NCBI GenBank assembly: GCA_031278095.1
Contig: JAITLC010000070.1
Span: 1-36,657, forward strand
Source of the DNA: Treponema sp.
Lineage (GTDB): Bacteria > Spirochaetota > Spirochaetia > Treponematales > Breznakiellaceae
Reading direction: 5' to 3'
DNA: 36,657 nt
Shown here in pieces: positions 1-36,657 of the stretch (position 1 is the first letter of the stretch; each line of letters opens with the position of its first letter). Under the pieces are notes generated by a model. That model searched no databases and was not told where the DNA came from. It was given only the letters and a program-made list of their open reading frames with translations. A program made the position numbers and the translations under genes.

Positions 1-324
1 GCGGTAGCAGTCGTTACCTACAACGCCAGTGCGGCCGTGGGCGTCAACGAATATGTCATGAGTCAGGTCAATGTTGACAAGGCCAAATTCGGCGTCTTCA
101 CCGGCGACTGGTCTGAGGAATATCAGACCCTGATGAACGCCTCCTTACAGAACAAATCACTTACTCGGGGAACCATGAACATTGCGGGGCCGAAGATCAA
201 TGGAGAGTTTGTACCATTGGAACAGGCAACATGGATCTTCATCAAGGATCTCTACGAGGGTAAGATGAGTTACGGTAAGGCTGCCTACGACGCTGTCGCC
301 AAGACCTATCCCAAGGCAGAGTAG
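1..324 (+). CDS. Sugar ABC transporter periplasmic substrate-binding protein, C-terminal part
   Basis: The frame is open from base 1 and stops at 322-324, so only the last 107 residues of a longer protein are present. They look like the C-terminal lobe of a type-I periplasmic sugar-binding protein (RbsB/MglB-like), which delivers a sugar to an inner-membrane ABC transporter. Ten bases downstream is the matching RbsA-type ATPase gene, and the permease follows, which is the usual operon order for this class. The substrate cannot be read from this fragment. The identification rests mostly on context; the internal GTG at 37 is not a real start. Confidence 0.8.
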   Translation, partial: AVAVVTYNASAAVGVNEYVMSQVNVDKAKFGVFTGDWSEEYQTLMNASLQNKSLTRGTMNIAGPKINGEFVPLEQATWIFIKDLYEGKMSYGKAAYDAVAKTYPKAE

Positions 325-333
325 AGGCCCCCA

Positions 334-1830
334 ATGAATGAAGCGATCCTGTCTCTTGCAGGTCTCACGAAAGTTTATCCGGGCGTAATCGCCCTCAAGG
401 ATTTCAGTCTTGATTTCCGGCCGGGCGAAGTTCACGCTCTACTTGGCGAAAACGGCGCGGGAAAATCCACTCTTATCAAGATCATCGCCGGAGCCATAGA
501 ACCGAATGCGGGTTCGATAAAAATTGGTGCGGAATCATATTCGCGTTTGACCCCGCACGAGGCACGCAGGCTTGGCATTGAGGTAATCTATCAGGAATTC
601 AACCTTATGCCATCCCTTTCTACCGCGGAGAATATTTATTTTGGCGAGAAGACAGGACGTTTCGTTAGTCAAAGGGCGATGGAAATCAAGGCGCAAACTA
701 TTTTTGATGATTTTGAGATAGTCATTGATCCGCGGTCTCTTGTACGGGATCTTCCGGCATCCCGGCAGCAGATCGTCGAGATTGCAAAAGCAGTGTCCAG
801 AAATGCAAGAATCCTTATTATGGATGAACCGACCGCGCCGCTTTCCATGTCCGAGGTTGAGCATCTGTTCAAACTGATCCGTAAATTTAGGGAGCGCGGT
901 ACGGCAATTATTTACATTTCGCACCGTATTGATGAACTCTTTACGATATCGGACTACGTAACAGTTATGCGTGACGGGCAACTCGTGACGACTCTTGAAA
1001 CCGCACGCGCTTCAAGGCAGGAACTCATCAGCCTCATGGTTGGCCGGGAACTCAAGGAGACCTATCCTGAACGAAGCCGGTCTCCCGGCAAAACCGTATT
1101 CGAGCTGCGCGGTGTCACCGGTAATGGCGATAGGGATATCTCCTTCAAGCTCCATGAAGGGGAGATTCTTGGAATGGCAGGTCTCGTTGGTGCGGGACGA
1201 ACTGAACTCGCAAAAGTCATTGTAGGAGCTGCCGGCCTTGAAACAGGAGAGATCCTGCTTGACGGCCGGCCAATTACTATCCGTTCACCTCGCGATGCTC
1301 TCAGGTACGGTATAGGACTGATCCCCGAAAACCGCAAGGAAGAGGGTTGTTTCCTTAACATGGATATCTCATGGAATATCTCTTTCGCAAATCTCCCGCG
1401 AATATCAAAAGGCTTTATGGTACAAAAGAATAAAGAGCGGATCCTTGCGGAAAGCTTCAAAGATCTTATGAGAATCAAAACGCCAACTCTGATCCAGAAA
1501 GTAAAACTGCTCTCCGGCGGCAATCAGCAGAAAGTTGTACTTTCCAAAGTTCTGGCTACCGAATCACGGATACTCATTTTTGATGAGCCTACACGCGGCA
1601 TTGATGTCGGGGCACGGCAGGATATTTACAAACTTATGGATGAACTCACCCTGAAAGGGCACTCGATAATCATGATTACTTCCGATATGGAGGAACTTCT
1701 TGGCATGTCAGACCGGATAATCGTCATTGCCGAGGGCCGGCTTACAGGAACTCTTGAACGCGGAGAATTCTCACAGAATGCAATTCTTGAACTTGCTTCC
1801 ACCGGAACTTATAAGGAGATCGTAGCATGA
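334..1830 (+). CDS. Sugar ABC transporter ATP-binding protein, two ATPase domains (RbsA/MglA type)
   Basis: This 498-residue cytoplasmic ATPase powers uptake of a simple sugar or related molecule. Two fused nucleotide-binding domains are visible. The first has Walker A GENGAGKST at residues 38-46 and Walker B LIMDEPTA near 162. The second has the degenerate P-loop GLVGAGRTE at about 283, signature LSGGNQQK near 393 and Walker B LIFDEPTRGID near 413. The degenerate second P-loop is typical of RbsA, MglA and XylG. The length is normal for the family. Its stop overlaps the permease start by four bases (ATGA at 1827), so the two are translationally coupled. The substrate is unknown. Confidence 0.95.
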   Translation: MNEAILSLAGLTKVYPGVIALKDFSLDFRPGEVHALLGENGAGKSTLIKIIAGAIEPNAGSIKIGAESYSRLTPHEARRLGIEVIYQEFNLMPSLSTAENIYFGEKTGRFVSQRAMEIKAQTIFDDFEIVIDPRSLVRDLPASRQQIVEIAKAVSRNARILIMDEPTAPLSMSEVEHLFKLIRKFRERGTAIIYISHRIDELFTISDYVTVMRDGQLVTTLETARASRQELISLMVGRELKETYPERSRSPGKTVFELRGVTGNGDRDISFKLHEGEILGMAGLVGAGRTELAKVIVGAAGLETGEILLDGRPITIRSPRDALRYGIGLIPENRKEEGCFLNMDISWNISFANLPRISKGFMVQKNKERILAESFKDLMRIKTPTLIQKVKLLSGGNQQKVVLSKVLATESRILIFDEPTRGIDVGARQDIYKLMDELTLKGHSIIMITSDMEELLGMSDRIIVIAEGRLTGTLERGEFSQNAILELASTGTYKEIVA

Positions 1831-2795
1831 AACAACTTAAACGCTATGCAATCATTTTCATTCTTTTCGGACTCATTATCTTTTTTTCGATCTTGAGTCC
1901 GTACTTTTTTACACAACAGAACCTGACAAACATCTTTGTCCAACAATCCTATGTGATCATCGCCGCGGTAGGGCTCTCATTTGTAATGATCTCGGGCGGC
2001 ATGGATCTCTCGATTGGATACCAGATCTCAACAGTGGGTGTAACAACGGCCGCCCTGGTAAAATGGGCCGGATTGCCGTTCCCCATCAGTTTTGTGATAG
2101 GAATCACCATGGGTACCGCGCTTGGAGCATTTAACGGATGGATCTCGGTACGTCTTAAAGTCCACACACTCATTGTCACACTCGGTACGATGACAATCTT
2201 CCAGGGACTCTCCTATATCATCTCCAGGCAGAGTGTAATTCTGAACCTTCCACCTGCATTCAAGTTTTTCGGTCAAGGGTACCTTTTTGGATTTCTCCCC
2301 TTTAGCGTCGTCCTTATGGTTCTCTCCATTGCCATAGCGAGTTTCATCCTGAATTTCACCAGGTTCGGACGCCGGATATACGGTGTCGGCAGCAATGTGG
2401 AAACAGCACGGTTGTCAGGCGTGAATGTAAATGCCGTCAAGATGATTGTGTTTTCCATCTGCGGCTTCTTCGTAGCGCTTTCATCTATAGTTCTCTTTGG
2501 CCGCTCAGGTTCGGCTTCTTCATCCACGGGCCCGGGCGTCGAGTTCACGGCAATGACTTCCGCCATCCTGGGCGGTATCTCATTCACGGGAGGTGAAGGA
2601 AAAATGTGGGGGCTTGTAACCGGCGTGCTTATTCTTGGGGTACTGAGCAACGGCATGCAGCTTGTAGGGCTTAATACCTACGTACAGTACATTGTGAAGG
2701 GTTTTGTGCTCCTCCTCGCAGTCGCTTTCGATTTGCTCCAGAAGCAGGGTCTTATAAAGGTGAGCGTTCGCACTGCCGAAAAGAAGGCCGTATGA
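1827..2795 (+). CDS. Sugar ABC transporter permease (RbsC type)
   Basis: This 322-residue inner-membrane protein has about 8 to 10 hydrophobic segments and belongs to the BPD_transp_2 family (RbsC, XylH, MglC). Family hallmarks are GGMDLSIGY near residue 55, the segment around NFTRFGRRIYGVGSN near 175 and AILGGISFTGGEGK near 240. It forms the membrane channel for the ATPase encoded immediately upstream, with which it shares the ATGA overlap. No second permease is present, consistent with a homodimeric channel. It is followed by a small hairpin and then the XapX gene. Confidence 0.95.
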   Translation: MKQLKRYAIIFILFGLIIFFSILSPYFFTQQNLTNIFVQQSYVIIAAVGLSFVMISGGMDLSIGYQISTVGVTTAALVKWAGLPFPISFVIGITMGTALGAFNGWISVRLKVHTLIVTLGTMTIFQGLSYIISRQSVILNLPPAFKFFGQGYLFGFLPFSVVLMVLSIAIASFILNFTRFGRRIYGVGSNVETARLSGVNVNAVKMIVFSICGFFVALSSIVLFGRSGSASSSTGPGVEFTAMTSAILGGISFTGGEGKMWGLVTGVLILGVLSNGMQLVGLNTYVQYIVKGFVLLLAVAFDLLQKQGLIKVSVRTAEKKAV

Positions 2796-2808
2796 TAACC
2801 TTAATGCC

Positions 2809-2828
2809 GTACCGCATGAGGGCGGTAC
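2809..2828 (+). other. Hairpin between permease and XapX genes
   Basis: The arms GTACCGC and GCGGTAC are a perfect 7-bp inverted repeat with a 6-base loop. No T-run follows, so an mRNA processing or stability element is more likely than a terminator. It may uncouple the level of the transporter mRNA from that of the downstream genes. Confidence 0.45.
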
Positions 2829-2856
2829 AGTCCAACTGAACAGGAAATGAAACTTC

Positions 2857-3048
2857 ATGAAAGGCTATGGAAAGAAAAAAAGGATGATTGAATTACTTAT
2901 CTGTCTTGTGGTGGGCCTCGTCATCGGAGCCGTCTTTGGTCTGTTCAAGTTGCCGCTGCCGGTACCGCATGGCTGGGGCGGCGTAATTGGCCTCGTCGGT
3001 ATGTTCATCGGCGGACGTATCATTGAAATACTAATCCATCATGTTTAG
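2857..3048 (+). CDS. Small XapX-domain (DUF1427) membrane protein
   Basis: A 63-residue protein with a basic N-terminus (GKKKR) and two hydrophobic segments, about residues 10-28 and 38-58, separated by a proline-rich turn (LPLPVPHGWGG). This matches the XapX/DUF1427 family of short membrane proteins, whose function is unknown and which often lie next to transporters. An AGGAAA-type binding site precedes the ATG. It sits between a sugar transporter and an esterase on the same strand, so it may belong to the same operon and assist sugar handling; that role is inference. Confidence 0.75.
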   Translation: MKGYGKKKRMIELLICLVVGLVIGAVFGLFKLPLPVPHGWGGVIGLVGMFIGGRIIEILIHHV

Positions 3049-3062
3049 AAGGAGTAATCTGT

Positions 3063-3986
3063 ATGAAAGTACAACCGCATAGCTGTTCTCTCTCTGATTT
3101 TCCAGCCAGTGTTATTTCTGCCCAGGGTATCAAAGTCCTGCAAGCGGATGAAGGGAAGCGTTCCGTCATAACGATCCCGGGTGTAGAGTATGCGCGGAAA
3201 TCGGGAATACCGCTTCACATCAACATCCTCATGCCCAGGCCGGAGGAAGGTGAGAAAACGGTATTTCCTCTCATAATGTTTGTACAAGGATCCGCATGGT
3301 TCAAACAAGAAATCACTCAGCAACTGGCACAGCTTGTGTATTTTGCCCGGCGAGGTTTCATCATCGCAATGGCCGAATACCGGCCTTCTACCGTGGCTCC
3401 ATTCCCGGCACAGGTGAAAGATGCACGGACCGCATTGAGCTTCATGATTCGGCATGCCGCGGAGTATCATGCCGATCCGGAACGGTTTGTCCTATGGGGG
3501 GATTCCTCAGGAGGCCACACGGTAACGATGCTGGCCGTCACTAACGGAGATCCATATTTCTCCGATGAAGAGGATTCTTCCCTTCCCATCAGGGGCGTAG
3601 TCGATTACTACGGACCGGTAAATCTCGGCACAATGAATGATGAGCCTTCGACACAGGATCACGATGCACCCGATTCACCTGAAGGCATGGTTCTTGGCGG
3701 TGTAAGAGTATCCGAACATCCCGATCTTGTCAGTGCGGCTTCTCCGCTCACCTATATCAGGGAAACATCGCGGCTGCCGCCGTTCCTGATCATGCACGGT
3801 GATAAGGATCGGCTGGTACCCTACGGTCAGAGTGTTCTGCTCTACCGGAAGCTTGCCGAATGCAAGCAAAAAGTAGATATGTACCGTATCACGGGAGCAG
3901 ATCATGCGGGCAACGCTTTCTGGACTGCCGAAGAGCCGCTGCAGATCACGGAAAGCTTTATCAAATCCTGCTGTCTACTCTCGTGA
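3063..3986 (+). CDS. Alpha/beta hydrolase, acetyl-esterase/lipase type
   Basis: A 307-residue esterase of the Aes/BD-FAE-like alpha/beta hydrolase group. The nucleophile elbow is G146-D-S148-S-G150; the acid is probably D249 in HGDKDRLVP; the base is H281 in GADHAG. The oxyanion-hole segment reads VQGSAW where HGGxW is usual, a variant I associate with carbohydrate esterases of gut bacteria. No signal peptide is evident, so it is probably cytoplasmic. An AAGGAGT site lies 8 bases before ATG. Behind a sugar transporter it could remove acyl groups from imported oligosaccharides; the exact substrate is unknown. Confidence 0.85.
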   Translation: MKVQPHSCSLSDFPASVISAQGIKVLQADEGKRSVITIPGVEYARKSGIPLHINILMPRPEEGEKTVFPLIMFVQGSAWFKQEITQQLAQLVYFARRGFIIAMAEYRPSTVAPFPAQVKDARTALSFMIRHAAEYHADPERFVLWGDSSGGHTVTMLAVTNGDPYFSDEEDSSLPIRGVVDYYGPVNLGTMNDEPSTQDHDAPDSPEGMVLGGVRVSEHPDLVSAASPLTYIRETSRLPPFLIMHGDKDRLVPYGQSVLLYRKLAECKQKVDMYRITGADHAGNAFWTAEEPLQITESFIKSCCLLS

Positions 3987-4090
3987 CCATGCTCCGTTGT
4001 TAAGGATGTATGTTCCCGCCTTTTTCCGCCGCCGTTGTAAAAAGTGGCGAACCCGTTCCCGCCAGGCGCCTGTTGCCTATGAATGAAGAA

Positions 4091-4109
4091 CCCGGGAGCA
4101 GGCTCCGGG
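4091..4109 (-). terminator. Hairpin between convergent genes, probable terminator
   Basis: CCCGGGAGC and GCTCCGGG form a GC-rich stem with one bulged base. On the minus strand it is followed by TTCTTC, which suits termination of the solute-binding protein gene that ends at 4155. On the plus strand there is no T-run, so action on the esterase transcript is doubtful. Confidence 0.5.
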
Positions 4110-4154
4110 TATGAACCACCGCCTTCCAATCAACTAATGATTCCGCGGAGACCG

Positions 4155-5402
4155 TCATTCCGGCAGACGAAGGGGATTCAGGGCCTCTATCCGGGACTGT
4201 ATGCGTTTTACTGTTTCTTCTCCGCTCCTGCCGCTTTCAAAGAGGCCCATGAGTTCCTCCCGTACCGCTGCATCCACGGAAGCGGAGAAGCCGTTCCCGT
4301 CGAAAACATTCGAGGCTTCGTAAATGGACCATGCCTTCTCATAGAGGGGATCTTCTTCAGGATCATGGAAGCGGATACCTGTTCCCGGAACTGCTCCGGA
4401 CTTTTCTGAAAGAACAATACTTTTTTCTTTAAGAAAACTGATAAATTCCCAGGCCTCTTCCGGATGTGTACAGTCCGAAGAGATACCCACATGCCAAACT
4501 AAAGAGGCAAAGCCGGGCTTTCCAAAATCAGCCTGCCCGGGGATCAGGGTAAGGCCGAGTTTATCTCCCATTCTCGTGCGGAGATACCGCAGGTTTCCTA
4601 TATTTGCCGTGAGCATTGCGGTTTTGCCTGAAATAAAATCTTCAAGCCGTTCCGCTCCGGTCTGCAAAAAAATTCCCGGCAGGAGGAAACCTTCCCCGTT
4701 GAGCCGGCTCAAAAAATTGAAGACATCGGCCGTTCTTTTTTCATCAAAGCCATTTTTTTCCAGGCTGTTGCCTGCGGCCCGGATCCATGAGTAGATATCC
4801 CGGTACAGGGCTTCCGGATCTCCGCTTCCCAGGCTTATGGCAAGAGCAGGTACAGACTGATTTTCCTTTAACGTCCGGGCAGCGGAGAGGAATTCCGTCC
4901 GGTTGGCAGGCGGCCTGTCCAGGCCTGCAGCCTTGAGTATATCGACATTGTAATAGAGGAGATTCATAAAAGAGATCAGCGGTACAGTCCACTCCGCAGA
5001 ACCGCTGTCATCATTATACCCTTTGAGGGAGTGGAGTTTCCCTGCGGAAAGAAGTTCCGGAATCCAGGCGCCGTCCAGCGCCGCAATGTCAAACGCGCCG
5101 CTGAGGACATTCCCTTCAACCTCCGCCTTATCCCGGAAAAGAAGTTCTCGTTCTTCAGTATAGGAGAGGCTCTGCAGCCGTATTCTTATGCCCCGGTGTT
5201 TTTTTTCAAATTCCTTTACCAGTTCCGCAAGCGTATCCCTGCCGAGGGCATTGTCCCAGTAGTGTACAAAGACCAGGCTTGCCCGGCCTTTCTCCCCGCC
5301 GCCTTCATGCCGCCCTCCGGGTATGACTCGCCAGAGGATGACAAAAGCCAGGAGCGCCAGCGCAACATAGAAAACCCACTTTTCATATTTGTGTAATTCC
5401 AT
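4155..5402 (-). CDS. Membrane-anchored extracellular solute-binding protein (family 1)
   Basis: A 415-residue protein with one N-terminal membrane segment (about residues 9-27) and no lipobox cysteine, followed by a family 1 solute-binding fold: VFVHYWDNALGRDTLAELV near 45-65 resembles the start of sugar-binding proteins such as MalE/UgpB, and FDIAALDGAWIPELLSAGKL near 105-125 is the usual second block. It should sit outside the inner membrane, held by an uncleaved anchor. No permease or ATPase gene is adjacent, so it either serves a distant transporter or acts as a sensor. An AAGAGG site lies 5 bases before ATG. The neighbouring TPR gene diverges from the same short spacer. Confidence 0.85.
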   Translation of the reverse strand: MELHKYEKWVFYVALALLAFVILWRVIPGGRHEGGGEKGRASLVFVHYWDNALGRDTLAELVKEFEKKHRGIRIRLQSLSYTEERELLFRDKAEVEGNVLSGAFDIAALDGAWIPELLSAGKLHSLKGYNDDSGSAEWTVPLISFMNLLYYNVDILKAAGLDRPPANRTEFLSAARTLKENQSVPALAISLGSGDPEALYRDIYSWIRAAGNSLEKNGFDEKRTADVFNFLSRLNGEGFLLPGIFLQTGAERLEDFISGKTAMLTANIGNLRYLRTRMGDKLGLTLIPGQADFGKPGFASLVWHVGISSDCTHPEEAWEFISFLKEKSIVLSEKSGAVPGTGIRFHDPEEDPLYEKAWSIYEASNVFDGNGFSASVDAAVREELMGLFESGRSGEETVKRIQSRIEALNPLRLPE

Positions 5403-5419
5403 TCAAGCCTCTTTTATTG

Positions 5420-5431
5420 TACTATACCGGC
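5420..5431 (+). promoter_or_regulatory. -10-like box placed for a leaderless start (TPR-zinc gene)
   Basis: TACTAT is followed by six bases and then the ATG at 5432, with no Shine-Dalgarno sequence. This spacing puts +1 at or next to the A of ATG. The same geometry recurs at other genes here. Confidence 0.35.
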
Positions 5432-5448
5432 ATGCTCCGCTTTTTCAA
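5421..5448 (-). promoter_or_regulatory. Possible sigma-70 promoter of the solute-binding protein gene
   Basis: On the minus strand TTGAAA (5448-5443) and TATAGT (5426-5421) are 16 bases apart. The start site would fall near the AAGAGG ribosome site, giving a very short leader. The same bases hold a -10-like hexamer for the divergent gene, so the two promoters would overlap back to back. Confidence 0.35.
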
Positions 5449-8089
5449 CCGGTTACTGCTCTTTTTACTCCGAAAAAAAACTACAGCTCCTCCCGGTACA
5501 TACGGGGAGGAATTCTGGAAGCCTCAATTTACCAAGGCTTCCAAAACCGGTTTTAATCTTACAGAAGAAAATGTTGAAGAAAAAGTCTACGATGCCGGGC
5601 TTCTGGACGGCGCCCTGGTGCTTTCGCTAAAACAAACCGTTTCCCTTGCCTGGATCGATGCTCCCGCAAAGCGTTACCGGGACATGGTCATAGACAGTCG
5701 TTTCACTCTGGAGCCTCTGGGAGGCTATGCGGCCGCAGGGTTTATGTTCCGTATGGTGGATCATGGCACCTATTATCTTGTCCTGGTTTCAAGCAAGGGT
5801 TACTTCCGTCTGGACGCAGTCCGTAACGGCATGCCTTTCCCCCTGGCAGGCTGGACAGAGCTGCCCTCAGTATCCGAATCTGCCGGAGAGGCCGTCTTAA
5901 ACGGCCCGGTAAACCTGGGTATTATCGTTTCGGGCGCCTATATCCTTATCACGGTTAACGGCCTTTGGGCAGCGGAACTGAACGATGCAAGTATCGATGC
6001 GGGGAGTATCGCCTTTGCCCTGGCCTCTTACGAAGCCCCTCCTTCTACGGAAAAATCTTTCATTGCCCGCGCACGGCTTGAAGCCCTTACCGTTGATTCC
6101 CGTATGTTCCAGGCCGCGGCTGCCCGGGAACGGCTGAGTACAACCGCAGGCCCCCGGAGCCGTTACTTTCTGGCGGAGACCTTTGCAGCCATGGGCCGGC
6201 TTGATGCCGCCCTCATCCAGATACGGCAGGCCTGGGAAGACCGGGATGCCGCGTCTCCCGAAGAGGGCCGTGGAAACCGGACTCAGCGTGAACTGCTTCT
6301 GGCGGCCCGGCTTGCACTTCAGTTGGGATTGGCCGGAGAGGCGGAGACCTGGATAGACGCGTGCATTGCCCTGGGTGCGGAAAGTTCCGAAGGCCGGAAC
6401 GCCCTTACCGAGAAGGCCAAACTCCTCTATGAGCGTGAACAGTTTGCCGCTCTCCGGGACTTTGCGGCCGGAACGCTTGAGTCCGGCCCTGCCGATCCGG
6501 TATTGGGAACCCTGTTGGGTCATGCCTACTGGAATCTGGGAGAGTATGAGGCTGCCGCCGCGGCCTACGATAAAGCCTTTGAGCAGGACAGGGGAAACGG
6601 CCTCCTGGTAAAAAATGCCGCCAATGTTTACGAAGTGTTGGGAAATAGAGAGGAAGCCCTTTCACGCTATATCACTGCCGGGAACTGTTTTCTCAATGAT
6701 GACAACTACGAGGATCTCAGTGTTCTGGTACCCAAATTCCTTTCGCTTGGGAATAAAAACTATAAGGCCAGGGTACTGGCAGGAAAGTGGGCCTTTAGCA
6801 TAGAAAATTTTGCCCAGGCGGAAAAAGAATTTGAAAAGGCGGAGGCCCTGCGGAGGGAGGCGGCAGGGCTCATTCCTCCCGACCCTTCCGTGATGCTCCT
6901 CCAGGCGCTGCTCCTTATCCGGCAGGGGAAACGGAAGACGGCCCTGCCCCTGCTTGAGGAAGCCGCCTCTCTTGCCGGCGAACACGGCATCTTCCATTTC
7001 AGGCTTGCCGAATGCCGTTTCCTTCTTTCGGGAAATGCCGCCGATCCGGCGCTCAAGGCGGATCTGGATCGGGCTCTGCAGCTTTTGGATACGGAGGCGG
7101 AAGAGAGGAAGCGTATCGCAAAACCGGTAGATGAAACCTGGGCCTGGGCCCGCAATCTGGCGGCTCAGATAAGTCTCCAGAACAATAATCTTGAAGAAGC
7201 GGCGGAACATCTGGAAAAAGCGGCAAGTCTTTTGGGTGAAGTTCCCGCTATCAAGGTAAACCGGGCGCTGTACTATTACCTTTCAGGTTTTCCGGACAAG
7301 GGCCTGGAACTTCTCAAAACCGGCCGGGTAAACGATGATCCTGAGGGGATTATGGTAAACTGTGCGGGAAATCTTCTCTATCGTTCAAAGCGTTACGAAG
7401 AGGCCGACGACTGTTACCGCAAAGCCAGAACTCTCGATCCCGGCAATATTGATTTTATCTGTAACCGGGCTTCCTGCCTTATTGAGCTGGGCCGTTATGG
7501 AGAGGCCGATGCCCTTCTCGCCCTGGCTCACGAAAAAAGCCCCTCTCCTGCGATACTGGAACTTATCGGTTATGTGTCGGTTAAGCAGGGGGAGTATCAA
7601 CGGGCCGAAACGGCTTTCACCGAAGCGCTCAAGATAGATGAATATTACAGTCCTTCCCTCTTCTCGCTGGGTTGGCTCTGCTGCAATACCCGCCGCTGGG
7701 AAGAAGCCGGGGCCATGCTGCAAAGGCTCGACGATCTGGAATTAAAGGGGGAAGATGCGGAACACCGGGAAGAACTGCGCAGGAGACTGGAAGAAGGCGC
7801 CACCCGGCTCATCGCCTGTGCAGGCAGTTGCGAACGTTCCTGGAGAGTGCCGCTGGATCCCCCGTTGTCCCCTGCCTTGCGGCTCTATGCCATGCCCCCC
7901 GATGAACTGCCTGCGGGAACCTGTACCGGATGCGGGAAAACCTACTGTATCGGATGCGCAAAAAATAACCTGGACAGTTCAGGCCGCTTTACCTGTCCTG
8001 ACTGCGGGAAGACACTCAAGCTGATCAACGAAGGGCTCAAAAAATTGGTAGCCGATTGGGCTGCCCAAAACACCGGTGAGGATCACTGA
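5432..8089 (+). CDS. TPR protein with N-terminal jelly-roll-like domain and C-terminal zinc ribbon
   Basis: About 885 residues. Residues ~40-215 resemble a concanavalin-like sandwich (blocks such as AAAGFMFRMVDHGTYYLVL and LGIIVSGAYILITVNG), as in DUF1080/LamG-type domains. Residues ~225-780 are alpha-helical with many TPR units (for example AYWNLGEYEAAAAAYDKAFE). The last ~90 residues carry eight cysteines: CAGSC, CTGCGKTYCIGC and CPDC, a treble-clef or zinc-ribbon pattern. TPRs suggest a scaffold. I chose ATG 5432; a TTG at 5417 in frame would add five residues, and neither has a clear ribosome site. A short hydrophobic N-terminus (FFNRLLLFLL) may touch the membrane. It ends overlapping the convergent PAS gene by 7 bases. 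The function is unknown. Confidence 0.85.
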   Translation: MLRFFNRLLLFLLRKKTTAPPGTYGEEFWKPQFTKASKTGFNLTEENVEEKVYDAGLLDGALVLSLKQTVSLAWIDAPAKRYRDMVIDSRFTLEPLGGYAAAGFMFRMVDHGTYYLVLVSSKGYFRLDAVRNGMPFPLAGWTELPSVSESAGEAVLNGPVNLGIIVSGAYILITVNGLWAAELNDASIDAGSIAFALASYEAPPSTEKSFIARARLEALTVDSRMFQAAAARERLSTTAGPRSRYFLAETFAAMGRLDAALIQIRQAWEDRDAASPEEGRGNRTQRELLLAARLALQLGLAGEAETWIDACIALGAESSEGRNALTEKAKLLYEREQFAALRDFAAGTLESGPADPVLGTLLGHAYWNLGEYEAAAAAYDKAFEQDRGNGLLVKNAANVYEVLGNREEALSRYITAGNCFLNDDNYEDLSVLVPKFLSLGNKNYKARVLAGKWAFSIENFAQAEKEFEKAEALRREAAGLIPPDPSVMLLQALLLIRQGKRKTALPLLEEAASLAGEHGIFHFRLAECRFLLSGNAADPALKADLDRALQLLDTEAEERKRIAKPVDETWAWARNLAAQISLQNNNLEEAAEHLEKAASLLGEVPAIKVNRALYYYLSGFPDKGLELLKTGRVNDDPEGIMVNCAGNLLYRSKRYEEADDCYRKARTLDPGNIDFICNRASCLIELGRYGEADALLALAHEKSPSPAILELIGYVSVKQGEYQRAETAFTEALKIDEYYSPSLFSLGWLCCNTRRWEEAGAMLQRLDDLELKGEDAEHREELRRRLEEGATRLIACAGSCERSWRVPLDPPLSPALRLYAMPPDELPAGTCTGCGKTYCIGCAKNNLDSSGRFTCPDCGKTLKLINEGLKKLVADWAAQNTGEDH

Positions 8090-8979
8090 GCGTATATCCG
8101 GTCTCCGCCTTCAGCCCTGGCCTTTGCGGCCCCGGCGCTTACCGCAGCAAGAACAGTGTCGGCCTTTTCGTCCCCGGTTTTTATTTCCTCCAAAACGATA
8201 CTGAAACTTATCAAATATTCTTTGTCTGAATAATGAAAACGGTAGGTATGGCTCGCCTTTAGCAGTCTTTGGGCCACCCGCATGGCGTTTTCCCCGGTAC
8301 AATTGCGGATCAAAAATACAAAACCTTCATCGGAAAACCGTGCCGCAATATCCTGGCGCTGAATATGCGACCGAAACAGTACCGCCATTTGCCGTATAAG
8401 CTCATCCACCGCCTGGGATCCCAGTTCATCATTTATGCCGCTATATTGATCGATCTGCAGTCCGATCACCGTATTGCCGCCGCCTTCCCGTTTAAGGAGA
8501 TCGATACTCTCCTGGAGCCTGCGGGTGAAGGTGCCAATATTGTTGAGCCCTGTCTGTGCATCATGGCTGGCATTGAAATCCATAACCGCAGACATTTTTT
8601 TTACTTCGCTGATATCCCGAAAAATAAGAATAAAACCCGGAGGCTCCCCCTCTGCAGTCTGGATCTTGGTAATCGACCCGTCAATGATAGAAATATCCCC
8701 TTCCTGATTTTTCAGAATCACATCCCGGAAAAAACGCGGCATATCGTCAAACGGGAGAGCATTGGGAATAATGCTGCTTAGATCCACAGAATTAGTGAGA
8801 GACAGTACCTTCTGTACCGGCTTCTTCCTGGCTGTTTCTTCATCCCAACCACACATCCGGGCTGCCGCGGGATTTATGAACATTACCTGCAATTCCGGAT
8901 CTATTGCGACAATACCATCGCTGACATTTCGCAAGATAGCGGAAAACAGCTTTTCCTGCCGAAGGGAATTTCTATCCAT
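8083..8979 (-). CDS. PAS domain protein with degenerate GGDEF domain
   Basis: A 298-residue soluble signalling protein. Residues ~10-125 form a PAS domain (SDGIVAIDPELQVMFINPAAARMCGW is typical). Residues ~138-295 form a GGDEF-type domain: DAQTGLNNIGTF corresponds to the conserved DPLTGLxNRRxF, and ARFSDEGFVFLI occupies the place of ARYGGDEFAVLL. The signature at 216-220 is SDEGF, so the catalytic acidic residue is lost and no RxxD inhibitory site is seen. It is probably not a diguanylate cyclase; it may bind GTP or act as a protein-interaction module. There is no transmembrane segment. There is no ribosome binding site, but TACTAT lies 7 bases before ATG. Confidence 0.88.
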   Translation of the reverse strand: MDRNSLRQEKLFSAILRNVSDGIVAIDPELQVMFINPAAARMCGWDEETARKKPVQKVLSLTNSVDLSSIIPNALPFDDMPRFFRDVILKNQEGDISIIDGSITKIQTAEGEPPGFILIFRDISEVKKMSAVMDFNASHDAQTGLNNIGTFTRRLQESIDLLKREGGGNTVIGLQIDQYSGINDELGSQAVDELIRQMAVLFRSHIQRQDIAARFSDEGFVFLIRNCTGENAMRVAQRLLKASHTYRFHYSDKEYLISFSIVLEEIKTGDEKADTVLAAVSAGAAKARAEGGDRIYAQ

Positions 8980-8992
8980 ATCATTAATAGTA
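8980..8992 (-). promoter_or_regulatory. -10-like box close to the start of the PAS/GGDEF gene
   Basis: On the minus strand TACTAT (8992-8987) is 7 bases from ATG and no Shine-Dalgarno is visible, so a leaderless transcript is possible. Confidence 0.3.
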
Positions 8993-9011
8993 AAGCCGGC
9001 TTAGCTATCCG

Positions 9012-9542
9012 TCAAGCTTTCCCGGCAGGAGCCTTGGCAGAACAGATTTCCGCGGCTATTTGTTCCGGGCTTTTTCCCTCTGCCCGGATATGGATTTTGG
9101 CAAGTGAACGGTATGCGGCTGAACGGCGTTCGTGGAGAAGACGGTGGGTTTCCCGCGGGTTTCCGGTATCCAGGAAGGGGGGGAGTCCACCGGCCGCCTC
9201 TTCGATGCGTTTCCAGGCCGTTTCCGCAGAAGTCTCAAGAAAAACGATGTTGACGCCGGGACTTTTTAGGAGTTCCAGGGCTGCCGGATTGTCGCAGAGC
9301 CCGCCTCCCGCAGCCAGGATGACACAGGCTTTTTCGGGGGGAAGGAGACTTTGCAGTGCAGCCGCTTCCGCCCTGCAGAAGACCTCGGGCCCCTCTCGGT
9401 AGAGTTCCCGGGGACTTTTTCCTTCCTTTTCCGCTATCAGTTCATCCAGATCGGTAAAGAGGCTCTTCATAAGCGCGGCCAGAGCCCGCCCTGCGCTGGT
9501 TTTCCCCGAATGTTTCGGTCCTGTAATCAGGATAATTCCCAT
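9012..9542 (-). CDS. aroK: Shikimate kinase
   Basis: A 176-residue enzyme that phosphorylates shikimate with ATP in the aromatic amino acid (chorismate) pathway. Walker A is GPKHSGKT at residues 8-15; the metal- and shikimate-binding D31-L-D33 follows; the AAGGG substrate loop lies near 76-80; the lid arginine region is near RETHRLLHERRSAAY. The length is normal. No other aro gene is adjacent. It is transcribed away from the PrsW-like gene across a 40-base spacer. There is no ribosome binding site, and TAATCT lies six bases before ATG. Confidence 0.93.
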   Translation of the reverse strand: MGIILITGPKHSGKTSAGRALAALMKSLFTDLDELIAEKEGKSPRELYREGPEVFCRAEAAALQSLLPPEKACVILAAGGGLCDNPAALELLKSPGVNIVFLETSAETAWKRIEEAAGGLPPFLDTGNPRETHRLLHERRSAAYRSLAKIHIRAEGKSPEQIAAEICSAKAPAGKA

Positions 9543-9554
9543 GGGTAGAGATTA
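9543..9554 (-). promoter_or_regulatory. Weak -10-like box placed for a leaderless aroK transcript
   Basis: On the minus strand TAATCT plus six bases precedes ATG. It matches the -10 consensus at only three of six positions, so this is the weakest of the series. Confidence 0.2.
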
Positions 9555-9582
9555 GGTTTTTTTCCTATATAATGGAAGTGGT

Positions 9583-10248
9583 ATGAATACCCTTTTCCTT
9601 ATGTTGATCCTTATCCTCATTGCCGCCTTGCCGGTTCTTGCCGCATGGCTTGTGATCCGGCATTTCCGCATTGCCATGCTCCCGTTCCTCTTTGCGGGCT
9701 GTCTTCTTTCGGGTATTGTATCCCTCTTCATCGCCGTACTTTTCCAGAGCCTTTTTCCTTCGGGTCTTGGGGGAGTCCGGCCGGATCGGCTGAGGGGAAT
9801 TCTCCTTTGGTTTTTCTTTAGAATAGCCTTTACCGAAGAGTTGAGCCGTCTCCTGGCGCTTCTCATCTTTTTTACCATCATAAAAAAATTTCATTTCCCG
9901 CCTCTGCCGCCGGCTCTTGCCGGCCTCCTCTCCGGTCTGGGTTTTGCCGTTCTGGAAGCCGCCACATACGGCGCTGCCGATATACGTATTGCGCTTTTGC
10001 GGACCTTTACCGCCGCGCCTCTTCACGGAGCTTGCGCGGCCCGAACAGGTTTTGCCGCCGCATCCTTTCATGAAGATCCCCTGCGGGCCCTTTTCCGCTT
10101 CCTTTCCGCCGTGGTTATTCACGGCATGTATAATTTCATTATCATCATTCCCGGCCCTCCGGCTCTTATTGGCATCCTTATCGTCTTTTCCGCCCTGGCA
10201 TCTTCCCTCATATCCATCCGTTCCAGCCTGCAGGACGGAAACGGATGA
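9583..10248 (+). CDS. PrsW-type intramembrane protease-like protein
   Basis: A 221-residue polytopic membrane protein with about seven hydrophobic segments. It carries the spaced motifs of the PrsW (M82) family: E85-E86 in TEELSR, E125 in GFAVLEAATY, H148 in APLHGACAARTG and H180 in VVIHGMYNF. In Bacillus, PrsW performs site-1 cleavage of an anti-sigma factor; whether this protein acts on such a substrate is unknown, and no anti-sigma gene is near. A GGAAG site lies 5 bases before ATG. The divergent neighbour is aroK. The CAAX-protease clan is the main alternative because it shares similar glutamate and histidine motifs. Confidence 0.75.
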   Translation: MNTLFLMLILILIAALPVLAAWLVIRHFRIAMLPFLFAGCLLSGIVSLFIAVLFQSLFPSGLGGVRPDRLRGILLWFFFRIAFTEELSRLLALLIFFTIIKKFHFPPLPPALAGLLSGLGFAVLEAATYGAADIRIALLRTFTAAPLHGACAARTGFAAASFHEDPLRALFRFLSAVVIHGMYNFIIIIPGPPALIGILIVFSALASSLISIRSSLQDGNG

Positions 10249-10558
10249 CAACAAGGTCTACGGCATGTCAGGCAGGTTGTTTCCGGCGCCCTGTTCTACC
10301 GCCGGAGCCTTGCCGTCCACGGTGAGGAAGGTCTCCTTCAGCGCTAACCCATGGCGCTTTCCGAACCCTTCGGAAGAGTCTATTTGAAGATAGAATTTTA
10401 TTTTGAGGCATGACTTTTTTGGGTTAGATTAATTATGAGGCAATGCGAACTCTTGACTTTAGAACGCCTTATGAGGTATTCTTTGATTTATACCGGAAAT
10501 TACCGGGCGCCCCATGAGAATGTTGCCGGAAAAGATATTAACGTATTTCTTATATTAG

Positions 10559-10587
10559 AGTTGTTCAGAAACAGTTTCCGAACAACT
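10559..10587. repeat. Near-perfect palindrome AGTTGTTC...GAACAACT
   Basis: The outer arms AGTTGTTC and GAACAACT and the inner arms GAAAC and GTTTC are all paired, leaving only single unpaired bases between. It belongs to the GTTC...GAAC palindrome family of this window, though its arms differ from the main consensus. Confidence 0.75.
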
Positions 10588-10662
10588 TCCGCGAAAAATC
10601 GTTTGTGTATTCCAAATAGATAAATGAAACAACGGAAAAGAAATTTAAGAAATAAAAAATTA

Positions 10663-10698
10663 GACCTGTTCAAAACCCGGTTGGTTATCGAACAGGTC
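10663..10698. repeat. Palindromic repeat GACCTGTTC...GAACAGGTC
   Basis: The 9-base arms are perfectly complementary; an inner AACC/GGTT pair surrounds the centre CGGTT. The right arm ends 6 bases before the AGGAGG of the next gene, so the hairpin would form in its 5' leader. Confidence 0.8.
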
Positions 10699-10714
10699 CG
10701 GTATAGGAGGTGGT

Positions 10715-11899
10715 ATGCAGTATCGGAATGATCCAAAATCAGGCAACAAACTTTCGATACTTGGGTTCGGCTGTATGCGTTTTCCCAGGAATTTGGCCCA
10801 GATTGATATGCGCAAAACGGAGCAGTTGGTCGTAAAGGCTGTTGAGGAAGGTATTAACTACTTTGATACTGCGTACATATACGGCGGCAGTGAAAATGCT
10901 TTGGGACAGATAATACAGAAAAACAATTTACGAGATGCAATTTTTCTTGCTACAAAACTTCCTCTTGCAAAATGCAGGAACTATGAAGATTTTGATGAGC
11001 TGTTTAAGACCCAGCTTGAACGGCTCCACACGGATTATATTGACTATTACCTCCTGCACAATCTTACCGGCACGGATATGAGGGAGCAGTTGTGCAGGAA
11101 GGGAATTGAAAAATGGATTGAGGAAAAGAAGGCGTCCGGCAGGATTAGGCAGATTGGATTTTCCTTTCACGGCGTCCATGACGAATTTTTGGCTCTCCTG
11201 GAAGCGTACAATTGGGATTTCTGCCAGATACAGTACAATTATATCAATACCGATTACCAGGCGGGAACTGCAGGGCTAAAGAAGGCGGCGGAGAAGGGGA
11301 TTCCGGTTATTGTCATGGAGCCCCTGCTCGGGGGGAAGCTTGCAAATGCTCTGCCCAAAAAGGCCCTCGATGTATTCAGGGCTGCGGACAGTTCATTACC
11401 GCCTGCGGCATGGGCATTGCGCTGGCTGTGGAACCAAAAAGAAGTTACCGTTGTTCTTTCCGGAATGAATGAAGATTCGCAGTTGATGGAGAACATTGGC
11501 ATTGCAAATTCTGCCGAAGCCGGTATGCTGGGCGCTAAGGAAAATGAGGTATTCAAATCCGTAACGGAAGTATTCAAGGCTTCATTCAAGATACCCTGTA
11601 CGGGTTGTAATTACTGCATGCCCTGTCCGCAGAACGTGAATATTCCTGCATGTTTTTCCTCGTACAACATCTCATATACTTCCGGCATAATTACCGGGTT
11701 TGTGCAGTATTTGACAAGTATAGGCGTTTCAAATCCTTCGAAGCTGCATGCGGCTTTTCAATGCATCAAATGCGGCGCTTGCGAGAAAAAATGCCCCCAG
11801 CATATTCCGGTAGTAAAGGCGCTGGGAGATGTACGCAAACGGATGGAACCCTTCTGGTTGAGGGTGGGGCTGCGTATTTTTTTTGCATCACAGAGTTAA
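10715..11899 (+). CDS. Aldo/keto reductase with C-terminal ferredoxin domain
   Basis: A 394-residue cytoplasmic oxidoreductase (COG1453 type). The N-terminal TIM barrel has the aldo/keto reductase tetrad: D in NYFDTAYIYG, its Y, K in FLATKLP and H in YYLLHNL. The C-terminal third carries two cysteine clusters, C295-x2-C298-x2-C301-x2-C304-P and C350-x2-C353-x2-C356-x3-C360-P, the latter a classical 4Fe-4S motif. The combination suggests electron exchange between NAD(P)H and ferredoxin-like carriers during carbonyl reduction in an anaerobe; the substrate is unknown. A strong AGGAGG site lies 6 bases before ATG. Its leader carries a palindromic repeat, and a terminator follows the stop. Confidence 0.93.
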   Translation: MQYRNDPKSGNKLSILGFGCMRFPRNLAQIDMRKTEQLVVKAVEEGINYFDTAYIYGGSENALGQIIQKNNLRDAIFLATKLPLAKCRNYEDFDELFKTQLERLHTDYIDYYLLHNLTGTDMREQLCRKGIEKWIEEKKASGRIRQIGFSFHGVHDEFLALLEAYNWDFCQIQYNYINTDYQAGTAGLKKAAEKGIPVIVMEPLLGGKLANALPKKALDVFRAADSSLPPAAWALRWLWNQKEVTVVLSGMNEDSQLMENIGIANSAEAGMLGAKENEVFKSVTEVFKASFKIPCTGCNYCMPCPQNVNIPACFSSYNISYTSGIITGFVQYLTSIGVSNPSKLHAAFQCIKCGACEKKCPQHIPVVKALGDVRKRMEPFWLRVGLRIFFASQS

Positions 11900-11920
11900 A
11901 TAGAGTCTGTCCATAATGCA

Positions 11921-11947
11921 GAAATCTGATGTTTTTTCAGATTTTTC
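11921..11947 (+). terminator. Rho-independent terminator after the aldo/keto reductase gene
   Basis: AAATCTGA and TCAGATTT pair around a T-rich loop and run into TTTTT. It is AT-rich, so of moderate strength, but lies 22 bases after the stop codon. Just before it is a CTGTCCATAA block resembling one arm of the palindrome at 35491. Confidence 0.65.
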
Positions 11948-12276
11948 CCTGACAACTCCCGGTCCGGTTGGGCGCTTGCCGCCATCCGGGCCGGTTCATC
12001 AGACCCCGGCTTTTTCCTCCCTTTTCATATGTCTCACCCCGTATTCACTCCCGTTCTTCATCAGCGTATACCCCCGGCCGCCGCACTATCTCCTTTTCCC
12101 CGTCATGTATTCATACCATCTGCCCCTCCGAGTATGCAAAGCAGCCGACTTTGCGGACAGTCCTAAATACGGTATTTTCAAAATTGCTTAATTCTGAAAT
12201 ACTTAAGCTTGTTCCAAAACTCAGGTTTTTTGGAACAGCTTCACTTAAAATTTTTGAGATTTACAGGAAGGAGATC
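11948..12276. other. Intergenic region before the DUF975 gene
   Basis: The first two thirds are pyrimidine-rich on the plus strand and hold no recognisable gene; open frames here lack ribosome sites and read as low-complexity proline/serine text. The last 75 bases hold a palindromic repeat (12205-12241) and the ribosome site of the following gene. Confidence 0.6.
12205..12241. repeat. Palindromic repeat, GTTCC/GGAAC family
   Basis: The left arm AAGCTTGTTCCAAAAC and a right arm GTTTTTTGGAACAGCTT pair apart from one bulge, with loop TCAG. It is a close match to the window-wide consensus and lies 36 bases upstream of the DUF975 start. Confidence 0.85.
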
Positions 12277-12888
12277 ATGAAAGAAAATTCAATGCTGAGG
12301 GAAGCGGCAAGGAGTCAGCTAAAGGGTTCCTGGCTTCCCGCTGCCGGAGTGACTTTTATCTACTGTGTTTTTTCTTCGGTATCAAGCATACTGTTCGGCA
12401 TTGGACTTGTCATAATCGGCGGGCCTTTGATACTTGGGTATTATGGGTACTTTATTCGCAAAATCCGCGGAGAACCTGCCGGCGCCACTAATTTGTTTGA
12501 CGGTTTCTCATTGTTCGGACAGAGTTTTTTGCTCTTTTTGCTGCAAGATATATTTGTATTACTGTGGACAATGCTGTTCATCATTCCGGGTATCGTAAAG
12601 GGCCTGAGCTATTCAATGGCCTTTTTTATTCTACGGGATAACCCCTCCATAAGCGCACTGGATGCAATAAACGCCAGCAAAAAAATGATGTACGGGCACA
12701 GGGCAAAGCTTTTCGGCCTTTATCTTAGCTTTATCGGCTGGGACTTGCTTGGTATCCTCACCCTGGGCATCGGTTATCTGTGGCTTATGCCGTACACAAC
12801 GCTTTCCCTTGCCAATTTCTATGAGGATCTGAAACAAAACGGACAGGCCGCAACCGAACCGGCAAACCCTCCGCCGGCCCTGCGCTGA
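12277..12888 (+). CDS. DUF975 family membrane protein
   Basis: A 203-residue polytopic membrane protein. Start ATG 12277 is chosen because AGGAAGGAG lies 3-11 bases before it; an open frame extends further upstream through repeat sequence without a ribosome site. DUF975 hallmarks: an N-terminal basic segment (LREAARSQLKG), GGPLILGYYGYFIRKIRG near residue 50, and the block INASKKMMYGHRAKLFGLYLSF followed by a last hydrophobic pair and YTTLSLANFYEDL. The function of the family is unknown. The last codons and the downstream bases are duplicated at 12985-13040. Confidence 0.88.
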   Translation: MKENSMLREAARSQLKGSWLPAAGVTFIYCVFSSVSSILFGIGLVIIGGPLILGYYGYFIRKIRGEPAGATNLFDGFSLFGQSFLLFLLQDIFVLLWTMLFIIPGIVKGLSYSMAFFILRDNPSISALDAINASKKMMYGHRAKLFGLYLSFIGWDLLGILTLGIGYLWLMPYTTLSLANFYEDLKQNGQAATEPANPPPALR

Positions 12889-12929
12889 ATTTTGTGTGTA
12901 GACGCCCTGCGGGCGCTGTCACGGGGCGG
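12872..12929. repeat. Direct repeat, copy 1 (58 bases)
   Basis: It covers the last five codons and stop of the DUF975 gene plus 41 bases beyond, including the hairpin CGCCC-TGC-GGGCG. Copy 2 at 12985-13040 is nearly identical: it lacks one TG and differs in a CA-to-TA and a C-to-T change near its end. Confidence 0.85.
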
Positions 12930-12984
12930 CGCTCCGTCCGGCTGAAGCCGTCCGGCCTATATGGGGGCGGCAGCCTTTGTCTGG

Positions 12985-13040
12985 CGCCGGCCCTGCGCTG
13001 AATTTTGTGTAGACGCCCTGCGGGCGCTGTTATGGGGCGG
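12985..13040. repeat. Direct repeat, copy 2 (56 bases)
   Basis: Second copy of the unit at 12872-12929, same orientation, 55 bases after the first. Its end runs into the 3' end of the copper-chaperone-like gene, so that gene's stop codon at 13030-13032 lies inside the repeat. Confidence 0.85.
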
Positions 13041-13230
13041 TGTAACCTGCTTCGTTTACCGCAGCCTTGAGGGCGTCCGGACTGACACTGTCGTCGTGTT
13101 TTACCTCGGCGTTTTTCTTTTTGAGACTCACTTTCGCGGATTTAACTCCGGCTACCCCTTTCAGCGCTTCGGTAACATGCTTGACACAGTGTTCGCAGCT
13201 CATTCCTTCAACATTCAATATAGTTTTCAT
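13030..13230 (-). CDS. Heavy-metal-associated domain protein (CopZ-like chaperone)
   Basis: A 66-residue single HMA domain with the metal-binding motif GMSCEHC (C12, C15), a beta-alpha-beta-beta-alpha-beta length typical of CopZ and Atx1, and the C-terminal AGY signature. It would carry Cu(I) or a similar ion in the cytosol. No copper ATPase or CsoR gene is adjacent. An AAGAGG site lies 8 bases before ATG. Its last codons fall in the duplicated sequence at 12985-13040, so the C-terminus (after AGYTAP) may have been altered by the repeat. Confidence 0.9.
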   Translation of the reverse strand: MKTILNVEGMSCEHCVKHVTEALKGVAGVKSAKVSLKKKNAEVKHDDSVSPDALKAAVNEAGYTAP

Positions 13231-13252
13231 ATATAAACCTCTTATGAAGAGT

Positions 13253-13281
13253 CTTTCCCAAAAACTGAAGTTTTGGGAAAG
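13253..13281. repeat. Palindromic repeat, variant arms CTTTCCC/GGGAAAG
   Basis: The arms CTTTCCC and GGGAAAG and the inner AAAACT and AGTTTT pair with one bulged A and a GA loop. Relative to the consensus GTTCC/GGAAC both arms changed together, which keeps the stem. It lies 22 bases upstream of the copper-chaperone-like gene. Confidence 0.8.
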
Positions 13282-13296
13282 CTGCCTTGATTTTAG

Positions 13297-13327
13297 CGGG
13301 AAAAGCGGGCTTTGACCGCTTTTCCCG
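13297..13327. repeat. Strong palindrome CGGGAAAAGCGG...CCGCTTTTCCCG
   Basis: Perfect 12-base arms with a 7-base loop, 15 bases after the previous palindrome. It differs in sequence from the main family. Confidence 0.8.
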
Positions 13328-13332
13328 AAGCC

Positions 13333-13359
13333 AATCCTAAAATTCCGGGTTTTGGGATT
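13333..13359. repeat. Palindromic repeat, variant arms AATCC/GGATT
   Basis: AATCC and GGATT pair, then a G-U type pair and AAAA with TTTT, around a TTCCGGG centre. It is another compensated variant of the consensus, next to the 3' side of the transposase remnant. Confidence 0.7.
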
Positions 13360-13427
13360 AGCTCTGAATAGAGTATATGCCGGAAAGGATAAAAAGTGAA
13401 AGGTGGAGTCTGAGCGGCAATTCTCAG

Positions 13428-13691
13428 TTTACCCTCCATGTCCGGAAGCGTCCGTATCCGGTTGTCGCCCGGTATCGCCGTCAGGGCAGACAAGGTTTCC
13501 ATGTTGTTTCGCTTCCGCCGTTTCTTCATCGGCCGCTGAAACGGGTACAGGAAGAAAAACACCGCAAATGCGCTCTTGCTGCCGTCAAACAACCGGTACT
13601 TCAGACTGCCCCCGGCCCGTCTTACATCAGGGATCTGTTCCCCTATCGTCTTCAGGCTGCCCAATAGCTTGCTCAATAATCCTGTTCCCAT
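13428..13691 (-). pseudogene. N-terminal remnant of an IS4-like/ISNCY-like transposase
   Basis: From ATG 13691 the minus strand encodes about 88 residues like the N-terminal region of a DDE transposase family: LLSKLLGSLKTIGEQIPDVR, KYRLFDGSKSAFAVFFFLYP, then FQRPMKKRRKRNNMETL and TAIPGDNRIRTLPDM. In full-length relatives I recall a short SLL-type stretch between YP and FQ, which is missing here. After ~88 residues the similarity ends and the catalytic domain is absent, so this is a decayed fragment. It is flanked by two palindromic repeats. The family assignment is from memory of conserved text. Confidence 0.6.
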
Positions 13692-13732
13692 GAGGGGATT
13701 TTTTCACATTTTTCTAAACCGAGAATTACCGG

Positions 13733-13770
13733 GAGCCGGTGGAAAACCAGCCGGGTTTTGGAACAGGCTC
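13733..13770. repeat. Palindromic repeat GAGCC...GGCTC
   Basis: The outer arms GAGCC and GGCTC and the inner AAAACC and GGTTTT pair; the middle part is mismatched (GG where CC is expected). It lies 41 bases outside the start of the transposase remnant. Confidence 0.65.
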
Positions 13771-13867
13771 ATCTGATAATCCGCAAAAGTTTTTTGTACG
13801 TCCGGCCTCATACAGATTGAGTACCCCAATAAGGAGTCCCATCGGGTCAGGAAAGGAACTCTATCCC

Positions 13868-14815
13868 TTACCTTTCTTCGCCGTTGCGGTTAAAATTCCT
13901 TCCCTTGATAATCACTTCCCACTGGGTAGCCAGCATGCCGCAGAACATGAGGATAAAGCCTGCAAGTGTCCAGCGGCTCAGACTGTCGTGGAGGATGAGG
14001 AAGCCTCCCAGGGCGGCAAATACTCCCTCCAGGCAGAGGATAATCGTGGCGTGGGCCGGAGGCGCGTCCTTCTGGGCTACCGTCTGCAGGGTATAGGCAA
14101 TGCCCACGGAGCAGATGCCGCCGTAGAGTATGGGGACGAGGGCGCCCGAAAGGGCCGAAAGGCTGAACGCTTCCTGTCTTGCAATGGCAGCAATGAGGGA
14201 GAAAAAACCGCACCAGAAAAACTGTCCGGAAGAGAGCGGCAGGGGATCGATCTTTTGCACCAGCGTATCTATTGCCAGGACATGAAAAGTCCAGAAGAGG
14301 GCGCTTACCGCAGTGATAATATCGCCGGGGTTGATCTGTATGGTTTCCCCTTCGGATCTGGCTCCGAATATGCTCCCTGCAACGCTGAGGAAGAAAAGGC
14401 CCGTGAGGGTGAGGATTGCTCCGATCCAGGTGGGGAGTCCTGTCTTGCGGCCGAGGAATATGCCGGCAATAGGCGTAAGCACCACATAGAGGCCGGTGAT
14501 AAATCCTGAATGTCCGGGGGTGGTATAGATAATACCGATCTGCTGGAGCGAAGCGGCGATGAAAAGGCAGGCGCCGGCGATGAGGGAATATTTAAGAAAA
14601 CACAGGAAGCTTAATCCGGTTTCGTTTTTCTTTTTTTTGCCGGCGATGATGAGGGGCAGGAGGGAGGCGCTTCCCAAAAGGAAACGGATGCCGTTGAAGG
14701 TAAAAGGTCCCAAAAATTCCATGCCGGATTTTTGAGCTGCAAAGGCAAATCCCCAGATGGCGGCGGTGAGAAACAGAAGTATATCGGCTCTGACGGCTTT
14801 CGTGTTCATGCTCAT
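13868..14815 (-). CDS. EamA/DMT family transporter
   Basis: A 315-residue inner-membrane protein with about ten hydrophobic helices and two EamA repeats (first ~10-140, second ~165-300). Family text includes AAIWGFAFAAQKSGMEFLGPFTFNGIRFLLGS and, in the second repeat, LEGVFAALGGFLILHDSLS. Such proteins usually export amino acids or metabolites; the substrate is unknown. The start could be ATG 14815 or ATG 14809; neither has a clear ribosome site. A terminator for the upstream rlpA-like gene lies 45 bases before it, so it is probably transcribed separately. Confidence 0.92.
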   Translation of the reverse strand: MSMNTKAVRADILLFLTAAIWGFAFAAQKSGMEFLGPFTFNGIRFLLGSASLLPLIIAGKKKKNETGLSFLCFLKYSLIAGACLFIAASLQQIGIIYTTPGHSGFITGLYVVLTPIAGIFLGRKTGLPTWIGAILTLTGLFFLSVAGSIFGARSEGETIQINPGDIITAVSALFWTFHVLAIDTLVQKIDPLPLSSGQFFWCGFFSLIAAIARQEAFSLSALSGALVPILYGGICSVGIAYTLQTVAQKDAPPAHATIILCLEGVFAALGGFLILHDSLSRWTLAGFILMFCGMLATQWEVIIKGRNFNRNGEER

Positions 14816-14859
14816 GTTAAGGAACAGGTTCTTTATTTGTGTTGAGGGGTTTGATACCC

Positions 14860-14892
14860 AAAAACGCCCATCCGCATAGGAGCCTTAGGGCG
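14860..14892 (-). terminator. Probable terminator after the RlpA-like gene
   Basis: On the minus strand CGCCC and GGGCG pair around an imperfect inner stem and are followed by TTTTTGGG. It lies 75 bases past the RlpA stop codon. Confidence 0.5.
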
Positions 14893-14966
14893 AGACTGTT
14901 GATTCGCAGGCGGGGGTCCATACCCGGCAGCTTGCTGAAGTAACCAAACTTCCGGGCAGCCCTTCT

Positions 14967-15740
14967 TCATTCTTCACGGACAAGGGCTTCCCGGAATCCG
15001 GCGTCCGAGATCTTTTCTGCCGTCGATGGTACTGCCGAAGCGGGAATCCCTGCAAGTACCACCCTGAAGTATTCACCGAAGCGTTCATAGGCCGGCTGGA
15101 GTCCTGCATTTTTGAGTTTGTCAAAGGCTTCAACCGCATTCCGGGCTACTTTGTAGGAACCTACCTGGAGGCGGTATATCTTGCCGCTGTCCTGCCGGAA
15201 AGAGCCCTTTAGTTCCACCGCGGTTTTACTTAATACCGTTCCGGTGGAAACGGTTCTTACGGGAACTGTCGTGGCGGCGGCCTCTGTTTCCCGTACCGCG
15301 GTTTCCGGTGCGCTTGTTACGGTCTCCGGTACAGAGGCGGCTGTCCCGGTAACTGCCGGCGCTGAGGGTACCGGTTCCAGGCTTTCGATCACTACCGGGG
15401 CTGTTCCCGTGCTGATCATGTCAAGCTGGATAGCCGCCGCCTGGGACACATCGATGATCCGTGCGGCCACAAAGGGGCCCCGGTCATTTACCCGGACTTG
15501 TACCGATTTATTGTTGTGTTTATTGGTAACTTTCAGCATGGTTCCGAATGGCAGGTTCGGATGGGCGGCGCTGAGATCCAGGGGATTAAAGGTTTCTCCG
15601 GAAGCGGTTAGGCGGCCTTCAAATTCGGCGCCATACCAGGAGGCGATTCCCTCCTGCCGGAATTGTTCACCGGCTGTTTGAGCTGAACAGAGGGCTGTCA
15701 GGGTCAAGCCGGTAAGCATGATGGAAATGATTCTTTTCAT
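14967..15740 (-). CDS. rlpA: RlpA-like septal lytic transglycosylase with SPOR domain
   Basis: A 257-residue exported protein. A signal peptide of about 20 residues ends before AQTAGEQF (the C in ALCSA is not a standard lipobox, since L precedes it). Residues ~30-115 form the double-psi beta barrel of RlpA (GIASWYGAEFEGRLTASGE, LPFGTMLKVTN, VRVNDRGPF, IDVSQAAA). A linker rich in V, T, P and A covers ~118-180, and residues ~185-255 form a SPOR domain (YRLQVGSYK, YFRVVLAG), which binds denuded peptidoglycan. It probably trims septal peptidoglycan in cell division. No ribosome site is seen; GATAAT lies six bases before ATG. Confidence 0.92.
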   Translation of the reverse strand: MKRIISIMLTGLTLTALCSAQTAGEQFRQEGIASWYGAEFEGRLTASGETFNPLDLSAAHPNLPFGTMLKVTNKHNNKSVQVRVNDRGPFVAARIIDVSQAAAIQLDMISTGTAPVVIESLEPVPSAPAVTGTAASVPETVTSAPETAVRETEAAATTVPVRTVSTGTVLSKTAVELKGSFRQDSGKIYRLQVGSYKVARNAVEAFDKLKNAGLQPAYERFGEYFRVVLAGIPASAVPSTAEKISDAGFREALVREE

Positions 15741-15752
15741 AGTGGAATTATC
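15741..15752 (-). promoter_or_regulatory. -10 box placed for a leaderless rlpA transcript
   Basis: On the minus strand GATAAT (5 of 6 to consensus) plus six bases precedes ATG and no Shine-Dalgarno is present. The -35 region is weak. Confidence 0.4.
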
Positions 15753-15803
15753 GGCACTTTTTGACGGCCTTAATAGAAAGATAGGATTGGAGACTGAAGG
15801 GGT

Positions 15804-15822
15804 AGCCCGGCATTATGCCGGG
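15804..15822. other. Perfect hairpin GCCCGGCAT-T-ATGCCGGGC
   Basis: Nine-base arms lie between the uvrB stop and the rlpA start. There is no T-run on either side, so it may stop RNA decay or help termination without being a classical terminator. Confidence 0.5.
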
Positions 15823-15889
15823 CGCAGGGCGAGCGGGGAAATAAGCAGACGTGAAGAACGGGGTACGGAAACAGCTCCCCCTTCAGATC

Positions 15890-17881
15890 TTACTTCTTCC
15901 CAAGATCTTTTATCCGTTCAATTTCGTCCCGAAGAGCCGCGGCCTGCTCGAACTCGAGGCGTTTGGCGTGTTCCAGCATTTCGGTTTCCAGGGCCCTGAC
16001 AAGCTGTTTACGCTGGGCGGGAATGAAGATATTGTAGCTTTTCTTGAGTACCTCGACGGAGGAGAGGGCCGCATCCCTGTCTTCTTCCAGGTGGCGTTCC
16101 AGTATGCTGATTACCGTCTTCTTTATCGTTTCCGGGGTGATGCCGTGCTTTTTGTTGTACTCCATCTGGATATTACGGCGCTGCGTGGTTTCGGTAATGG
16201 CCAGCCTCATGGCGTCGCTTTCCCTGTCCGCATACATGATCACCTTTCCCGCAGCGTTCCGGGCAGCCCGGCCTATGATCTGCACAAGGCTGGTCAATGA
16301 GCGGAGGAAGCCGATCTTGTCCGCGTCAAGAATCGCTATGAAGGACACTTCCGGCAGGTCTATCCCCTCCCGGAGGAGGTTGATTCCCACTAGTATGTCG
16401 AATTCGCCGTTCCGCAGGGCGGTAAGGATCTCCACCCGCTCTATGGTTTCCACTTCGCTGTGAATGTAGCGCACCCGCAGGCCCAGGCCGGAGAGGTAGT
16501 CGGTAAGATCTTCCGCCATCTTTTTGGTAAGGGTGAGGATGAGGCTCCGTTCCCCCGCGGCTATGCGCTTGCGCACTTCGGCATAGATATCCTCCATCTG
16601 GCCTTCGCTGGGGCGGACTTCAATCTCCGGGTCAAGGAGCCCGGTGGGCCGGATAAGCTGCTGCACCACCCGGCTGGACTGCTCCGTCTCGGTTTTTCCG
16701 AGGGTTGCCGATACAAATACCGTCCTGTCCAGACGTTCCACAAACTCGTCGTAGCGGAGGGGCCTGGTGTCCAGGGCGCAGGGGAGGCGGAAACCGTAAT
16801 CCACAAGGCTCTGTTTCCGGGAGCGGTCTCCTGAGTACATAGCCCCAATCTGGGGCAGGGTAACGTGGCTTTCGTCGATAAAGGTGAGGTGGGTTTTGGG
16901 CAGGTAGTCGATGAGCGTATCCGGGGGATCGCCGGGTTTTCTTCCCGCCAGGGGGGCCGAATAGTTTTCGATGCCGGGGCAGTAGCCCATCTCGGTAAGC
17001 ATTTCGATGTCGTATTCCACCCTGGTCTTGAGCCTCTCGGCTTCCAGCAGTTTGTTTTGGCCCTTCAGTTCTTCAAGCCGCTCTTCCAGTTCCCTCTGAA
17101 TGCTCCCCAGCGCGTCCCGGATCATGTCCGCGGGCATGACAAACTGTTTGGCGGGGTATATCATGGCCCGATCCAGTTCTTCCAGAGTCTTACCGGAGAC
17201 AGGATCGAAACGCCGTATGCGTTCCACCCGGTTCCAGTCAAAGTCTATCCGGTAGGCTTCTTCGAGGTAGGCCGGATATATCTCCAGGCTGTCTCCCCGG
17301 CGGCGGAAGCAGCCCCGTTCCAGCACCGCATCATTGCGTTCGTATTGCAGTTCCACAAAACGGCGGATCAGGACCTCCACATCGACGTTTTCCCCCCGGG
17401 AAAAAGTGGCCGTCATCTTCCGGTAGACCTCCGGGGTTGCAAGTCCGTATATGCAGGAAACGGTAGCCACGATGATTACGTCTTCCCTCTCCATAAGGCT
17501 CCGGGTGGCCGAAAGCCTCATCCGTTCGATTTCATCATTTATCGAAGCGTCTTTTTCTATATAGAGATCCCGGCTGGCGACATAGGCTTCCGGCTGATAG
17601 TAATCGTAGTATGAAACGAAGTACTCCACCGCATTGTGGGGAAAAAAGCCCTTGAATTCCCGGAAAAGCTGGGCCGCCAGGGTCTTGTTGTGACTTACGA
17701 TTAGGGTGGGCATCTGAACCGCTTCGATGATCTTCGCCATGGTGAAGGTCTTGCCCGAACCGGTAACGCCTTTGAGGCACTGGTACTTGTCCCCTTGCCT
17801 GATGCCCTCCGCAAGAGCCGCGATGGCCTCTCCCTGGTCTCCCGCAGGCTGGAAAGCTGAAACAACTTCAAATTGACGCAT
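15890..17881 (-). CDS. uvrB: Excinuclease ABC subunit B
   Basis: A 663-residue damage-verification helicase of nucleotide excision repair, partner of UvrA and UvrC. Motifs: Walker A GVTGSGKT at 38-45, the DNA-inserting beta-hairpin with YYDYYQPEAY near 92-101, DESHVTLPQIGAMY in the middle, GINLLREGIDLPEVSF in the C-terminal helicase half, and a UVR domain at the end (EHAKRLEFEQAAALRDEI). The frame stays open 49 codons further upstream, but MRQFEVVSAFQPAGDQ is the usual UvrB N-terminus and a GGAGG site lies 9 bases before it, so I start at 17881. No other uvr gene is near. Confidence 0.97.
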   Translation of the reverse strand: MRQFEVVSAFQPAGDQGEAIAALAEGIRQGDKYQCLKGVTGSGKTFTMAKIIEAVQMPTLIVSHNKTLAAQLFREFKGFFPHNAVEYFVSYYDYYQPEAYVASRDLYIEKDASINDEIERMRLSATRSLMEREDVIIVATVSCIYGLATPEVYRKMTATFSRGENVDVEVLIRRFVELQYERNDAVLERGCFRRRGDSLEIYPAYLEEAYRIDFDWNRVERIRRFDPVSGKTLEELDRAMIYPAKQFVMPADMIRDALGSIQRELEERLEELKGQNKLLEAERLKTRVEYDIEMLTEMGYCPGIENYSAPLAGRKPGDPPDTLIDYLPKTHLTFIDESHVTLPQIGAMYSGDRSRKQSLVDYGFRLPCALDTRPLRYDEFVERLDRTVFVSATLGKTETEQSSRVVQQLIRPTGLLDPEIEVRPSEGQMEDIYAEVRKRIAAGERSLILTLTKKMAEDLTDYLSGLGLRVRYIHSEVETIERVEILTALRNGEFDILVGINLLREGIDLPEVSFIAILDADKIGFLRSLTSLVQIIGRAARNAAGKVIMYADRESDAMRLAITETTQRRNIQMEYNKKHGITPETIKKTVISILERHLEEDRDAALSSVEVLKKSYNIFIPAQRKQLVRALETEMLEHAKRLEFEQAAALRDEIERIKDLGKK

Positions 17882-17889
17882 GGCCTTGA

Positions 17890-17905
17890 GCCTCCGAACG
17901 GAGGC
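17890..17905 (-). promoter_or_regulatory. Hairpin covering the uvrB ribosome binding site
   Basis: On the minus strand GCCTCC-GTTC-GGAGGC is a perfect 6-bp stem whose right arm contains the GGAGG for uvrB. In the mRNA it could block ribosome entry until opened. Confidence 0.5.
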
Positions 17906-18034
17906 GTTTAACTCCTTTCCCATGTAATATTGCTGCAAGGCAGCTACCTTACGGCCCGTAGGAATGTATAGGTTATTATAGAACGGAGGGGAGGCTTGAG
18001 GAAGAGGCGGCGCATCGGGATTGTTCAAATACGA

Positions 18035-18088
18035 GAGGCAGTTCCAAAATTATGCTCCTGCCGGATCACCGGGTCCTGGAACCGGCTC
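18035..18088 (+). repeat. 54-base dispersed palindromic repeat, copy 1
   Basis: It reads inward from GCAGTTCC to GGAACCGGC with an inner GCTCC/GGATC region. Its block from TTCCAAAATTATG through GGATCACCGG matches the reverse complement of 33577-33630 with one difference. Confidence 0.8.
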
Positions 18089-18120
18089 ACGAATTTGAGA
18101 TTACCGGCTCCAAATACAGC

Positions 18121-18369
18121 GATTCTCAGTTTACCACGAACGGAACGAACAGACACTAGGGAAGCACTGATTTATTCAATCGAGAATAAATCAGCGCTGC
18201 TTTAATGCGGTATGTGCGCAATGAAATGAGCACATACACAGGGAAACGCCGATTGGCGTCATTTAATCAGCGTTTCCCCAACCTTTTGCTTCGACGGCCT
18301 TCATCTTTATCTGAATTCTCTTCTGTTCGTATGGTTAGAGTGGTTCGTGGTTATCTTAAACTGAGAATA
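18121..18369. repeat. Nested inverted-repeat element with three hairpins
   Basis: The outer arms 18121-18152 and 18323-18369 share three complementary blocks: ATTCTCAGTTT with AAACTGAGAAT, ACCACGAAC with GTTCGTGGT, and CGAACAG with CTGTTCG. Inside are hairpin A (18162-18202; arms CTGATTTATTC and GAATAAATCAG), hairpin B (18210-18237; GTATGTGC and GCACATAC) and hairpin C (18241-18278; GGGAAACGC and GCGTTTCCC). Hairpins A and C are related in sequence. It looks like a MITE-like element or a structured RNA; no protein is encoded. Confidence 0.7.
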
Positions 18370-18491
18370 GCCGTGCCAAATACTTGAAACATGGCAAAAA
18401 TATGGATATAGTGAGTACTGAAGAGTCCCTGTTTGGGATAATGGGGTTTTCCGTCGAATCTAAGTTTCCCTGACGGGAAATTGCAGGGCCT

Positions 18492-18518
18492 GTGAGAGAA
18501 CTAACCGGGCTCTCGAAC
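18492..18518. repeat. Weak palindromic repeat around GAGAG/CTCTC
   Basis: The arms GAGAG and CTCTC surround AACTAACCGGG, resembling the ACCGG centre of other copies. It lies 31 bases upstream of the LPP20 start. Confidence 0.45.
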
Positions 18519-18549
18519 AAGGTTAATATAATATACGAAGGAGTTGAAA

Positions 18550-19131
18550 ATGAAGAATGTTTTGATTGCTATGCTGGTTTTTGTGTGCATCTTTGCGGCC
18601 GCCGGGTGTGCTTCCAGCCCTAAGTCGGATAATGTCCAGAAGGAAACCGTTGCCCAGGCTGCAGACGCCCCTTCCTGGTACCTCAAGCCCCCCAAATCTG
18701 AAGATGCCATCTACGGACGCGGTGTGGCAAAAATGGCCGACCTTAACATGTCTCAGCGCATAGCGGAAAACCGGGCAACCGTAGCCATCGCCCTGACGCT
18801 GAACGCCAATGTTCAATCCATGATCACCGATTTTACCCAGTCCGCGGGGAATTCCGGCAGTGAACAGACCCTCAATTTCCAGCAGTCGGTAAGCCGCACC
18901 ACAACCGATGCAAAACTTAGCGGTCTTGAGATTGAGGATGTGCACGTGGGCAAGGACGGCTCCTATTATGTTCTGATGAGCATGAGCAAGAGCGATGCCG
19001 CCCGGCAGGCAGCCGCCATTCTGGATAATGAAATTGCAAAGTATTCCGAATTCAAGGCAATGGAAGCCCTCAAGCTGATGGACGCCCAACTCAAGAAAGA
19101 CAGTGTTGACGCCGCGGTGGTGGAGAAATAG
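18550..19131 (+). CDS. LPP20 family lipoprotein
   Basis: A 193-residue exported lipoprotein. The signal peptide ends in FAAAGC with acylated C20. The mature part begins with APSWYLKPPKSEDAIYGRGVAKM, the entry to an LPP20 domain, and continues with a helix rich in A, R and N (MSQRIAENRATVAIAL) and the block GLEIEDVHVGKDGSYYVLMSM. ATG 18550 is preferred over TTG 18544, because AAGGAG lies seven bases before the former and one base before the latter. The function of LPP20 proteins is poorly known; they sit in the outer or inner membrane. It heads a row of lipoprotein genes. Confidence 0.9.
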   Translation: MKNVLIAMLVFVCIFAAAGCASSPKSDNVQKETVAQAADAPSWYLKPPKSEDAIYGRGVAKMADLNMSQRIAENRATVAIALTLNANVQSMITDFTQSAGNSGSEQTLNFQQSVSRTTTDAKLSGLEIEDVHVGKDGSYYVLMSMSKSDAARQAAAILDNEIAKYSEFKAMEALKLMDAQLKKDSVDAAVVEK

Positions 19132-19146
19132 CAAAAGACATTTGGC

Positions 19147-19176
19147 TGTTCCAAAACTTCGGTTTTTTGGGAAACA
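19147..19176. repeat. Palindromic repeat with TTCG loop
   Basis: CCAAAAC-TTCG-GTTTTTTGG with outer TGTT and AAACA pairs; C(TTCG)G is an exceptionally stable tetraloop in RNA. It lies 16 bases after the LPP20 stop and could help end or protect its mRNA. Confidence 0.8.
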
Positions 19177-19206
19177 AGTTTTGTTTGTTAAGCTTCCATG
19201 AATTGG

Positions 19207-19241
19207 GCTTGTTCCGAAACCAACCGGCTTTTGGAACAAGC
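19207..19241. repeat. Palindromic repeat GCTTGTTCC...GGAACAAGC
   Basis: Perfect 9-base arms, inner AAA/TTT pairs and centre CCAACCGGC. It is the best match to the consensus outer arm in the window. Confidence 0.85.
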
Positions 19242-19260
19242 TCACGTTTTTGCAAGAAGA

Positions 19261-19301
19261 GCCTGCCTACAGTGTCATGAGTCCTGCAGGCAGGTTTTTT
19301 T
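19261..19301 (+). terminator. Terminator or attenuator before the second lipoprotein gene
   Basis: GCCTGCC and GGCAGG(C) arms around an 18-base loop are followed by seven T. The T-run ends directly at the ribosome site TAGGAGGAGGAG of the TTG-started gene, so it is either the end of the first unit or a leader attenuator of the second. Confidence 0.6.
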
Positions 19302-19312
19302 AGGAGGAGGAG

Positions 19313-20131
19313 TTGAAGCGTCCCGGCCGTCTTGTGTTACCCGCTCTCGTCTTTACCCTAGCCCTTTCAGGCTGTGCTTCCGCTTCCCGGCAGGAAGCTT
19401 CCGGCCGGATCACGGAAGTGGAAAGTCTTCCTCCCCCTGCTTTTTTGAATACTTCTCCGCTTGGCAGGGAACTGGTTCTTATAGGTGTGGCGGGACACCG
19501 GCGCAAGCGGGAAGAGGCCATTCAATACGCCCTTGAAGATGCGGCCCGCAAGGCGGCCATATACCACTATGTCTGGGCCTATTTTGCCCTGAGGGAAAAG
19601 AAGGGCCTGGGGTATCTGGATATTGATATAGCCGCGGACAAGCGGCTCGTCTATGATGAAGATTATAAAAAATACACGGCGGATCTCAGGTATGACTCCT
19701 CCGCCGATATTTTTGAAAACCGGGATCTTGTCATGGTACGAACCCGCTATGCCGCTTTGGCGCCGGTTGTGGATCATCATGTTTCTACGGGCCGGCCTTC
19801 CTGGACAGAGGTTCCGCCGCAAAGGATCTCTTCCTATCCTGCGGGTGTGGGTTATGCAAACCCGCACCGGAACGTAAAGGATGCAGTTTCCGCTTCCTGT
19901 GAGGCTGCGGTCTATGCCCTGGTACGGAATTTGTCCAGCACGGTCAGTTCCAGCCAGACTGCGCTTGATGAAAATGGAAGTTTCCTGAGTACCAGGAAGA
20001 ACGACACCGTCAATGAGGTTGTCTCTTCCGGGGCGCTGAATGGTTTCTATGTTCTTGAAATATGGATAGATCCGTCTAACCGGTCTGTATGGACTCTGGC
20101 AATATGCAGCGGAAGCGGCGGGGAAAATTAA
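19313..20131 (+). CDS. Lipoprotein with LPP20-like modules
   Basis: A 272-residue lipoprotein (lipobox LSGC, C21). The first module has LVLIGVAGHRRKREEAIQYALEDAARKAAIYH, the second SYPAGVGYANPHRNVKDAVSASCEAAVYALVRNL; both resemble the start strand and long helix of LPP20 domains, suggesting two tandem copies. The start codon is TTG, supported by a GGAGGAGGAG run directly upstream. It is followed 28 bases later by lpoB on the same strand. No firm family match; the role is probably envelope-related from its neighbours. Confidence 0.8.
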   Translation: MKRPGRLVLPALVFTLALSGCASASRQEASGRITEVESLPPPAFLNTSPLGRELVLIGVAGHRRKREEAIQYALEDAARKAAIYHYVWAYFALREKKGLGYLDIDIAADKRLVYDEDYKKYTADLRYDSSADIFENRDLVMVRTRYAALAPVVDHHVSTGRPSWTEVPPQRISSYPAGVGYANPHRNVKDAVSASCEAAVYALVRNLSSTVSSSQTALDENGSFLSTRKNDTVNEVVSSGALNGFYVLEIWIDPSNRSVWTLAICSGSGGEN

Positions 20132-20159
20132 GGACGAAGATAAATTTAAGGAGAAGATT

Positions 20160-20753
20160 ATGAAGAAATTTTTTTTGCTTATCGTTGCAGCGCTCTGTAT
20201 GAGTGCCTGTACTTCTAGTCCCAGGGTCAGCAGGGAATCTTCGCAGGAGGATCTTTCCGGGTACTGGAACAATAATGATGTTAAAATTGTCTGCACCGAT
20301 CTTATTGATCAGTGCCTCAACAGCAAAAACATTATCGCCGCCTATGCGAAAGAGCAGCGGCTTCTCAGGGTTATGGTTGGAACTTTCAGGAATGAAAGTG
20401 ATGAACACATCAATACTTCCATTATTTCTTCCACTATGGAGATAACGCTGGACAATTCGGGGATCTTCCGTTTTGTGGAAGGAGGGGAGGCCCGTGAACA
20501 GCTCCGGGCGGAACGGCAGGATCAGCTCTACAATGCCAGTGAAGAGACCGCCCCGGAACTGGGGATGGAGACTGCGGCGGACTACATACTGACAGGTTCG
20601 GTGAAGAGTAGTGTTGACCGGGCGGGAAACCGAACCAGCCGTTCATACATGGTACGGGCGGAGCTTACCGACATAGAAACCAATGAGCGGGTCTGGAGCG
20701 GTATGAATACGGATATCAACAAGACTGTGGTTAATTCTTCGACAAAGTGGTAG
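20160..20753 (+). CDS. lpoB: Penicillin-binding protein activator LpoB-like lipoprotein
   Basis: A 197-residue lipoprotein (cleavage before C17 in CMSAC). The mature region starts with the LpoB signature DLSGYWNNNDVKIVCTDLIDQCL and continues through VGTFRNESDEHINTSIISSTME, TAADYILTGSVKS and LTDIETNERVWSG, which match the LpoB/YcfM fold over its whole length. In E. coli LpoB reaches through the peptidoglycan to activate PBP1B. A GGAG site lies 6 bases before ATG. The spirochaetal target would be a class A penicillin-binding protein encoded elsewhere. Confidence 0.9.
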   Translation: MKKFFLLIVAALCMSACTSSPRVSRESSQEDLSGYWNNNDVKIVCTDLIDQCLNSKNIIAAYAKEQRLLRVMVGTFRNESDEHINTSIISSTMEITLDNSGIFRFVEGGEAREQLRAERQDQLYNASEETAPELGMETAADYILTGSVKSSVDRAGNRTSRSYMVRAELTDIETNERVWSGMNTDINKTVVNSSTKW

Positions 20754-20774
20754 CGCGACGGACGGTCAGGAAAG

Positions 20775-22088
20775 GTGAAGATAAAAAAACAGGCCGCGCC
20801 GGTACTAATTCTGCTTCTTCTCTTGAATTCCTGCTCTTCCGCGCCCCAGCGTCGTGTGGATGAACTGACTGAACAGGAACAGTTTCTTGAAGCGGCAAAC
20901 AACCTGGAAGAACACAAAAAGAAACTTTACAGAAATATTGATAAACCGCTCTACTATCTGGACAAGGGGATGCTGACACATTATGCCGGTCTCGTCGGGG
21001 AGTCCATAGAACTTCTGCAGACCGGGGAGCGGGCCATTGAAGAGGCTTACGCAAAGAGCATTACTCAGGAGATTGGTACCTTTCTTGTAAACGATAATGT
21101 CAGGGAATATGACGGTGAAGACTACGAAGATATCTACATAAATACTTTTAATGCACTCAATTATTACCATCAGGGAGATATGGAGGCCGCGCTGGTGGAG
21201 ATCCGGCGGATGAATAACAAGATCCGTTACCTTTCCACCAAGTATGGAACCGCGGTAAGCAATCTGCAACGCTATGCTCTTGAAAATGGAACCGAGATTC
21301 CCCCTTCGGATACCGGAAACATGCAGTTTTCCGATTCCGCCCTGGCCCGCTATCTGGGACTTCTCTTTTACCGGGGAGAAAGACTCTTTGACGACGCACG
21401 GATCGATCGGGAGGGGCTTAAACTGGCTTTTGCCAATTCGCCTTCGGTATACAATTACCCCGTACCGGCATCGGTGGACGGAGAACTTGAGATACCTCAG
21501 GGCTATGCACGGCTTAATGTCATTGCCTTTACCGGCCTCTCCCCGGTAAAGGAGGCAATTACCCTGCGAATTCCCATAGCCTTGACGAATTACGTTAAAA
21601 TATCCCTGCCCAAGATGGTATACCGGCCTTCCCGCATCAAGGAGGTGGAGATATTGTTGGATGGCGGAAGACGGGAGAGGTTTGAGCTCCTTGAAGATAT
21701 TGAAGCGGTAGCCAGGGAGACCTTTAAGGAAAAAGAGAATATGATCTACATTAAGACTGTAATCCGGGCGATTGCAAAATCCCTTGCAACTATCGTGTGG
21801 GATACGGCGGCGAATGAGGCGGAGGATGGCGTAGCGAGCCTTGTGTTCAGCATTTTGGGTCTTTCCAACAGGATCTATGCGGAAGCCAGCGAACAGGCGG
21901 ATTTGAGGGTCTCGCGTTACTTTCCCGGCAAGGCCTGGATCTGCGGGGTAAATCTGCTCCCTGGAATTTATTCCTTTACGGTGAATTACCTTGATCCGTC
22001 CGGCGGGATTGTTGCAAGTTCCCGGTATGAAGATGTGATCGTTCTCAGGAATCAATTAAATTTAACGGAGACAATATGCCTGCAATAA
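20775..22088 (+). CDS. COG3014 family lipoprotein
   Basis: A 437-residue lipoprotein (LNSC, C20) with a GTG start preceded by AGGAAAG. Residues ~30-160 are helical with TPR-like text (EAANNLEEHKKKL, YLDKGMLTHYAGLVGESIELLQTGE, NALNYYHQGDMEAALVEIRRMNNK), and the C-terminal half has mixed strands, as in COG3014 proteins. The function is unknown, but this family is often next to LpoB and LPP20 genes in other bacteria (from memory), which fits here. It overlaps the following gene by 13 bases, so the two are coupled. Confidence 0.85.
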   Translation: MKIKKQAAPVLILLLLLNSCSSAPQRRVDELTEQEQFLEAANNLEEHKKKLYRNIDKPLYYLDKGMLTHYAGLVGESIELLQTGERAIEEAYAKSITQEIGTFLVNDNVREYDGEDYEDIYINTFNALNYYHQGDMEAALVEIRRMNNKIRYLSTKYGTAVSNLQRYALENGTEIPPSDTGNMQFSDSALARYLGLLFYRGERLFDDARIDREGLKLAFANSPSVYNYPVPASVDGELEIPQGYARLNVIAFTGLSPVKEAITLRIPIALTNYVKISLPKMVYRPSRIKEVEILLDGGRRERFELLEDIEAVARETFKEKENMIYIKTVIRAIAKSLATIVWDTAANEAEDGVASLVFSILGLSNRIYAEASEQADLRVSRYFPGKAWICGVNLLPGIYSFTVNYLDPSGGIVASSRYEDVIVLRNQLNLTETICLQ

Positions 22089-23230
22089 AGACGCTTTTGG
22101 TGTTGACAGTAATACTGTTATGCGCCGGCTGCGCCGGTGCGCCGGCTCCTTCGGGCGGAGACAACAGCGCTTCTGCCGAGGCTGCCGCATCTTCGGCCCT
22201 GGCCGCCATGGACGGCGGTGGAACCGCGGTCCCGGTTCCGTCTTCCGCAGGGACGGCAAAACCGGGCGAGGAGCCTCTCTGGGTGCGCAGTCCGGACAGG
22301 GTTTACAGCACTTCACAGTATGTAAGCGCCGCAGGTTACGGGAACGGCAGGACTGCTGCGGAGAAAAATGCGTTTGCAAACCTTGTTTCCCGTTTCGGAC
22401 AAAATATCCATGCCGATCAGACGGTGGTGGAAACCTATACGGAAGCGGCCCAGAGCGGCTCCTTCCGGTCCTGGGCCGGCGGGACTGATGTAACCAGCAC
22501 GGTGAGCGTCAGTAACTCTCTTGATACCCTGGTGGGCGCGGAAATTAAGGATCACTGGTTCGACGGCAAGAGTACCTACCATGCGGTAGCGGTGCTGGAA
22601 AAAACCGCGGCCCGGGAGAGTTACGGAAGCCTCATCAGGACAAACCAGGTCATCATCGAAGGGCTTACCGCCATGAGCGATGAGGAAAAAAACAGTCTTG
22701 ATGCATATTCCCGCTACCGGCTTGCCGCAGTCATTGCAGACATGAACGGCAGTTATGCTTCCGTGCTTTCCTATGTGGGGGCGGAAGGTTCCGGTGTGGA
22801 TCTTAAAACCCTCAAGCCGGGCAATGAGTACCGTCTGGCAGCGGCGGAGATAACCAAGAGCATCCCCATCTATGTCAATGTTTCGGGAGACAGAAACAAC
22901 AGAATAAAAAGCGCCTTTTCCCAGGTTTTAAGTAAACAGGGTTTCAGAACCGGGCAGGGCAATTCCCGTTATGTCCTGGATGTAAACTGTGCCCTGGACC
23001 CGGTGGAATTTCCGGGACAGACAAATAAATTTGTCCGCTACAATATCGACGCCAATCTTGCCGACAATGGAACAGTGTTACTGCCCTGGAATATCCAGGA
23101 TCGTTCGGGGCATGTTTCCGTAGAGCAGGCGGAAAACCGGGCTATAAGCGCCGCGGAGAAGAAGATCGGCGACAGTTACGGCGAAGAGCTTGCCAGGTAT
23201 CTTTCAAGTCTGCTGCCGGAGAAAAAGTAG
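22076..23230 (+). CDS. LPP20 family lipoprotein, large form
   Basis: A 384-residue lipoprotein (CAGC, C19) with a low-complexity A/S/G/P spacer at ~20-65 that could span the periplasm. The LPP20 domain at ~68-190 starts with PLWVRSPDRVYSTSQYVSAAGYGNGR and has the helix TAAEKNAFANLVSRFGQNI. The C-terminal part (~255-380) contains PIYVNVSGDRNNRIKSAFSQVL and a beta-rich module resembling penicillin-binding activator domains; that resemblance is tentative. It starts inside the previous gene (GGAG seven bases before ATG) and ends 24 bases before the AAA+ gene. Confidence 0.85.
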   Translation: MPAIKTLLVLTVILLCAGCAGAPAPSGGDNSASAEAAASSALAAMDGGGTAVPVPSSAGTAKPGEEPLWVRSPDRVYSTSQYVSAAGYGNGRTAAEKNAFANLVSRFGQNIHADQTVVETYTEAAQSGSFRSWAGGTDVTSTVSVSNSLDTLVGAEIKDHWFDGKSTYHAVAVLEKTAARESYGSLIRTNQVIIEGLTAMSDEEKNSLDAYSRYRLAAVIADMNGSYASVLSYVGAEGSGVDLKTLKPGNEYRLAAAEITKSIPIYVNVSGDRNNRIKSAFSQVLSKQGFRTGQGNSRYVLDVNCALDPVEFPGQTNKFVRYNIDANLADNGTVLLPWNIQDRSGHVSVEQAENRAISAAEKKIGDSYGEELARYLSSLLPEKK

Positions 23231-23254
23231 ACGTAAGAATGCCGGGGAGGGGGT

Positions 23255-25015
23255 ATGAAACAGTACATTCGCAAGTATAAGGAATTTATTGACAATCTGC
23301 CTGTCTGGGCCGAGGAGTTGGCAAATAAATACGGTTCCAAAACTGCCAACCTCTATATACTGCACGGGAATATACGGGACTACCTTCCCCATGAGCAGAA
23401 CGAAGGAGAGTTTATCTTTGCCAGGGTGCAGGACTACATCTCCGAGGTGCTCTTTGGCAACCGCCACATCATTGTCTTTTATGACCGTTCTTCCGGGGTA
23501 ACTTTCTGTACCGATGAAATGGAGAAGGAGTACGGTTCCGTGATGAGCCGCTGTTTCCCCGAGGCTGATCCGGCGGATTTCTTTTCTACCGATCCCACAA
23601 AAAGTTTTACCTACCTTGAAAAATATTTCCTCCTCAGAATTCCCAGGGATAACCGGGATGGAGAATGCCGCATGGTGCTTATTATCGACTATGCGGAAAC
23701 CATCGCCCCGGCAGGAGAGCTAATCCGGCTTTCCGAGGAGGATCGGTTCTGTTTTGTTACCCTGAGCCGCTGGGCCAATAACCCGATCTTTACCGACGGG
23801 GACATATCCGTCATCCTCCTCACGGAAAACCTTTCCGATCTTTCCCCCCGCTTGGTTAACTCCCCTTCCACCGTGAAAGTAGGAGTTCCCTTCCCTGATG
23901 AAGAGACCAGGGAAAGTTTTCTGGTTTCAAGGCAGCAGGAGGGGCGGCTTCCCCTGGAGAAGGGGCTTTTTCCCCAACAGGTTGCGGCAATGACCAGCGG
24001 CCTTAACCTGATGCATCTCAACCAGATGCTCATGGAACGGGAGGAGGAAGGCCAGGCTCTCACGCTGGATTACCTGATGCGGGCTAAAAAGCTGATGATC
24101 GAGAATGAAGCGGCGGGTCTCCTCGAATTTATGGAGACTGATTTTACCCTGGATGATGTTTCCGGGCATGAGTATGTAAAGAGGCAGTTCAAGAACGCGG
24201 CCAAGGCCATCAAGCACGGGCAACTGGATGTACTCCCCATGGGCTACTTGATTGCCGGGCCCGTGGGTACGGGAAAGAGTTTTATGGTCAGCGCCTTTGC
24301 CGGGGAGATCGGCATTCCCATGGTGAAGTTTCGCAATTTCCGCTCGAAATGGCAGGGGGTAACGGAATCCAACCTGGAACGGGTACTCAACATCCTCAAG
24401 TCCATGGCCCCTGTGGCGGTGATGATTGACGAGGCGGACGCTTTTTTGGGAGACCGGGATCAGGAGGGGGATTCGGGGGTGAGTAACCGGGTTTTTGCCC
24501 AGATTACCAGCTTCATGGGGAATACCGAGTACCGCGGGCGGATCATCTGGTTTCTCATCACCTGCCGGCCCGACCTTATTCCCATCGACCTGAAACGCCA
24601 GGGCCGGGCGGAGGAACATCTTGCTCTCTTTTATCCGGAAACCGATGAAGAAAAAGCGGCTCTCTTCAATACTCTGGTAAAGAAGAACAAACTCCAAGTA
24701 CACAAATTTTCCATTACAGAGCTGTTCCGCAGGCATCACTACGAGATGAGCGGTGCAGACCTTGAAGCCCTGCTGGTGCGGGCCAAGCAGAAGGCTATTC
24801 TGGAAAGCCATACCTATATCAGCCGGGAAGACATGGAAGAGGTGATGGAAAACTACAACCCGCCTGCCTATCCCCACGAGATCCGTTTACAGAATCTGGT
24901 AGCCGTCCGGGAGTGTACCTCCAAACGGATGGTTCCCAAACGTTTCCAGATGGACGACACCAGGCTGATGAGGGAGATCCAGGAACTCAAAAACCTTTCA
25001 GGAGAGCGGGGCTGA
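23255..25015 (+). CDS. AAA+ ATPase, Ycf46/FtsH-like core
   Basis: A 586-residue cytoplasmic protein. Residues ~1-290 look like a degenerate AAA-type domain without a P-loop (NLYILHGNIRDYL, MVLIIDYAETIAPAGE), as in Ycf46-like proteins. The active core has Walker A GPVGTGKS at 335-342, Walker B with VMIDEADAF near 389-397, a sensor region TCRPDLIPIDLKRQGRAEEH and a C-terminal helical lid (YEMSGADLEALLVRAKQKA). No protease domain, membrane segment or sigma-54-activator GAFTGA loop is present. Only 24 bases follow the LPP20 gene and GGAGGGGG precedes ATG, so it is probably cotranscribed. Its substrate is unknown. Confidence 0.88.
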   Translation: MKQYIRKYKEFIDNLPVWAEELANKYGSKTANLYILHGNIRDYLPHEQNEGEFIFARVQDYISEVLFGNRHIIVFYDRSSGVTFCTDEMEKEYGSVMSRCFPEADPADFFSTDPTKSFTYLEKYFLLRIPRDNRDGECRMVLIIDYAETIAPAGELIRLSEEDRFCFVTLSRWANNPIFTDGDISVILLTENLSDLSPRLVNSPSTVKVGVPFPDEETRESFLVSRQQEGRLPLEKGLFPQQVAAMTSGLNLMHLNQMLMEREEEGQALTLDYLMRAKKLMIENEAAGLLEFMETDFTLDDVSGHEYVKRQFKNAAKAIKHGQLDVLPMGYLIAGPVGTGKSFMVSAFAGEIGIPMVKFRNFRSKWQGVTESNLERVLNILKSMAPVAVMIDEADAFLGDRDQEGDSGVSNRVFAQITSFMGNTEYRGRIIWFLITCRPDLIPIDLKRQGRAEEHLALFYPETDEEKAALFNTLVKKNKLQVHKFSITELFRRHHYEMSGADLEALLVRAKQKAILESHTYISREDMEEVMENYNPPAYPHEIRLQNLVAVRECTSKRMVPKRFQMDDTRLMREIQELKNLSGERG

Positions 25016-25102
25016 CGGCGCCTTGCCGCCGTATAAAACGTATTTTGTCATCATTTTGCTACGAAACGGGAGCACAGACAAGGTTCTGTATGCCGGCTGT
25101 CG

Positions 25103-25138
25103 TTGTTTTTTTCGTCCCTTTTATGCTATTATCCCCCC
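25103..25138 (+). promoter_or_regulatory. proS promoter giving a leaderless mRNA
   Basis: TTGTTT (25103-25108) and TATTAT (25127-25132) are 18 bases apart, and TATTAT is six C residues away from ATG 25139. No Shine-Dalgarno is present, so +1 should be the A of the start codon. Confidence 0.5.
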
Positions 25139-26980
25139 ATGAAGTACAGTCAAGCCTTTATTCCAACCCTGAGGGAAGTTCCCTCGGATGCAGTTATCGT
25201 CAGTCACCGGTTGATGTTCCGCTCCGGCATGATCCGTAAGCTCAGTAACGGTCTCTTTGTCTACCTCCCTCTGGGGCTGCGTTCCTTCCGCAAGGTCGAA
25301 CAGATTATCCGGGAAGAGATGAACGCCATCGGTTCCCTGGAGATTAAACCTACCGTGGTGGTACCCGGCGAACTCTGGAAGGAATCGGGCCGCTGGGATT
25401 CCATGGGCGAGGGGTTGCTCCGTCTTAAAAACCGGCTGGGCCTTGATTTTGTTGTGTCTCCAACCGCGGAAGAGGCTTTTACCAGTGTTATCCGGGATGA
25501 GCTTTCCAGTTACCGTCAGCTTCCCCTTTCACTTTACCAGATAAACACCAAGTACCGGGACGAGATCCGTCCCCGTTACGGCGTGATGCGGGGCCGGGAA
25601 TTTGTGATGAAGGATGCGTATTCCTACCATACCGGTGATGAGAGTCTCGATGAGCATTATCAGGCCCAGGGCAGGGCTTACCGCCGGATCTTCAAGCGTT
25701 GCGGCCTTACGGTAATCCCCGTCAAGGCGGACTCCGGGGCCATGGGCGGCACAGGCTCCGAGGAATTTATGGTGGAGAGTGAAGTTGGAGACAATACGCT
25801 CCTCCTGTGCAGGGTCTGCGACTATTCCGCCAATGTGGAAAAGGCTGAATGTAAACCGGATTACAGCCCCTGCTTCGATATCAATTTGGCAAAGGGAGCC
25901 GCTTCCCACACTCCCCCCATGGAAAAAATTGCCACTCCGGAAGTCAAGACGATTGAGGAACTCTGTCTCTTCCTCAAAACCGATGCAAAGAGTTTCATTA
26001 AAACCCTGATCTACCGGGCCCTGAATGTTGAGCTTGACCTTTCCGGGGCGCCGGGCTGCGGCAGCCTGAAACAGCAGAAGGCCGCTTCCGGCGCTCCTGC
26101 ATCGTATCCTGAGGCCTTCTTTGCCGTGGCAATCCGGGGAGACCTTGATGTAAACGAGATAAAACTTACCGCGGCCCTCAAGGCTTCGGAGGTGACGCTT
26201 GCCGCGGATACCGATGTACAGCGCATTACCGGCGCCCCTGTCGGTTTTGCCGGGCCTGCGGGTTTCACGGCCGCGCCTGTCATCGCGGACTTTACCGTTA
26301 CCGGTATGAATGACGCGGTTACCGGCGCGCTTGAAAGGGATCTCCACTATCAGCATGCCGCGTATGGCCGGGATTTCCAGGCATGGCTTATTGCCGATGT
26401 CCGTACCGTCAAGGCCGGAGATTGCTGTCCTGTCTGCGGTGGGGAACTCTACGAAAAGAAGGGTAATGAACTGGGGCATATTTTCAAGCTGGGCAATAAA
26501 TATACCAGGTCGATGAACGTAAGCTATCTGGATGAGGAAGGGAAGAGCAGGATTCCTATCATGGGTTGTTACGGCATCGGCCTTGACCGTACCCTGGCGA
26601 GTATTATCGAAGAACACCACGATGATGCGGGGATCATCTGGCCTGCCGCCGCGGCCCCTTACCATGTGATCATAGTCCCCATCAAATATGACGGAATGGT
26701 AAAGACCGCGGCGGACGCTCTTGCCTCAGCGCTTGAGCACACAGGCATTGAGGTGCTGCTTGACGATCGGAATGAAAGGCCCGGTGTAAAGTTCAATGAT
26801 GCAGACCTTCTGGGAATTCCCTGGCGGGTGGTGGTGGGCGAGAAGAACCTTGCCGCAGGCAAGGTTGAAGCCAAGCGCCGCAGTGAAAAGGAAAGCCGGC
26901 TTTTGGATCTAAAGGAAGCCGCGGACAAACTGAGCGGCTGGATCTACGGGGAGATCGGGGAACTTAATTCTCAATGCTAA
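25139..26980 (+). CDS. proS: Prolyl-tRNA synthetase, bacterial type
   Basis: A 613-residue class II aminoacyl-tRNA synthetase that charges tRNA-Pro. The start is ATG 25139 (MKYSQAFIPTLREVPSDA is the family N-terminus); an in-frame TTG at 25103 would add 12 residues that overlap the promoter. Motif 2 is seen in RPRYGVMRGREFVMKDAYSYH near 140-160 and motif 3 in MGCYGIGLDRTLASIIEEHHDD near 475-495. The region ~220-405 is the editing INS domain of the bacterial type, which clears mischarged alanine, and the last ~110 residues bind the anticodon. The length is normal. Confidence 0.97.
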   Translation: MKYSQAFIPTLREVPSDAVIVSHRLMFRSGMIRKLSNGLFVYLPLGLRSFRKVEQIIREEMNAIGSLEIKPTVVVPGELWKESGRWDSMGEGLLRLKNRLGLDFVVSPTAEEAFTSVIRDELSSYRQLPLSLYQINTKYRDEIRPRYGVMRGREFVMKDAYSYHTGDESLDEHYQAQGRAYRRIFKRCGLTVIPVKADSGAMGGTGSEEFMVESEVGDNTLLLCRVCDYSANVEKAECKPDYSPCFDINLAKGAASHTPPMEKIATPEVKTIEELCLFLKTDAKSFIKTLIYRALNVELDLSGAPGCGSLKQQKAASGAPASYPEAFFAVAIRGDLDVNEIKLTAALKASEVTLAADTDVQRITGAPVGFAGPAGFTAAPVIADFTVTGMNDAVTGALERDLHYQHAAYGRDFQAWLIADVRTVKAGDCCPVCGGELYEKKGNELGHIFKLGNKYTRSMNVSYLDEEGKSRIPIMGCYGIGLDRTLASIIEEHHDDAGIIWPAAAAPYHVIIVPIKYDGMVKTAADALASALEHTGIEVLLDDRNERPGVKFNDADLLGIPWRVVVGEKNLAAGKVEAKRRSEKESRLLDLKEAADKLSGWIYGEIGELNSQC

Positions 26981-27149
26981 TCTGTACGCCGAGTCCGGTA
27001 AAAAACCGTTGAGGGTTTCATTTCCGTATCTACTGTTGTACCGCCTCATGCCTCCATGGGCGGAGATGCTGAAAGAAGGGGTAAAACGGAAACCGGGTTT
27101 CGGATCTCCCTGGAACCAGACAGCCTGTGAACATTAATTCATTCTGTGA

Positions 27150-27161
27150 TATTGTGAGCAA
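27150..27161 (+). promoter_or_regulatory. -10-like box placed for a leaderless MATE gene
   Basis: TATTGT plus six bases precedes ATG 27162 with no Shine-Dalgarno. The 120 bases upstream show no other signal. Confidence 0.35.
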
Positions 27162-28526
27162 ATGACCCTGTCTTCTCTCTTCAGCGACAAACAATTTTAC
27201 CGTTCCCTTTTTGCCGTTGCCATGCCCATTGCCCTGCAGAATCTGGTGAACGCCTTTGTAAACATGGTGGATACGGTGATGATAGGCCGTCTTGGCACCG
27301 TGGAAATCGCCGCCGTGGGGCTGGCAAACAATTTTTTCTTTCTCTATCAGATCATCCTTTTCGGGGTTAGTTCCGGCGGTTCAATCTTTACAGCCCAGTT
27401 CTGGGGCAAACGGGATCTTGCCGGGATCAAAAAAAATACCGGTTTCTGCCTCTCTCTCAATCTGAGTTTAAGCCTCCTCTTTGGGTTTGTGAGTTTTCTG
27501 TTTCCCGAAACGATTCTCTCTGTCTATTCAAAGGATCCTGAAGTAATAGCGGCGGGGGCCGCCTATCTTAAAATTCTGGCCTTTTCGTTTACGCCCTTTG
27601 CTGTCGGCCAGGTTTTTGTCCTTAGTCTCCGTTCGATAGAAGAGATGCGGCTTCCCATGTTTACCACCCTCGCGGCCCTTTCCATCAATGTAGCGCTCAA
27701 CTATATTTTTATCTTCGGGCTTGGGCCGGTTCCCGCCATGGGAGTTGCCGGCGCCGCGGCGGCTACGGTGGCGGCCAGAGTGGTAGAGGCGATCCTGCTG
27801 CTGTTTTTCAGTTACAGGAGGCGCTATGCGATGGCAGGAAGCTTCCGGGAGATGACCGCCTTCAATTCAGCGTATGTGTTCCGTTTTATACGGATCTGTC
27901 TTCCGGTTATCCTCAATGAACTGGCATGGTCATGCGGGATCACCGTTGAGAACATCATCTTTGCCAGAACCCATACCAATGCAATCGCCGCATTTAACAT
28001 AACAGGAACCGTGTCGCAGCTTACCTGGGTCTTCTTCATGGGTCTGGGAAACGGGGTGGCTGTTCTTATCGGCAAGAAGATTGGGGAACGGAAGGAAGAG
28101 ACTGCCAGGGATTATGCCGCCCGGATTGTCCGCTTTGCACCGATGGTGTCTTTTGCCGCCGCATTCATACTGATACCGCTTTCGCGGCTTCTGCCCTTTA
28201 TCTTCAATGTGAACGCCAATGTGCTTGCCTCCGCAAAGGCAATGCTCGTAATCCTCGCCTGTTCCTATCCCTTCCGGGCGTTCAACATGTCCATGGTGAT
28301 AGGTATCTGCCGGGCCGGAGGAGACACGGTTTTCTGTGCAATCTACGATACGGCCTTTCTCTGGACGGTCGCAATCCCCCTGGCTGCAATTATGAGTTTT
28401 GTCTTTGGCGCTCCGGTATGGGTTCTGTATATCTGCGTAAACCTGGAAGAGGTGATAAAAGCTGCGGCAGGGCTCTGGCGTTACAGGAGCGGCAGGTGGC
28501 TGCATAATGTCACCGAAGGAATTTAG
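27162..28526 (+). CDS. MATE family multidrug/cation exporter
   Basis: A 454-residue inner-membrane protein with about twelve hydrophobic helices in two halves. MATE text is clear: AMPIALQNLVNAFVNMVDTVMIGRLGTVEIAAVGLANN in the first half and the matching ICLPVILNELAWSCGITVENIIFAR in the second (around residue 245). Such proteins export drugs or toxic cations using Na+ or H+ gradients; the substrate is unknown. The gene stands alone after proS and ends 41 bases before a stable palindrome that separates it from the convergent sigma-factor gene. Confidence 0.95.
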   Translation: MTLSSLFSDKQFYRSLFAVAMPIALQNLVNAFVNMVDTVMIGRLGTVEIAAVGLANNFFFLYQIILFGVSSGGSIFTAQFWGKRDLAGIKKNTGFCLSLNLSLSLLFGFVSFLFPETILSVYSKDPEVIAAGAAYLKILAFSFTPFAVGQVFVLSLRSIEEMRLPMFTTLAALSINVALNYIFIFGLGPVPAMGVAGAAAATVAARVVEAILLLFFSYRRRYAMAGSFREMTAFNSAYVFRFIRICLPVILNELAWSCGITVENIIFARTHTNAIAAFNITGTVSQLTWVFFMGLGNGVAVLIGKKIGERKEETARDYAARIVRFAPMVSFAAAFILIPLSRLLPFIFNVNANVLASAKAMLVILACSYPFRAFNMSMVIGICRAGGDTVFCAIYDTAFLWTVAIPLAAIMSFVFGAPVWVLYICVNLEEVIKAAAGLWRYRSGRWLHNVTEGI

Positions 28527-28567
28527 AAGATGGCGCCCGTTTCTTCTGCGGCCTGGAACCATATGAG

Positions 28568-28598
28568 GCTGTTCCGGAACTTCGGTTTTTGGAACAGC
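28568..28598. repeat. Palindromic repeat with TTCG loop between convergent genes
   Basis: GCTGTTCC and GGAACAGC are perfect arms; GAAC-TTCG-GTTT forms the top with the stable C(TTCG)G tetraloop. Placed 16 bases past the sigma-factor stop and 41 past the MATE stop, it could end transcription in both directions. Confidence 0.85.
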
Positions 28599-28614
28599 TT
28601 CCTTAAACGAAATT

Positions 28615-29490
28615 TTATGCTACGTACGGCTTGAGAAGATACTGCCGGGAAGGATGCTGAAGGCGTTTGAGGGCTCTCTTTTCAATCTGCCTGATCCGTT
28701 CCTTGGTGAGATTGAAATGGTCTCCAATCTCCTTGAGAGACATGGGCGCGTAGGAATCAAACCCGTAACGGAAACGGATAATGTCTGCTTCCTTTTCGCT
28801 TAAAGTACCCAACAGATCTTCAATATCGTTCCGAAGAGCCTGTTTTATGGTTTTGGCGTCGGGGGCCTCGTACTTATCCGCCTGGATGAATTCTTCCAGC
28901 TTGGAGGAGTCACTGTTGCAGTTGACAGGATTTTCCAGGGACACCATGTCCCGGCTGATGTTCACCAGTTCCGCCACCATACTTTTGTCCATGTTGAGCA
29001 TCCGGGCGATTTCCTTTACCTCTGTTTCGCCCGAATGACATTCCTGAACCAGCTTCCGGGCCTTTTCAATTTGAATCAGCTCATTGGCCCGGTTAAGGGG
29101 AAGCCGTATCATCTTGGCTTTTTCGTAGATTGCTTTGAGAATAGACTGACGGATCCACCATACCGCATAGGAAATGAAGTGGAAGCCCTTGGTTACATCG
29201 TAGCGGTCAACGGCGCTGATAAGACCGATGTTCCCTTCACTGATAAGATCCGACAGGGGAAGCCCCTGTCCCTGATACTTCTTTGCTATGTTCACCACAA
29301 AGCGCAGATTTGAATTGATTAATTTGTTCTTTGCTTCCTGGTTACCCTGAGCTGCCTGACGGGCGGTTTCATCCTCTTCCTCTCTGGAGAGCAAGGGAAT
29401 GTTGTTGATTTCGTTGAGATACATGGAAAGAATATTCTCATCAGAATTTTTCATTTCCTGCCGGAGTTTCTTTACTTTGGTCGCGGTCAT
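28615..29490 (-). CDS. Group-2 sigma-70 factor (RpoS/RpoD-like)
   Basis: A 291-residue RNA polymerase sigma factor with regions 1.2 to 4 but no large N-terminal region 1.1. Region 1.2 is NILSMYLNEINNIPLLSREEE, region 2 contains LISEGNIGLISAVDRYD and FISYAVWWIRQSI, and region 4 ends with the helix-turn-helix SLKEIGDHFNLTKERIRQIEKRALKRL. The size suits a non-essential or stress sigma factor of the RpoS kind. AGGAGG lies 5 bases before ATG. A consensus sigma-54 promoter sits 34 bases upstream, so its synthesis probably depends on RpoN and an enhancer-binding protein. The gene ends beside a stable palindrome. Confidence 0.95.
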   Translation of the reverse strand: MTATKVKKLRQEMKNSDENILSMYLNEINNIPLLSREEEDETARQAAQGNQEAKNKLINSNLRFVVNIAKKYQGQGLPLSDLISEGNIGLISAVDRYDVTKGFHFISYAVWWIRQSILKAIYEKAKMIRLPLNRANELIQIEKARKLVQECHSGETEVKEIARMLNMDKSMVAELVNISRDMVSLENPVNCNSDSSKLEEFIQADKYEAPDAKTIKQALRNDIEDLLGTLSEKEADIIRFRYGFDSYAPMSLKEIGDHFNLTKERIRQIEKRALKRLQHPSRQYLLKPYVA

Positions 29491-29503
29491 TTGAGCCTCC
29501 TGA

Positions 29504-29530
29504 TTTGCTTGACATCAATAATCAAGCAAA
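29504..29530 (-). promoter_or_regulatory. Inverted repeat TTTGCTTG...CAAGCAAA across the -12 element
   Basis: Perfect 8-base arms with an 11-base spacer overlap the -12 box and the predicted start site of the sigma-factor promoter. It may be an operator, or chance given that the -12 box fixes part of one arm. Confidence 0.4.
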
Positions 29531-29540
29531 GACCGTGCCA
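29524..29540 (-). promoter_or_regulatory. Sigma-54 (-24/-12) promoter of the sigma-factor gene
   Basis: Minus strand reads TGGCACG-GTCT-TTGCTT, an exact match to the RpoN consensus TGGCACG-N4-TTGCW with the required GG-N10-GC spacing. Predicted +1 is near 29514, giving a leader of about 24 bases that contains AGGAGG. It lies in non-coding DNA and in the right direction for the gene starting at 29490. Confidence 0.88.
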
Positions 29541-29544
29541 AAAT

Positions 29545-29560
29545 ATTCGAAATAACGAAT
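29545..29560. promoter_or_regulatory. Dyad ATTCG-N6-CGAAT upstream of the sigma-54 promoter
   Basis: Short inverted repeat just upstream of the -24 element. It could bind an activator, though it is nearer than most enhancer sites. Evidence is only the symmetry. Confidence 0.25.
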
Positions 29561-29681
29561 TTCACGGAATTTTTGTTTACATTATGATGATTTCTTTCAA
29601 AACGGTGAATAATTTGTATGAAACGGCTGAAAAAATCCCTATCCGCATCCCGAAAAAGACTCAGGATAGGAATCCCGGTAT

Positions 29682-29741
29682 AAAAAAAGGACATTTTGAC
29701 ACAACTCCTCAAAAGGAGGCTCTTTTCGTGTCAAAATGTCC
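29682..29741 (-). terminator. Strong rho-independent terminator of groES
   Basis: The 14-base arms GGACATTTTGACAC and GTGTCAAAATGTCC are perfect, with an inner GCCTCC/GGAGG-type stem. On the minus strand it is followed by TTTTTTTA. It begins 27 bases past the groES stop, so it insulates the sigma-factor promoter from read-through. Confidence 0.85.
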
Positions 29742-29768
29742 CAATCTGAAACAGAAAGGCGTTATGCT

Positions 29769-30041
29769 TTATTCAATAACACAGATAATGTCCGACATCT
29801 TGATAACCAGGAAATCAGCCCCGTCAATCTTGATCTGGGTACCCGCATACTTGTCGTACATTATCTTCTGACCCGGTTTAACCGTGATAGGGTCTTTTTC
29901 GGTTCCCGGCCCCACTTCCGCTACCGTACCCTGCTGGGTTTTTTCCTGAGCGGTATCGGGGATGATGATTCCTCCGGCGGTTTTCGCCTCATTTTTCTCA
30001 AGTTTGACCAAAACCCGGTCTGCCAAGGGTTTTACTTTCAT
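29769..30041 (-). CDS. groES: Co-chaperonin GroES
   Basis: A 90-residue protein whose heptameric ring caps GroEL during protein folding in the cytosol. Family text includes MKVKPLADRVLVKLEK, the mobile loop KTAGGIIIPDTAQEK and GQKIMYDKYAGTQIKIDG; the length is normal (about 95). GGAGG lies 7 bases before ATG. groEL is not adjacent, an arrangement also known from treponemes. The gene has its own sigma-70 promoter and a strong terminator, and no CIRCE repeat is seen upstream. Confidence 0.97.
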   Translation of the reverse strand: MKVKPLADRVLVKLEKNEAKTAGGIIIPDTAQEKTQQGTVAEVGPGTEKDPITVKPGQKIMYDKYAGTQIKIDGADFLVIKMSDIICVIE

Positions 30042-30082
30042 ATAGATCCTCCGTAAATTTTGAATATAATTTTACTGTATGC

Positions 30083-30111
30083 AATATACAAAAATCGGGG
30101 CGTAAGGTCAA
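30083..30111 (-). promoter_or_regulatory. Sigma-70 promoter of groES
   Basis: Minus strand TTGACC (30111-30106) and TATATT (30088-30083) are 17 bases apart. Predicted +1 near 30076 gives a leader of about 35 bases with the GGAGG site. This is the best sigma-70 promoter in the window. Confidence 0.75.
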
Positions 30112-30145
30112 GAAAAATCATCGTTTTGCGGCAATATATTCCAAT

Positions 30146-31948
30146 TCAGAGTCCCTCATCTAAACGGCGGAGTTCCAGGCGGGCGGCCAGGTTGTTGGGG
30201 TTGAGATCCAGAGCGTATTGGAGGGCCCGGCGGCTGTCGGTGCTTTTTCCAAGGCTGCGGAGGCAGCGGGCAATGCGAACCTGGAGACGGGAGACTGTTG
30301 TCTTGAGGCTTGCGGCATAGGCTGTTTCCGCCTTATTCAGCAGGCTTACGGCTTTTTCGTAGGTTTCCAGCGCGGCGGAAGGGGCCCGGCGGGCTTCGAG
30401 GATCAGGCCAAGGTTGGCCTCAACCTGCCATCCGGCAGGGCTAATGGCACGGAGCAGGTTTTGCGCCTTGTCCAGTTCCCCGCCTTCCATGAGGGAGAGG
30501 GCTTCGTGAAAACTGATCCATGAACCATTGAAGTTATTGTGAAGTTTTGCGGCTTCAAGGAGTATCGCCGTCTCTTCCCGTTGACGCTGATAGCTGAAAT
30601 ACCAAGCCGCCCAGCGGTACAGGGCCTCCTCTTCGCTATGCCGGTTGACGAGGAGCCATGTTTCCGCGACGGTACGGTCTACAGGCCATGTTTCGGATCG
30701 GCGGCGGAGTAGTTCCAGATCGGTAAGGTAATCCTGCTCTCCGCCGCCTTCCAGCACCGCCCGGGCCCGGCCGGTTTCCAAAAGCCGGGTGTAGCGGATG
30801 GAAGCAAAGTTGCGGAGCTGCGCTTCAGAGCCCTCTGAACCTGTAAGAGGGAGGACGGTAAAGAGCTCTTCGAGCCTTTGGGATTCTTCTTCCCGGTTTT
30901 GAGCCCCTGCGGCAAGATTGTAGAGGCTGCGAGCCTGTATGTTTCGGGATGCGGCGTTCAATTCCATGCGGCCCCCGGAGGCAAGGATGTTCCAGAGAGT
31001 GCGGGCGTCACTCCTGTCCCCGGCGAAGACCAGCGCGGAGGCGGCCATGGCAAGGCTTTCTTCATCGCCAAGCCGTGCAAAGAGTTCCGCGGAACGTCGG
31101 GGATCGCCAAAATCATAGTAAAATTCCGCCGCAAGACGGATAAAGGAGGGGGGAATCTCCCCCGCATGTGTCCCTTCGGGCAGCGGACGTAAGGTATTTG
31201 CCTGTGCCTGAAGCCGCTGATCGGTGTCCAGAGAGCCTTCGGCGGCCTGCCCATTCCGGTTAAAGGCAGTAAGGTTTGAGGCAATGCGGCCTGCCGCTCC
31301 TGAAATGTCTCCGGACAGAAGGCGGAGCAAAATCATATCCGCCGCAAAACCAGCCCGTTCTTCGATATCTACAGGGATCCGGGAGAAGGCCGTTTCGGTT
31401 AGGGTTTCCAGCCTGGAGAGGCCGGCGGCCCTTTGGCTGTCCGAAAGATCCCCGAGGAGTACATGAATTGCCAGAACCAGGGGGCTCAGGGAAGCGTCAC
31501 TCATGAGGGCGGCGTAAGAGACAAGGCTGTTTCTTCCGTTTTCACCGGGCGAGGCTCCAAAAAGCAGGGACTCCGCGGCGACCGCTGCCAGGAGGTCTGA
31601 ATAGGGGAAGGCTGCCGCCGTCTTCCGGGCCGCTTCGGCATAGAGCTCAAAGAACCGGGGATCCTCCATTACAAGCTGCCGCCGCCGTTTAAGCAGGGAA
31701 AGATGCGCTTCAATGCCGTCTGCCTCCCCCTCAAGCCGATCAAGGATCAGCCAAAGCCCTTCATTGTTCCTGCCGCCTGAACGGGAAACATGGAGATCGT
31801 ACTCCCTCAGTGATTGATACCAGTCGCCCCGGACAAGAGCCGCATCCGTCCCGGCTCTTTCGGAGAACAGGGTAAGGGCGATAAGCGATCCGAGGAGCAG
31901 CACAGCGATAGAAAGTCCGGCGATACAGACAATAAGTATCTTTTTCAA
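30146..31948 (-). CDS. Membrane-anchored TPR-like protein
   Basis: About 600 residues. TTG 31948 is chosen as start because AAGGA lies 6 bases before it and it begins LKKILIVCIAGL, the N-terminal membrane segment (about residues 3-27); an upstream open frame overlaps nusB and has no ribosome site. The rest is helical with TPR-like repeats (LYNLAAGAQNREEESQRLEELF, EALSLMEGGELDKAQNLLRAI, ALQYALDLNPNNLAARLELRRL), presumably in the periplasm. The gene begins 10 bases after nusB in the same operon. The function is unknown; a scaffold for envelope or secretion proteins is a guess. Confidence 0.85.
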   Translation of the reverse strand: MKKILIVCIAGLSIAVLLLGSLIALTLFSERAGTDAALVRGDWYQSLREYDLHVSRSGGRNNEGLWLILDRLEGEADGIEAHLSLLKRRRQLVMEDPRFFELYAEAARKTAAAFPYSDLLAAVAAESLLFGASPGENGRNSLVSYAALMSDASLSPLVLAIHVLLGDLSDSQRAAGLSRLETLTETAFSRIPVDIEERAGFAADMILLRLLSGDISGAAGRIASNLTAFNRNGQAAEGSLDTDQRLQAQANTLRPLPEGTHAGEIPPSFIRLAAEFYYDFGDPRRSAELFARLGDEESLAMAASALVFAGDRSDARTLWNILASGGRMELNAASRNIQARSLYNLAAGAQNREEESQRLEELFTVLPLTGSEGSEAQLRNFASIRYTRLLETGRARAVLEGGGEQDYLTDLELLRRRSETWPVDRTVAETWLLVNRHSEEEALYRWAAWYFSYQRQREETAILLEAAKLHNNFNGSWISFHEALSLMEGGELDKAQNLLRAISPAGWQVEANLGLILEARRAPSAALETYEKAVSLLNKAETAYAASLKTTVSRLQVRIARCLRSLGKSTDSRRALQYALDLNPNNLAARLELRRLDEGL

Positions 31949-31958
31949 CGCCGATCCT

Positions 31959-32432
31959 TCACGGCTTTTTGGCTCCCAGGGTTTTTCGGATGGAATCCAG
32001 CACGCCGTTGACAAAACGGTAGGACTCATCGGTACCGAATTCTCTGGAGATACCGATGGCTTCGTTGATGATGATCGAAGGGGCCATATCCTGAAACATG
32101 AGGGCATAGACACTTATTCTAAGGATAGCCAAATCCACCCGGTTGAGCCGGGAAAGATCCCAGTTTTCCAGGTGATTTTTGATCATGATATCGATGGCCT
32201 TGAGATTTTCTATGGTACCGGTAATGAGAAGCCGGGAAAAACCCAGTGTCGCTTCGTCCATGGCGGCAAGTTTTTCCGCTTCCAGCCAGGAAAAGCCGAG
32301 AAATTCTTCCAGCGGCACAGAAGCCGGTCTCTGCACATGTTTCTGCAGACCCTGGATTTCAATTGCCCGGCGTGATTCCCAGGCATAGAGAGCCTGGAAA
32401 GCCAGAATACGCCCTTTCCTACGGGATGCCAT
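31959..32432 (-). CDS. nusB: Transcription antitermination factor NusB
   Basis: A 157-residue RNA-binding protein that joins NusA, NusE and NusG in rRNA antitermination complexes. The helical NusB fold is recognisable from MASRRKGRILAFQALYAWE at the start, LSRLNRVDLAILRISVYAL near 95-112 and INEAIGISREFGTDESYRFVNGVLDSIRK near the end. The length is typical. No clear ribosome site precedes ATG, and only 8 bases separate it from the parvulin gene stop, so translation may be coupled. Confidence 0.95.
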   Translation of the reverse strand: MASRRKGRILAFQALYAWESRRAIEIQGLQKHVQRPASVPLEEFLGFSWLEAEKLAAMDEATLGFSRLLITGTIENLKAIDIMIKNHLENWDLSRLNRVDLAILRISVYALMFQDMAPSIIINEAIGISREFGTDESYRFVNGVLDSIRKTLGAKKP

Positions 32433-32440
32433 GGATTAAA

Positions 32441-33505
32441 TTACCAGATTATATTCTTCTCAAACACCTGAAAAGACCTGTTTCCCGCCCTCAGTTCGTT
32501 TATCAGTTCCTGGCTGACCTGTTCGACGGCAATCTGCTGCCGCTGCAGGTACATGCGCTGTTTGATATAATCCTTAATGGTGGAACGCGAACCCAGGGGG
32601 TATTCGTCCCGGAGTTCAAGGAATTTTTTCCCCAGAATCTGGGTTACCTTGACGATGTGGTAGCCCTGCACACCTTCGATAACCCCGGAAACTTCACCCT
32701 GCTTCATGCTGAAGGCTGCTTTGATGAAATCATCCCCCATGATCTGCCGGGTTTCCCCGTTTCTGGGCAGTATATTGGAGTCCGCCGCTTCAAATTCCGC
32801 GCCCCGAACCTTGCCGCGCTGGGCGGCTTCATCAAATTTGCTGGCATCCCTGCCTATTTCAGCGGCGAGCTGGTCTGCTATGCTCTTTGATCTGGCTTTC
32901 CCCGCCTGATCATTGGGCCGGAAGGGCACGTTGATCATGGAAAACCCGACAAGTCTCGGCTGGACAAAAACGGTTTCGCCCACTTCAAATTCATAGGTAA
33001 CTTCGTCGTCGGTAGGTTCTTTGGCCAGGCTCTTGATCGTGTCCTGCTTCTTGGACATCAGATACTTCTGGGTTAAAAGCTGGCGGCGCAGATATTCCCG
33101 GAAGGCAGGCATTTCAAGGCCGGTACCCTGGAGCACGCGTTCGGCAAATTCCCTGTCATCCGGCTGGTGGCCGATTTGCTGGGCCATCTGGTAGCGGTAG
33201 GCGTCCAACTGCTGGTTGAGTTCGGTTTCGGAAAGGCTTACCTTGTCCCGTTCGGCCGCCTGGAGCGCAAGCCGTTCATTGATCATCACATCCAGAACCT
33301 GCCGCTTTTCCGTATTGTTAAGCGTTCGACCCATGGTTTTTTCCATCCTGGACACTTCATTTTTCAACATTCTAAGAGTGATGGGATCCTGCCGGATAAG
33401 GTTGATCATAGCGACATTCTGAAGATCCGACTGGGCAAACGCAAAGACGCTTACCAAAAGACCAAGGGCGATACATAAACTTGCTCGTTTCATATTCATT
33501 TCCAT
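32441..33505 (-). CDS. Periplasmic peptidyl-prolyl isomerase, SurA/parvulin type
   Basis: A 354-residue exported foldase. The N-terminal signal peptide is MKRASLCIALGLLVSVFAFA (cleavage before QS). Residues ~30-160 form a SurA-like chaperone helix bundle (INERLALQAAERDKVSLSETELNQQL), and residues ~205-300 a parvulin PPIC domain ending in GEVSGVIEGVQGYHIVKVTQI. Three in-frame ATGs (33505, 33499, 33493) are possible; 33493 gives the tightest signal peptide and is 7 bases after GGA. T. pallidum is reported to have a comparable lipid-free membrane protein near alaS (from memory). It heads the operon with nusB and the TPR gene. Confidence 0.9.
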   Translation of the reverse strand: MEMNMKRASLCIALGLLVSVFAFAQSDLQNVAMINLIRQDPITLRMLKNEVSRMEKTMGRTLNNTEKRQVLDVMINERLALQAAERDKVSLSETELNQQLDAYRYQMAQQIGHQPDDREFAERVLQGTGLEMPAFREYLRRQLLTQKYLMSKKQDTIKSLAKEPTDDEVTYEFEVGETVFVQPRLVGFSMINVPFRPNDQAGKARSKSIADQLAAEIGRDASKFDEAAQRGKVRGAEFEAADSNILPRNGETRQIMGDDFIKAAFSMKQGEVSGVIEGVQGYHIVKVTQILGKKFLELRDEYPLGSRSTIKDYIKQRMYLQRQQIAVEQVSQELINELRAGNRSFQVFEKNIIW

Positions 33506-33576
33506 TCCTATTATAAATATTTATATAAACAACCGATGTTTCAAGAAGACACAATCCAAAGCAATTTTATCCTATG

Positions 33577-33630
33577 GGGCAGTCCCAAAATCCGGTGATC
33601 CGGCAGGATCATAATTTTGGAATCGGCTTC
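33577..33630 (-). repeat. 54-base dispersed palindromic repeat, copy 2
   Basis: Reverse-complement partner of 18035-18088. It contains GTCCCAAAAT with ATTTTGGAAT as outer arms and GATCC-GGCA-GGATC as inner hairpin. It abuts the alaS stop codon at 33630, so it may also end alaS transcription. Confidence 0.8.
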
Positions 33631-35435
33631 TATTCCAGTACCGCCCGGATACGCCTTACCCCGGCGGAAGAACTCTGTTCCTTCTGAATTCTGAATTTCC
33701 CCATGATCCCGGTATGATCCACGTGGGGGCCGCCGCAGACCTCTTTTGAAAAGAAATCCGCAGGAGAACGGCCGATTGTATAGACCTTCACCTGGTTTTC
33801 ATACTTTTCCCCAAAGAGGGCGGCAGCTCCCGCGGCTTTCGCTTCGTCAAGGCTCATCACTTCCATGCTTACCGGGAGATCCTTTTCGATCTGCTCGTTT
33901 ACAATGGCCTGGACTCTGGCGATTTCATCTTCGGTCATGGGCGCAGGGTGGGAGAAGTCGAAACGCATCCGCTCCGCGGTTATGTTGCTTCCCTTCTGGG
34001 CCACGTGATCCCCCAACGCCATACGGAGGGCCTTGTGGAGCAGATGGGTTGCAGTATGGTATTTGACGGCCATCTCCCCCTGATCCCCGAGACCGCCTTT
34101 GAAGACCTGACCCGACTGGCTCCGGGAAAGCTCCTGATGCTTCCTGTAGGCCTCATCAAACTCTTCCCGGTTCACTTTCATGCCGTTTTCAGCGGCCAGC
34201 TCTTCGGTTAATTCGATGGGGAAGCCGTAGGTATCGTAGAGTTTGAAGGCCAGCCGCCCGCTCATGATCTTCCTGGGGTCCTTGAGGAGGTTTGGGAGGA
34301 GCTTTTCAAACTCATGTTCCCCTTTCTGGAGGGTTTCCAGGAATTTCAGCCCTTCCTTTTCCAGTTCCTCAAGGACAAAGGCTTTATTTTCCGCTAATTC
34401 GGGGTAGGCTCCTGAGAATTTGGCGATAACCGCTTTCGCCACCGTCGAAAGAAAGGCGCCCTCGATCCCCAGCTTGTAACCGTGACGCACCGCCCGGCGG
34501 ATAAGGCGGCGCAGGACATAGCCGGCCCCCACGTTGGAAGGGCTCACCCCTTTGGGATCTCCCAGAATGAAGGTTGCGGAACGCACATGATCGGCGATTA
34601 TCCTGACGGAACGGTCTCTGTCCTCGTTTGCACCGTAGCTTCCGCCGCCGGCGGCCTTAAGAATCACGCCGACGATCGGGGTAAAAATTTCAGTCTCGTA
34701 GACGGATTCTTTTCCGGTAAGGATAGTAATGGTACGCTCTATACCCATCCCGGTATCCACGCACTTCCGGCTGAGAGGTTCATAGACCCCCTCGGCGTTT
34801 TTGTTGTACTGCATGAACACATCGTTCCAGATTTCGAGCCATTTGCCGCAGGGACAGCCGGGGCCGCAGTCCGGGCCGCAGGCTTCCTTGCCGAAATCGT
34901 AAAACATCTCCGAATCCGGGCCGCAGGGACCGGTGCTTCCCGCAGGACCCCACCAGTTGTCTTCCCTGGGCCGGAATTTAATCCTGCTTTCGGGAATACC
35001 CAGCTTCTTCCAGGCGGCGGCGCTTTCTTCGTCCCTGGGCACCCCCTCTTCGCCCTCAAAAACCGTAACCCCCAGCCGTTCCAGGGGAATACCCAGCCAC
35101 TTGGGAGAGGTAAGGAATTCAAAGCTCATCTCGATGGCCCCTTCCTTGAAGTAGTCCCCCAAAGACCAGTTCCCCAGCATCTCAAAGAAGGTAAGGTGGC
35201 TGGAATCCCCAACCGCCTCAATATCCCCGGTGCGTATACATTTCTGGTAGTCGGTGAGACGTTTTCCCGCAGGATGCTCCTCTCCCAGAAGGTAGGGCAC
35301 CAAAGGATGCATCCCCGCCGTGGTAAAAAGCACCGTGGGATCGTTATCCGGAATAAGGGATCTGCCCTGAATCTGGGCATGACCCTTTGATTTGAAGAAT
35401 TCTATGTATTTTGAGCGCAACTCGTCGGCATTCAT
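33630..35435 (-). CDS. alaS: Alanyl-tRNA synthetase, short spirochaetal form
   Basis: A 601-residue class II synthetase that charges tRNA-Ala. The catalytic domain (FTTAGMHPLVPYLLG, HLTFFEMLGNWSLGDYFKE, CGPDSEMFYDFG) and tRNA-binding helices are followed by the editing domain with zinc ligands in HTATHLLHKAL and CGGPHVDHTG. It stops right after SAGVRRIRAV, so the C-terminal C-Ala/oligomerisation domain of the usual ~870-residue enzyme is absent; this short form is known in spirochaetes such as Borrelia. An unusual cysteine-rich insert, ACGPDCGPGCPCGKW, lies near residue 185-200 and could bind metal. There is no ribosome site; TATACT lies six bases before ATG. Confidence 0.97.
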   Translation of the reverse strand: MNADELRSKYIEFFKSKGHAQIQGRSLIPDNDPTVLFTTAGMHPLVPYLLGEEHPAGKRLTDYQKCIRTGDIEAVGDSSHLTFFEMLGNWSLGDYFKEGAIEMSFEFLTSPKWLGIPLERLGVTVFEGEEGVPRDEESAAAWKKLGIPESRIKFRPREDNWWGPAGSTGPCGPDSEMFYDFGKEACGPDCGPGCPCGKWLEIWNDVFMQYNKNAEGVYEPLSRKCVDTGMGIERTITILTGKESVYETEIFTPIVGVILKAAGGGSYGANEDRDRSVRIIADHVRSATFILGDPKGVSPSNVGAGYVLRRLIRRAVRHGYKLGIEGAFLSTVAKAVIAKFSGAYPELAENKAFVLEELEKEGLKFLETLQKGEHEFEKLLPNLLKDPRKIMSGRLAFKLYDTYGFPIELTEELAAENGMKVNREEFDEAYRKHQELSRSQSGQVFKGGLGDQGEMAVKYHTATHLLHKALRMALGDHVAQKGSNITAERMRFDFSHPAPMTEDEIARVQAIVNEQIEKDLPVSMEVMSLDEAKAAGAAALFGEKYENQVKVYTIGRSPADFFSKEVCGGPHVDHTGIMGKFRIQKEQSSSAGVRRIRAVLE

Positions 35436-35447
35436 GTATGAAGTATA
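35436..35447 (-). promoter_or_regulatory. -10 box placed for a leaderless alaS transcript
   Basis: Minus strand TATACT (5 of 6 to consensus) plus six bases precedes ATG. No Shine-Dalgarno and no clear -35 box. Confidence 0.4.
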
Positions 35448-35490
35448 TCAAAATACGGGATATTGGGGAATAGCCGGGACGAATTCGTGT

Positions 35491-35521
35491 CTGTCCGTAA
35501 AGCCGGTTACTTTATGGACAG
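35491..35521. repeat. Palindrome CTGTCCGTAAAG...CTTTATGGACAG
   Basis: Twelve-base arms with one mismatch around CCGGTTA. The CCGGTT centre resembles other palindromes here. It overlaps the 3' end of the coding fragment. Confidence 0.75.
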
Positions 35522-35743
35522 AACTTCGCCCGCGTTTGCGTTTTCATTTTGCAAGAACACCGTATTTGGGGGATGCAAGATCCGCTTCTCCCGTTTTTTT
35601 ACCTCAAACCCGTTCTTTTTGAATTCTTCATAGTTGAATGCTTCAAGTTCAGCAATGACCAGTTTGTGGAATTCATAAAAATTCTTCCAGTCTTCGCAGC
35701 CGCTGCCGAGATTGTATTCAAGGAAGGCATCGGCAATATCCAT
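35507..35743 (-). pseudogene. Unrecognised coding fragment beside IS remnant
   Basis: Up to 78 codons are open on the minus strand, with acidic/basic text such as CEDWKNFYEFHKLVIAELEAFN and EFKKNGFEVKKREKRI that looks protein-like, but I recognise no family. It begins where the IS3 remnant loses similarity, in another frame, so it is either the tail of a gene interrupted by the insertion or part of a frameshifted element. There is no ribosome site. Confidence 0.35.
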
Positions 35744-35961
35744 TCCATATCCCCACTGAAGACCCGGCCAATGACCTTCCGGTCAAACAAATGAAGAACC
35801 CAGGTCTGCGAATCAAGCGCCGCCGTCAGATAGACCCAGCCTCCCGGATAGGTAATGTCAGCCCATTTCTCCCCGCCCTTCGATCCGAACTCACGGTTCA
35901 GGGTGTTTTCGCAGACCGGAAACCCGTGGTTCGAGTTGGCCGCCGGGATGAATTTCCGCCT
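35743..35961 (-). pseudogene. IS3 family transposase (OrfB) remnant
   Basis: About 70 residues match the boundary of the helix-turn-helix and the integrase core of IS3-type OrfB: RRKFIPAANSNHGFPVCENTLNREF, then KWADITYPGGWVYLTAALD and LFDRKVIGRVFSGDM. The DIT...ALD block holds the first catalytic aspartate. About seven extra residues (SQTWVLH) interrupt the conserved LDLFSRKVVGW stretch, and both ends are missing, so it is inactive. Confidence 0.65.
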
Positions 35962-36105
35962 CCCTCGGGCATTCAGGCCGTTTCCCGCATCAAACGGGCT
36001 AAAGTCCACAAACAACCTTTCCCCGCTAATAATTCTTTACCGTCTTGACAATGGCCTCTATAAGCAGGGCACAATTTATAATTTTTTGTTATATTTGTTT
36101 TTTCC

Positions 36106-36135
36106 TTGTGAATAAAAGACGGTTTCTGTTAGACT
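36106..36135 (+). promoter_or_regulatory. Possible promoter of the response regulator
   Basis: TTGTGA (36106-36111) and an extended -10 TG-T-TAGACT (36130-36135) are 18 bases apart in an AT-rich region. Predicted +1 is near 36142, 13 bases before ATG. Confidence 0.4.
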
Positions 36136-36154
36136 CTTCTGTAATGGACAGAAT

Positions 36155-36657
36155 ATGCAGGGAAAGATCCTCATCATCGAAGACGTAAAAGAGTTAGCCG
36201 ATCTCATAAGCCTCTACCTGACCCGGGAAGGATTTGAAATCCGCGCGGCGATAAGCGCCGAAGACGGGTTCGCCGTCCTGGAAGAATGGAAACCGGAACT
36301 TATCATTCTGGACATCAACCTTCCCGGCATGGACGGCTTTGAATTCCTCCAGAAGATCCGGCCGGGGAACAGTGTCCCGGTGCTTATCGTTTCCGCCAGG
36401 GACAGCGATGAGGACCTCATCAGCGGCCTCAGCGGAGGGGCCGACGAATTTGTCACCAAGCCGTTTTCCCCCAAGGTGCTGGCCGCCAGGGTCAGGGCGC
36501 TTTTCCGCCGGGTCCGGGACTACGAGGAAAAGGAGCCGCGCCGGGTTTTCCGTTTCGGCCCCTTTGTCCTTGACTATGACGCCTGCATACTTAAAAAAGC
36601 GGACACGCGCATTCCCCTGTCCAACAAAGAATACGGCTGCCTTGCCTATCTTGCCGA
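36155..36657 (+). CDS. OmpR-type response regulator, N-terminal part
   Basis: The window cuts the gene after 167 residues. The receiver domain is complete: acidic E9-D10, phosphorylation site D53 in LIILDINLPGMDG, S80 in VLIVSARD and K102 in FVTKPFSP. From ~131 a winged-helix output domain begins (FRFGPFVLDYDACILKKADTRIPLSNKEYGCL), typical of OmpR/PhoB regulators. A histidine kinase gene would be expected further downstream. The start is ATG 36155; the ribosome site is weak (GGACAG). It would control genes by DNA binding after phosphorylation; the signal is unknown. Confidence 0.93.
   Translation, partial: MQGKILIIEDVKELADLISLYLTREGFEIRAAISAEDGFAVLEEWKPELIILDINLPGMDGFEFLQKIRPGNSVPVLIVSARDSDEDLISGLSGGADEFVTKPFSPKVLAARVRALFRRVRDYEEKEPRRVFRFGPFVLDYDACILKKADTRIPLSNKEYGCLAYLA

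Follow-up and report, generated by a model that had tools for sequence, protein, structure and literature searches.

Organization of the locus

The window, by which we mean the whole stretch of 36,657 nucleotides that was analysed, comes from a Treponema sp. genome available as a 3.05-Mb draft (157 contigs, 92% complete). Between the divergent uvrB and an LPP20 lipoprotein gene it contains an intergenic stretch rich in hairpins; beyond the LPP20 gene lie a weaker LPP20-like gene and then an LpoB-like gene. A broken inverted repeat encloses three successive hairpins (A, B and C); in this repeat, positions 18116–18133 pair with 18357–18374, and 18128–18141 with 18343–18356. With target duplications counted in, the composite extends over 18110–18383 (Table 1). 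An initial sequence-only reading had described three hairpins within a broken long inverted repeat, with A and C sharing GGGAARC..GATT / AATCAGYG, in a stretch that encodes nothing between uvrB and LPP20. All of this holds: sequence and folding agree on the hairpins, the shared motifs are present, domain matches identify the two neighbours, and we found no gene-like ORF in the composite, just chance ORFs of 60–69 aa.

Table 1. Features of the composite, as interpreted here, and its neighbouring genes (window coordinates)
Feature	Position	Strand	Basis or remark
uvrB	upstream neighbour	-	PF12344, PF17757
Outer MITE, left target-site duplication CCAAATAC	18110..18117	.	identical to 18376-18383
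Outer MITE, left part, TIR GCGATTCTCAGTTTACCACGAAC..., including left CTAG	18118..18159	+	alignment, about 20 other copies
Inner element, left YTAR target, CTAG	18156..18159	.	CTAA in insert-free outer copies
Inner MITE, 118 bp, IS5-group type ends	18160..18277	+	at least 40 copies; limits from 38 copies
Hairpin A, 15-bp stem, loop AATCGA at 18178-18183	18163..18198	+	fold, pair counts
Hairpin B, 8-bp stem	18210..18237	+	fold, pair counts; B2 replaces B in some relatives
Hairpin C, 36 nt	18242..18277	+	fold, pair counts; solo palindromes elsewhere in genome
Inner element, right target, CCAA (decayed CTAA)	18278..18281	.	copy comparison
Outer MITE, right part, ends TTAAACTGAGAATAGCCG	18278..18375	+	alignment with other copies
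Outer MITE, right target-site duplication CCAAATAC	18376..18383	.	matches left copy
LPP20 lipoprotein gene	downstream neighbour	+	PF02169

The A-B-C core is a dispersed element

The A-B-C core, the inner element of Table 1, has at least 40 copies in its own 3.05-Mb genome. Near-full-length copies are 83–98% identical to that of the window, in which 2 positions depart from the family consensus, and 31 of the 37 copies measured by script are exactly 118 bp long. The element has 13-bp TIRs, GGAAGCACTGATT...AATCAGCGTTTCC (GGAAGC..GTTTCC ends). As can be seen from the alignment of copies, the sequence outside it is unrelated from copy to copy except for four bases per side, which on both the left and the right are mostly YTAR, the motif documented as the target of IS5 (PMC10359306). 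Left and right flanks were the same in 16 of 38 copies, a number that 10,000 shuffles never reached (7.0 expected), and in 17 of 21 copies from related genomes (7.5 expected), including an off-motif pair, CTAT/CTAT. The inner element thus has the properties of a MITE, being short, non-coding and dispersed in many copies, with TIRs, target-site duplications and insert-free sites. The same copies, TIRs, duplications and insert-free sites bear out the earlier suggestion of a non-autonomous mobile element; target-site duplication and identical ends both recur elsewhere in the genome, and other copies, on which that suggestion depended, are plentiful.

At five loci (L003, L013, L021, L022 and L055) a neighbouring ORF of at least 120 aa, as called by mechanical prediction alone, ends with its stop codon in the bases immediately next to the inner element. 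Such stop codons are expected if insertion at YTAR, which supplies TAA/TAG on both strands, re-creates a stop. At another locus, a relative of the inner element (L204, G006:C106) has its hairpin A opened by a run of GGT repeats and other sequence, with its ends intact.

Of 24 other genomes from the same genus and family, 10 had matches to the inner element; 15 genomes representing other families of the order had none. Its middle segment also occurs in MAGs labelled Treponema sp. or Spirochaetaceae bacterium, which, from their isolate names and general background, we take to be termite-gut MAGs; a search of the open-access literature found no description of such elements in termite-gut spirochaetes. 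In some relatives the hairpin between the same A and C is of another kind (B2), unrelated to B.

The arms belong to a second family

The outer arms form a family of about 20 copies in the same genome, roughly 110–135 bp long without insert; core-free copies mostly measure 111–127 bp between the end motifs GCNATTCTCAGTTTA and TTAAACTGAGAATAGC. Its target duplication is 8–9 bp: CCAAATAC in the window, CTGCATAA at L099, GTTTGTCC at L096 and GACGGCGCC/GACGACGCC at C108. For the flanks of 13 copies the mean best nine-base match was 7.15, compared with 5.23 after shuffling (0 of 500 as high). TIRs, dispersed copies and the 8–9 bp target duplication mark the outer element, too, as a MITE. The family is nearly confined to the genome of the window: among 200 genomes the exact end pattern found the own-genome copies and G171 only, the latter a trace (one further short match). 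By the same exact pattern, no IS with these ends was found in those 200 genomes of the family. A 21-nt match at L095 was considered as the parent and rejected, as that locus has no transposase-like ORF.

One MITE inserted into the other

The outer arms belong to one repeat family and the A-B-C core to another, and each of the two also occurs alone. Outer copies that lack the insert mostly read CACTAACG at the junction, with CTAA exactly at the insertion point, and the window reads CACTAG / 118 bp / CCAACC. In copy C108 the same place inside the outer element carries an undecayed CTAA/element/CTAA, and in the C25 copy the junction on the right still sits at this CTAA. At C94 the core occupies a different CTAA, one that lies at an outer copy's end. 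The insert-free CTAA sites, together with the duplicated outer flanks, therefore put the outer element first and the inner second.

Taken together, these comparisons indicate that the locus very probably consists of two nested non-autonomous MITEs, the inner one of IS5-group type. The outer MITE (roughly 110–135 bp) would have entered the space that separates uvrB from the LPP20 gene, with CCAAATAC as its target duplication. An unrelated 118-bp MITE would later have entered a CTAA of the outer element, with duplication of four bases, and the two CTAA copies would then have drifted to CTAG (left) and CCAA (right). Nested transposition of this sort is an ordinary process, and the two MITEs probably have no host function. 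The outer right arm has a 9-base extension that is common to the window and C108 and absent from C25. Because of this shared extension, the insertions in the window and C108 may either be independent or reflect a composite that moved once as a unit.

Other repeats add further layers. The locus that holds C108 (L152, G000:C108:2000-3200) is a multi-layer nest of the outer MITE, the inner 118-bp element and two further hairpin repeats within the latter; a repeat of the TTTTGGAACAG kind interrupts the inner element there. This short hairpin repeat family, with TTTTGGAACAG, is also found at positions 12228, 13756, 19146 and 28587 of the window. A further hairpin repeat family, CTGTCCATAA..GGACAGACAC, occurs at 11907 and 35512, as well as beside inner copies in L062.

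IS5-group insertion sequences as the probable parent

Related genomes carry IS5-group transposases (PF05598, PF01609, NF033581). The ends of these IS read GG[AC]A[AG]C[AG]CTGATTAA and are preceded by YTAR, with the transposase starting about 35–50 nt inside; we saw such ends in about 10 loci from several genera of the same family. In G017 both ends are preserved in a decayed copy; about 1.25 kb separates them, and on the outside they are flanked by CTAA and TTAG. The inner element thus shares its ends with IS of related genomes that code for an IS5-group transposase. Judging by these ends and the YTAR target, the inner MITE is most likely mobilised in trans by a DDE transposase of the IS5 type.

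What speaks against an IS5-type parentage is that the genome of the window, a 92% complete draft of 157 contigs, gave no match to an IS5-group transposase of this type, although the gene may have been lost from the assembly. Two weak DDE_Tnp_1 matches there were rejected as the parent, since they lack the inner element's ends. Multi-copy insertion sequences are often lost from draft genomes, their loci falling at contig ends, and several of the relatives' IS5-group loci do sit at contig ends. The absence of the helper from the draft is therefore weak evidence. A helper transposase in the same genome is usual and not required, as a MITE may outlive it. That no parent of the outer element emerged from the 200 genomes by exact pattern also counts against the nested-MITE explanation.

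Hairpins of the inner element

The hairpin fold went well beyond that of shuffled sequences, both for the 118-nt core folded as DNA (z = -5.7; 0 of 200 shuffles as good) and for the 258-nt whole folded as RNA (z = -8.1; 0 of 200). Covariation of the stems among copies was strong between species and only weakly above shuffles within the genome. In the own genome we counted 6 two-sided pairs versus 4.1 in shuffles (81 of 500 as high). Between species, 98.4% of the cells in stems A, B and C were paired (92.7% in shuffles), with 32 two-sided changes versus 9.1±2.5 (0 of 500 as high), although these cells count sequences rather than events and relatedness inflates the between-species figures. One pair of hairpin C, for instance, occurs as A-T, C-G and T-A between species. 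No such covariation links the two ends of the element (87.5% paired versus 86.7%). Complementarity from TIR to TIR is thus looser than that inside the hairpins, which a simple MITE does not predict, and the hairpin structure of the inner element is stronger than a plain MITE needs.

Two readings of this structure suggest themselves: the hairpin form may matter, in transposition or as RNA, or template switching may keep the arms alike. Arm-to-arm template switching reportedly both creates hairpins and maintains them (PMC8794818). Inverted loops are an expected mark of such exchange, and were seen at L054 (TCGATT for AATCGA) and between L120 and L200 (GCATTC and GAATGC). We favour the view that template switching at least contributes to the likeness of the arms.

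It is possible, though on balance doubtful, that the terminal hairpins are themselves the units recognised in transposition, as hairpin or cruciform, and that near-perfect palindromes of 36–42 nt can move alone with a 4-bp duplication. The 118-bp element might then be a miniature composite transposon, with two palindromes around an exchangeable middle hairpin; what is kept would perhaps be the ability of each end to form a hairpin, and not the complementarity between the ends, as the covariation of the hairpins and not of the TIRs would suggest. The own genome contains 41 exact C-type palindromes (0 for the reversed-pattern control), about 25 within 118-bp copies and 16 outside. Four of these 16 solo 36-nt palindromes (C9, C11, C91 and C133) have YTAR on both sides, and one more has CCGG on both sides. 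Inside the element, TTAA follows A and NTAG/ACAG precedes C. However, an 82-bp deletion between the GGAARCRCTGATT direct repeats of A and C would also yield a solo C with the outer target duplications kept, so that the solo C copies with YTAR flanks may be either tiny mobile units or deletion products, and it is for this reason that we consider solo mobility tentative. A solo A of 42 nt does exist in a relative, but it is rare (one locus, 1 in 59 genomes by exact pattern), the hybrid at L046 resembles a slip between direct repeats, and most IS5-group ends in relatives have no hairpin. Mobility of the palindromes is compatible with the nested-MITE explanation, which it refines.

It is improbable that selection maintains the hairpins as a structural RNA or RNA-level device, for example one protecting or ending transcripts at gene ends. 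In favour of the undescribed structured RNA suggested in the sequence-only reading, the hairpins do covary between species (98.4% pairing and the excess of two-sided changes), which leaves some chance of a role for the hairpin form, and some inner copies adjoin stop codons. On the other hand, the within-genome covariation is barely above shuffles, copies sit in unrelated contexts, relatives swap hairpin B for an unrelated one, and Rfam gave no match at the curated gathering thresholds, on which ground a known RNA family was rejected. Template switching between palindrome arms can also yield compensatory changes without selection (PMC8794818).

Finally, growth of a single element by internal duplication at this locus, as first proposed from the sequence that A and C have in common, is almost certainly wrong, because outer and inner parts are independent families with copies of each lacking the other, insert-free outer copies exist, and the likeness of A and C, already there in copies across genera, goes far back in the history of the inner element.

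Comparison with known systems

We conclude with high confidence that the locus is a nested pair of MITEs. Its many intergenic hairpins can thus be understood as layers of mobile DNA, with IS5-group insertion sequences of this spirochaete family as the probable parent of the inner MITE. The strong between-species covariation in a mobile DNA element is also a warning that covariation alone is no proof of a functional RNA, and the inner element offers a chance to test the role of short terminal palindromes in IS5-type transposition.

Elements of this kind are already known; the uncommon feature of the inner one is that each end has its own evolutionarily preserved hairpin. Like IS5-group IS and the MITEs derived from them, the inner element has GGAARCRCTGATT ends, as in the relatives' IS5-group elements, a 4-bp YTAR target duplication, as in IS5 (PMC10359306), and, as in such MITEs, no coding capacity, an intergenic position and many copies. 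It differs from IS5-group elements in that its ends each fold into a hairpin of their own with a third between them, and in that the helper transposase was not found in its genome (a 92% complete draft). Given this hairpin-ended, modular build, we regard it as a modest variant of an IS5-group MITE. Prokaryotic MITEs (PMC10969869) share the size, TIRs, target duplications, stable stem-loop fold and intergenic location; here, however, one MITE lies within the other, and the inner is built of modules (A-B-C), of which B can be exchanged. The REP/REPIN palindromes, for which RAYT tyrosine transposases provide mobility, are likewise short, intergenic and two per element. The inner element, in contrast, has TIRs and target duplications as DDE transposons do, and since its target duplication is of the DDE type, a REP/REPIN reading is unnecessary.
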